Below are positions 1 through 45,111 of a DNA stretch of 45,111 nucleotides, piece by piece. Both the position numbers and the translations under genes were made by a program. Under the pieces are notes generated by a model that saw only the letters and a program-made list of their open reading frames with translations, was not told where the DNA came from and ran no database searches. Source of the stretch: Lachnospiraceae bacterium (lineage in GTDB: Bacteria > Bacillota > Clostridia > Lachnospirales > Lachnospiraceae); the NCBI GenBank assembly GCA_017622795.1, contig JAGAQI010000108.1:1-45111 (forward strand), given 5' to 3'. Within the stretch, counting starts at the first letter, position 1. Every line of letters starts with the position of its first letter.

Positions 1-73
1 ACTTCATGCACTTTAACGGATTTACGCCGCTGATTTCTTTAATTCTTTCAGCCTGATTCTTTGCGCTGCTCAT
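1..73 (-). CDS. hdrC: HdrC-like 4Fe-4S subunit, N-terminal fragment cut by the window edge
   Basis: Only the first 24 codons are visible, read leftwards and running off the window. The peptide ends in NPLKCMK, which resembles the beginning of the first ferredoxin motif (NPLKCxKCGKC) of heterodisulfide reductase subunit C proteins. Its ATG overlaps the TAA stop of hdrB (TAATG), so the two are almost certainly translationally coupled. HdrC normally carries two 4Fe-4S clusters and passes electrons to HdrB. The assignment rests on the short N-terminus plus the neighbour; another small ferredoxin-type subunit is possible. Confidence 0.7.
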   Translation of the reverse strand, partial: MSSAKNQAERIKEISGVNPLKCMK

Positions 74-861
74 TATTTAGCCTCCTCCTTTACTCCAAGT
101 GCTTCGGCAAGTAATTCGGTGAAATAGTAAACAGGAAGCTCTGCCTCGCTCTTGTTTAAGTTGTACATGCACAGTGGGCAGGCAGTGATTAACATTTCTG
201 CGCCAAAGCCTGATGCACTTTCCTTAATCTTATCACACATATTCTTTGCCATTTCTTTTTCTCTGAGAGAAATATATCCGCCGCAGCATTCGTTGCGGTA
301 CGGATAAACCACCGGAGTAGCTCCGATAGCACGGATAAAATCTTCGATAATGGTAGGATTTTCCGGATTATCAAAACCAAGAACCTTGCCCGGGCGGAGA
401 AGTAAGCAGCCGTAATACGCGCCAATCTTCTTGCCGGTAAGAGGATTTACTACCTTTTCCTTTAAGGTGTCAAAACCAACCTTATCACGTAATACTTCTA
501 AAAAATGTAACACATTGGTTTCACCTGCATAAGGAGTTTCCAGCTGCATGTAGTTGTTTGCTCTGGTGCGGATGTCATCATTATTCTTCATGTCGTTGTT
601 AACACGCTTAATTACATGATGACAGGCGGAACAGAGAGTTACTAAATCCTGACCCTTTTCCTTTGCTTCGTTCAGTGCCCGTACAGAAGAAAGCTTAGAA
701 GCAATTTCGTCAGTTCCCAGCGGATACACGCCACCGCAGCACTGCCAGTTTTCTACTTCTTCCAGTTCAAAGCCCAGAACCTTTGCAGATGCTCTTGCAT
801 ATGCATCCAAATCTTTTGCCTTCGTTCTTAAGGTACATCCCGGATAATAAGTGTACTTCAT
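73..861 (-). CDS. hdrB: HdrB-like protein with two CCG (cysteine-rich) domains
   Basis: 262 aa, soluble, no membrane segment. It carries two copies of the CCG pattern that binds the noncubane 4Fe-4S clusters of heterodisulfide reductase subunit B: C9, C41-C42 with GG, C77xxC80 in the first half and C152, C192-C193 with GG, C228xxC231 in the second. Length and spacing match HdrB rather than the longer GlpC or LldE proteins. It lies 24 bp downstream of ldh and overlaps hdrC, so the three form one leftward unit. In bacteria without methanogenesis, HdrBC modules usually belong to electron-transfer or flavin-based electron bifurcation complexes with HdrA/FlxABCD-type partners. No HdrA is visible, so the substrate here is unknown. 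Coupling to lactate or NADH metabolism is inference from the operon. Confidence 0.88.
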   Translation of the reverse strand: MKYTYYPGCTLRTKAKDLDAYARASAKVLGFELEEVENWQCCGGVYPLGTDEIASKLSSVRALNEAKEKGQDLVTLCSACHHVIKRVNNDMKNNDDIRTRANNYMQLETPYAGETNVLHFLEVLRDKVGFDTLKEKVVNPLTGKKIGAYYGCLLLRPGKVLGFDNPENPTIIEDFIRAIGATPVVYPYRNECCGGYISLREKEMAKNMCDKIKESASGFGAEMLITACPLCMYNLNKSEAELPVYYFTELLAEALGVKEEAK

Positions 862-885
862 AACTAAACATTCTCCTTTTATCTG

Positions 886-1833
886 TTAAATCTGAAGCTG
901 AGCAATAATTCCCTTTAAGGTATCTGCACTCTTCTTCAGCAGTACTTCTTCTTCATCAGTTAAGTTAACTTCTACCTTACCCTGACAGCCGTTAGGACCA
1001 ACAAGAGCAAGGGTACTTAAACATACATCCTCAATGCCATATTCACCATGCATCATAGTAGAAACGGTTGTATAGGAGTCTGTGGATGCGAGCAAGATGC
1101 TGCAAAGCTTGCAAACCGCTGCAGACACTGCATAGAAAGTAGCACCCTTATTTGCAATAATCTTACCGCCGGACTTCTGTACATATTCTAACATTGCTTC
1201 CTTATCTACAGGAGATACGCGAACACCACTGTTTTTCATGGTCTTTACATACTCTTCCATCGGAACTGCGGAAATACATGCCTTGCTCCACGGAATAAAA
1301 GAAGTATCGCCATGCTCACCAAACACATAAGCATGTACATTCTTCTGGGCCACATTGAAATGCTCTGCAATACCGCAACGGAGTCTTGCTGTATCAAGAA
1401 CCGTACCGGAACCGATAATCTGGTTTTCCGGAATTCCGGAAATTTTTGTGAATACATAAGTTAAAACGTCTACCGGATTGCTTACAATAATATATTTTGC
1501 ATTCGGAGCCGCTGCTGCAATCTGTGGTGTAATATCCTTTAAAATATCTACATTGGTCTGAGCTAATTCCAGTCTGGATTGACCAGGCTTACGTGCTACG
1601 CCGGAAGTGATAATTACGATGTCGGAATCCTTTGCATCTTCATAGTCACCGGAAGTAATAGAAATTGGTTCTCTGAAGCAGGTACCCTGGATAATGTCCA
1701 TTACCTCTCCTTCTGCCTTATCTCTGTTTACATCGATCATTACGATTTCGGATGCGATATCATCCTGGGATAAGGTGTATGCAATTGTTGCGCCAACGCT
1801 TCCTGCACCGATAATTGTGATTTTTCTGCTCAT
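886..1833 (-). CDS. ldh: L-lactate dehydrogenase family protein (LDH/MDH superfamily)
   Basis: 315 aa NAD-dependent 2-hydroxyacid dehydrogenase that interconverts pyruvate and lactate. The Rossmann motif GAGSVG is at residues 9-14, the substrate-binding Asp147/Arg150 lie in LDTAR, and the catalytic His174 lies in GEHGDT, followed by PWS, which is LDH-like. Thr232 in KGATFYA matches the Thr246 typical of LDH. The mobile-loop residue normally Gln in LDH (position 102 in dogfish numbering) is Arg81 here (ARKPGQSR), the residue typical of malate dehydrogenase, so substrate preference is not certain. The start has AAAGGA upstream. A Rex-like operator lies just before it, and hdrB-hdrC follow at 24 bp, which suggests a redox-controlled fermentative operon. 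Confidence 0.88.
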   Translation of the reverse strand: MSRKITIIGAGSVGATIAYTLSQDDIASEIVMIDVNRDKAEGEVMDIIQGTCFREPISITSGDYEDAKDSDIVIITSGVARKPGQSRLELAQTNVDILKDITPQIAAAAPNAKYIIVSNPVDVLTYVFTKISGIPENQIIGSGTVLDTARLRCGIAEHFNVAQKNVHAYVFGEHGDTSFIPWSKACISAVPMEEYVKTMKNSGVRVSPVDKEAMLEYVQKSGGKIIANKGATFYAVSAAVCKLCSILLASTDSYTTVSTMMHGEYGIEDVCLSTLALVGPNGCQGKVEVNLTDEEEVLLKKSADTLKGIIAQLQI

Positions 1834-1855
1834 TTCACTGGTTCCTTTCTTAACT

Positions 1856-1873
1856 TTGTTTATTTTTTAACAA
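1856..1873. promoter_or_regulatory. Rex-like redox operator upstream of ldh
   Basis: The 18 bp TTGTTTATTTTTTAACAA differs at one position from a perfect TTGTTAA-N4-TTAACAA palindrome, the consensus for the NADH/NAD-sensing repressor Rex in Firmicutes. It sits 23 bp before the ldh start codon, where it would overlap the promoter or early transcript. ldh is a classic Rex target. A clear -35/-10 pair is not visible in this AT-rich stretch. Confidence 0.72.
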
Positions 1874-1893
1874 TTTTTAACATAAAAAAAATG

Positions 1894-1939
1894 AGGAATA
1901 TACTCATTACAACAGTAATATAGCATATTCCTTTTTTTT
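1894..1939 (-). terminator. Two-step hairpin terminator, probably bidirectional
   Basis: AGGAATAT at 1894-1901 pairs with ATATTCCT at 1925-1932, with an inner ATTAC/GTAAT stem. It is flanked by A8 on the left and T7 on the right, so it has a T-run in either direction. It ends the response regulator transcript on the minus strand and separates it from ldh. Confidence 0.75.
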
Positions 1940-1975
1940 ATTCAAGTAGCAAAACTTACAAAAATATATCTAATC

Positions 1976-2704
1976 CTACACATTCCATTGTGCAGCTTCC
2001 TCTTTCGTCACCATACGATAACCCACGCCATTCTCTGTAAACAGGTATTTCGGATGTGCTGCATCTTCTTCAATCTTCTTTCTGATATTGGTCATATTTA
2101 CCCTAAGAATCTGATTATCCGTCCCGGCATTCGGTCCCCACAGTTCATTCATAATTTGTCTGTAACTTAGCACCTTACCGGCATATCTTGCCAGCAAACC
2201 GACAATCCGAAACTCGTTTTGGGTAAGACCCGCGTCCTCTTCATCCACATAAACCCGGAATTTATTGTAGTCTATCGTCAGACGTCCGACTACCATCTTT
2301 CCTTCGTTGGCAAATTGCAAATCCCCGCTTAACGTACGGGTATGGCGAAGTGCGGTCCGCATTCTGGCCAGCAGTTCTACCGTCCCCACAGGCTTCACTA
2401 CATAATCATCCGCAAAAGCGTCCAAAACTTCAGCAATAATTTCCTCTTCCTCCCGTTCGGACATCATAATCACCGGGAGCAACGACCATTTTCTTACGGA
2501 AGTCAATACTTCCAGGCCATCCATATCCGGCAAATCGCGTTCTAAGAGAATAATCTCCGGACAATGGGAAAAGGTCATACGTATCGCCTCTTCACCCGTA
2601 GCGGCAACCAGCACTTCATAGTCATGCTCGAATAAGAGTGCGGATAATTCACTGCATAAATTCTTATCACATTCCACAAGCAAGACTTTCTGCCTGACTG
2701 TCAT
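1976..2704 (-). CDS. Orphan OmpR/KdpE-type response regulator with atypical receiver
   Basis: 242 aa. The N-terminal receiver domain (about 6-118) is followed by a winged-helix DNA-binding domain (about 140-235, ending GVGYRMV). The receiver is atypical. The position of the phosphorylated Asp, before xxLPDMDG, is Glu55 (IILLERDLPDMDG), and the acidic pocket reads ECD instead of the usual ED or DD. Ser82 and Lys104 of the signalling site remain. A Glu can mimic the phosphorylated state, so the protein may be constitutively active or controlled without phosphorylation. No histidine kinase lies next to it. The start is supported by AAGGAGGT. The best domain match by eye is KdpE, but no kdp genes are near, so the target is unknown. 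Confidence 0.85.
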   Translation of the reverse strand: MTVRQKVLLVECDKNLCSELSALLFEHDYEVLVAATGEEAIRMTFSHCPEIILLERDLPDMDGLEVLTSVRKWSLLPVIMMSEREEEEIIAEVLDAFADDYVVKPVGTVELLARMRTALRHTRTLSGDLQFANEGKMVVGRLTIDYNKFRVYVDEEDAGLTQNEFRIVGLLARYAGKVLSYRQIMNELWGPNAGTDNQILRVNMTNIRKKIEEDAAHPKYLFTENGVGYRMVTKEEAAQWNV

Positions 2705-2811
2705 CGCCGGACCTCCTTAACGCAAACTAAAAACACCGTAGAAACACCGTATTTTCACGGTATATCATAGCATAGTGCGCTGTTAAGTTTCCGTTAAGAA
2801 TAGTTTAACCG

Positions 2812-4821
2812 TTACTCTGTTTTTAATACATTTTTCTTTCTGCAAACTTCTATGTGAAGTACTTTTTCTTCATCCAAAGAAGCAAAATAAATCCGGACTC
2901 TTTCTTTCTCCCGTGCCACCACGATTCCTTTTCCAAAGGTTGCATGAACTACATGGGTTCCGGGCTCAAGGTCCTCCTTTCCCAATACCATCTCCCCTAC
3001 AAACCGGGAAACTTCCATTTCCTTTCCGTGAAGACGTACTACGGAAAACACATGCAAATACTGCTTTGCCCTGGTCATCGCCACATAAAACATCCGGCGT
3101 TCTTCCTCCAGTTCATCGTTAGACACCGCCCGTTTATATGGTGTGATTCCTTCATTTACATCCGGAAGAATTACTACTTCGTACTCCAGTCCCTTGGAAG
3201 AATGCATGGTAGCCAGCATAACACCGTCCACGTTCCGTTTTTCCCGAAGCTCTTTCTGGCGCTCCAGCTCCCGACGGTATTCCTCCATATAAGAAAACCA
3301 TTCCTCAAAGGTTTCAAATTCCCTGGCACTTTCCTGCAGTTCTGTTACGATTTCAAGTAATTCCTCCGGCTTCATTCTCCGGTATTCTGCATACTGCGTC
3401 AGGTAATCATCATAACCGATTCCCCGGCGGATATAATTTATCGCTGCATAAGGATTGGTTTTCGCAAGCATTTCCAAATCATATTCCAGCTTGTCAATGC
3501 GTTCCACCATCCAGTCCCGATCGCGGTACAACCATTTCCATTTATCAAAATCCACCGTTGGTTCCTGTAATGTTTCCCTGGAAAGATACCGGTTCGGCCG
3601 GTTCATGATTTGCAGCATCAGGCTGCGGTCCCTGCTTCCCATAGCGAGTTTAATATACGTAATGATGTTTTTGGCAATCCAGTGATCAAATAAATTCGGT
3701 ACTACATCCCGCATTTGAAACGGTATATTGTAGGAAAGCAGTTTTCCCATGACACCTCTTGCCTGGGTGTTGGTACGAAATAATACTGCCATCTCCTTAT
3801 AAGGGATTCCATCTGCCTTGTATCTTCGGATTAATTCCACAATCCGTTCTCCCTCTTCCTCCTGGGTTGGAAACTTTTCCGTGATTACAGGAGTGCTTCC
3901 CAATTTTGTCGCCAGAATTTCCTTTGGATAACGTTTTTCATTGTTGGAAATTACTCTGCCTGCCGCTTTCACTATTTCTTCCTGGGAGCGGTAATTATAA
4001 TTTAACAATACCTGCTTTGCCGACGGATAGTCTTTCGGAAAATTCAGCATAATTTCCGGTCTTGCTCCACGAAACTGATAGATTGACTGGTCATCATCCC
4101 CTACAATAAAAATATTATCCTGAGGTTTTGCCAGCATCCGGATAATATCATACTGAATCCGGTTAATATCCTGGAACTCATCAATCAATATATATTGATA
4201 TTTCTCCTGCCACACCTTTAAGATGTCCGGGCGCTCCCGAAGCAAATCATACGTATACAATAAAATATCATCAAAGTCAATCAAACGTTGCTGCCGCATT
4301 TTTTCTGTATATTCCTGATAAATTCTTTGAAACTGTTCTTCCGGACAGTTCATGGAATAATAGGTTTTAATATCAATTCTCTCAGTTTTTATTTTGCTGA
4401 TTTCTGTACGGATTCCGTCAATGAATTCTCTTTCATCCTCTATTTCCATATCCAGCTTTCGTATCAGATCAGACAACAGCTGATTACTGACTTCTTCCCG
4501 GATAATATTGGATGCATCCCATTGATAGGCATATTTCAGAATTTTAAAGAACACGGCGTGAAACGTTCCGAAGTTAACACGGCCTTTACTATTGGTCTGA
4601 TTTTCCTCTTTTTGCAGCCTTTCAAAACGCTCCTGCATTTCGGTGGCTGCCGCTTTAGTAAAAGTAATCACAAGAATATTACCGGGAGCCACACCCTGCT
4701 TGGTAAGCTCCAGAACTCTTCTTGTGATTACCGCTGTTTTACCGGAGCCGGGGCCTGCCAGTACCAGCATAGGCCCCTCTCCGTGTGCTATTGCTTGTTG
4801 TTGCGCTTCATTGAATCTCAA
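2812..4821 (-). CDS. UvrD/PcrA/Rep-family superfamily 1 DNA helicase
   Basis: 669 aa ATP-dependent 3'-5' DNA helicase, somewhat shorter than a typical PcrA. Visible motifs in order: Walker A AGPGSGKT (22-29), Walker B LIDEFQD, motif [16 protein letters not shown], motif [14 protein letters not shown] and motif VI VAMTRAK. The C-terminal tail has [14 protein letters not shown], a Tudor-like segment also seen in PcrA that can contact RNA polymerase. The start is TTG at 4821 and overlaps the TGA stop of the upstream chemoreceptor gene (TTGA), so translation is probably coupled. It is the last gene of a gltX-mcp-helicase run. Whether it is PcrA itself or an additional paralogue cannot be decided here. 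Confidence 0.9.
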
Positions 4822-6344
4822 AAATACTTTTCCATTCCTTCTGATGTAGTCTGGATTGTGGCAATGGCTTCCTTTACATCCTCAGCACTCTTTAAGTTGT
4901 TGTCACTTAAATTCTTTGCCTGTTCTGCGGTAGCAGTAATCTCTTCTGCTGTAGCAGAAAGCTGGGAAATACTTTCCACAATCTTGTTATTTGCTGCAAA
5001 AATACCGGAAATATCGGTATCAATTTCTCTGATTCCACCAATTAAGGAGGTAATGTTCTTATCCAGCTTTTCGAAGTTATCGGCAGCTGTGATAATCATC
5101 TCGTTTTGCTTTTCTGTAGCACCCATAGACTTTTCTACTGCTGCCACGACCTCATCCGCATTGGTATTTAACTCCGTAACAATAGTTTTAATGCTTTCGG
5201 TGGAAACTCTGGTCTGCTCTGCCAGCTGACGGATTTGCTCTGCAACAACCGCAAAACCACGACCTGCTTCACCGGCTCTGGCACTTTCAATGGATGCATT
5301 CAATGCAAGTAAATTGGTCTGACTGGAAATTTTGAAAATCATTCCGGCGATTTCTTCTACTTCCTGTGTCTTTTGCTGAAGCTTCTGCATTGCTGCATTC
5401 ACCTGCTCATTGGTTACCGCGATTTCAGCCGCCTGCTGTTTTAATCCCTCAATAGCTTCCATGTTTTCATGGATGCTTACGTTGGACTCTTCCGCTACAG
5501 CTACCATATCTGCAGAACGTTTTGCAGTACCTTCGATGGATCCTTGAATTTCCTGAGTCATAACATTCTGATCCTGAACGCTCTCCGCAGTCAATTCCAT
5601 CGCATCTGCAATTTCCACCATACTACGGTGAATCGTTTCTGCGGAATCATATAACTGTGCTGTTGCTTCGCTACTCTTGTCGGTTTCATCCTTTACAATC
5701 TTGGAAGTAGCGAGAACATCCTTTAACATTACTTCCTGCTGTGCCTGCTGATAACCCATATAGCCGGTAATATCCTTCATGTAGATATTCATAACCTTGG
5801 ATACCATGGTAGCAAGGAAAATAACCGCAATAATTACAATAAACAATGCATAAGTATCCGCACTTTTTTGTACTGTTCCGTTCCCCTGACGGTAAAATAC
5901 ACTGACAACATAGCTTACCCAGAAAAAGATAGCCAGTTTTTTAGAATACTTCCAATCATAGAACGGAAGATTCATGAGAAGGATAGCAACTAAAATCCAG
6001 TAAATGAACGTAGCATCCGAAATAAACATAACTGTAACGTATAAAAATCCTAAAGAAATGGCATTGGTCAAACGGAATTTGTGTTTGAATTTTTCCACCT
6101 TATACGTAACAATATTGGCAATCAACACAAAAATTGTAATCCAGTTTGCAATCTGAGGAAGTATCAGTCTGTCGGTTTCTTTCCACATCATGCGGAGAAT
6201 TAAGTATAAACTGATTACCAAACATTCCACCACTGTGGAAATAAATACCAGCCGGTTACTTCTTTTTAACCGCATTTCCTCGTCCTTGTACAGATACTGC
6301 TGACCCTCAGGTTCTGCTTTTGCTGCTTTTTTCTCTCGTCCCAT
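4818..6344 (-). CDS. Methyl-accepting chemotaxis-type sensor with six membrane helices and no extracytoplasmic domain
   Basis: 508 aa. Residues about 32-50, 62-80, 95-109, 112-128, 137-151 and 164-184 form up to six hydrophobic helices with very short loops, so no classic periplasmic ligand-binding domain is present. The rest is a long coiled coil. The conserved hairpin tip lies at about 338-376 ([19 protein letters not shown] and [16 protein letters not shown]), the part that contacts CheA/CheW. No HAMP domain is obvious between the last helix and the coil. Sensing would have to occur within the membrane or through partner proteins. It follows gltX by 36 bp and overlaps the helicase gene. 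No other chemotaxis gene is in the window. Confidence 0.88.
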
Positions 6345-6380
6345 AATTTTTTACCCTTCTCTTTTAAGTTGTGTGGCCGT

Positions 6381-7844
6381 TTATTCCGCTAACATCGCAA
6401 TGGCCTTGCGAATGCGGTTCAAGGATTCCTCTTTACCGAGGATTTCCATGATTTCATAAGCACCACCCGGTGTGGACTGCTTTCCGGAAACCGCAGTACG
6501 AACCGGCCATAAGCCCTGTCCGTTTTTGATACCGGTTTTAGCAATATACCCCATTAATACTGCTTCGACGCCGGCAATAGAGTAATCCTCTAATGCCTCT
6601 AATTCCGGTAACAGTTCCTGCAATACCTGCAGGGAGCTTTCCTTGGTGGTCTTCATCTTCTTGTGTACGTACATCTCGGTATCATACTCCGGAAGCTCAT
6701 CAAAGAAGTCAATCTTCTCGCCGATATCACAAAGAGTTTCAATACGGCTCTTTACCAGTAATGCAATCTTATTTAAGTCATAGTCTTTCTTTACTACTTC
6801 CTTCACATAAGGAATTGCCAGTTCTAAATACTTTTCATCGTCAAGCATCTTCATGTATTCGCCGTTCATCCAGCGTAACTTCTGGATGTCGAATACGGAC
6901 GGAGACTTGTTGATGTGGTGGTAATCAAAAACTTCCTCTAACTCTTTTAAGGAGAAGATTTCTCGGTCGGTGCCGGAGCTCCAACCGAGAAGTACCATGA
7001 AGTTTACAATTGCCTCCGGTAAGAAGCCCTGCTCTAATAAATCCTCAAAGGAGGAATGACCGCTTCTCTTGGAAAGCTTGCGATGCTCCTCATCGGTAAT
7101 GAGCGGACAGTGTACGTAGGTAGGCTCTTCCCAACCGAATGCCTGATAAAGGCGGGTGTACTTTGGTGTGGAAGATAAATATTCGTTACCACGGACAACG
7201 TGGGTAATCTGCATTAAATGATCGTCGATTACGTTTGCGAAATTGTAGGTCGGGAAACCGTCGGACTTGATTAAAATCATGTCGTCCAGCTCTTCATTCT
7301 CTACGGTAATGGTGCCGTAAACCGCATCGGTAAAGGATGTAGTTCCGGTGGTTGGCATATTCTGACGGATAACGAACGGCTCTCCTGCTGCTAATTTTGC
7401 CTCGATTTCTTCCTTGCTAAGGTGCAGGCAATGCTTGTCATACTTTACGATTTCCTTAGACTCATCGCTTTCGGAAACGGAAGTACGGAGAGTGTCTAAA
7501 CGCTCCTTGGTACAGAAGCAGTAATATGCTTCGCCCATCTCTACCAGCTTCTTTGCATATTCCATGTAAACGCCGGTCTTCATACGCTCACTCTGAACGT
7601 AAGGGCCAAAGCCCTTATCCTTATCCGGGCCTTCGTCATACTCCATGCCGCACTTTGCAATGGTGCGGTAGATAATTTCAGTAGCACCTTCCACAAAACG
7701 TTCCTGGTCTGTATCTTCAATACGAAGGATGAAGTCGCCACCCTCGTGCTTTGCGATTAAATACTCATATAATGCGGTTCTTAAATTGCCGACATGCATA
7801 CGTCCCGTTGGACTTGGTGCATATCTTGTTCTGATTTTTGCCAT
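6381..7844 (-). CDS. gltX: Glutamyl-tRNA synthetase
   Basis: 487 aa class I aminoacyl-tRNA synthetase that charges tRNA-Glu, and possibly tRNA-Gln in organisms using the amidotransferase route. The N-terminal catalytic domain shows [12 protein letters not shown] (HIGH motif) and [14 protein letters not shown] (KMSKS motif), with [15 protein letters not shown] between them. The C-terminal helical anticodon-binding part ends in [10 protein letters not shown]. An upstream in-frame TTG would add five residues (MEENL), but it lies on the GGAGG ribosome binding site, so the ATG at 7844 (8 nt spacing) is the real start. It is the first gene of a leftward run with mcp and the helicase. No T-box leader is visible in its roughly 60-nt leader. 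Confidence 0.95.
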
Positions 7845-7906
7845 TAGATTTTCCTCCAAAATTATATATAAATTTCATTGTTCTCTTCTGTGAACATACT
7901 GCAATA

Positions 7907-7936
7907 ATTATAGTCCTCAAAGGGGGGCTGTGTCAA
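7907..7936 (-). promoter_or_regulatory. Sigma-A promoter of gltX
   Basis: Read on the minus strand: TTGACA (7931-7936), 18 bp spacer, TATAAT (7907-7912). Both hexamers are perfect consensus. It gives a leader of roughly 55-60 nt before the gltX ATG. Confidence 0.85.
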
Positions 7937-8035
7937 TTAGTTTGTGAATATAAGTTTTTCCCTTTGCCTCCCCGCCAGGGGATTCTCAGTTTTTATGAAA
8001 AACCATAAGTGAACTTCGCTGTCGGCATCTCCACT

Positions 8036-8360
8036 GTTTCCCACCGTTTTTCCCGCACCGGCATACCGTGCTTTCCCAGCGGCTCCGGGTTGTCCTCCCG
8101 AAGTGATATGACTGCGTTTCCCGTTTTGTCCAACTGTTTTCAGGGTATGTGGACACTTTATGTGTCAGACATGCCCTGAACTTTTCTTGAAAGGTACATC
8201 CGCAGGATGTTTTGAACAAGCCAAATCACAAAAATACCCATTCCACTCCGTCCCGAGTTTTGGCAAAACGGGAATAAACAGGCATAGTCCTCACTTCGGA
8301 GAACAAACCGGCAAGCCCCCGTGGGAAGCAGCGGAGCCGGCAGGGGGAATCGGTGGAAAC
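8036..8360. repeat. Class A structured intergenic repeat, copy 1 (325-nt imperfect hairpin)
   Basis: The left arm (8036-8130) is imperfectly complementary to the right arm (8256-8360), for example GTTTCCCACCG at the left base against CGGTGGAAAC at the right base, and CCCGTTTTG (8120-8128) against CAAAACGGG. The apex contains a compact hairpin at 8141-8178 (CAGGGTATGT pairing with ACATGCCCTG, inner GACAC/GTGTC, loop TTTAT) and a small hairpin ACATCC-GCA-GGATGT near 8196-8210. The right arm carries GGCAAGCCCCCGTGGGAA (from 8310). The same apex and right-arm motif recur at 27890-28283. It lies between the end of the GH2 gene and the gltX promoter. Short open frames run through it but are not conserved between the copies. 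Function unknown. Confidence 0.8.
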
Positions 8361-8366
8361 CATAGG

Positions 8367-8413
8367 AAAAGGCCGGCAGGCACTGATAACACCAGTTGGC
8401 CTGCCGGCCTTAA
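8367..8413 (-). terminator. Terminator of the GH2 gene
   Basis: GGCCGGCAGGC (8371-8381) pairs perfectly with GCCTGCCGGCC (8399-8409) around a 17-nt loop. On the minus strand it is followed by TTTT. It lies 19 bp after the GH2 stop codon. Confidence 0.85.
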
Positions 8414-8431
8414 AACTTATGTAAGTGAAAT

Positions 8432-10789
8432 TTATACTACGGTAAATACAATCTCTATCGGCTCCAATCCCTCTGCTTGAATCACAAGCTTTGCCTCTCC
8501 GGATTTTCCGGTGGTCTTTACATAGGTACCGCCCATGCCACCGCGCAAGGAAACCGTCTTTGGTCCAATCACCTCTATCGGTCCTTCCGCAGATAAAGAA
8601 ATAATGTCCTGACAGAAAGGAAGCAGATTGTTCTTCTCACTTTCCATACGGAACCGGATGGCTGCCACGTCATACGTATTCTTTTCCATTAATTCCGTGT
8701 GCGAGCACTGCACCTTCAGCTGCTTTTCCTTCATCGGACTCTTTTCAACCGTTTTCACAATCAATCCGTCTTTGACTGCCTCAAACCGGTATACCGTTGC
8801 CTCACCGCCCCAGTCGCTGACATACTTGCCAAACAAATCCACTGCATCGGAAAGCTTCATACCGTAAAACAGCATACATTTTGCTGCCGTCAGTTTTGCA
8901 GAAAGCGGGAGTTTTGCTATACCATACTTTTGGGCTGCTAACAGCACTTTTTTCACAGCCTTGGCTTTTCCCTTTTTATATCCTTCTTCCGTGCACAGGG
9001 AATCTCCCACAAACTCATCAATCATTACCGGACCGTGCGGCATGTTTTCAAACTCCGAGTCGCTTGCCTGGATGGTCTTCACAAACCGGCCGTTTTTGAA
9101 CACCCGGATGCTGTCTGCATTGGTTGCCATGTAAACTTCACCCACATATCCACCCGGATGTTCCCCTATTTCCAGGGAAGAACATACTTCCAGCACAGGT
9201 TCCGATTCCTGCTGGGCAAAGTACAATTCTCCCGCCGGTTTTTTATTACGGAACATATCCGTAACACCATGATAGCAAATGCGGTCACCACTGCCGAAAT
9301 CCTGGTGGGTATTATAGTCAAACATGCACCAGCCAAAGCCGCCGGCAATCTCCTTTTCCCCATAATAGGCATCCATGACCCGGGCATGACGAAGCATGTG
9401 CTCTGTGAGATGTTCTTCAGAATCAAAGCTTTTCGTTGGGAACATATGCCCGTTAAACTCAGAAATCAGCATACCCTTTTTCCTATCCGGTGTAGACTTC
9501 TTTTTCTTTAAGCATCCTGCATTATAGCCTTTATGTGAAAAATCATTATAAGCATATACATCTTCCAGTAAACTGCTCTTCTGAATATAGCGCACGCCAC
9601 TGGTCTGACGGGTAGAATCCAACCCATGGGCAATACGATTTGTCTCTGTATAAAGCTCATCGTCATCCATGGACTCATTAATACGGACGCCCCACAAAAT
9701 AACAGACGGATGGTTGCGGTACTGAAGCACCATCTCCTCTGTATTTTTCAAGGCAATCTTCTTCCAGGTATCATCTCCGATATGCTGCCAGCCCGGAATT
9801 TCCGTAAATACCAATAAGCCCAGTTCATCACAACGGTTGATAAAATGCTGTGACTGCGGATAATGGGAGGTACGGACCGCATTCACGCCCAGTTCCTTCT
9901 TTAAAATTTCCGCATCATACTTTTGCATGGATTCCGGCATGGCATAGCCTACATATGGGTAGCTTTGGTGATGATTCAATCCCCGGAGTTTAAACTTCTT
10001 ATCATTTAAATAAAAACCGTCTTTCTTAAAGACCGCCTCCCGGAAACCGAACCGGGTATCTAAAACATCCACCACATCATTTCCGCGAATCAATTCCGTA
10101 CGGAGAATATATAACTCCGGATGATCCGGATGCCACTCTGAAATACCGGTTACCCGCTGCCAGGACTGGCCTAACGTGCAAATATGGGCGCCGTCGCCAT
10201 CCAGCAATGTCACACGGATTTCATCTTCCGGTAGCTGCAGACAGTCAATCTCCGCCGAAATTTCATAGGTCATGGCAGAAATCCGTCTTGTTTTCACAAA
10301 AACATCTTCAATGCAGGTTTTATCCAGAATATCCAGATAGACTTCACGATACAAACCGCCATAGGTCATGTAATCGATTACCTTTCCAAACGGCGGAACA
10401 TTGATGCTTTCCCGGCTGTCTACTTTTATCGCCAGTACATTTTCTTCGCCAAACATAAGCTGCGGTGCCAAATCCACCGAAAACGCGGTATATCCGCCAA
10501 AATGTTCCGTGATTTTCTCCCCGTTTAGGTAAACTTCTGCCTGATGGCCCGCCGCCTCGATGGTAAGCAGCACCCGCTTTTCTTTCCAGCTTTCTTCCGG
10601 AACAAAACTCTTCCGGTAACCGCTGACCATCTGGTAAATACTTTCGTCAAAGTAGTGAAACGGTGTTTCCGCCACGGTATGGGGCAACGTCACTGTTGCC
10701 GTATCACCCACAAATTCTTTTGATAATAATTCTTCCGTATATTCTGTTGTAAATTCCCAATCCCTGTTCCAATAAATGCGTTCTCTCAT
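8432..10789 (-). CDS. Glycoside hydrolase family 2 protein (beta-galactosidase/beta-glucuronidase-like)
   Basis: 785 aa without a signal peptide, so cytoplasmic. It has an N-terminal jelly-roll sugar-binding domain (about 1-155, with NGEKITEHFGGYTAFSVDL), an immunoglobulin-like domain, then a TIM barrel (about 255-560) with RGLNHHQSYPYVG, RTSHYPQS and ITEIPGW-type strands. The acid/base is predicted at Glu372 (NES, after WGVRI) and the nucleophile at Glu444 (ISEFNG). The usual WGVGNE reads WGVRINE here. A C-terminal beta-domain follows. It would hydrolyse beta-galactosides or related beta-linked sugars taken up by the cell; the exact sugar cannot be told. It is monocistronic, with its own promoter and terminator, and divergent from rpoD. 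Confidence 0.88.
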   Translation of the reverse strand: MRERIYWNRDWEFTTEYTEELLSKEFVGDTATVTLPHTVAETPFHYFDESIYQMVSGYRKSFVPEESWKEKRVLLTIEAAGHQAEVYLNGEKITEHFGGYTAFSVDLAPQLMFGEENVLAIKVDSRESINVPPFGKVIDYMTYGGLYREVYLDILDKTCIEDVFVKTRRISAMTYEISAEIDCLQLPEDEIRVTLLDGDGAHICTLGQSWQRVTGISEWHPDHPELYILRTELIRGNDVVDVLDTRFGFREAVFKKDGFYLNDKKFKLRGLNHHQSYPYVGYAMPESMQKYDAEILKKELGVNAVRTSHYPQSQHFINRCDELGLLVFTEIPGWQHIGDDTWKKIALKNTEEMVLQYRNHPSVILWGVRINESMDDDELYTETNRIAHGLDSTRQTSGVRYIQKSSLLEDVYAYNDFSHKGYNAGCLKKKKSTPDRKKGMLISEFNGHMFPTKSFDSEEHLTEHMLRHARVMDAYYGEKEIAGGFGWCMFDYNTHQDFGSGDRICYHGVTDMFRNKKPAGELYFAQQESEPVLEVCSSLEIGEHPGGYVGEVYMATNADSIRVFKNGRFVKTIQASDSEFENMPHGPVMIDEFVGDSLCTEEGYKKGKAKAVKKVLLAAQKYGIAKLPLSAKLTAAKCMLFYGMKLSDAVDLFGKYVSDWGGEATVYRFEAVKDGLIVKTVEKSPMKEKQLKVQCSHTELMEKNTYDVAAIRFRMESEKNNLLPFCQDIISLSAEGPIEVIGPKTVSLRGGMGGTYVKTTGKSGEAKLVIQAEGLEPIEIVFTVV

Positions 10790-10836
10790 CCGTATAACCT
10801 CTCTTCTTTTGCAGGCAAATCGCCCGTTTCACGCAA

Positions 10837-10866
10837 AGTATACCTCATTTTGACAACTTCTTGCAA
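10837..10866 (-). promoter_or_regulatory. Probable promoter of the GH2 gene
   Basis: Minus-strand TTGCAA (10861-10866), 18 bp spacer, TATACT (10837-10842), about 45 bp before the GH2 start. The -35 is imperfect. No catabolite-repression site was recognised with confidence. Confidence 0.55.
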
Positions 10867-10916
10867 CAGATTCTTAAATTCTTCAAAAATTTCTCTTTTC
10901 TTTTTGCATGGACCTG

Positions 10917-10925
10917 TGTTATAAT
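10917..10925 (+). promoter_or_regulatory. Extended -10 promoter of rpoD
   Basis: TGTTATAAT, a perfect -10 with the upstream TGn extension, lies 49 bp before the rpoD start. The -35 region is a poor T-rich stretch, as expected for an extended -10 promoter. Confidence 0.6.
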
Positions 10926-10974
10926 GTCGCTTAGTCGGCTTTATTGCCAGAAATATAGAGATGAGGAAACAAGA

Positions 10975-12087
10975 ATGAGTGATTTACAGGCTTCTTTTGA
11001 AGCAAAGCTGCAGGAACTTCTTGCCATGGGACGTGCCAATAAGGACGCCATTGAAATCGACAAGGTAAATGATTTCTTTAAAGGCTTTGATTTATCTGCC
11101 GCACAAACTGATAAAATTTATGAGTATTTGGAAAATAACGGTATTGTCATTATTACTCCGTTCGAAGATGACGAACCTTCCGAAGAAGCTCTCCTTGATA
11201 TGGATCAGGAAGACGAGGCACTTTTAGAAGCTGAAGATTTAAATGCTCTTGCCAATGTCATGTCCGACGACCCGGTAAAACAGTATTTAAAAGAAATCGG
11301 TGATTATCCTCTCCTTTCCCTTGAAGAAGAGGTTGCACTGGCAGAACGCATCCAGGCCGGAGACAGCGCTGCTAAGCAGCAGTTGGCAGAATCCAACCTG
11401 CGTCTGGTTGTCAGCATTGCAAAACGTTATGTAGGCCGCGGTCTTTCCTTCCTTGATTTAATTCAGGAAGGTAACTTAGGTCTTATCAAGGCTGTGGAAA
11501 AGTTCGACCACACCAAGGGCTACAAATTTTCCACCTATGCCACCTGGTGGATCCGTCAGGCTATTACCCGTGCTATTGCAGACCAGTCCCGTACCATCCG
11601 TATTCCGGTACACATGTCTGAAGTTATTAACAAAACCTACCGTGTTTCCCGTACCTTAATGCAAGAACTCGGCCGTGAACCATCCGAACAGGAAATCGCT
11701 GATGTTATGGGACTTCCGGTAGATAAAGTCCGTGAAATCTTAAAGGTTTCCGCAGACCCAATCTCCCTAGATTCTCCAATCGGCGAAGAAGATGACAGCC
11801 ATTTAGGCGACTTCATCAAGGACGAACGCATCATGGGTCCGGAAGAGGCTGCTGCCCATTCCATGTTACAGGATCAGATTCAAAAGCTGTTGGAAACCCT
11901 CACCGAGCGTGAGCAAAGGGTATTAACCCTCCGCTTCGGCTTACAGGACGGCAGAAACCGCACTTTGGAAGAAGTAGGTAAGGAATTTAACGTAACCCGT
12001 GAACGTATCCGTCAGATTGAGGCAAAGGCGCTGAGAAAGTTACGTCATCCAAGCCGCGCAAAGCTCCTCAAGGGATATGATATTTAG
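10975..12087 (+). CDS. rpoD: Primary sigma factor SigA/RpoD
   Basis: 370 aa housekeeping sigma factor. Region 1.1 is present at the N-terminus (about 1-80, acidic). Region 1.2 reads [21 protein letters not shown]. Region 2 includes [38 protein letters not shown] and [22 protein letters not shown], which holds the -10 recognition and melting residues. Region 3 follows, and region 4 has [22 protein letters not shown] with the -35 recognition helix. The frame is open further upstream, but ATG 10975 has GAGG 8 nt before it and gives the normal N-terminus. No dnaG is adjacent, unlike the usual dnaG-rpoD order. A class B structured element follows the stop codon. Confidence 0.96.
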
Positions 12088-12105
12088 TTCCCGCATTTAG
12101 TTTTT

Positions 12106-12263
12106 GAAAATTAATAATCCCCGGCAAGAATTTGTCTTCCGAAAACACGCTCGCGCTTCCATCGAAACGTAGCGGTACTAAGTTCGAAAAAACCTCACTA
12201 AGTACCGACGTTTCTCCAGGGTTTTCTACAGACAAATTCTTGCCGGGGATTTCTTAATTTTTC
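12106..12263. repeat. Class B structured element, copy 1, downstream of rpoD
   Basis: The main element is 134 nt (12117-12250). The outer stem is 20 perfect base pairs (12117-12136 with 12231-12250), extended by GAAAATTAA against TTAATTTTTC. Inside are GAAAAC/GTTTTC (12141-12146, 12221-12226), GAAACGT/ACGTTTC (12164-12170, 12208-12214) and CGGTACT/AGTACCG (12173-12179, 12201-12207). Core segments CATCGAAACGTAGC and ACGTTTCTCCAGGGTTTT also occur in the copy at 42681-42828, but the outer stem and the seven-bp inner stem have entirely different, still complementary sequences there. It begins 18 bp after the rpoD stop, so it may double as terminator or 3' stabiliser. Confidence 0.88.
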
Positions 12264-12291
12264 ATAAGCTAAAATGAAAGGGAATTAAATA

Positions 12292-12486
12292 TCATAAAGC
12301 CTTCGTTTTTGCTTCCTTCGCTGCTTTAGAAAGCATGCCACCGATTTTTCCGGTTTCTTTTGCGGAAAGGGACTGCCAGCCATCAGTTAAGACTTTATCA
12401 AGCAGACCAAGTTCTTTGGCAATTTCGTACTTTCTTTTTTCTTCCGGTTTAATTTCACTAAGTACAATCGGTTTTCTTTTTTTCAT
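12292..12486 (-). CDS. Small acid-soluble spore protein, alpha/beta type
   Basis: 64 aa, basic and rich in Lys/Ala. The central KYEIAKELGL (19-28) matches the YEIA cleavage site of the germination protease GPR. DKVLTDGWQSLSAKETGKIGG (30-50) resembles the DNA-binding helix and GxxGG segment of the divergent alpha/beta-type SASP common in Clostridia. Such proteins coat and protect spore DNA and are degraded on germination. The start has AGGAGG at good spacing. It stands alone between two structured elements. Expression would be expected from a forespore sigma factor (sigma-G), but no such promoter was identified with confidence. Confidence 0.82.
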   Translation of the reverse strand: MKKRKPIVLSEIKPEEKRKYEIAKELGLLDKVLTDGWQSLSAKETGKIGGMLSKAAKEAKTKAL

Positions 12487-12569
12487 GGGAACCTCCTAAA
12501 TCATTTCTTTTATATTTTGAGTGTTTCCATAAATTTCATGTTTATACATAACGGCTTGCTATATAACAT

Positions 12570-12720
12570 AAATTTTAGGCACTACATTATCCAAGTGTCC
12601 GACATCTCAGCCTACCGATGTACGATACATACGGACAAACGAATTTATTTGTTTGCTCCGTATGAAGCGAACACGGTAGGAGGAGTCAGGCGGACACGGA
12701 TAATGTAGTGCCTAAAATTT
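12570..12720. repeat. Class C long palindromic element (151 nt)
   Basis: The outer stem is 23 perfect base pairs (12570-12592 with 12698-12720), then GTGTCCG/CGGACAC (12595-12601, 12691-12697), CCTACCG/CGGTAGG (12611-12617, 12674-12680), and an apical hairpin CATACGGA/TCCGTATG (12628-12635, 12657-12664) with CAAAC/GTTTG. Internal loops separate the stems. It lies 16 bp after the addA stop and before the spore protein gene, so it probably ends the addBA transcript. No second copy is in the window. Confidence 0.8.
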
Positions 12721-12736
12721 TAATATATAATAACCT

Positions 12737-15700
12737 TTATTCTATCCTGAAATCTTCGTTGGTTCCAAAAGCGTAAAACCACACTTCTTTTACTTTCTTT
12801 CCGGTCAGTTTTTCCAGGGCCGTACGATAATAGCCCAACTGACTCTGATATTTCTTTGTAAGTTCGGTTTTTGCATCTTCGTGAATACGGTCCGTCTTAT
12901 AATCCATCAGTATCAGACCGTCCTCTTCTTCAAAGAATGCATCGATAACGCCTTGGACTAAAACCAATTCTTCACTTTCGGAATCCGGGAACAATTCTTT
13001 AGCCGGAATACCAATAACAAAGGGCTGCTCTCTGCGAAGCGTTCCTGCATCTTCGGCACGGCACATACGTCTGCCGAGTCCGGAGGCGAAAAACTTAACC
13101 AGCTTGGTATCATTCACCGCATCCCGTTCTTCCTGCTTTAAGCTTCCGTCTTTTACCATGGAATCTAACGTGGACCTTACAGCACTTTTCGGCATATCCG
13201 CCGCAAAGGTCATCAGTTCCATAATGTGATGATAAATGGTACCTCTGTCACTACCGGAAATGGTTTTTTCCGGTTTTAGAAATTCCGGATACGTACAATC
13301 ATCTTCCGGAATTGTCAGCTCACCTGAGGAATCCAGCTGCAAGACAAAGTTACCATGGGCATCCACGGTGTCAAACGATATTTCATCAAATGCCACTTCA
13401 TCAAAGGATATTTCATCCGGTAATAGCTGTTGTACAGAAGATGCCCCATCTGCAGAAACTGAAGCTGCCCGGTTACTACCCTGCAGTTCTGCCGCCTCGC
13501 TTTCTTCTGCTTCCAAATGCATTCTTTTCAGTTCAGAAACCGTCACCTTTACCGGAAGATTTGCCTCCGTTTTGTAAGGATATTCAAAAGAATTTTGTAA
13601 TTCCAACAATTCCCGGACTGCCACCGCATCCTCTGTAGAAACAGGCTCCATGTCTTTCATTTGGGAAAGGACGTGTAACAATTCTTCTTTTGTCAGGGCA
13701 TTTTCCATCTGTTCCGTCACACGGTCTGCCGCTCCCCGTTCCATCAACAGATACTTCCCGGTAAATACAGCCTCCGGAAACTCCTCTGTTTCCATATGCT
13801 TCACGATAGAAATTGTAACATCTTCTTCCGATAAACGATGGAGTGCCTCAAACCCATTTCCCGCAAACAACAGCGGACAAATAAAATCATAGTAGGAACC
13901 TGCCCCGGCAATATAAGAAGGTAATATTCCCCGGCCATCCACGGTTTCCGCCTGTTGCCTCCAAATCGTATATTTCTTTTGCGGTTCCTTCATGGTACCT
14001 ACCATAATCAGCTTCTCTCTTGCTCTGGTCATGGCAACGTAGAGCACTCTCAACTCCTCGGCAATCATTTCACTGTTCATCTGCTTTGCAATCATTTTTT
14101 TCAACAGCGTCGGTGATTTTACCCGGAGGGTTGTATCCACAAATTCCGGACCAAGTCCAAGCCCTGCATGAATAATGAGGCGTTCTCTCATATCCCTGCG
14201 GTTAAATTTCTTTTCCATACCACAAAGAAATACCACCGGAAATTCCAGACCTTTGCTCTTATGGATACTCATAATACGCACCTGCTGTCCGGCCTCTGTG
14301 TTTCCGGCTTCGCCAAAGTCCACTTCATATTTAATCAGCCGGTCAATATAGCGAATAAAATCATACAAGCCACTGAAGCTGGTCGCCTCGTACTGTTTTG
14401 CCTTTACAATCAGCATATCCAGATTTCCTCTGCGCCGTTCGCCTCCCGGCATTACCGTCACCATATCTTTAAAACCGCTGTAGTCATAAAATTTTCCAAT
14501 CAATTCATGAATACTTACATACTCTGTTTCTTCCCGAAGGCGGTCATATAAAGCAAAGAATTTTGCTGCCTTGGAATTAATCCCGTCATTTTTTCCGAGA
14601 GCATTAGCCGCCGCTTCCCGCGCAGCCTCATACAGACACCGGTTTGTTTTATTCTTTGCGGATACTGCGCCATATGTCACCCGGAGTTCTGCCAGTTCTT
14701 TGGCATTAAATCCGCCGATTGGGGAGTGTAACACTGCCGCAAACGGGATATCCTGCTTCGGATTATCTAAAATACGCAGAAAATCCAGTGTTTTTCCGAT
14801 TTCAAAGGTTTTGAAATATCCGGCACCGGTATCTGCATATGCCGGAATTCCCTGCTCGGTCAGCACCTCTAAAAACGCCTCGGACCAACCACTCATGGTA
14901 CGGAGTAAAATTACAATATCTCCGTACTCCACCGGTCTTTCTTCACTGCCAACCGTCAATTCGGAATGGCGAAGCTCTTTGATGCGCTTTGCCACCGCAT
15001 ATGCTTCTGCCTGAACCAAAGTCTTTTCCGCTCCGGATAATTCTCCGTCTTCCTCCTTGATTGTTCCGCCATGCTCCTGCTCTTCCGAAGAAGCCTCAAA
15101 CTCCGTTTCCTCGGAATCCATGTCAGTCCCTGCGGATTCTGCATTTACAAATATCACTTCCGTACAGTGACATTCTTTTTCCTCCGGATAAGAGGCACCA
15201 AAATAAAGAGAGGCCGCCGCATCATACTCCACTTCGGTGAAATCCTTATGCATCAGTCCCGCAAACAATACATTAATTGCATCCAGCACACTTCGCCGAC
15301 TGCGGAAATTTTTCGCCAAATCAATTTTCTGTGCCGGGCCTTCGCTTTGGTAGGTTTCATATTTTTCCATGAACAAATCCGGACATGCCATGCGGAACCG
15401 GTAAATGCTCTGTTTTACATCGCCTACCATAAACACATTCGGTGTGTTCTTCCAGGCACCGGAAACGCTGGTCAGCACAGCCTCCTGAATCAGGTTACTG
15501 TCCTGATATTCATCTATCATAATTTCATCGAACCGCCCGGACAGCACCTTCGCAGCCTCTGTAGGCTCGATACGTCCCTGTCCGCACGGCTTTGTCAGAA
15601 TTCGAAGCGCCATATGCTCCAAATCATTAAAGTCCAAAAGATTCTTTTCCTTTTTTTCTGCTTCATACTGCCTAAGGAACTGTTTTGTTAAGTCCACCAG

Positions 15701-16705
15701 CCCCTGCATCGGAAGCTTCATATGGGTAATACTCTCCCACATTTCTTCCGGCGATTCATAGAAAAAATCATCCTTTATCTTCTTTATCTGCTTTTTTATT
15801 TGTTCTCTCAGGCTTTTTGCCAATTCTTTTTTTTCTTCGGAAGCGTTTTGCTTCTTTCTGGAAAGGGCAGTAAATTTATGTTGCTCCAGGGCGGCAGAAA
15901 AGGTAACATAGTCCTTTGCGGCAGAAAGCAGACGCAGCAGTTCTGCCTCATCCTCCCGGAAGGTTTCTGCATAGGCTGCCGGTCCGTCCGGTTCCATGGT
16001 TAATGCAAACAACCGGTTTATCAAAATCCTGCAGTCCTCCAGACAGAGTTTCACTTCTTCCATCACAAGCTTTGCCATCAAGCCGGATGCAAACTCCTTT
16101 TTAGAAAAAGTAAACTCACGCAGCAGCGCCTCCAGCCACTCCTCCGGATTCAGCTGGCTCATGGCAAGATGATACAATTTCATTACATAACCGGTAACCG
16201 CGTCCGTGTTTTTTACGGAACCAAAACTCTCCACAAAGGAAAAAAATGCCTTCTCTTCTTTTTCATAGGCCTGCTCTAATACCTTCTCCAGTACATCAGC
16301 CCGAAGCAGGGATAACTCTGCCTCATCCCCGATGCGGAATCCCGGATCCAGGGCAAGCAAATGGAAAAATTCCCGGATAACAGAAAGACAAAAGCTGTGA
16401 ATGGTAGTAATTTTGGCATTATGCAACAGCATCATCTGCCGCTGCAAATGAGTACTTTCCGGATGTAGGGAAATAGCCTCTTCAATGGCAGCACCAATAC
16501 GCTCCCGCATTTCTGCCGCAGCTGCATTGGTAAAGGTTACAATCAGGAGTCGGTCAATATCCTGACCCTCCTCCGTTACCTTTTTAATGATTCTTTTTAC
16601 TAAAACCGCAGTTTTACCGGAACCGGCGGCGGCTGTCACCAACAGGTTACAGTTTCTGGTATCCACTACCTTTTGCTGTTCCGGCGTCAATCTGATTTCA
16701 GCCAT
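12737..16705 (-). CDS. addA: ATP-dependent helicase/nuclease subunit A
   Basis: 1322 aa, larger subunit of the AddAB helicase-nuclease that resects double-strand breaks for RecA-dependent repair. Helicase motifs: Walker A AAAGSGKT (25-32), Walker B IMIDEYQDSN, GDVKQSIYRFRMACPDLF, IMSIHKSKGLEFPVVF and LYVAMTRAREKLIMVG. The C-terminal RecB-type nuclease domain shows GVIDAFFEEEDGLILMDYKTDR with the metal-binding Asp and DYKTD. The segment around residues 1075-1140 is acidic and low in complexity (repeated DEISFDEVAFDEISFD) and is probably a disordered linker before the nuclease domain. The ATG is preceded by AAGGGAG. It lies 15 bp after addB. Confidence 0.95.
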   Translation of the reverse strand: MAEIRLTPEQQKVVDTRNCNLLVTAAAGSGKTAVLVKRIIKKVTEEGQDIDRLLIVTFTNAAAAEMRERIGAAIEEAISLHPESTHLQRQMMLLHNAKITTIHSFCLSVIREFFHLLALDPGFRIGDEAELSLLRADVLEKVLEQAYEKEEKAFFSFVESFGSVKNTDAVTGYVMKLYHLAMSQLNPEEWLEALLREFTFSKKEFASGLMAKLVMEEVKLCLEDCRILINRLFALTMEPDGPAAYAETFREDEAELLRLLSAAKDYVTFSAALEQHKFTALSRKKQNASEEKKELAKSLREQIKKQIKKIKDDFFYESPEEMWESITHMKLPMQGLVDLTKQFLRQYEAEKKEKNLLDFNDLEHMALRILTKPCGQGRIEPTEAAKVLSGRFDEIMIDEYQDSNLIQEAVLTSVSGAWKNTPNVFMVGDVKQSIYRFRMACPDLFMEKYETYQSEGPAQKIDLAKNFRSRRSVLDAINVLFAGLMHKDFTEVEYDAAASLYFGASYPEEKECHCTEVIFVNAESAGTDMDSEETEFEASSEEQEHGGTIKEEDGELSGAEKTLVQAEAYAVAKRIKELRHSELTVGSEERPVEYGDIVILLRTMSGWSEAFLEVLTEQGIPAYADTGAGYFKTFEIGKTLDFLRILDNPKQDIPFAAVLHSPIGGFNAKELAELRVTYGAVSAKNKTNRCLYEAAREAAANALGKNDGINSKAAKFFALYDRLREETEYVSIHELIGKFYDYSGFKDMVTVMPGGERRRGNLDMLIVKAKQYEATSFSGLYDFIRYIDRLIKYEVDFGEAGNTEAGQQVRIMSIHKSKGLEFPVVFLCGMEKKFNRRDMRERLIIHAGLGLGPEFVDTTLRVKSPTLLKKMIAKQMNSEMIAEELRVLYVAMTRAREKLIMVGTMKEPQKKYTIWRQQAETVDGRGILPSYIAGAGSYYDFICPLLFAGNGFEALHRLSEEDVTISIVKHMETEEFPEAVFTGKYLLMERGAADRVTEQMENALTKEELLHVLSQMKDMEPVSTEDAVAVRELLELQNSFEYPYKTEANLPVKVTVSELKRMHLEAEESEAAELQGSNRAASVSADGASSVQQLLPDEISFDEVAFDEISFDTVDAHGNFVLQLDSSGELTIPEDDCTYPEFLKPEKTISGSDRGTIYHHIMELMTFAADMPKSAVRSTLDSMVKDGSLKQEERDAVNDTKLVKFFASGLGRRMCRAEDAGTLRREQPFVIGIPAKELFPDSESEELVLVQGVIDAFFEEEDGLILMDYKTDRIHEDAKTELTKKYQSQLGYYRTALEKLTGKKVKEVWFYAFGTNEDFRIE

Positions 16706-16720
16706 GGCTACTCCCTTCTG

Positions 16721-19700
16721 CTATTTATCCTGTCTCGTTTTCCGTTCCCGAAGCTTTGCCAATACTTCCTCATCACTCAGCGGTGTCAGCACCCGGTAGG
16801 TACCGCCGTTCTTTTTATCAAACCCACACACCGCTTTATAGCTGCAGTAATCGCAGCCGGTTTTCTTTTTACACTTATACGGAGCAATTTCTGCCGCACC
16901 TGCCAGAATTTCTTCGCTCTCCGCTTTTAATTTCTCATATACATAATCGGAAATCGCGGTAAACATGGCACTGTCAGCTACTTTGGAACGTTTACTGTAC
17001 CGGCCTTCCTTGTCTGTTTCCACCGGAATTTTCACCGATTTCACTGATGCTGCCAGACCGCCTGCCGCATCTACAAAAGCATGATCCAGCTTCCTCACAA
17101 TTTCCATTTTATCGTTTACCAGTCCCTTCACCCGCTGTTTTTTCAACACATCCGTCTCTGCATGATCGGATTTATCCACAATCGGGTCATCCACATGATA
17201 AAAAAACATCGCTGCCGGGGTAGCATCCTTATATTCCTTGTCCCGGAGCACTGCAGTCATATACACTGCCAGCTGCATGGAAAGGCCGTAATATAGCTCC
17301 TCCAAAGAAAAGTCCTTGGAACCGGATTTATAGTCCACAATTTTTATCAGCTTTCCGTTTCCGGTTTCACAGGAATCCACACGGTCAATCACTCCATGGA
17401 GACTTAAATTTCGGTCGGTATGGAAAAAGGATTTTTCAAAGGCCTCCGGTGAAAAATCACTGCCGGCTAACTGTGTCGTTAAGATTTCCAGGGTTTTCTT
17501 TAATACCCGTTCCATCTGCTTTGTCATATACTGATTTTTTGCAGAGCTTACAAAAATGTCGGTTGCATATGCTTCTACCGCTTCCTTCGCAACCCGTTCG
17601 GCAAGTGCATTCCGTTCCTCAACCGAAATATCCTGCCATTTTTTTCCCTGTGCCAACAGTTCATTCCCGAACCGTTTCAATCCATCGTGATATAAATTGC
17701 CGATATCCGGCGCCTGCAGACGGTATTCCTGCCGCTCCTCCAGGCAAAGCCCGTATTTTAAGAAATGAGCAAAGGCACATCTTGCATACTGTTCCATGCG
17801 GGTTACGCTGCCGACAATGGTATTTCCGTACAATTCTTTGGCAAGCTCCGGTGTCAGCTGTTCCTTTTCCGCCGCCATCACCGCCTGACGGATAAGTGTA
17901 TCCAATTCTTCCTGCACCAATGTATTAGCGTAAAAATGATACAATTCTTCAAAAGAAGCTTCTGCTTCACCGGCTGCAAACTGCCGGAGAGAGGTTAAAA
18001 ATGCCCGGCGTCCTTTGTCATTTTGCACCAGCTGTTCCGCTTCGGAATCGTACTCCGTCCGGATGGTAAGCTCCGGAAACAGGGCTTTGATTTTCCCCAC
18101 CAGGTAGGATGTACGGACCGTTTTTCCGTCTTCTCCTACCGCAGCATAGGTCAGATATAATTTTTCTGCCGGCTTTGTCAGATTCATGTATAAGTAGAAC
18201 TGTCCGTTACTCATACGGGTTACCGGGTCCGGTGCCAGTTCAAATTTATCTCCTGATAACTCCTGCCGGTCCTTATCGCTGAAAATACCTTGATTTGCAG
18301 AAACTGCAGGCACCTTGCCGTCATTTACACCAAGGAAAAACAATGCTTTGATTTCTTTCAATCTGCTTCGCTCCATATCACCGATAACCACCTGCTCGGA
18401 GCCGGCCGGAATCAAACCAACCTTTGCTTCGCGTAGTCCGGTTTCCACCAGTTCACGGTATTCCTTCGGCGTAATTTTTTCTTCCCCTAACAGTTCTACC
18501 AGCTGGTCGAACAAATCCAACACCACCCGGTACACCTGGGCATATTCTCTTGCCCGCAGGCGGTCTCCCTTTGTCAGAAAATCCTCTTCCCTCTTCTGAA
18601 GGCGCTTCTCAAGACCGTGCTCTTTTAAGAAATAGAATAGTGCACGGGTAAACTCTTCGACGGTGGCATTCTCTTTCCGGAAAGCTTCCAATAGCGGAGT
18701 CAGCTCTGCCACCAGCCGCTTTCTGGAAGCATTCAGAACCTCCAGGGAAACCTCTGTATGGGTGCGATAGGTCCGCTTCCATTCCTTCTCAAACTGATAT
18801 CCTTTCATACCAAGGGCAAGGCAATAGTTTTCTAAAGAAAATACTTCTTCCTTGTCCCAACCGGACAGGGAATTTTTCACGTAGGATAACACACCTTCCG
18901 TGTGAAGTCCCGCTTCTGCCAGCTTAAGCACCGACTTTAAGTACTCCGCAAAGGTGTTTTCCGACATATTTTTCTTATAATCCAAAAAGCACGGGATACC
19001 GGAAGCGTTAAGCTCCTGTTCCATCAATTCTCCATAGCAGTTAATATCGCTGACAACAACTGCAATATCCCTGTACCGGTAACCCTTTTGCTGAATCAGT
19101 TGTAATATCTTTGTTACCGCATAGCGGCATTCTGCCTTTGCATCTGCACCGGCAAATATGGTAAGCTCTTCGTTCACCGGACCTTCCAAGCGCTTGACCG
19201 GATAGCGGAACAGATTTCCCCACAAATGATGCAAGGCGCTGCCTTCTTTATGGCGGTAATCTTTCTCTCCCGCGACCACAGGAGGAAGCACCTCACAGTG
19301 TACCTCTTCTGCCAGCTTTGTTAATCGGTCTACCGTATTGCGGCTCATGGCAAACAAATCCTGTTCCTTCTTCGGACCAAATGCCGCTTCCTTTGTAACA
19401 GTTACAGAAATATACACGGTTTTTGCCAGCCGGAATAGTTTCCGCAAAAGCTCATACTGGGACGGAGTAAAACCGGTAAAGCCCTCCAGTACGATTTCAC
19501 AGTTTTTCAAAAATCTGGACTTTTCGATGCACTCCGCCAAAGCATCATAAATACCTTCGGAGGTCATATAGTCCTTGCCTAAGATGTCCTTAAATTTACG
19601 TACCAAAACAAGGACATCGGAGAGTTTTTTATAAAGCAGTCCGTTGTCCCTATTATCCTCCATCATCTCCTGCAATTCTGCCTCACCAATGCCATACTGA

Positions 19701-20089
19701 AACAGTTCGGAAATCAGGGATTTGGTTTCCTCCACAAATCCGGATTGTCCGGCATTGGCACCAAATAAGGAAAGCTCCTCCCTGCATTCGGATAGCACTC
19801 GCTTTACCACCATGCTTTTACCGATATCCTTTAACATGCGGCAAGGTGCTCCTCCCTGCTCCTCAAACACTTTATGAGCCAGACGGGCAAGACTTAGCAC
19901 ATCAATATTAAAAATACCGCCCGCCGGATTGTGCTGCACCAATGCTTTCTGGGTCGCCAGGGTAAACTGCTCCGGCACAATAAAATAGTAGGCCATATCC
20001 GGGTGCTCTGCTGCCCGGCCGGTTACCAAATCATACAAATATGTAGTTTTTCCGGTGCCGGACGCACCTAAAATAAATTGTAATGCCAT
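16721..20089 (-). CDS. addB: ATP-dependent helicase/nuclease subunit B
   Basis: 1122 aa partner of AddA. The N-terminus has the Walker A LGASGTGKTTYLYDL. The C-terminal RecB-type nuclease shows GVIDRVDS and IVDYKSGSKDF. An Fe-S staple is indicated by a cysteine upstream (ARCAFAHFLKYG) and the terminal cluster GCDYCSYKAVCGF. Two ATGs are close. The one at 20089 (MALQFILG) has GAGGGA 7 nt upstream and is preferred; the one at 20104 would add five residues. addB-addA form a leftward operon. The 48-bp gap to the divergent gene at 20138 leaves little room for two promoters, and none was clear. Confidence 0.95.
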   Translation of the reverse strand: MALQFILGASGTGKTTYLYDLVTGRAAEHPDMAYYFIVPEQFTLATQKALVQHNPAGGIFNIDVLSLARLAHKVFEEQGGAPCRMLKDIGKSMVVKRVLSECREELSLFGANAGQSGFVEETKSLISELFQYGIGEAELQEMMEDNRDNGLLYKKLSDVLVLVRKFKDILGKDYMTSEGIYDALAECIEKSRFLKNCEIVLEGFTGFTPSQYELLRKLFRLAKTVYISVTVTKEAAFGPKKEQDLFAMSRNTVDRLTKLAEEVHCEVLPPVVAGEKDYRHKEGSALHHLWGNLFRYPVKRLEGPVNEELTIFAGADAKAECRYAVTKILQLIQQKGYRYRDIAVVVSDINCYGELMEQELNASGIPCFLDYKKNMSENTFAEYLKSVLKLAEAGLHTEGVLSYVKNSLSGWDKEEVFSLENYCLALGMKGYQFEKEWKRTYRTHTEVSLEVLNASRKRLVAELTPLLEAFRKENATVEEFTRALFYFLKEHGLEKRLQKREEDFLTKGDRLRAREYAQVYRVVLDLFDQLVELLGEEKITPKEYRELVETGLREAKVGLIPAGSEQVVIGDMERSRLKEIKALFFLGVNDGKVPAVSANQGIFSDKDRQELSGDKFELAPDPVTRMSNGQFYLYMNLTKPAEKLYLTYAAVGEDGKTVRTSYLVGKIKALFPELTIRTEYDSEAEQLVQNDKGRRAFLTSLRQFAAGEAEASFEELYHFYANTLVQEELDTLIRQAVMAAEKEQLTPELAKELYGNTIVGSVTRMEQYARCAFAHFLKYGLCLEERQEYRLQAPDIGNLYHDGLKRFGNELLAQGKKWQDISVEERNALAERVAKEAVEAYATDIFVSSAKNQYMTKQMERVLKKTLEILTTQLAGSDFSPEAFEKSFFHTDRNLSLHGVIDRVDSCETGNGKLIKIVDYKSGSKDFSLEELYYGLSMQLAVYMTAVLRDKEYKDATPAAMFFYHVDDPIVDKSDHAETDVLKKQRVKGLVNDKMEIVRKLDHAFVDAAGGLAASVKSVKIPVETDKEGRYSKRSKVADSAMFTAISDYVYEKLKAESEEILAGAAEIAPYKCKKKTGCDYCSYKAVCGFDKKNGGTYRVLTPLSDEEVLAKLRERKTRQDK

Positions 20090-20137
20090 ACCCTTTTCCC
20101 TCATATATTGATAACAGAAAACCCGTTGGAGGTGTTT

Positions 20138-20608
20138 ATGTCCAAACCAAAATTTGTTGTATTAAAATTAAAAGAACTTCTTTTCACTGCCGCCCTTGTG
20201 GTTCTGGGTGTTGCTATACTTGCACTGGTGATTATTCTTGTTTCCGTAAAGAAGGAATCCACCCCAAGCCTCATGGGACCTTCCGCAGGCCCAAAAAGCA
20301 CAGAAACCAGCGCTCCGCTCTATTATCCCGGTGTATACACTACCACCATGGAAATGAACGACACTACCATTCATTTAGAGCTGGTCTGTGACGAAAACCA
20401 CATCAATTCCGTACGTCTGATTAACCTGGACGAAGCCGTGGAAACCATGTATCCTCTGCTTTCTCCTGCCCTGGAAGACCTGGAACTGCAACTAAGCCTT
20501 GATGTTCCGGTAGAGGAACTGAAATTTACGGAAGGCAGTACATATACCCAGACCATTCTGGTGGAGGCCATTGAAAAAACGCTTGAAAAAGCAGAAGTAC
20601 AGGAATAA
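20138..20608 (+). CDS. Membrane-anchored protein with a degenerate FMN_bind-like domain
   Basis: 156 aa. One N-terminal transmembrane helix (about 10-35, LLFTAALVVLGVAILALVIILV) is followed by a Ser/Pro/Thr-rich linker and an extracytoplasmic domain. PGVYTTTMEMNDTTIHLELVCDENHINSV and the closing YTQTILVEAIEKTLEKA resemble the start and end of FMN_bind domains (as in NqrC, RnfG and PplA). The flavinylation motif (S/T)GA(T/S) is not present; GSTYTQT stands there. It therefore probably does not hold covalent FMN. GGAGG 7 nt upstream supports ATG 20138 over a longer start at 20108. It is divergent from addB and converges on nadE with a 16-bp gap and no obvious terminator. Specific function unknown. 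Confidence 0.7.
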   Translation: MSKPKFVVLKLKELLFTAALVVLGVAILALVIILVSVKKESTPSLMGPSAGPKSTETSAPLYYPGVYTTTMEMNDTTIHLELVCDENHINSVRLINLDEAVETMYPLLSPALEDLELQLSLDVPVEELKFTEGSTYTQTILVEAIEKTLEKAEVQE

Positions 20609-20624
20609 AAATGTACTAAATATT

Positions 20625-22547
20625 TTACTCCAGTTCCTCCAGCCAAAGCCGTACACAAGCATCACTCGGCATACGTAAATCACCTCTCGGAGACACACCG
20701 ACAGATCCCACCTTCGGACCATCCGGCAGGCAGGAACGCTTAAACTGCTGACCGAAAAATCTGCGGTAGAAAGTTTTTAACCATTTAAGAATTACCGCAT
20801 CCTCATACTCGCCTGCAAAGGCATGCTTTGCCAGACGGAAAATCTTCTTCGGTGCAAAACCGAACCGCAGCATATAATACAGGAAAAAGTCGTGGAGCTC
20901 ATAAGGTCCCACCAAGTCTTCGGTTTTCTGGGAAATCTTTCCGTCGGTTGGTGGGAGCAGTTCCGGACTTACCGGTGTATCCAGAATGTCCTTTAACACT
21001 GCTGCCAACGCTTTCTCCGATGCTTGTTCCGCCTCTTCCGCAAAACATGCCACCAAATAACGCACCAGTGTCTTCGGAATATCCGCATTGACACCGTACA
21101 TGGACATATGATCGCCGTTATAGGTTGCCCATCCCAGCGCCAGCTCGGACAAATCACCGGTACCGATTACCATTCCATTTGTCTGGTTAGCCATATCCAT
21201 CAGCACCTGGGTGCGCTCTCTGGCCTGGGAATTTTCATAGGTTACATCATGGTTTTCTTCCTCCTGTCCGATATCTTCAAAATGCTTTCGCACAGATTCT
21301 GCAATATTTACTTCACGAACCGTAGTGCCAAGCTCCTTTGCCAGTGTAATGGCGTTGTTGTAGGTACGGTCGGTGGTGCCAAAGCACGGCATGGTAACAG
21401 AGGTAATGCCGGTTCTTGAAAGACCCAGCATATCAAAGGCTTTACAGGTAACAAGCAATGCCAGGGTGGAATCCAACCCACCGGAAATACCGATAACAGC
21501 ACTCTTACAGTTGGTATGCTGCAGACGCTTCTTTAATCCCAAAGCCTGAATCATGGTAATTTCTTCCGCACGCTCCTTGCGTTTGCTGTTATCCGCAGGT
21601 ACAAACGGAGATTTTGCCACAGGACGGGTTAATACCGTTTCCTTCAATTCCTTCCCAAAGGACGGATAGGTAAAAATAATCTCTGTATAATCTTCTCTTT
21701 CCTCTGTCATAAAACTGCCGATACGGCGGCGCTCGCTGCGCAGCTTCTGCACATCAATTTCCGAAATGCAAAGGCCGGTGGCGAAACGCTGTTCCGCAAG
21801 GATATTTCCGTTTTCCGCAATCATGTTATGGCCGGCAAATACGGAATCCGTGGTGGATTCCCCTTCTCCGGCACAGGCATAAATATACGCTGCCAACAAC
21901 TGGGAGGACTGCCCCTTTACCAGGTCGCGGCGGCGTTTTCCCTTGCCTACCACTTCATTGCTGGCAGATAAATTCACGATTACGTTGGCGCCTGCCAAGG
22001 CATGATTATTGCTTGGAGGAATACGGGTCCATACATCCTCACAAATTTCTGCTGCCAGGGTCATGCCAAGCTCCTCGCAGGTAAAAATAATATTCTGTCC
22101 AAACGGCACCAAAAGACCGTCCACGAAAATGTCTGCGGTTTCCGCAGGACCTCCGTGGAAATGTCGTGCCTCATAAAATTCGGAATAATTCGGGATGTAT
22201 TTCTTTGGAATCAAGCCCAGCAATTCCCCGTTATGGATGGCGGCTGCCACATTATACAATTTATCACGGACCTGCAAAGGAAGTCCGACAAACACAAAGA
22301 CATCCTTACCTTCCGTTGCCTCCGCGATCTTCCACATGGTTTTCTGTGCTGCATCCAGCAGTGTATCCTGTAAGAATAAATCACCGCAGGTATAGCCGGT
22401 GATGCCAAGCTCCGGAAATACCAGAACCTTTACTCCTAAGTCTTCTGCTTCTTCTATTAATTTTATGGTTTGTTCTCCGTTCCAGATGCAGTCTGCCACC
22501 TTTACCTCCGGTGTTGCCGCTGCTACTTTAATAAATCCGTGATTCAT
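20625..22547 (-). CDS. nadE: Glutamine-dependent NAD+ synthetase
   Basis: 640 aa two-domain enzyme that makes NAD+ from deamido-NAD+, ATP and glutamine. The N-terminal nitrilase-type glutaminase domain (about 1-290) has the Glu-Lys-Cys triad in FPELGITGY, IPKKYIPNY and AEICEDVW. The C-terminal synthetase domain begins with the P-loop GISGGLDSTLALLV and includes GTGDLSELALGWATYNGDHMS. Length fits the bacterial glutamine-dependent type. Ribosome binding site AAGGAGT. It starts 18 bp after the DUF4143 ATPase gene and is probably cotranscribed with it. Confidence 0.95.
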   Translation of the reverse strand: MNHGFIKVAAATPEVKVADCIWNGEQTIKLIEEAEDLGVKVLVFPELGITGYTCGDLFLQDTLLDAAQKTMWKIAEATEGKDVFVFVGLPLQVRDKLYNVAAAIHNGELLGLIPKKYIPNYSEFYEARHFHGGPAETADIFVDGLLVPFGQNIIFTCEELGMTLAAEICEDVWTRIPPSNNHALAGANVIVNLSASNEVVGKGKRRRDLVKGQSSQLLAAYIYACAGEGESTTDSVFAGHNMIAENGNILAEQRFATGLCISEIDVQKLRSERRRIGSFMTEEREDYTEIIFTYPSFGKELKETVLTRPVAKSPFVPADNSKRKERAEEITMIQALGLKKRLQHTNCKSAVIGISGGLDSTLALLVTCKAFDMLGLSRTGITSVTMPCFGTTDRTYNNAITLAKELGTTVREVNIAESVRKHFEDIGQEEENHDVTYENSQARERTQVLMDMANQTNGMVIGTGDLSELALGWATYNGDHMSMYGVNADIPKTLVRYLVACFAEEAEQASEKALAAVLKDILDTPVSPELLPPTDGKISQKTEDLVGPYELHDFFLYYMLRFGFAPKKIFRLAKHAFAGEYEDAVILKWLKTFYRRFFGQQFKRSCLPDGPKVGSVGVSPRGDLRMPSDACVRLWLEELE

Positions 22548-22565
22548 AATTTTACTCCTTGTCTT

Positions 22566-23840
22566 CTATGGTCTTAATGCCGTGATTGGAACTACAAGCA
22601 CACCATCTTCCCTTGTGTATGCCATATTCGTCATACCGCAAACCACACATAAAACAACCGGTGCTGTTCCTTCCTTCACCATAATCTCTTTCATTTTAAG
22701 CAAATCCTTTGCCGCAGCATCTATTTGGTTTGCCCCTAATTTAATTTCAAACGCACCCCATCTGCCATCCGGAAGTTCTATCACTGCATCTATTTCATTA
22801 TCCTTTTCATCCCGGTAATGGAACAATTGTCCTCCGTTTGCCTCTGCATATAAACACAAGTCATGCTCACATAATGCTTCAAACAGAAAGCCAAAGGTAT
22901 GCAAATCACCCAGCAGCATTTCAGGCGTTGCTTCTAATGCTGCAACCGCCAAAGATACATCCGTAAAATGCCTTTTGGGAGATTTTAACACCCGGCGGGA
23001 CGACCTTAGATTTGGAGCAAATGCAGGCTGTTCCTCCAGCAAAAACAAGCGGTTGAAAACATCCAGATATTCGGCAATGGTATTGGAATCAATTTCTGTT
23101 TCGTCATAGGCCGCCATATCCTTGCGCAATGTACTGTTCGATACAATAGTGCTTTCGTTTCTTCCTAAGGAATGGAGTAACGACCTCACCTTTCGGGAAT
23201 CCCGTTTTATCCCATCCGTACTATACATATCATCTTCTACAACCGCCTTTAAATATTCCACCGGAAGGTTTTTTGCCAATGAAATGTCGATACCTAAATT
23301 GCCCGGCCATCCGCCCCGTACAACAAAATAAATCAAATCTTCCAGCTTGACATCACCCGTGACCACCGGTTGCAATTTTTCTTCAAATAACCCCATTAAA
23401 GAAATACTTCCGGAAGAATCCCCCGTTTCGTACAAACTCATGGTTTTCATTCTGATTCTTCCGATTCTACCTGCACCACTATGCAGTATACCTTTTCTTT
23501 TTGGTGTGGAAGAACTTGTGAGAATGTATTTTCCCTTTCCCGGCTCTTTATCCACTTCAAAACGCACCGCATCCCAAATCGCAGGAACCTCCTGCCACTC
23601 ATCAATCAGCCGCGGAAGTTCTCCTTGCAAAACCAATTCCGGACTCAGTTCCGCCATAACACGGTTCTGAAAATTATTTACCGGAGAACCAATATACGAA
23701 ACACTTTTTGCATGATTTAGGGAAGTCCATGTTTTTCCGCACCATTTTGGTCCTTCCACACAAACTGCTCCAAAGCTGTTCATATATTCCGCTATTTTAT
23801 TATCAATTAGTCGCTCTTTATAATTTTTTGGAGTTAGCAT
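22566..23840 (-). CDS. ATP-binding protein with AAA N-terminus and DUF4143 C-terminus
   Basis: 424 aa. The N-terminal AAA/P-loop region shows GPKWCGKTW (Walker A), then LIDEWQEVPAIWDAVR (Walker B) and KYILTSSST (sensor). The C-terminal DUF4143 part ends in DAVIELPDGRWGAFEIKLG, which has the look of a PD-(D/E)XK nuclease-like core (D, then E-x-K). Members are common in gut anaerobes and archaea, and their function is unknown. ATG 23840 with AAAGGAAG upstream is preferred over an in-frame GTG at 23858. It has a near-consensus promoter with three 23-bp direct repeats just upstream of its -35, and it is followed closely by nadE. Confidence 0.88.
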   Translation of the reverse strand: MLTPKNYKERLIDNKIAEYMNSFGAVCVEGPKWCGKTWTSLNHAKSVSYIGSPVNNFQNRVMAELSPELVLQGELPRLIDEWQEVPAIWDAVRFEVDKEPGKGKYILTSSSTPKRKGILHSGAGRIGRIRMKTMSLYETGDSSGSISLMGLFEEKLQPVVTGDVKLEDLIYFVVRGGWPGNLGIDISLAKNLPVEYLKAVVEDDMYSTDGIKRDSRKVRSLLHSLGRNESTIVSNSTLRKDMAAYDETEIDSNTIAEYLDVFNRLFLLEEQPAFAPNLRSSRRVLKSPKRHFTDVSLAVAALEATPEMLLGDLHTFGFLFEALCEHDLCLYAEANGGQLFHYRDEKDNEIDAVIELPDGRWGAFEIKLGANQIDAAAKDLLKMKEIMVKEGTAPVVLCVVCGMTNMAYTREDGVLVVPITALRP

Positions 23841-23870
23841 ATTGACTTCCTTTCTCACTTTATTATGTTT

Positions 23871-23899
23871 ATCATATAGCGATTTTATGTACTTGTCAA
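23871..23899 (-). promoter_or_regulatory. Sigma-A promoter of the DUF4143 ATPase gene
   Basis: Minus-strand TTGACA (23894-23899), 17 bp spacer, TATGAT (23871-23876). It lies 30 bp before the start codon and abuts a set of direct repeats. Confidence 0.82.
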
Positions 23900-23903
23900 T
23901 GCT

Positions 23904-23972
23904 ATTCAGTGATTTTCGCCGTTTTCATTCAGTGATTTTCGCCGTTTCTATCCAGTGGTTTTCGCTTCAAGA
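23904..23972. repeat. Three tandem 23-bp direct repeats upstream of the ATPase promoter
   Basis: The units begin at 23904, 23927 and 23950. Units 1 and 2 share ATTCAGTGATTTTCGCCGTT and differ only at the end; unit 3 is diverged (ATCCAGTGGTTTTCGC). The first unit begins 4 bp from the -35 hexamer. A 23-bp period is about two helical turns, so a DNA-binding protein could occupy the same face at each unit. Confidence 0.9.
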
Positions 23973-23982
23973 CAATAAAAAT

Positions 23983-24008
23983 GGAGGTGCATTTGCACCT
24001 CCTATTTT
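23983..24008. terminator. Terminator of the Big_2 protein gene, possibly bidirectional
   Basis: GGAGGTGC (23983-23990), loop ATTT, GCACCTCC (23995-24002). It is followed by TATTTTTT on the plus strand and ATTTTTATT on the minus strand, 36 bp after the stop of the minus-strand gene. Confidence 0.85.
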
Positions 24009-24044
24009 TTACGCCTTTCGGCATATTGCGCATAGATTGATTAG

Positions 24045-24845
24045 TTAGTTGGCATCACCCGTGGTGGATTCTGCACTTTCGGCAGATTTACCAGCGGCGT
24101 TCAGATTCCTGATGAATGTATTGAAATCCATTTCTTCATCATGATTCAGGAATGGATCGGATACTTCTGATGCCGGTGCAGGAACCGCACTTTCGGAAAC
24201 CTCTTCAGAAACTTCTTCAGAAACTTCTTCAGTTTCTAAGAGAATATCTTCCGGATATACGTAAATCTTACATACGGCAAAACGACCATTATCAAGCTGA
24301 GCGAATATGTACGTAGAACCTTCGGACCTTGCGGTTACACGACCGCCGGCACTTACGGTAGCAATAGCCCTGTCATAACTGGAGAACTTGGCAGTCTCTA
24401 CTGTGTTTAAAGGAAGGACAATGCGCTCGAGCGTTACTTTTTGGCCAACCGTCATTGTCAGTTCCAACCTGGAGAACTGTACACTGATGGCAGGTGGTCC
24501 TACCTTAATGTCACAGGAGAGAATGTCGATTGTGTTTTCTCCCTCTGTTACGGTGACAAGAATGGTAGCTGTGCCGACAAGATTGCCGGTTACGATACCG
24601 TTCTGGTCTACAGAAGCGATTGCAGGATCGGAAGAAACAAAGGTAACTTCCTGACCTTCGATCAGATTGTATACATAAAGGGAAAGTGTTTTGCCCTTTA
24701 CGATAGTCTGGGAATTTACATTCAATTTAATATCTTGAGTTTCATTCGCAAAAGCAGTTTGTGTGCTGCCCATTGGACAGAAAACTCCAAGGAAAAGAAC
24801 TAAGCCGAAGATAAATAAACCTTTTAAACAACTTTTCAGCCTCAT
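24045..24845 (-). CDS. Secreted protein with two Big_2 (bacterial Ig-like) domains
   Basis: 266 aa. The signal peptide spans about 1-34, with a basic start, a hydrophobic stretch LFIFGLVLFLGVF and a cleavage site around AFA-NE. Two Big_2 repeats follow (about 39-115 and 118-195), each with the VTFVSSDPAIASVDQNGIVTG or AKFSSYDRAIATVSAGGRVTA pattern. The C-terminal tail (about 200-266) is acidic and repetitive (EEVSEEVSEEVSES), probably disordered. There is no LPXTG, choline-binding or transmembrane anchor, so it is likely secreted or loosely attached. It is divergent from the two-component system at 25078. Confidence 0.85.
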   Translation of the reverse strand: MRLKSCLKGLFIFGLVLFLGVFCPMGSTQTAFANETQDIKLNVNSQTIVKGKTLSLYVYNLIEGQEVTFVSSDPAIASVDQNGIVTGNLVGTATILVTVTEGENTIDILSCDIKVGPPAISVQFSRLELTMTVGQKVTLERIVLPLNTVETAKFSSYDRAIATVSAGGRVTARSEGSTYIFAQLDNGRFAVCKIYVYPEDILLETEEVSEEVSEEVSESAVPAPASEVSDPFLNHDEEMDFNTFIRNLNAAGKSAESAESTTGDAN

Positions 24846-24891
24846 GGCTTTTCCTCCTAACTTGAAAATCCTTGCGTCACATCCTGAATAC

Positions 24892-24900
24892 AGTATACCA
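24892..24900 (-). promoter_or_regulatory. Extended -10 promoter of the Big_2 gene
   Basis: On the minus strand TGGTATACT gives an extended -10 (TGn plus TATACT), about 47 bp before the start codon. No good -35 is visible. Confidence 0.5.
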
Positions 24901-24998
24901 CCCGTTTTTGTCAGAACCGTGGCAAAACCATGACACTTTCAAGATATTTTGTAACATTTACCATCTTATTTTTGACACAATTGGCAGATATAATAGAC

Positions 24999-25027
24999 TT
25001 GTATTTATAACAGAAGTTTTTTATAAT
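24999..25027 (+). promoter_or_regulatory. Promoter of the response regulator/kinase operon
   Basis: TTGTAT (24999-25004), 17 bp spacer, TATAAT (25022-25027), 50 bp before the response regulator start. An additional TTGACA at 24973 is too close to the nearest TATAAT (11 bp) to form a promoter with it. Confidence 0.6.
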
Positions 25028-25077
25028 GTACATAAAGAACAGCAGAAAACAAGCAAAAGCAGAAGGAGGATTCGATT

Positions 25078-25770
25078 ATGTCCTACATACTGATTGCGGA
25101 TGATAATCCGGACATTACCAGCATTTTGTCATTGTATGCAGAAAAGGAAGGTTTCCAGCCGGTTGTGGCATCCGACGGCGAGGAAGCGGTACGTTTGTTC
25201 AACCAGTATAATCCGGTGGTTGTTTTATTGGATGTCATGATGCCAAAGGAAGACGGCTATGAGGTATGCAGAAAAATCCGTGCCAAATCCGATGTGCCGG
25301 TAATTCTTGTTACCGCCCGTGGCGAAGACTTTGAAAAAATCATGGGTCTGGACATCGGTGCCGATGACTATATTGTAAAACCATTCAGCCCAAGTGAGGT
25401 TATGGCAAGAGTACGTGCGGTACTCCGCCGCATGACCAAAAACGAAAAAGGTTCCAATGCCAACATTCTCCGTGTGGGCAATTTGGAAATCAATCTGGAA
25501 GAATATACTCTTTCCATCGGTGAAACCAGAATGGCTCTCACCAAAAAGGAAATTGAAACCATGTGGACCCTGGCAAGCAATCCAAATAAGGTATTTACCA
25601 GAGACAATCTGTTAGACAGCCTTTGGGGCTTCGACTATTACGGTGACCCGCGTACAGTAGACTCCCACATCAAACGCTTACGGGCAAAGTTAGATGCAGT
25701 AGACCATCCGCAATGGAGCATCAAAACCATCTGGGGTGTGGGTTACAAATTTGAGATTGAAGGTCAATAA
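25078..25770 (+). CDS. OmpR/PhoB-family response regulator
   Basis: 230 aa. The receiver domain (1-115) has a complete active site: Asp8-Asp9, the phospho-acceptor Asp52 in VVLLDVMMPKEDG, Thr79 and Lys101. A winged-helix DNA-binding domain follows (about 130-228), ending IKTIWGVGYKFE. This contrasts with the altered receiver at 1976-2704. AGAAGGAGG precedes the start. Its stop overlaps the kinase start by one base (TAATG). Targets are unknown; the divergent Big_2 gene is a possible one by position only. Confidence 0.93.
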   Translation: MSYILIADDNPDITSILSLYAEKEGFQPVVASDGEEAVRLFNQYNPVVVLLDVMMPKEDGYEVCRKIRAKSDVPVILVTARGEDFEKIMGLDIGADDYIVKPFSPSEVMARVRAVLRRMTKNEKGSNANILRVGNLEINLEEYTLSIGETRMALTKKEIETMWTLASNPNKVFTRDNLLDSLWGFDYYGDPRTVDSHIKRLRAKLDAVDHPQWSIKTIWGVGYKFEIEGQ

Positions 25771-27239
25771 TGAAAGATCAAGAGTTAAAACCAAAATATA
25801 ACCGGTTATTTATCAAAACGTATACCAGCTTTGCCGCAGTAATTACAGTGTTTGCCCTGCTTCTGGGTGTGCTTTACATGCGTATGTATGAAAAAGCAGC
25901 TGTAGAAAATTTTGAGCAGCAGCAAGGCAGAAAGGCTCAGGCAATTGCCAAACGCTGCAGCACCTATTTCCTTGATAAGCAGCCGGAAAGCTGGAAAAAT
26001 TATCTTATGCAGCTTTCCGAATTGGAAGGTACGGAAATATGGCCGATTTCGAATCCAAATGCGGCATATCCGCTAAGCTGGGATATGGCTACCAATCTGG
26101 ATGTGGAAACCCTGACTAAATCCTATGTGGAAATTGCACAGACTGCCTTTTCAGGAAGTGCAGAAATCCGTACCCAGTTCAGTTCTTATCATGAATGTGA
26201 CATTGTTATGGTTGGCATGCCGGTTCAGGGTGTTAATGGCGAAGTGGCAGGTGCAATTTTGTTAATTTCCCCGGTAGAAGCCCAAAAGGAAATTGTTAAC
26301 AGCAGCTGGTACATGATTTTTATGAGCGGCATGGTGGCCTTAATGATTTCCTTTGTGATTGCCATTCCGTTTGCAAGAAATCTTACCCAGCCGATTACCA
26401 GCATGCGTTCCACCGCCTTAGAACTGGCAGCGGGCAATTATGAGGCTGAAACCGGCATTGACCGTTACGACGAAATCGGTGAGCTGGCCACCACCATCGA
26501 CTTTCTGGCCGACAAGCTTGCCGAAAACGAAATCGAGCGCAAAAACATGGAACAGATGCGTTTAGACTTCTTTGCCAATGTATCCCACGAGCTGCGTACC
26601 CCAATCACCGTTGTGCGGGGTTACACCGAATCCCTGGTAGACGGTGTGGTTTCCGACGAAGAACGCCGCCAGCAGTATTACAACCGGATGCTTTCCGAAT
26701 GCCAAAGCATGGAGCGTCTGGTGGGCGACTTATTGCTGCTTTCCAAGATGCAGAATCCGGACTTCCAGGTAGAAAAAGAACCGGTTAATCTGCAACAGGT
26801 ATTTTACGATATCCGCCGTACCGCCTGGGCCATTGCCGATGAACGCAACATTGAAATTGTGGTGAATCAGCCGGAAGAGCCATGTGTTATGATGGCGGAT
26901 TACGTACGCCTGCGCCAAATGTTTGTGGTTATTGTGGATAACGCCATTAAGTTCTCCCAGGATAACTCCAGTATTTACATTACCATGGAAGCAGACGAGG
27001 CCATCCGGGTTTCCATCCGGGATGAAGGTGTCGGCATTTCTGAAGAAGAACTGCCTTACATTTTTGAGAAATTTTATAAATCCAAGCTCCGACAAAATGC
27101 AAAGGGCTCCGGTCTCGGTCTTGCCATTGCCCGTCAGATTTGTTTAAAACATGATGGCAAAATTGATATAAAAAGTGTAGTGGGTGAAGGCACCACCTTT
27201 ACCTTCACTTTTCCTAAAATGAATGAATTAAATGCTTGA
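25770..27239 (+). CDS. Membrane sensor histidine kinase (HAMP, HisKA, HATPase_c)
   Basis: 489 aa. TM1 is at about 18-37, an extracytoplasmic sensor region at about 38-178 and TM2 at about 180-200. A HAMP domain (about 202-255) is followed by HisKA with phospho-acceptor His273 (FFANVSHELRTP). The HATPase_c domain has the N box around Asn391 (VDNAIKF), DEGVGISEEE, the F box FEKFYKSK and GSGLGLAIA. It is cotranscribed with the regulator at 25078. The architecture resembles cell-envelope sensors of the PhoR/ResE/WalK type, but no PAS domain is evident. The signal is unknown. The promoter of the following 6S RNA overlaps its stop codon. Confidence 0.93.
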   Translation: MKDQELKPKYNRLFIKTYTSFAAVITVFALLLGVLYMRMYEKAAVENFEQQQGRKAQAIAKRCSTYFLDKQPESWKNYLMQLSELEGTEIWPISNPNAAYPLSWDMATNLDVETLTKSYVEIAQTAFSGSAEIRTQFSSYHECDIVMVGMPVQGVNGEVAGAILLISPVEAQKEIVNSSWYMIFMSGMVALMISFVIAIPFARNLTQPITSMRSTALELAAGNYEAETGIDRYDEIGELATTIDFLADKLAENEIERKNMEQMRLDFFANVSHELRTPITVVRGYTESLVDGVVSDEERRQQYYNRMLSECQSMERLVGDLLLLSKMQNPDFQVEKEPVNLQQVFYDIRRTAWAIADERNIEIVVNQPEEPCVMMADYVRLRQMFVVIVDNAIKFSQDNSSIYITMEADEAIRVSIRDEGVGISEEELPYIFEKFYKSKLRQNAKGSGLGLAIARQICLKHDGKIDIKSVVGEGTTFTFTFPKMNELNA

Positions 27240-27264
27240 TAAATACCACAAGATGTAGTATAAT
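27236..27264 (+). promoter_or_regulatory. Sigma-A promoter of the 6S RNA gene
   Basis: TTGATA (27236-27241), 17 bp spacer, perfect TATAAT (27259-27264). The -35 overlaps the TGA stop of the kinase gene. The expected transcription start is near 27271. Confidence 0.85.
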
Positions 27265-27270
27265 AAAGTC

Positions 27271-27468
27271 ACAAAAGTTCTTGTCCTAGAATGTGCGATA
27301 CTCCCTGTTATTTTGAACCTACATTACTTTAAAAGGGATTCCAATATTTTTAAGTGGATGTCAGGCCTCCGATACGCAGTGGAAGGCAGAAGCTTAATTG
27401 AGGTTGCCCACCTAGCTTCGCTAGGAGTCAAAATACGGGAACCGGCATTCCGGGATTAGAACAAGAGA
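27271..27468 (+). ncRNA. ssrS: 6S RNA, Firmicutes type
   Basis: This is a roughly 198-nt non-coding stretch directly behind a strong promoter. The 5' end (GTTCTTGTCCTAGAATGTGC) can pair with the 3' end (GCATTCCGGGATTAGAACAA) to form the closing stem. The interior has segments resembling Clostridia/Bacillus 6S RNAs, including TTTTGAACC near 27312, GGCAGAAGC, and GAGGTTGCCCACCTAGC followed by a small hairpin CTAGCttcGCTAG. 6S RNA mimics an open promoter and sequesters sigma-A RNA polymerase in stationary phase. The family is recalled by pattern; a covariance-model search would settle it. The exact 3' end is uncertain. Confidence 0.72.
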
Positions 27469-27482
27469 TAAAGTCTCAAGGT

Positions 27483-27648
27483 ACATAAGAAGAATTCTAC
27501 AAAAGAAGGCTTTTACAAAAGAAAACTTACCAAAGAGAACTTTTACAAAAGACAGCATCTGCAAAAGAAGACGTTTACAAAAGATGGTTCTTACTAAAGA
27601 AAGCATTACAAAAGAATTTATAAAGTACATAAGACAAAATACCAAAGG
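27483..27648 (+). repeat. Degenerate 16-bp-period tandem array (consensus TTTACAAAAGAA plus 4 nt)
   Basis: ACAAAAGA-like units begin near 27483, 27499, 27515, 27529, 27545, 27561, 27577, 27593 and 27608, then less regularly at 27627 and 27641. Spacing is 14-16 nt, mostly exactly 16. The units lie between the 6S RNA and the terminator at 27644, so they are probably transcribed. Stop codons and the lack of a ribosome binding site argue against coding. The RNA would be A-rich and mostly unpaired. Confidence 0.85.
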
Positions 27649-27671
27649 CACCGCGTTGCGGTGCCTTTTTT
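27644..27671 (+). terminator. Strong terminator after the 6S RNA/repeat array
   Basis: GGCACCGC (27647-27654), loop GTT, GCGGTGCC (27658-27665), then T6. It is flanked by AAA on the left, so it could work both ways. Confidence 0.9.
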
Positions 27672-27690
27672 CATTTTCTTTACTTCACTA

Positions 27691-27886
27691 CCCGCCCCAC
27701 GGAAATTCTTTCCTTGCCTGTTTCTTTTCCTCACCCAGCCACTTTTCCCGGTTGCTTTCCAAAGCTGTGTTCCCTTTTCCTGACATGATGTCAGGAAAAG
27801 AAATACACCTTTGGAGCCTGCCGGAAAAGTGCTGAACGTGAGGTCTAAGAAACAGGCAGGAAAGAATGGGATTCCGCCGGGGCGGG
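27691..27886. repeat. Class D long palindromic element (196-nt hairpin)
   Basis: CCCGCCCC (27691-27698) pairs with GGGGCGGG (27879-27886). The arms remain complementary inwards with small bulges, for example TGCCTGTTTCTT against AAGAAACAGGCA and CCACTTTTCCCGG against CCGGAAAAGTGC. The centre is a perfect palindrome, TTTTCCTGACAT-g-ATGTCAGGAAAA (27775-27799). It abuts the class A copy at 27890. No gene is inside. Confidence 0.85.
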
Positions 27887-27889
27887 TGT

Positions 27890-28283
27890 TTTCGCACCAA
27901 TTTCGATTACCAACATTCCGTGTTTTTCCGGCGGCTCCAATATCGCACAGTTTTGCCGATATGGCAGCGTCGGTGCTTTTGCCAACTGTTTGAAGTGACG
28001 GAGCATTTACTATCTTTGGCCTTAGGCATCCTTCAAAAGCGCGATAGCGCTTTTAAGAAAAGTATTCAGGGCATGTGGACACTTTATGTGTCTGACATGC
28101 CCTGTACTTTTCTTGAAAGTACATCCATCGGATGTTTTGAAGGTTGCCTAATTTCAAAAGAATTTGCTCCGGCACTGAGTTTTGGAAAAGCACCGGTAAG
28201 CAGGCATATGTTTTCGGCAAAATAATGCGATTTGGCAAGCCCCCGTGGGAAACAGCGGAGTTGTAAGAGAAATTGGTGCGAAA
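27890..28283. repeat. Class A structured intergenic repeat, copy 2 (394-nt imperfect hairpin)
   Basis: The base pairs TTTCGCACCAATTTC (from 27890) with GAAATTGGTGCGAAA (28269-28283), and the arms stay imperfectly complementary for over 140 nt. The apex has a hairpin at 28067-28104 (CAGGGCATGT/ACATGCCCTG with inner GACAC/GTGTC), then GTACTTT/AAAGTAC (28104-28122) and ACATCC-ATC-GGATGT (28121-28135). An extra hairpin AAAAGCGC-GATA-GCGCTTTT lies at 28036-28055. The right arm has GGCAAGCCCCCGTGGGAA at 28234-28251. Copy 1 at 8036-8360 shares the apex and this motif, but its arms differ in sequence and it lacks about 75 nt of the left arm. The element lies between convergent genes. Confidence 0.82.
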
Positions 28284-28294
28284 TCACCTTAAAA

Positions 28295-28319
28295 GAGGGC
28301 AGCCGGTTCGGCTACCCTC
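28295..28319 (-). terminator. Terminator of dapB
   Basis: GAGGG-c-AGCC (28295-28304), loop GGTTC, GGCT-a-CCCTC (28310-28319). On the minus strand TTTT follows. It lies 7 bp past the dapB stop. Confidence 0.85.
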
Positions 28320-28326
28320 CAAAAAA

Positions 28327-29085
28327 CTATAATTCGATTACATCCTTCATGCTGTACATTCCTGCAGACTTTCCTGCTAAGTACTTTGCTGCGGAAACCG
28401 CGCCCTTTCCAAAGATTGCCTTAGAATATGCGGTATGCTTAAACTCGATGACTTCATCGGTGCCGGCGAAGATTACTTCGTGCTCACCTACGATGGTGCC
28501 GCCGCGGACTGCGCTGATACCGATTTCCTTTTTGTCACGCTTTACACGTTCTGTAGAACGGTCATACTTATAATTGTACTCGTTGTTTAATGCCTCATTG
28601 ATGGCGTCTGCCAGAGCAAGTGCGGTGCCGGATGGTGCATCCACCTTCTGGTTATGATGCTTTTCTACCAATTCGATGTCGAAGTTGGCATCAGCAAGCA
28701 CCTTTGCTGCCGCCTGAACAAGTCCGAGTAACAGATTGATACCCAGGGACATGTTGGCGGAACGTAAAATTGCCACCTTCTTAGAAGCTTCGTTAATCTT
28801 TGCAAGTTCCTCTTCACTGTAGCCGGTGGTGCAAAGTACCAGAGCCAGGTTCTTTGCGATACCAACGGATAAAATATCGTTAAGTGCAACCGGTGCGGAA
28901 AAATCAATTACCGCATCTGCTTCTACGTTACATTCGGTAATTTTCTTAAATACCGGATAGGCATCTAACTGTTCGCCGGAAATATCCACGCCTGCTACGA
29001 TTTCTGCATTTTCATCTTCTTTTACTAACTGGCTGATCACGCGGCCCATCTTGCCGTTACAGCCACACATAATAATTCTGGTCAT
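28327..29085 (-). CDS. dapB: 4-hydroxy-tetrahydrodipicolinate reductase
   Basis: 252 aa, second committed step of the diaminopimelate/lysine pathway, reducing hydroxy-tetrahydrodipicolinate with NAD(P)H. The N-terminal nucleotide-binding motif is GCNGKMG (8-14). The catalytic segment ELVEKHHNQKVDAPSGTA contains the His-His and Lys residues, and VRGGTIVGEHEV is the C-terminal signature. Length is standard. It lies 87 bp downstream of dapA and is probably cotranscribed, ending at the hairpin at 28295. Confidence 0.96.
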   Translation of the reverse strand: MTRIIMCGCNGKMGRVISQLVKEDENAEIVAGVDISGEQLDAYPVFKKITECNVEADAVIDFSAPVALNDILSVGIAKNLALVLCTTGYSEEELAKINEASKKVAILRSANMSLGINLLLGLVQAAAKVLADANFDIELVEKHHNQKVDAPSGTALALADAINEALNNEYNYKYDRSTERVKRDKKEIGISAVRGGTIVGEHEVIFAGTDEVIEFKHTAYSKAIFGKGAVSAAKYLAGKSAGMYSMKDVIEL

Positions 29086-29172
29086 CCTTTATCTCCCTTC
29101 CAAACTATACAGAAAAGGAATGCTGCCAACCCACAAAAGGTCTTAACAACACTCCTTTCGCCTTCACTATTC

Positions 29173-30060
29173 TTACTTCACAATACCAAGCTTCTGAAGT
29201 TCTGCAAGGAGAACCTTTGCATGATCTTCTTCCATTTCAGTGAGCGGCATTCTCATCGGACCAACTTCAAAGCCCATAAGGTTTAATGCCCTCTTAACCG
29301 GAATCGGATTTACTTCACAGAACAGGGCGCGGATGAGCGGTAAATACTTCATCTGAAGTTCTAAGCTGCCCTTGACGTCGCCTGCTAAGTACTTTGCACA
29401 AATATCGTGGGTGTCACGAGGAGCCACGTTGGAAAGTACGGAAATAACGCCCTTACCGCCAATGGACATCATCGGAGTGATGAGTCCGTCTTCACCGGAG
29501 TAGATGTCGATATCACCCTGACATGCTTCGAGAGTTTCTAGGGTCTGAGGAAGGTTGCCGGTAGCGTCCTTCATGGCAATAATATTGTCATATTCCTTAA
29601 TCATGGTTGCTGCGGTTGCAGGTAAAATATTGCAGCCGGTTCTGCCCGGAATATTATATAAAATAAGAGGAATATCAACAGATTTTGCAATGGCACCAAA
29701 GTGAGCGATAAGACCCTTCTGGGTTGCCTTGTTATAGTATGGAGATACTACCAAAGCACCGTCTGCACCTGCCTTTTCCGCTTCTTTGGTTAAGTAAATT
29801 GCGGTTTCGGTACAGTTGGAACCGGTACCTGCCACAACAGGAATTCTCTTTGCAGTCTTCTGTACCGCATAGCGGATACATTCCACATGCTCCTCATGTG
29901 TCATGGTAGAAGCCTCACCTGTGGTTCCTACAATAACAATACTGTCTGTACCGTTTTCCACCTGAAAATCAATTAATTCTCCCAATTTATCAAAATTAAT
30001 TTCTCCATTCTCCTTAAATGGTGTAACAATGGCTACACCTGCACCTGTAAAAATTGCCAT
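29173..30060 (-). CDS. dapA: 4-hydroxy-tetrahydrodipicolinate synthase
   Basis: 295 aa TIM-barrel aldolase that condenses pyruvate with aspartate semialdehyde, first committed step toward lysine and peptidoglycan diaminopimelate. The Schiff-base Lys164 lies in IIAMKDATGN. Tyr135 is in LYNIPGRTG, and GTTGEASTM is the phosphate-binding-like loop. The frame is open 30 codons further upstream, but ATG 30060 is preceded by AAGGAGGGAG and gives the normal N-terminus (MAIFTGAGVAIVTPF). It forms the dapAB unit with dapB. No lysine riboswitch fits in the short leader. Confidence 0.96.
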   Translation of the reverse strand: MAIFTGAGVAIVTPFKENGEINFDKLGELIDFQVENGTDSIVIVGTTGEASTMTHEEHVECIRYAVQKTAKRIPVVAGTGSNCTETAIYLTKEAEKAGADGALVVSPYYNKATQKGLIAHFGAIAKSVDIPLILYNIPGRTGCNILPATAATMIKEYDNIIAMKDATGNLPQTLETLEACQGDIDIYSGEDGLITPMMSIGGKGVISVLSNVAPRDTHDICAKYLAGDVKGSLELQMKYLPLIRALFCEVNPIPVKRALNLMGFEVGPMRMPLTEMEEDHAKVLLAELQKLGIVK

Positions 30061-30093
30061 TTTGATATCTCCCTCCTTGTTTCGATTGTCCGT

Positions 30094-30123
30094 ATTGTAA
30101 CACTCTGTACCCGTCTTTGTCAA
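30094..30123 (-). promoter_or_regulatory. Sigma-A promoter of dapA
   Basis: Minus-strand TTGACA (30118-30123), 18 bp spacer, TACAAT (30094-30099), 33 bp before the dapA start. It lies just beyond the end of the ABC exporter gene, so dapAB is an independent unit. Confidence 0.8.
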
Positions 30124-30165
30124 TAATCCGAGGGCACTTTTATGCGACACAGCGCTACTTCTTTA

Positions 30166-31938
30166 CTAGGAATTTGCGTTTGCCAGCTGAAGCTCATATA
30201 ATTTTTTATAAATTCCGTCCTGGGCAAGCAGTTCCTGATGGGTACCGGTTTCCCGGATACGTCCCTTATGCATTACCATAATTTTGTCTGCATGCTGTAT
30301 GGTAGACAGTCGATGCGCCACCATAATCGTGGTACGGTTCTGCATCAGTTTTTCCAGTGCCTCCTGAATCAACTGCTCCGTTTCGGTATCGATGTTGGCG
30401 GTTGCTTCATCCATTACTAAAATTGCAGGGTCATACGCCAAAGTTCTTGCAAAGGAAATTAACTGGCGCTGGCCTGCGGAAAGGGTAGCACCGCGCTCCG
30501 TTACCGGTTCGTCATAGCCCTTCTCCAGCTGCTCGATAAAACCGTCCGCATTGACATAGCGGGCTGCTTCTTTGATTTCTTCTTCGGAAATAGTTTCATT
30601 CTTCAAACGGATGTTACTCTTAATATCTCCGGTGAACATAAAGACATCCTGTTGTACCTGGCCGATAGCGCCGCGAAGTTCATCCGTACTCATCTCTTTG
30701 ATATCCACACCGTCGATGGTGATGCGGCCCTTCTGAATATCATAGTAACGGCCGATTAAATTCAGGATAGAGGACTTGCCGGCACCGGTAGCACCTACAA
30801 AGGCCACTCTCTGCCCCGGTTCAATGGTGAAGCTGACATCTTTTAAAATCCAGTCCTCACCCTGATAAGCGAACCACACATTTTCAAAAACAATGCGGCC
30901 CTTTACCTTGCCAAGTTCTACCGGCTGTTCCGGGTTCTTTACCAATGGGTCCTCATCTAAAATCGTAAAGATTTTTTCTGCGGAAGCCATAGCGGACTGT
31001 AACGTGGAAAACTGCTCTGCAAGCTCCTGAATCGGATCAAAAAAGGAGCGGATGTAATCGGAGAAAATATATAAGGTTCCGGCAGTGATAGCGCCTTCCA
31101 AAACAATATTGCTTCCCACACCGAGAATGATACAAAGTGCCACGATGGACAAAATGTACATGAGCGGACGGAAAATGGCAAATACCAGCATTTCCCGATA
31201 ACTTGCATGGAACAAATCTCTTGCTCTGTCCTTAAACTCCATATCCTTTTCGCGTTCCTTCGCAAAAATCTGGATTACCTTCATGCCGGACAAATGCTCG
31301 GAAAGATATGTATTTAAAGCAGTTAACTTCGTTCTTACAATACGGTAGGTGGTTTTGGAAATGCTCTTAAACACAATGGTCAAAACCACTATCAGCGGCA
31401 TCAGACATAACGTCAGGGCTGCCAGCTTTGCATTCAACAAGAACATTACCACCATCAAGCCGATGATTTTCGCGATATTTTTAATAAGGCGCACCAGAAT
31501 CTGGGTGTACATCTCATTTAATGCTTCCACGTCATTGGTGACACGGGTGACGATTTTACCCACAGGGGTAATATCAAAAAACCGCATAGAAAGCTTGTGG
31601 ATGTGTTCAAACACTTCCTGACGGATGTTGTAAATGATGGTCTGACCGGTCAACTGCAAAATCCAGGTATTCAGGAAGTTAAATAAAAAGCCCAATACCA
31701 GTACGATAATGTACTGCACACTAAGGAGTGCAATTTCGGAAAAGTCCGCCGAAACGGAAAATAAATCGATGGCTTTACCGGTTAAAATCGGACGGTAAAT
31801 TTCGATAACCGTAATGCCAAGCACCAATAAAAGGCAAATCAAAAACTGCCACCAGTACGGCGCAGCGTACTTTAAGAGACGGTCGAGTACCGGTCCCTGT
31901 ACGTTTTCTTCAATGGAGGATAACTTTCTGTTTTTCAT
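30166..31938 (-). CDS. ABC exporter half-transporter, catalytic-site partner of a heterodimer
   Basis: 590 aa. An N-terminal six-helix exporter domain (about 20-310) is fused to an ATPase domain (about 345-585). The Walker A is FVGATGAGKSS and the Walker B is ILVMDEATANID with an intact catalytic Glu. Its signature motif is LSAGQRQ, a deviation from LSGGQ. The frame is open 43 codons further upstream, overlapping the neighbouring gene, but ATG 31938 has AGGAGG and starts MKNRKLSS. It is 16 bp downstream of the partner at 31955. The pair resembles BmrCD/LmrCD and TM287/288-type multidrug or lipid exporters. Substrate unknown. Confidence 0.92.
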   Translation of the reverse strand: MKNRKLSSIEENVQGPVLDRLLKYAAPYWWQFLICLLLVLGITVIEIYRPILTGKAIDLFSVSADFSEIALLSVQYIIVLVLGFLFNFLNTWILQLTGQTIIYNIRQEVFEHIHKLSMRFFDITPVGKIVTRVTNDVEALNEMYTQILVRLIKNIAKIIGLMVVMFLLNAKLAALTLCLMPLIVVLTIVFKSISKTTYRIVRTKLTALNTYLSEHLSGMKVIQIFAKEREKDMEFKDRARDLFHASYREMLVFAIFRPLMYILSIVALCIILGVGSNIVLEGAITAGTLYIFSDYIRSFFDPIQELAEQFSTLQSAMASAEKIFTILDEDPLVKNPEQPVELGKVKGRIVFENVWFAYQGEDWILKDVSFTIEPGQRVAFVGATGAGKSSILNLIGRYYDIQKGRITIDGVDIKEMSTDELRGAIGQVQQDVFMFTGDIKSNIRLKNETISEEEIKEAARYVNADGFIEQLEKGYDEPVTERGATLSAGQRQLISFARTLAYDPAILVMDEATANIDTETEQLIQEALEKLMQNRTTIMVAHRLSTIQHADKIMVMHKGRIRETGTHQELLAQDGIYKKLYELQLANANS

Positions 31939-31954
31939 GCTGCTTTCCTCCTTC

Positions 31955-33850
31955 CTAGACCGCTTCCAGCTGTTTTTCCAGCTGTTGCTTTTCGTATAAT
32001 TTTGCGTAAATTCCATCGGCAGCCAATAATTCTTCGTGGGTGCCGTACTCTGCCGGCTTACCTTCATCCAGCACTAAAATATGGTCTGCATTCTGGATTG
32101 TGGAAATACGGTGGGCAATGATAATGGTAGTCTTGCCTGCCCGGTTTTCCTTTAAGTTCTTTAAAATCTGTTCCTCGGTATCCGTATCTACCGCAGACAG
32201 GGAATCGTCTAAAATAAGAATCGGAGCATCCTTCATCAGCGCTCTGGCAATGGAGCTTCGCTGCTTCTGACCGCCGGATACGGTAACGCCGCGTTCCCCT
32301 ACCATGGTGGAATACTTGCGCGGGAACTCCATAATATTGTCATGGATGCAGGCCATCTTTGCTGCTTCCTGCACCTCTTCCAAATCGTCGTATTCTTTAT
32401 CTGCCCGGCTTTCCCTGTTGTAAAGTTCCTGCTCCAGATATGCCTCTTCTCCTTCTTTACGGCTAAGGAACAGCTTGTGCTTTACTTTTTCTTCCGGACG
32501 TTCCTTAAAGTTTCTGACGCCAAAAGCAATGTTGGTCTGCAGGGTATCGGAGAATAAGAAGTTATCCTGCGGTACATAAGCAATCTGCTCACGGAGAGTC
32601 TTCAGCGGAATTTCATTAATGTCATGTCCGTCAAAGGAAATCATACCATCTTCTACGTTATACATATGTAATAACAGGTTGGCAACGGTAGTTTTGCCGC
32701 TGCCGGTACGACCGAGAATCGCCAGGGTGCTGCCCTTTGGCACCGTTACATTGACCTTTTGCAGTGCATCCGGCAACGCTTCTTTGTAGCGGAAGGTCAG
32801 GTCATTTAAGCAGATGTTGCCGGTCAGGCTTGTAATCTCTTCGTTTGTTTTTTCTGTATCTTTAATTTCCGGCTGTTCATCAAAAATACTCTGGATACGG
32901 TTCATGGACGCAATACCCTGAGAGAACATATTGATACTGTCGCCCACGGCAATCATCGGCCACACAAGACTTCCGATGTACTGGTTGAAAGCTACAAACT
33001 GTCCCGGGGTAATGCTTCCCTGAGATACCAGATAACCGCCGTATAACAGGGTAATCACACTGGATAAACCGATCAGTGCTTCCAATAACGGCCATACCAC
33101 AGCGTTTAATTTTACTACCCGCATGTTTTTATCTTTGTTGTTTTTATTTGCTTTTGCAAAAGATACTAATTCTTTTTGTTCCTGTACAAATGCCTTAATC
33201 ACGCGGATACCGGAAATACTCTCCTGTACCTCATCCGTCAAATCGGAAAAAGCCTGCTGCTTTTCGGAGAAACGTTTTTCAATGGCTTTGCCGTAGTACA
33301 CACCGCCAAACAGAATTACCAAAAGCGGCAGAATAGCAATTAAGGTAAGCTCCAGGTTGACGTGCTCAATCATTTTTACCAATACCATGATGGTCATAAT
33401 AACCGCATCAAAGGTAGAAATTACCGCCGGGCCGACTGCCATGCGGACGGAATTTAAATCGTTGGTAAAGTGAGCCATTAAATCACCGGTTTTATTCCGG
33501 TTGTAGTAATTCATGGACAATCCGGTTAAATGGGAAAACATATCCTCACGGATTTCCAGCTCGATTTTACGGCAGCTTCCGAAGATAAAATATCTCCAGA
33601 AAAATCTTCCCACCATAAGAATAATGCCGATGAGCAGGATAAGAAATACATAGTGCATTGCACCTTTTAAGTCCATATTGCCGATGGTAAGGCCGTCGAT
33701 AATTTCACCGGTATATTCCGGAATAAACAAGTTGGCATAGTCCACCACAAACAAAGTGATAATACCGCCAAGATAAGACCACTTGTGTCTGCCTACATAT
33801 TTTAAAATCATTTTAGGAAACGGCTTCTTTTCCTTTTTCTCTTTCTGCAT
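31955..33850 (-). CDS. ABC exporter half-transporter, degenerate-site partner of a heterodimer
   Basis: 631 aa with six membrane helices (about 25-330) and a C-terminal ATPase domain. Walker A is LGRTGSGKTT. The Walker B ends ILILDDSLSAVD, with Asp in place of the catalytic Glu. The signature motif is canonical, VSGGQKQR. Between the Q loop and the signature is an acidic/basic insertion (about 45 aa, around FLSRKEGEEAYLEQEL) not usual in homodimeric exporters. The Asp and the partner's LSAGQ would together form the non-hydrolysing site, as in known asymmetric exporters. ATG 33850 is preferred over an upstream extension; its ribosome binding site (GAGAGAG) is weak. It lies 28 bp after the dpp ATPase gene. 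Confidence 0.92.
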   Translation of the reverse strand: MQKEKKEKKPFPKMILKYVGRHKWSYLGGIITLFVVDYANLFIPEYTGEIIDGLTIGNMDLKGAMHYVFLILLIGIILMVGRFFWRYFIFGSCRKIELEIREDMFSHLTGLSMNYYNRNKTGDLMAHFTNDLNSVRMAVGPAVISTFDAVIMTIMVLVKMIEHVNLELTLIAILPLLVILFGGVYYGKAIEKRFSEKQQAFSDLTDEVQESISGIRVIKAFVQEQKELVSFAKANKNNKDKNMRVVKLNAVVWPLLEALIGLSSVITLLYGGYLVSQGSITPGQFVAFNQYIGSLVWPMIAVGDSINMFSQGIASMNRIQSIFDEQPEIKDTEKTNEEITSLTGNICLNDLTFRYKEALPDALQKVNVTVPKGSTLAILGRTGSGKTTVANLLLHMYNVEDGMISFDGHDINEIPLKTLREQIAYVPQDNFLFSDTLQTNIAFGVRNFKERPEEKVKHKLFLSRKEGEEAYLEQELYNRESRADKEYDDLEEVQEAAKMACIHDNIMEFPRKYSTMVGERGVTVSGGQKQRSSIARALMKDAPILILDDSLSAVDTDTEEQILKNLKENRAGKTTIIIAHRISTIQNADHILVLDEGKPAEYGTHEELLAADGIYAKLYEKQQLEKQLEAV

Positions 33851-33878
33851 GATGCTCTCTCTCTTTCTGCTAATGAAA

Positions 33879-35549
33879 CTATATGCTTTTTTCTTTCTGT
33901 TCATGCACATCCATGTTGTTACGGAGAAGTTCCTTCGTATACGGATGTTCCGGGCGTTCAAACACATCCGCTGTTGTTCCCGTTTCTGCAATTTCACCCT
34001 GATACAGTACAATCACCCGGTCGCATACCCGTCGGATAACATTCATATCGTGGGAAACAAACAAATAAGACATGCCGTGCTCTTCTTTCAGCCGGTATAA
34101 AAGTTCCAAAATCTGCCCCTGTACCGTTACATCCAGAGCAGACACCGGTTCATCCAGAATCACGATTTCCGGCTTTTGAATCAGGGCCGCCGCAATGGCC
34201 ACACGCTGCCGCTGGCCGCCGGACAATTCTCTTACATACCGTTTTGCATGCGCTTCTTCTAATTCTACCTCTTTTAATGCCGCTCTGACAAGTCTTTTTC
34301 TTTCTTCTTTTGTGTAACCGCCTTGGATTTTCAGCGGTTCTTCCAATATCCAGCCGATTTTCTTAGCCGGGTTTAAACTTCCGTAAGGGTCCTGGAAAAC
34401 CATGCGGGGTGCTTCGGTGCCTTCTGCCCGGATTAGTTCGCCTTTTGTTAGAGGCAGCAGTCCGGTTAACGCCTTGGAAATGGTGGATTTACCGGAGCCG
34501 GACTCGCCCACTAGGCCAAGCACTTCACCCTTATATAATTCAAAGGAAACATTTTTAACCGCTGTAGTTACTTTTTCTTTTCCGAAAAAAGTTTTTTCCC
34601 GGTATTCTATGGTGGCATTTTTTAGCTGAAGCAGAGGAATTGCTGTATTATTTGGTTTTGTGTCAGGAGTGTCGTTTGATTCTTCTGCACCTACTTGACC
34701 TGCATTTATTATGCTTTCACCTGCCAGCTGCTTTCCCTTGGCCGCTGCCATCAGCTGTCTGGTATATTCCTGTTGCGGGCGGTAAAAAATTTCTTCTTTG
34801 GTACCCCGTTCCACTACCTTGCCGTTTTTTAACACCAGCACCCGGTCACACAATCTTGCCACCAGGGAAAGGTCATGGGAAATAAAAAGGATTGCTGTTT
34901 TATAGGTTTCACAATAATACTTTAACAACTCTAAAATAATTTCCTGGGTGGCAGCATCCAGGGCAGTAGTCGGTTCATCTGCAATGAGCAGCTCCGGCCG
35001 GTTCATCATGGCAATGGCAATCATAACGCGCTGCCGCATACCTCCGGACAGCTGATGCGGATATTTTAAAAGCAATTCCTCCGGGTGGGACAGACCGGCT
35101 TCTGCCAAAACCTCCAGCACCCGTTCCCTGCGGAGCTCTTTATTGTCTTTATATGTTTCTTCCTCATGAAGAAGCAGTCCTTCCTCCACCTGCTTTTCAA
35201 TAGTTAAAACAGGATTTAACGAAGTCATAGGTTCCTGAAATACCATGGAAATCCGGTCACCCCGAAGAGTCTGCCATTCTTCCTCCGTTTGGGAAAGTAA
35301 ATCGATTCCGTCAAAGCACATAGTATCGGCAGTTATTTTTGCATCTTCCGGAAGAAGCTTTAAGATGCTTAAGGAAGATACGCTTTTACCGGAACCGGAT
35401 TCGCCTACAAGACCGATGATTTGGCCCTTTTCCAAAGACAGGTCAATGCCATGAACAACCTCCTGCTCGCCCAGCATTTGAAATAATCCGTCCGTATCCT
35501 TTTTCACCTGAAATGCAATTTTTAAATTTTTGATATCCAAAAGCGGCAT
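33879..35549 (-). CDS. Fused peptide/nickel ABC transporter ATPase (DppD-DppF type)
   Basis: 556 aa with two complete ATPase domains in one chain. The first (about 1-270) has GLVGESGSGKSVSS, LSGGMRQRVMIAIAM and LLIADEPTTALD. The second (about 300-550) has GLVGESGSGKSTIS, LSGGQRQRVAIAAAL and VILDEPVSALDVTVQGQ. A Ser/Asn/Thr-rich linker joins them. In most genomes these are separate DppD and DppF subunits, so this is a fusion. It energises the DppBC permease. GGAGGAG precedes the ATG. It is the fourth gene of the dppA-B-C-DF run and precedes the ABC exporter pair. Confidence 0.93.
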   Translation of the reverse strand: MPLLDIKNLKIAFQVKKDTDGLFQMLGEQEVVHGIDLSLEKGQIIGLVGESGSGKSVSSLSILKLLPEDAKITADTMCFDGIDLLSQTEEEWQTLRGDRISMVFQEPMTSLNPVLTIEKQVEEGLLLHEEETYKDNKELRRERVLEVLAEAGLSHPEELLLKYPHQLSGGMRQRVMIAIAMMNRPELLIADEPTTALDAATQEIILELLKYYCETYKTAILFISHDLSLVARLCDRVLVLKNGKVVERGTKEEIFYRPQQEYTRQLMAAAKGKQLAGESIINAGQVGAEESNDTPDTKPNNTAIPLLQLKNATIEYREKTFFGKEKVTTAVKNVSFELYKGEVLGLVGESGSGKSTISKALTGLLPLTKGELIRAEGTEAPRMVFQDPYGSLNPAKKIGWILEEPLKIQGGYTKEERKRLVRAALKEVELEEAHAKRYVRELSGGQRQRVAIAAALIQKPEIVILDEPVSALDVTVQGQILELLYRLKEEHGMSYLFVSHDMNVIRRVCDRVIVLYQGEIAETGTTADVFERPEHPYTKELLRNNMDVHEQKEKSI

Positions 35550-35594
35550 AAAAGCTCCTCCTTTCCGCCATAGTTCCTTCCATCCGCCGGATGG

Positions 35595-36383
35595 TTATTC
35601 TTTGTCTGAGGTCACCAGTCCAAGACCTAATGTTAATGCCAAAATAGTAAGCCCCGGTGCTAACGCGTACCACGGAGCATTCCATAAAAAGCCCTGGGCT
35701 TCGGACAGCATCCGGCCAAGGCTCGGGTCCGGCTGGGTGACGCCAAGACCGAGGTAGCTCATGCCCGCCTCGGATAATACCGCGTTTTGAAAGCCAACCA
35801 GCAGGGAGGTTTTTAACACCGGTTTAATGTTTGGTAATATATGAAAAACAAGAATGCGTAAATTCTTTGCTCCCATGAGCTTTGCATTCCTGACATAGTC
35901 TAATTCTTTCTGTACCAGAACTTCACTGCGCACTACACGGGTGAAGCTTGGGATAAATACAATTCCAAGGGCAACAATCAAATTATAGGTGCCCGGTCCG
36001 ATAACTGCCACAAAACATATTGCCAGCAGAACACTCGGAAAAGCTGCCAGCACATCATTCACACGCATCAGCACAGCATCCAGCCATCCGCCAAAATAAG
36101 CAGTGATCGCTCCGGTCAGAGTACCGATGCCCGCTCCCACCAGCACCACGCAAAGAGCGATGAAAAAACTGGTGGACGCGCCCTCCATTACACGGCTGAA
36201 GATATCTCTGCCGAACTGATCCGTGCCGAACAGATGGGCAAAGGAAGGAGGCTGATTCTTTAGAAGCACATTCATTTCGTTGACCGGGTAAGGGGTATAA
36301 AACAAACCTACCACTGCCATAAGCATAACCAGTGCAATCAAGAAGTATCCAATTATTAAATTGTGATTTAATTTCTTTTTCAT
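35595..36383 (-). CDS. dppC: Peptide ABC transporter permease DppC-like
   Basis: 262 aa integral membrane subunit of a family 5 peptide/nickel importer. An N-terminal helix (about 9-29) and the motif HLFGTDQFGRDIFSR, typical of DppC/OppC, precede the BPD_transp_1 permease domain with about five further helices. The EAA-type loop is around DYVRNAKLMGAKNLRILVFHILPN. An in-frame TTG at 36392 lies against the ribosome binding site, so ATG 36383 is chosen. It starts 14 bp after dppB. The transported compound (di- or oligopeptide, or metal chelate) cannot be told from the permease. Confidence 0.92.
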   Translation of the reverse strand: MKKKLNHNLIIGYFLIALVMLMAVVGLFYTPYPVNEMNVLLKNQPPSFAHLFGTDQFGRDIFSRVMEGASTSFFIALCVVLVGAGIGTLTGAITAYFGGWLDAVLMRVNDVLAAFPSVLLAICFVAVIGPGTYNLIVALGIVFIPSFTRVVRSEVLVQKELDYVRNAKLMGAKNLRILVFHILPNIKPVLKTSLLVGFQNAVLSEAGMSYLGLGVTQPDPSLGRMLSEAQGFLWNAPWYALAPGLTILALTLGLGLVTSDKE

Positions 36384-36397
36384 CCTTATCAATTCCT

Positions 36398-37333
36398 TTA
36401 TCGTACTCTTGGATCCAGCTTCTGGTATAATATATCAGCAATGGTATTCATAATAACAACCGTGCTGGCAATATAAACTACAATTGCCTGTACCACCGGG
36501 TAGTCCCGGTTGGAAATAGACGTGATAAGCAGTCGGCCAAGTCCCGGTATATTAAACACCTGCTCTACCACGATACTGCCGGCCAATACATCCGCTGCCA
36601 TCATAGCAAGCATGGTCACCACCGGCATCATAACATTTATTAAAACGTGATTTAATAATATTCTTTTTTCGGAATTTCCTTTCCCTCTGGCGGTTCTTAC
36701 ATAGTCCATCTTCTTCTGTGCCACCACCGCATTACGGATATACCTTGTCATGGTAGCACATTTTGGCACCGCCACTGCCACTGCAGGCAAAATCAGGAAG
36801 CTTAAGAAGCCTGCCATATCCTCCTGCGGACTGACATAACCTCCCACAGTAAACCAATTCAGAACAATTCCAAAAAAGAAGGTAAGTAAAATTCCCAGGA
36901 AAAACTGCGGCACCGCCATCCCTATCTGGGACAACACCGTCATAGCCGTATCTACCGCTCCTCCCGGCTTGTTTGTACCGAGCATCCCTAGAGGAAAAGA
37001 GATCACGCAAATAAGCACCATGGAATACAGCGCCAAAGTAACCGTTGCCGGCAGACGCTTAGCCACCAGCTCACTCACCGGCAGATGATACTGGGTAGAT
37101 TCACCAAAATCACCCTGCAAGGCAGAAAGCAGCCAATCGCCGTACTGCACCACCACGGGACGGTTCAAACCCAGTTCCTCCCGCAATGCTTCCACCGCTG
37201 CTTCATCTGCATCCATACCAAGATTTGCCACCGCTGCATCTCCCGGAATGAAAGAGAATGCGAGGAAGCTCAAAAATGAAATGATGACAAGTGTAATAAT
37301 GAGAGTTCCGATTCGTTTCAAGATAAATTTCAC
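36398..37333 (-). CDS. dppB: Peptide ABC transporter permease DppB-like
   Basis: 311 aa membrane subunit. The N-terminal helix (about 8-30) reads RIGTLIITLVIISFLSFLAFSFIPGD, the typical DppB/OppB start, followed by a periplasmic loop with REELGLNRPVVVQYGDWL. The permease domain has about five more helices and the EAA loop MDYVRTARGKGNSEKRILLNHVLIN. The start is GTG with AGGAGG 10 nt upstream. It pairs with DppC to form the channel. Confidence 0.92.
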   Translation of the reverse strand: MKFILKRIGTLIITLVIISFLSFLAFSFIPGDAAVANLGMDADEAAVEALREELGLNRPVVVQYGDWLLSALQGDFGESTQYHLPVSELVAKRLPATVTLALYSMVLICVISFPLGMLGTNKPGGAVDTAMTVLSQIGMAVPQFFLGILLTFFFGIVLNWFTVGGYVSPQEDMAGFLSFLILPAVAVAVPKCATMTRYIRNAVVAQKKMDYVRTARGKGNSEKRILLNHVLINVMMPVVTMLAMMAADVLAGSIVVEQVFNIPGLGRLLITSISNRDYPVVQAIVVYIASTVVIMNTIADILYQKLDPRVR

Positions 37334-37395
37334 AGTTGAGCTTCCTCCTTTCTTAAATATTGTTCAGCCCGCGCCCATCCGCATAGGCTGAACTG

Positions 37396-38940
37396 TTATT
37401 TCACATAGTAGACCAGCGACATATCCTGCACATATACCGGATAGAAGGTATAGCCACCCAATTCCTTACTTACCGCAGTAAGCAGCGCCGGGTCCTGAAT
37501 ATAAACAGAAGCTGCATCCTCATATAAAAGCTTCTGCAATTCCTTGTAAGCATCCTGCTTCTCCTGCTCATTGATAGCAGCCAATGCCTTGGCAAACGTA
37601 GTGTCATAGGATTCATTTACATAATTCATAAAATTATTGCTGGCAGTAGACTGATAGCGCTTTACCACATCACTCGGTGCCAGATTGAAATCCAGACCAA
37701 CCACAGTAGCCTGATACTCCCTGCCCTTATATACATCGGACAGCCAGGTTGCCCATTCTACCGGCTCAATTTTTGCCGTAACTCCTACCTTCTTTAACTG
37801 TTCCACAATGACCTGGGCAGTATCCATGTGGTACTGATAGTTTGAAGGTACGGTGATTGTAATTTCCAAACCGTTTGCATATCCTGCTTCCGCCAGTAAC
37901 TGCTTTGCCTTTTCCGCATTATATTCATATCCCGCAATGCTGTTGTTATAATAGCTTGCCAGTCCCGGGGTCATTCCGCTGTTGATAAGGGTTCCCCGTC
38001 CGCCGGATAACATATCAAGAATCTCCTGACGGTTCACCGCATGACAAAACGCCTGACGTACTTTTACATTGTTAAACGGAGCTGCACCATTGTTTAAAAA
38101 CAGTGCCTGCACCAGATTCATAGTGCCCACTTCGATGGTATACTTCTGGGACAACTGGGTAGCCTGCTCGTCAGTCAGATACGGGAAGATGTGGATTTTA
38201 CCCGCCATCAGTTCCAAAAATGCCGCATCGGAGCTGGCATAAATCTTGAACGTTACCTTATCAAGATATGCCGGAGTGCCATAGTAGTCTGCATTCTTCT
38301 CCACAACAAAGCTCTCTAACGGAGAATAAGACACAAACTTAAACGGTCCGGTACCCACCGGGCTTTTCGCCTGATTATCATAATCACACGGGATAATGGC
38401 ACAGGAAAGATACGGCAGAAGTTCTGTGTTTGCCGCATTTAAATACAGCACCACCGTACGGTCATCCGTTGCCACAACCTCTTTAATAGAACGGGAAAGC
38501 GCCGAATCCACTAAGACATTCGGGTCCTGAACGTCCAGCAAACCGGCGCAGCGCTTTAAGGAATATACGACATCGTCCACTGTAACCGTATCCCCATTGT
38601 GGAACTTAACATTCTCACGAAGGGTAAATGTATATGTCATCGCATCTTCCGAGATAACATACTTTTCCGCTACAGCTTCTACAAAATTTCCATCTTTGTC
38701 AGGCTTTACAAGGCCTTCAAAAATATTAAACAAGACTTCGTCGGTTCCTGCCGCAACTGCAATGTGTGGGTCAAGACTGTCCAGATCCTGTGTGATTCCT
38801 ACGACGATTTCACCACCCGCCGCAGGAGTTCCAGAAGAAATATCACCCGGAGTGTCTCCCTTATCCGTACCGCCGTTGCATGCGCAAAGTGCAGTCATCA
38901 CAGAAAACATAAGTAATGCAAGAAATAATTTTCTTTTCAT
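37396..38940 (-). CDS. dppA: Peptide-binding lipoprotein of the ABC importer (SBP family 5)
   Basis: 514 aa extracellular substrate-binding protein. The lipoprotein signal peptide (1-20) ends at a lipobox LCA-C21, followed by a Gly/Ser/Thr-rich linker. The body matches family 5 binding proteins: GGEIVVGITQDLDSLDPHIA, then YTFTLRENVKFHNGDTVTVDDVVYS, PVGTGPFKFVSY and NNVKVRQAFCHAVNRQEIL. ATG 38940 with AAAGGAG upstream gives a proper signal peptide; the frame is open further upstream without one. It is the first gene of the importer operon with a clear promoter. It probably binds peptides. Confidence 0.93.
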   Translation of the reverse strand: MKRKLFLALLMFSVMTALCACNGGTDKGDTPGDISSGTPAAGGEIVVGITQDLDSLDPHIAVAAGTDEVLFNIFEGLVKPDKDGNFVEAVAEKYVISEDAMTYTFTLRENVKFHNGDTVTVDDVVYSLKRCAGLLDVQDPNVLVDSALSRSIKEVVATDDRTVVLYLNAANTELLPYLSCAIIPCDYDNQAKSPVGTGPFKFVSYSPLESFVVEKNADYYGTPAYLDKVTFKIYASSDAAFLELMAGKIHIFPYLTDEQATQLSQKYTIEVGTMNLVQALFLNNGAAPFNNVKVRQAFCHAVNRQEILDMLSGGRGTLINSGMTPGLASYYNNSIAGYEYNAEKAKQLLAEAGYANGLEITITVPSNYQYHMDTAQVIVEQLKKVGVTAKIEPVEWATWLSDVYKGREYQATVVGLDFNLAPSDVVKRYQSTASNNFMNYVNESYDTTFAKALAAINEQEKQDAYKELQKLLYEDAASVYIQDPALLTAVSKELGGYTFYPVYVQDMSLVYYVK

Positions 38941-38991
38941 AACATAATCTCCTTTAGTTTTATTTCTCTCACTATTCAATTTGTCACGCTT

Positions 38992-39020
38992 ATCATACCG
39001 CAAATGCAGGCAAACTGCAA
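38992..39020 (-). promoter_or_regulatory. Promoter of the dpp operon
   Basis: Minus-strand TTGCAG (39015-39020), 17 bp spacer, TATGAT (38992-38997), about 50 bp before dppA. No CodY-like box was recognised with confidence. Confidence 0.72.
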
Positions 39021-39146
39021 TAGGAAAACTATACGAAAAGTCTCTGAATCACAGGAAAATTTTATACATATGCTTCTACCCTTCCCCGGACATTCATATA
39101 AATTATCAAACGAATTCATCCTTATTCTCCGGAGGTGTCACTCATA

Positions 39147-39503
39147 ATGAAACAAAACGCAATTTATCTGCTCAAGGGGCTTTTCTTTTCTGCCCTGATT
39201 TTTATCCTTGCTATTTTGCTCCTCGCCTTTCTCATGATGAAAACCGGCTGGGGCGATTCCATCATGTACCCGATGCTCCTCGTTTTCTTCTGCCTGGCCA
39301 CTTTTACCGGCGGACGATACTTTGCAAAGCATGCACCGTCCAAACGCTTTCTTTGGGGAATCCTGTTCGGCACAATGTTTTTTGCCCTGTATGTCCTTGT
39401 TACCTATTTTATTTCCGGTAACGATACTCTGTTATCCGACCATGCCATGACCTTTTTGCTTACCGCAGTCGGTGGCGGATGCGTCGGCGGAATGTTAAGT
39501 TAA
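39147..39503 (+). CDS. Small four-helix membrane protein, DUF3792/TIGR04086-like
   Basis: 118 aa with four hydrophobic helices (about 8-32, 40-58, 66-90 and 100-118) and a glycine-rich end (AVGGGCVGGMLS). Size, helix pattern and the Gly-rich last helix resemble the TIGR04086/DUF3792 family. In many Clostridia that family sits with tgt, yajC and the SCIFF peptide genes. Here tgt-yajC is about 3.3 kb away and no SCIFF peptide or radical SAM gene is present. An in-frame GTG at 39135 overlaps the GGAGG ribosome binding site, so ATG 39147 is preferred. Function unknown. Confidence 0.72.
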   Translation: MKQNAIYLLKGLFFSALIFILAILLLAFLMMKTGWGDSIMYPMLLVFFCLATFTGGRYFAKHAPSKRFLWGILFGTMFFALYVLVTYFISGNDTLLSDHAMTFLLTAVGGGCVGGMLS

Positions 39504-39522
39504 ACGCCCTACATACAAACTA

Positions 39523-39552
39523 ATGGCGCACCTGCATTTTGCAAGTGCGCCA
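39523..39552. terminator. Terminator between convergent genes
   Basis: ATGGCGCAC-c-TGC (from 39523), loop ATTTT, GCA-a-GTGCGCCAT (to 39552), then CTTTATTTT on the plus strand. It ends the gene at 39147 and possibly the opposing ABC permease gene. Confidence 0.8.
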
Positions 39553-39560
39553 TCTTTATT

Positions 39561-40220
39561 TTAAAATTCTTTCTTTTCCATAATTCTTAAAGAAACCACC
39601 ACAGAGATTACCATAAGTACTGCCCAGATTGCCACACCGATAGCAATAAACTGTCCTGCGGTCATGTTCTCTAACACGCCTGCCAGCGGCATCAGCATCT
39701 TCTGTACCGCTTCTACTTTAATCACCAGATACGCCAGGTATCCTACTGCTGCAATGGCACCAATCACAATTAAAATTGCCACTCTGCTCTTTTCCGGACC
39801 GCATTTGATATACACCGGAATATACAGCGCAATCATAAGAAGCGCTACTGCCAAAGTTGCAACCACCGTAACTGCAAATTCATCCCATGGTGCCAATGCC
39901 CCGAAGAAACCAGCAGCAAAATTAAGTACAAATCCAACAACAGCCACCACAAGTCCTATCAGCAAGGATAACAAATATTTTTCTACCACATACAGTTTCT
40001 TACTTATCGGAAAGGTGAACAAGAAGCTCATTCCCTTTTCAAAGTAGTCGTAGGAAATCGTAGTGATTGTCAATGTAGCCGAAACAAACATCATATACCC
40101 CATGGAAAAACTGATATTTCCACCGTTGGTCCCCATAAAGATACCTAACAGCACAATAATTAAAAATGTTGTTTTCTGATGTAACAAAATGCGAAAATCC
40201 TTTATTAATAAACCCTTCAT
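39561..40220 (-). CDS. ABC-2 type permease (GntR/YtrA-controlled transporter)
   Basis: 219 aa with about six hydrophobic helices and no other domain. It begins MKGLLIKDFRILLHQKT, the usual cytoplasmic start of ABC-2 permeases, and has SYDYFEKGMSFLFTFPISKKLYVVEKY, a segment typical of this group. It lies 2 bp downstream of its ATPase and is the last gene of gntR-ATPase-permease. Such small systems respond to cell-wall-active compounds in several Firmicutes; the substrate here is unknown. Confidence 0.88.
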   Translation of the reverse strand: MKGLLIKDFRILLHQKTTFLIIVLLGIFMGTNGGNISFSMGYMMFVSATLTITTISYDYFEKGMSFLFTFPISKKLYVVEKYLLSLLIGLVVAVVGFVLNFAAGFFGALAPWDEFAVTVVATLAVALLMIALYIPVYIKCGPEKSRVAILIVIGAIAAVGYLAYLVIKVEAVQKMLMPLAGVLENMTAGQFIAIGVAIWAVLMVISVVVSLRIMEKKEF

Positions 40221-40222
40221 GG

Positions 40223-41077
40223 TTATACCTCCCTTGTGCCGGAAATCAGCATGGTAATAATCTGGTCAATGCCTGCTTTTTCAATTGCAATTTCCGGATA
40301 ATTCTCCTGATAAAATTTCTTTTCCCTGGTAAGCAATGCATACCCGAAAGCTTCCTTCTTTTTACTCATGATATACGCCTTATCCAGTGCCTCGTACTGT
40401 TCACCGGTTACCTTTATCACACCAAATTCATCCAACAGTACGTTGGTTTCCTCATGGAGCACAATTTTACCGCTGTCAATCATGTAAACATCATCGCATA
40501 AGCTCTCCAAATCACTGGAAATATGGGAACTGATTAAAATACTGTTGCCCTCGGTTTCCATGTAATTTCGCAGCATATCGAGGATTTCATCCCTTGCTAC
40601 TACATCCAGGCCCGCCGTCGGCTCATCCAGGATAAGAAGCTTTGCTCCGTAGGACATGGCAACCAGTACCTTAAGTTTAGCCTTCATACCGGTAGAAAAA
40701 TCCTTAATCTGCTTATCCTGCGGAAGACCGAACCGCTTGCAACATTCCAGAAATTCCTCCTTGCGGAACTTTTTGTACATTCCCTTCATAATGCTGACAA
40801 CATCTTTAATGTTCAGATAACCGCTGAACCCAGACTCGGACAATACCACACCGATATTTTCTTTTTCCTTTGCCGGGAGCTCTGCCACATCCTTGCCGTT
40901 TACTGTAATGTTGCCGCCATCCAAACGGATAAGGCCTAATGCTGCCTTAAATGCAGTACTTTTACCGGCACCGTTTCTTCCGATTAAACCGGTGACGCAC
41001 CCTTCTTCCACCGTCATGGTACAATCCAGCTGAAAGCCATCATACTTCTTTACTACCTGATTAAACTCTAATTTCAT
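40223..41077 (-). CDS. ABC transporter ATPase (partner of the ABC-2 permease)
   Basis: 284 aa. Walker A is LIGRNGAGKSTAFKA, the signature motif is FSTGMKAKLKV (a variant of LSGGQ common in this YtrB-like group), and Walker B is LLILDEPTAGLD, followed by the H-loop ISSHISSDLE. A C-terminal extension of about 80 residues after the ATPase core is also typical. It lies 23 bp after gntR and just before the permease. Confidence 0.93.
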   Translation of the reverse strand: MKLEFNQVVKKYDGFQLDCTMTVEEGCVTGLIGRNGAGKSTAFKAALGLIRLDGGNITVNGKDVAELPAKEKENIGVVLSESGFSGYLNIKDVVSIMKGMYKKFRKEEFLECCKRFGLPQDKQIKDFSTGMKAKLKVLVAMSYGAKLLILDEPTAGLDVVARDEILDMLRNYMETEGNSILISSHISSDLESLCDDVYMIDSGKIVLHEETNVLLDEFGVIKVTGEQYEALDKAYIMSKKKEAFGYALLTREKKFYQENYPEIAIEKAGIDQIITMLISGTREV

Positions 41078-41100
41078 GGTATCCTCCTAATCCCTGTTAC

Positions 41101-41472
41101 TTACTCTTCTATAAGCAACTCAAACAATTGACGAAGCTCTTTGTCGTCCATTCCGCAGCTTTTACCCTTGCGGATGGCTGCGTCCATGTCACGCTCCACT
41201 TCTTTTTTCTGCTCTTCTAACAGCAAATTCTGATTTACTCCTGCCACAAAACTGCCCTTGCCGTGTACCGTGACAATAAAGCCTTCCTGCTCCAGAGTAT
41301 CATAAGCTTTCTTTACCGTCAGTGCACTGATACGCAAATCCTTGGATAAGGTGCGCACAGACGGAAGCATTTCTTCCTGTTTCATTTGTCCCTTCATAAT
41401 CATGCCCTTTACCTGCTCTACAATCTGCTCGTAAATCGGCTGCATGGAACTGTTATTTACAATTATGTCCAT
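41101..41472 (-). CDS. GntR-family regulator, YtrA subfamily
   Basis: 123 aa. The winged helix-turn-helix (about 10-78) has PIYEQIVEQVKGMI, LPSVRTLSKDLRISALTVKKAYDTLEQEGFI and the wing VHGKGSFV. The short C-terminal dimerisation tail (about 80-123) is typical of YtrA, without a sugar- or acid-binding domain. These regulators usually repress their own operon. Palindromic AACAGTT/AACTGTT sites sit inside the promoter spacer just upstream, which fits autorepression. The effector is unknown. Confidence 0.93.
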   Translation of the reverse strand: MDIIVNNSSMQPIYEQIVEQVKGMIMKGQMKQEEMLPSVRTLSKDLRISALTVKKAYDTLEQEGFIVTVHGKGSFVAGVNQNLLLEEQKKEVERDMDAAIRKGKSCGMDDKELRQLFELLIEE

Positions 41473-41519
41473 ATTGGTACCTCGTTAAGTAAAAATGATA
41501 TATCATTGTCGACATAAAC

Positions 41520-41548
41520 AGTATATAACAGTTTGTAACTGTTGTCAA
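41520..41548 (-). promoter_or_regulatory. Promoter of the gntR-ABC operon with operator in its spacer
   Basis: Minus-strand TTGACA (41543-41548), 17 bp spacer, TATACT (41520-41525). The palindrome AACAGTT-TGT-AACTGTT (41527-41543) fills the spacer. Further half-sites (AACAGTATA near 41518, AACTGTT at 41547, TATACTGTT near 41555) flank it. Repression by the GntR protein is the natural reading. Confidence 0.85.
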
Positions 41549-41564
41549 CTGTTTTATACTGTTT

Positions 41565-41695
41565 ATTTCATGTTGCTGTCCACGCAACATAACTGTCGCC
41601 GTATGAGCAAAACAGAAAGTTGCGTAGCAACGGCTGACAGCTTTGCTGGCAGGTTTTGCGAATACGGCGGCAGGTGTGGACAGTAACACTGAAAT
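41565..41695. repeat. Class E palindromic element (131 nt), multibranched
   Basis: Outer: ATTTCA/TGAAAT and CTGTCCAC/GTGGACAG (41576-41583, 41676-41683). Middle: CGCCGTAT/ATACGGCG (41597-41604, 41662-41669) and GCAAAAC/GTTTTGC (41607-41613, 41653-41659). Inside are two hairpins, GTTGC-gta-GCAAC (41619-41631) and CTGaCAGC-ttt-GCTGgCAG (41634-41652). It lies between divergent genes, and its right arm supplies the likely -35 of the PHP gene. Confidence 0.82.
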
Positions 41696-41706
41696 AATGT
41701 TATAAT
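41677..41706 (+). promoter_or_regulatory. Promoter of the PHP phosphoesterase gene
   Basis: TGGACA (41677-41682), 18 bp spacer, TATAAT (41701-41706), 32 bp before the start. The -35 is part of the class E stem. Confidence 0.65.
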
Positions 41707-41738
41707 TATCATAAATCCATGTAGAAAAGAGGTATTCC

Positions 41739-42593
41739 ATGAAATATATTGATTTACATGTTCACTCCACTGTTTCCGACGGAACCCTGACTCCCACCGA
41801 ACTGGTAGACCACGCCGTAGAGGTCGGGCTTTCCGCCTTTGCCCTTACCGACCACGATACCATCCGCGGCGTCGCTGAAGCAAAGGAACGGGCTGCCTGG
41901 CACAAAACCCAGGGGCGCCCGATCGAAGTATATTCCGGCGTGGAAATTTCCGCCGCTTACAAAGAACGTGATATTCACATCTTAGGGTTACTGGTAAATG
42001 AACATGATGAAATATTAGACCGCATCTTAAATAACTTCTTAGAAAACCGTAATCGTAGAAACGAAAGAATGTTAGAAAAATTTGCAGAATTCGGTATCGA
42101 ACTTACCATGGAGGATTTAACCGAGGATGCTCCAAGTTCTGTCATTACCCGGGCCCACTTTGCCACTGCCCTGATGAAAAAAGGACTGGTTTCGTCGGTA
42201 CAGGAAGCCTTTGAAAAATATGTAGGAGATAACGGTCCCTGCTACATTCCAAGGGAATACATGTCTCCCGAACAGGCCATTTCCAGTATTAAAAAAGCTG
42301 GTGGTGTCCCGGTACTGGCACACCCACTGCTCTATAATCTTCCCCACGACGAACTCTACGCCCTGGTAGACCGCCTCAAAAAAGCCGGACTCAAAGGCAT
42401 CGAGGTCTATTATTCCAATAACCGCGGCCAGGACGAAGTCAACGTCAAAGCCCTTGCTAACCACTTCGGACTTGTTGCCACCGGAGGCTCCGATTTCCAC
42501 GGCTCCGTCAAACCACACATTGAACTGGGCACCGGCCGGGGCAATTTAAAAATCCCATACTCCGTATTAGAGAACGTGATAGCAGCGAAGTAA
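41739..42593 (+). CDS. PHP-domain phosphoesterase (YciV/RNase AM-like)
   Basis: 284 aa PHP-family metal-dependent phosphoesterase. Metal-binding motifs are HVHSTVSDG (7-15), LTDHDT, YSGVEIS, the later VLAHP, and GSDFHG near the C-terminus. The pattern and length fit the YciV group, which hydrolyses 3',5'-nucleoside bisphosphates such as pAp and trims RNA 5' ends. The ribosome binding site is AAGAGGT. It is transcribed alone, from a promoter whose -35 lies in a class E palindrome, and is followed by a class B structured element. Confidence 0.9.
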   Translation: MKYIDLHVHSTVSDGTLTPTELVDHAVEVGLSAFALTDHDTIRGVAEAKERAAWHKTQGRPIEVYSGVEISAAYKERDIHILGLLVNEHDEILDRILNNFLENRNRRNERMLEKFAEFGIELTMEDLTEDAPSSVITRAHFATALMKKGLVSSVQEAFEKYVGDNGPCYIPREYMSPEQAISSIKKAGGVPVLAHPLLYNLPHDELYALVDRLKKAGLKGIEVYYSNNRGQDEVNVKALANHFGLVATGGSDFHGSVKPHIELGTGRGNLKIPYSVLENVIAAK

Positions 42594-42680
42594 ACTCCGC
42601 GCTCACACCATATTCAGACAGCACTTGTGAAAGCAGAAAGCATCCGAGAAGGAATACGTTCTTTTATAGTTCAAAACATA

Positions 42681-42828
42681 AATAAATGCCTGGTTACGAA
42701 ATTTTATCCGCAAAACGCGCTTGCGCTCCATCGAAACGTAGCCTCACTAAGCTCAAAAAGACTTCGCTAAGTGAGGACGTTTCTCCAGGGTTTTGCTTGA
42801 TAAAATTTCATAACCAGGCATTATTTTA
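42681..42828. repeat. Class B structured element, copy 2, between PHP gene and yajC
   Basis: The core element is 134 nt (42687-42820), the same length as copy 1. The outer stem of 22 positions (42687-42708 with 42799-42820) has one mismatch and is extended by AATAA/TTATT. Inside are GCAAAAC/GTTTTGC, a small GCG-cttg-CGC hairpin, GAAACGT/ACGTTTC (42733-42739, 42777-42783) and CCTCACT/AGTGAGG (42742-42748, 42770-42776). The last stem reads CGGTACT/AGTACCG in copy 1, so both sides changed together. It lies between convergent genes and could terminate both. The 85 bp between the PHP stop and the element hold no recognisable feature. Confidence 0.88.
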
Positions 42829-42850
42829 TTGAAAACTATAAAAGAAACCT

Positions 42851-43180
42851 TTATTCCTTCTCAGGCTTTTCTACTTCTACAATAGCTGTCTTCTTCATCG
42901 GAATACGGCAGTTCTTGTTGTTACCGAATTCAACGATAACTACATTTTCATCTACGTTGTCGATTACTACGCCATAGAAACCGCTGGTAGTTAAAATGCT
43001 GTCACCGATTTCGATGGAGTTTACCAATTCGTCCTGCTTCTTCTGCTGCTTCTTCTGCGGACGGTAAATCATGAAGTAAATAAGTAAACCGAAAAATGCG
43101 ATGTAAATAAGCATTCCGCCCCACATACCGCCGGTAGGTGCTGCCTCTGTAGCTGCTGCTAAAACTGTTGTAAAATTCAT
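42851..43180 (-). CDS. yajC: Preprotein translocase subunit YajC
   Basis: 109 aa. The N-terminal transmembrane helix (about 22-39, MLIYIAFFGLLIYFMIYR) is followed by the signature RPQKKQQKKQDELVNSIEIGDSILTTSGFYGVV. YajC is an accessory subunit that associates with SecDF at the Sec translocon. It lies 20 bp after tgt, the common tgt-yajC order in Firmicutes. secDF is not in the window. Confidence 0.95.
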   Translation of the reverse strand: MNFTTVLAAATEAAPTGGMWGGMLIYIAFFGLLIYFMIYRPQKKQQKKQDELVNSIEIGDSILTTSGFYGVVIDNVDENVVIVEFGNNKNCRIPMKKTAIVEVEKPEKE

Positions 43181-43200
43181 TGTTTTATCCTCTTTTCTTT

Positions 43201-44349
<1,149 letters not shown>

Positions 44350-44374
44350 CTATACAATAGTTTGCATCTATATT

Positions 44375-44403
44375 AGTATAACCATAAGTTGCACTTATTT
44401 CAA
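44375..44403 (-). promoter_or_regulatory. Promoter of tgt-yajC
   Basis: Minus-strand TTGAAA (44398-44403), 17 bp spacer, TATACT (44375-44380), about 40 bp before tgt. Confidence 0.75.
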
Positions 44404-44452
44404 CTAATTTTTCTATAAACTTATGTATTCCGGTGCAAAATACACCACAGAA

Positions 44453-44495
44453 AAAGAGGCTGTGTCAAAGAAATTACCTTTGGCACTGCCTCTTT
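44453..44495 (-). terminator. Terminator of the HPr-like gene
   Basis: AAAGAGGC (44453-44460) pairs with GCCTCTTT (44488-44495), with inner GTGtCAAAG/CTTTGgCAC, around a 7-nt loop. On the minus strand TTTT-type sequence follows. It lies 43 bp past the stop of the gene at 44539. Confidence 0.75.
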
Positions 44496-44538
44496 CTCTT
44501 ATTTTCGTCTGTTACCTGCAAATTTGTTTTACTGAAGA

Positions 44539-44766
44539 TTACGCAATTGCGTACTTTTCCAGCAACTGATCAAACTTACTGTTGCTTCCCTGACTGAAGA
44601 TCATTACCGGATAAGTTACGAGACTTAACACACCTAAAAAGGATTTTGCGTCTACGATTACCTTGTTGAATCTCACATCAATGTCAAAGTCGCATTCGGA
44701 TGCTGCAGCAACAAATTCCTGCACTTCTTCCGGAGCAGTAAGCTTAATTAACTTTCTTGCTTCCAT
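44539..44766 (-). CDS. HPr-like protein lacking the phosphorylatable histidine
   Basis: 75 aa, close in length to HPr of the phosphotransferase system. The second half, VRFNKVIVDAKSFLGVLSLV, matches the HPr segment around the regulatory Ser46 (Ser42 here). The active-site loop with His15 (GLHARPA) is missing; the N-terminus reads EARKLIKLTAPEEVQEFVAAA. It therefore cannot take a phosphate from enzyme I at His. It could be a regulatory relative such as Crh, which also lacks His15, though Crh keeps more of the HPr N-terminus. The start has GAGGAG. Monocistronic. Confidence 0.8.
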   Translation of the reverse strand: MEARKLIKLTAPEEVQEFVAAASECDFDIDVRFNKVIVDAKSFLGVLSLVTYPVMIFSQGSNSKFDQLLEKYAIA

Positions 44767-44798
44767 TTCTGACTCTCCTCATTAAAAAATGACCCATC

Positions 44799-44821
44799 AT
44801 TATATAGTGTCCTGTTGACAC
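44799..44821 (-). promoter_or_regulatory. -10 element and inverted repeat upstream of the HPr-like gene
   Basis: Minus-strand TATAAT (44799-44804) lies 33 bp before the start. GTGTC-CTGTT-GACAC (44807-44821) is an inverted repeat in the spacer region, a possible operator. No good -35 is visible. Confidence 0.45.
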
Positions 44822-44945
44822 CGGAACAATTTTTTCGTGTTTTTTCGAATCAATTGTCTAAAGCAAGTTATACCACGAGAATGGCAAAACGTCAACATTT
44901 TTTTACAGATCTGATAAAAGTTTCTTTCTAAAAAATCAAGAAAAA

Positions 44946-44971
44946 AAGCCCTAAGCTTACGCTTAAGGCTT
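44946..44971 (-). terminator. Terminator behind the truncated RNA gene
   Basis: AAGCC-c-TAAGC (44946-44956), loop TTAC, GCTTA-a-GGCTT (44961-44971). On the minus strand it is followed by T7. It lies 4 bp after the acceptor-like end of the tRNA/tmRNA fragment, as expected for the original RNA gene. The 176 bp between this and the HPr-like promoter/gene hold nothing else recognisable. Confidence 0.8.
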
Positions 44972-44975
44972 AACA

Positions 44976-45004
44976 GGGGATGAGAGAATCGAACTCCGAT
45001 TCCC
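44976..45004 (-). other. 3' fragment of a tRNA or tmRNA gene (putative attachment site)
   Basis: On the minus strand GGAG-TTCGATT-CTCT forms a T arm with a canonical T loop, followed by CATCCCC like the 3' acceptor strand. No CCA follows, and the matching 5' half is not found upstream to the window end (107 bp). A short frame through it reads KGIGVRFSHP, a known by-product of translating T-arm sequence. It is best read as the 3' remnant left by a site-specific integrated element. Which RNA is uncertain; CATCCCC would pair with GGGGATG. Confidence 0.6.
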
Positions 45005-45072
45005 TTGTCCTCTATTTTCCCTTCAAGCCCTTTATTCGAGCCACTTTTTCGCATATTTATTATGCGATTTTT

Positions 45073-45099
45073 GTGTTAATTTGTGTTAACACTTAACAC
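45073..45099. repeat. Clustered GTGTTAA/TTAACAC repeats near the right edge
   Basis: GTGTTAA occurs at 45073-45079 and 45083-45089 (10 bp apart, one helical turn). Its reverse complement occurs at 45086-45092 and 45093-45099. The spacing and closeness to the RNA gene fragment resemble arm-type binding sites of a tyrosine integrase. Confidence 0.6.
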
Positions 45100-45111
45100 G
45101 ACAGTGCTTTA

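Follow-up and report, generated by a model that had tools for sequence, protein, structure and literature searches.

The window, by which we mean the whole stretch of DNA analysed (45,111 nt from a Lachnospiraceae bacterium), carries two intergenic hairpins of closely related anatomy. Copy 1 follows a sigma-70 (rpoD-like) gene. Copy 2 is located 95 nt behind a PHP-domain gene and about 30 nt from the stop codon of the convergent yajC gene. The features concerned are as follows, in coordinates of the window.

10861..12087, plus strand: sigma-70 (rpoD-like) gene, with Pfam Sigma70 regions 1.1-4.
12077..12092, plus strand: outermost arm P0 of copy 1, ATGATATTTAGTTCCC, which includes the stop codon (12085-12087) of the rpoD-like gene and is complementary to 12280-12295 at 15 of 16 positions.
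12117..12250, plus strand: hairpin element copy 1, from the fold and the covariance model (E 6.1e-32, the model being built from ten copies that include this one).
12117..12137, plus strand: 5' arm of the outer stem P1 of copy 1, from the fold with letters rechecked; the arm sequence is unique to this copy.
12141..12146, plus strand: 5' side of P2 of copy 1, GAAAAC, with its partner at 12221-12226 (GTTTTC), from the fold and the alignment of own-genome copies.
12148..12156, plus strand: side hairpin of the three-way junction of copy 1, with the loop TCGC, which is GNRA on the opposite strand.
12164..12170, plus strand: 5' side of P4 of copy 1, GAAACGT, with its partner at 12208-12214 (ACGTTTC), from the fold and the same alignment.
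12173..12179, plus strand: 5' side of P5 of copy 1, CGGTACT, with its partner at 12201-12207 (AGTACCG), from the fold and the same alignment.
12181..12183, plus strand: 5' side of P6 of copy 1, AGT, with its partner at 12197-12199 (ACT), enclosing the apical loop, from the fold.
12230..12250, plus strand: 3' arm of P1 of copy 1, from the fold with letters rechecked.
12280..12295, plus strand: outermost arm P0' of copy 1, the rpoD 3' end inverted, from its complementarity to 12077-12092.
41739..42593, plus strand: PHP-domain gene (Pfam PF02811).
42646..42669, plus strand: outermost arm P0 of copy 2, GAGAAGGAATACGTTCTTTTATAG, the yajC 3' end inverted, imperfect.
42687..42820, plus strand: hairpin element copy 2, between the PHP gene and convergent yajC (E 1.7e-24, this copy being absent from the model).
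42687..42708, plus strand: 5' arm of P1 of copy 2, from the fold with letters rechecked.
42799..42820, plus strand: 3' arm of P1 of copy 2, from the fold, with one non-complementary position.
42836..42862, plus strand: outermost arm P0' of copy 2, which holds the stop codon of yajC (42851-42853, minus strand).
42851..43180, minus strand: yajC (Pfam PF02699).

Both copies had been picked out in a sequence-only reading, and their length of 134 nt and their location proved exact. The core segments said to be common to them, CATCGAAACGTAGC, CTAAG and ACGTTTCTCCAGGGTTTT, are found in both, and the letters bear out the differing inner stems, CGGTACT/AGTACCG in copy 1 and CCTCACT/AGTGAGG in copy 2. 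The outer stems are, as claimed, unrelated between the copies and each paired with itself, over 21 bp in copy 1 and 22 bp in copy 2 (one arm mismatch). Compared with dinucleotide shuffles, copy 1 folds with z scores of -9.9 and -8.6 on the two strands and copy 2 with -9.1 and -9.0, and none of 200 shuffles was as good in either case. The palindrome runs past the 134 nt into local DNA, reaching the stop codon of rpoD at copy 1 and that of yajC at copy 2.

The copies of the host genome (G000) share one anatomy. On the outside, a P1 of at least 20 bp with copy-specific sequence is followed by a short P2 and by a side hairpin at a three-way junction; on the inside, P3-P6 stand in line, followed by an optional apical hairpin. 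The conserved unpaired positions are ATC opposite TCCA, AG, and one A on either side of P6. Single loci depart from this plan: L029 (G000:C16:20407-20593) has a long insertion in the apical loop with further hairpins within the insertion, and L016:1220 has lost the inner stems. The window also holds a second pair of long intergenic repeats (8136-8371 and 28062-28295), in which 58-nt segments are 93% identical and others 71-85%. These repeats lie near an inverted repeat (27885-27910 and 28263-28288) and are possibly another class of hairpin repeat.

The element is abundant in its own genome. The 3' core word occurs there 13 times with up to two mismatches (reversed control, 0), and a covariance model built from ten own-genome copies finds 18 places at E <= 2.4e-20, each counted on its given strand. 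These correspond to 17 distinct copies because one contig, C8, appears as its own reverse complement. On this contig of 265,006 bases, three features are mirrored on opposite strands and each pair of positions sums to the length plus 1; therefore the contig looks self-reverse-complementary, an artefact of assembly that makes the genome appear too large. A search of the genome and of other Lachnospiraceae with a covariance model had been proposed as a check on the element, and it came out in favor of it: among 61 related genomes, 15 of the 37 from Lachnospiraceae (own genome included) are carriers, and none of the 24 from sister families. In a less sensitive class-wide scan, where ten candidates were scored per genome and weak copies may be missed, 7 of 291 genomes were positive, all of them Lachnospiraceae; ten members of the own family were among the genomes listed. 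Against one genome per species, the core pattern matched at least 119 stretches. Among the matches listed, 52 of 80 are named Lachnospiraceae, and the other labels include Eisenbergiella, Butyrivibrio, Robinsoniella, Falcatimonas and broader ones. Odd labels on metagenome-assembled genomes, Mogibacterium and Muribaculaceae, also occur among the listed matches. Copy numbers can be high, with at least 109 copies in Eisenbergiella tayi (150 candidates scored), 52 in G019, 34 in Falcatimonas MSJ-15 and 30 in CE91-St56, and the hairpin is mostly 130-155 nt long. Neither the exact pattern nor blastn with copy 1 gave a match to a phage, plasmid or virus.

The sequence-only reading knew of no named family with this core, and our searches agree with it. 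In Rfam at E <= 1, the window matched only 6S RNA and, weakly, a stretch at 12604-12681 that is off the element, and 16 further loci searched at the gathering threshold gave only an FMN riboswitch. No description of the repeat was found in a literature search at the level of titles and abstract beginnings, which took in few subscription papers. The 6S RNA of the window (27280-27460, 70 bits) served as a control for wobble pairing; just 3' of it, at 27482-27616, lies an array of 14-16-nt units (TACAAAAGA...).

The claim that structure is maintained, through paired stem changes around a constant core, is supported by the copies themselves. In the ten own-genome copies, 98.2% of the cells are standard pairs and 30 of 53 pairs have changed on both sides; when the partner is shifted by 1-3 columns, pairing is at most 46%, and none of 500 shuffles reaches the covariation score. 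The kind of pairing tells at which level the structure is kept. RNA folding on one strand tolerates G-U and does not tolerate A-C. If neither strand is read as RNA, single-arm transitions yield G-U and A-C in equal numbers. The consensus pairs of 183 rows (100 of the 116 in A3 and 83 of the 85 in A4, after removal of self-matches on the reverse strand, loci present more than once and three rows that were cut or partial) comprise 8402 cells, of which 7751 are Watson-Crick, 158 G-U, 163 A-C and 330 other. In P1 alone there are 52 G-U and 70 A-C in these rows. Identical rows occur in two sets: L067 and L188 probably represent one place, and L151:3493 and L174 represent two. The 181 distinct rows give 157 G-U and 162 A-C. 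The controls behave otherwise. 6S RNA of related genomes (29 of 30 fetched loci, L361 left out) shows 179 G-U against 17 A-C when the structure is predicted from the same sequences, and 946 against 90 over ten splits when the structure is taken from the other half; seven tRNAs show 7 against 0. The structure is thus kept at the DNA level or on both strands, and function on both strands may likewise suppress G-U.

Several earlier signs of RNA were weighed against these counts. A first crude count on the plus strand (74 G-U vs 27 A-C) was set aside in favor of the consensus pairs because whole halves had been aligned and non-helical columns mixed in, and a second one with extended flanks (145 vs 70) contained much spurious alignment beyond the stem. 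On the minus strand, the loop of the side hairpin is GNRA in 99 of 100 copies, but this is weak evidence for a minus-strand RNA, given that two of the four loop bases were set by the search expression and that all the variation at the third consists of transitions. At one core pair (A4 columns 81/197), 47 of 83 rows have U-A and 33 have U-G, the left side of the pair being fixed by the search pattern.

How the two arms change was compared between near copies, that is, copies of the same genome with 1 to 4 differing outer base pairs, filtered for complementary arms. In G019 (31 comparisons among 34 of 38 copies), 80 of 102 differing outer base pairs have changed on both sides, as have 74 of 113 in G069 (34 comparisons among 16 copies), the comparisons not being independent; without the filter on arm complementarity, the numbers are 82 of 113 and 74 of 113, respectively. 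Because near-copy differences are mostly two-sided, they suggest that one arm serves as the pattern for rewriting the other. All four Watson-Crick types are seen at each of 20 positions of P1.

Orthologous sites without the element exist within the genus. Behind rpoD, it is present in G000, G001 and G002 and missing from G003 (one of four). The site between PHP and yajC holds it in G000 and lacks it in G002 and G003 (two of four). In G001, the latter site holds, by eye, a different long hairpin within homologous outer arms. This hairpin (L131, behind the PHP gene) is about 180 nt long and has two core words that are absent from the window. Outside the own genus, some copies also have recognizable ends. 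GTAACAG-like words stand on both sides in 21 of the 183 rows, and perfect 8-bp direct repeats lie outside GTAACAG-type inverted ends in 6 of the 183 (L093, L151:3493, L165, L170, L174 and L175), with 2 more at two mismatches; the six come from only four genomes, three of them from one genome, and none from the own genus. With shuffled flanks, none of 268 end pairs had a duplication at up to one mismatch. L151:3493 and L174 are identical hairpins with different duplications, and in L165 the left end is 165 nt out and encloses a second repeat. The end-bounded copies span 182-283 bp, or 342 bp with the enclosed second repeat. At L224:2743-2815, a 73-nt element that lacks the hairpin core is bounded by the same GTAACAGTTCAGCC ends, with CACGTCTT as its 8-bp duplication, so that these ends carry other small elements as well. 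For copies of the own genus, terminal repeats with a duplication were not established, and the case for their mobility is made by empty sites and copy number. The sole own-genus candidate for a duplication, L072:4975 (TGCCGGCA), was rejected because the word is self-complementary and part of a longer inverted repeat.

Neighboring copies within 1 kb are almost always arranged face to face: 29 pairs face each other, 1 has the same direction and none is back to back (n=30). This count covers G000, G001, G002, G011, G014, G033, 25 of 30 copies in G067 and 31 of 34 in G069, together with the fetched G019 loci and core-pattern loci with more than one copy; L206 (which lies in G069) and E. tayi are left out. 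Eight Falcatimonas pairs that were inspected by eye share flanks and parts of the middle, and because of this a facing pair may move as a unit. Among the readings first offered for the two stretches, that of a palindromic mobile repeat is the one that gains from these data, through the many copies, the empty orthologous sites, the inverted ends with 8-bp duplications in relatives and the facing pairs.

The position of the element relative to genes depends on the genus. Of the 17 own-genome copies, 13 lie 18-55 nt from a stop codon. In the own genus, as judged with a crude ORF caller, 35 of 37 assessable copies have a gene 3' end on their 5' side, and in tandem gene pairs the element follows the gene direction 19 times and opposes it twice; such a bias is expected of a 3'-end function. 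The corresponding tandem counts in other sets are 19 vs 26, 9 vs 8, 3 vs 7 and 9 vs 5. In many own-genus copies the palindrome reaches beyond P1 into local DNA, and at L068 of G002 a whole terminator is repeated inverted across the element. The arms measure 73-100 nt in E. tayi and CE91-St56, and in E. tayi they match at 99 of 100 positions. The element may either capture its flanks or settle in palindromes, and both agree with the hairpin that G001 has within the same arms.

Candidates for a partner enzyme were sought among the same genomes. A Y1 transposase (PF01797; RAYT/IS200) is encoded in 35 of the 61 genomes and is absent from 6 of the 15 carriers, and IS66 transposase is absent from 10 of the 15; some of these genomes are incomplete. 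Both were rejected as the general partner on these grounds, although single genera could still use Y1. An autonomous element adjoining other copies of the end sequence was looked for and not found: nine ORFs beside such copies, at part of the loci, include no recognizable transposase, and one of them is without any Pfam match. None of the genes between widely spaced facing copies looks transposase-like by eye.

Three other accounts of the hairpins have to be considered. According to the first, they are structured RNAs in mRNA 3' ends, acting in stability, processing or regulation, and the compensatory changes reflect RNA folding. The strong covariation, the own-genus bias towards gene 3' ends, the core pair that tolerates U-G, the GNRA loop and the lean of the crude counts would all suit it. 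However, G-U is no commoner than A-C in the stems, at odds with 6S RNA and tRNAs; the direction bias is not clear outside the own genus; no Rfam family matches; and only 3 of 17 own sites are common to G001 or G002, as judged by flanks (compared with the G002 loci and with 2 of the 6 copies of G001). We therefore regard this account as distinctly unlikely, and the sequence-only suggestion of a 3' regulatory RNA is not upheld, since G-U and A-C are equally rare. Because own-genus copies stand directly behind genes, they may still have a secondary role at 3' ends. More doubtful still is the account in which each gene has an ordinary bidirectional terminator of its own as the outer stem and the core is an insert in its loop. 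Many own-genus outer stems do show, by eye, an A-rich lead and a T-rich tail (L018, L016), the outer stems of different genes are unrelated, and the G001 site between PHP and yajC has, by eye, a different hairpin within homologous arms. Against this, a terminator scan limited to loops of 3-8 nt identifies nothing terminator-like at the two window copies, the arms of E. tayi and CE91-St56 far exceed the length of a terminator and are followed by no T-run by eye, and in G019 conserved sequence lies, by eye, both outside and inside the variable stem. The rpoD site of G003 holds only a short hairpin of unrelated sequence, which argues against simple loop insertion there. Thus, of the earlier idea of an unusual terminator, the resemblance of some own-genus outer stems to bidirectional terminators stands as a visual impression, and the scan does not extend it to the window copies.

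The remaining account is that the complementary arms are a pure by-product of mutation, in which template switching keeps any palindrome perfect and the hairpin has no function. Template switching has been described as creating and fixing hairpin stems, and as a source of two-sided stem changes, in the text available of PMC8794818. The predominance of two-sided changes between near copies, including G-C to C-G, and the occurrence of all four Watson-Crick pairs throughout P1 are what it leads one to expect. However, in the copies that the model finds in other genera, the stems change around a junction, a side hairpin and CTAA segments that stay the same. This constancy is partly an effect of the search, as the model was built from own copies and other loci were fetched by the core pattern. 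We consider this account unlikely, if less so than the two above.

The likely explanation is instead that both stretches belong to a mobile DNA element that is non-autonomous and has spread in Lachnospiraceae, each copy being a long palindrome around a conserved three-way-junction core. It has many copies, a spread within the family, empty orthologous sites, inverted ends with 8-bp duplications at some copies elsewhere and facing pairs, and its stems hold Watson-Crick complementarity with a sequence that is free to vary and with no wobble tolerance of the RNA type. The working form would be a DNA hairpin, either an extruded cruciform or a single strand, and a protein supplied in trans would recognize the core. 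Since neither Y1 nor IS66 transposases track the element and the ORFs beside other copies of the end sequence are not recognizable transposases, we infer this trans-acting mechanism from anatomy and statistics. Comparison of copies suggests that the arms stay complementary when one is rewritten from the other through template switching or hairpin repair, and selection for the hairpin probably helps to keep them so. The same copying could draw neighboring DNA, for example the 3' end of a gene, into the palindrome. In the own genus, copies may persist as harmless or useful hairpins at gene ends. A further, rather unlikely possibility is that the hairpin makes its own arms: at insertion or replication, the polymerase would turn at the folded core and copy neighboring DNA backwards, and the arms would later be kept identical in the same way. 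If so, each copy would capture local sequence, even a gene 3' end with its terminator, as an inverted arm, and the element would attain its spread and perfect covariation by a route distinct from ordinary transposition.

Among known systems, REPINs are the nearest in behavior. As far as PMC3116915 and PMC3733652 were available to us, they are small intergenic palindromic repeats with tens to hundreds of copies, in which inverted pairs are the likely mobile unit and the partner enzyme is encoded elsewhere; inverted doublets, single-strand hairpins and compensatory hairpin changes are described (PMC3116915). The over-representation of inverted doublets is found here too, in the facing pairs. REP stems are of 5-13 bp with GTAG or CGTC tags (PMC3116915, PMC3733652), whereas a single copy of our element forms one hairpin, about 130-150 nt long, in which the core is branched and the stems extend over 20 to 100 bp. 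No constant foot tag is seen by eye across genera in the listed copies, and the Y1 family, to which a cognate RAYT (PF01797) would belong, does not track the element. In the main text of PMC3733652, as far as seen, the word 'Firmicutes' does not occur. The element thus differs from REPINs in size, tag and enzyme.

A second comparison is with MITEs bearing IS66-type ends, which we take the GTAAC-type inverted ends to be. The six copies with such ends and 8-bp duplications resemble them, as does the lack of coding capacity at a size of about 100-400 bp. Unlike in MITEs, such ends are not seen in most rows, among them every own-genus one, the conserved structured core is unexpected, and two thirds of the carriers are without the matching transposase. 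In integron attC sites, it is the structure and not the sequence that is conserved, and the substrate is a DNA strand in folded form. Their outer boxes, however, are constant around a variable interior, while our element varies on the outside and conserves its core. Finally, there is bcr1 of the Bacillus cereus group. It resembles the element in being about 150 bp long and multi-copy with a common fold. It is listed in PMC2267715, and a cited title speaks of mobile-element characteristics. It belongs to another host group.

In RNA-discovery pipelines, compensatory stem changes are taken as the best sign of a functional RNA. Here is a hairpin family with very strong covariation, many copies and no RNA wobble tolerance, and it offers a test case for telling DNA palindromes from RNAs, with the ratio of G-U to A-C cells as a simple diagnostic. 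It also poses the question of which enzyme recognizes the core. As far as our searches show, the repeat is an abundant, apparently unnamed mobile repeat of a major gut bacterial family.
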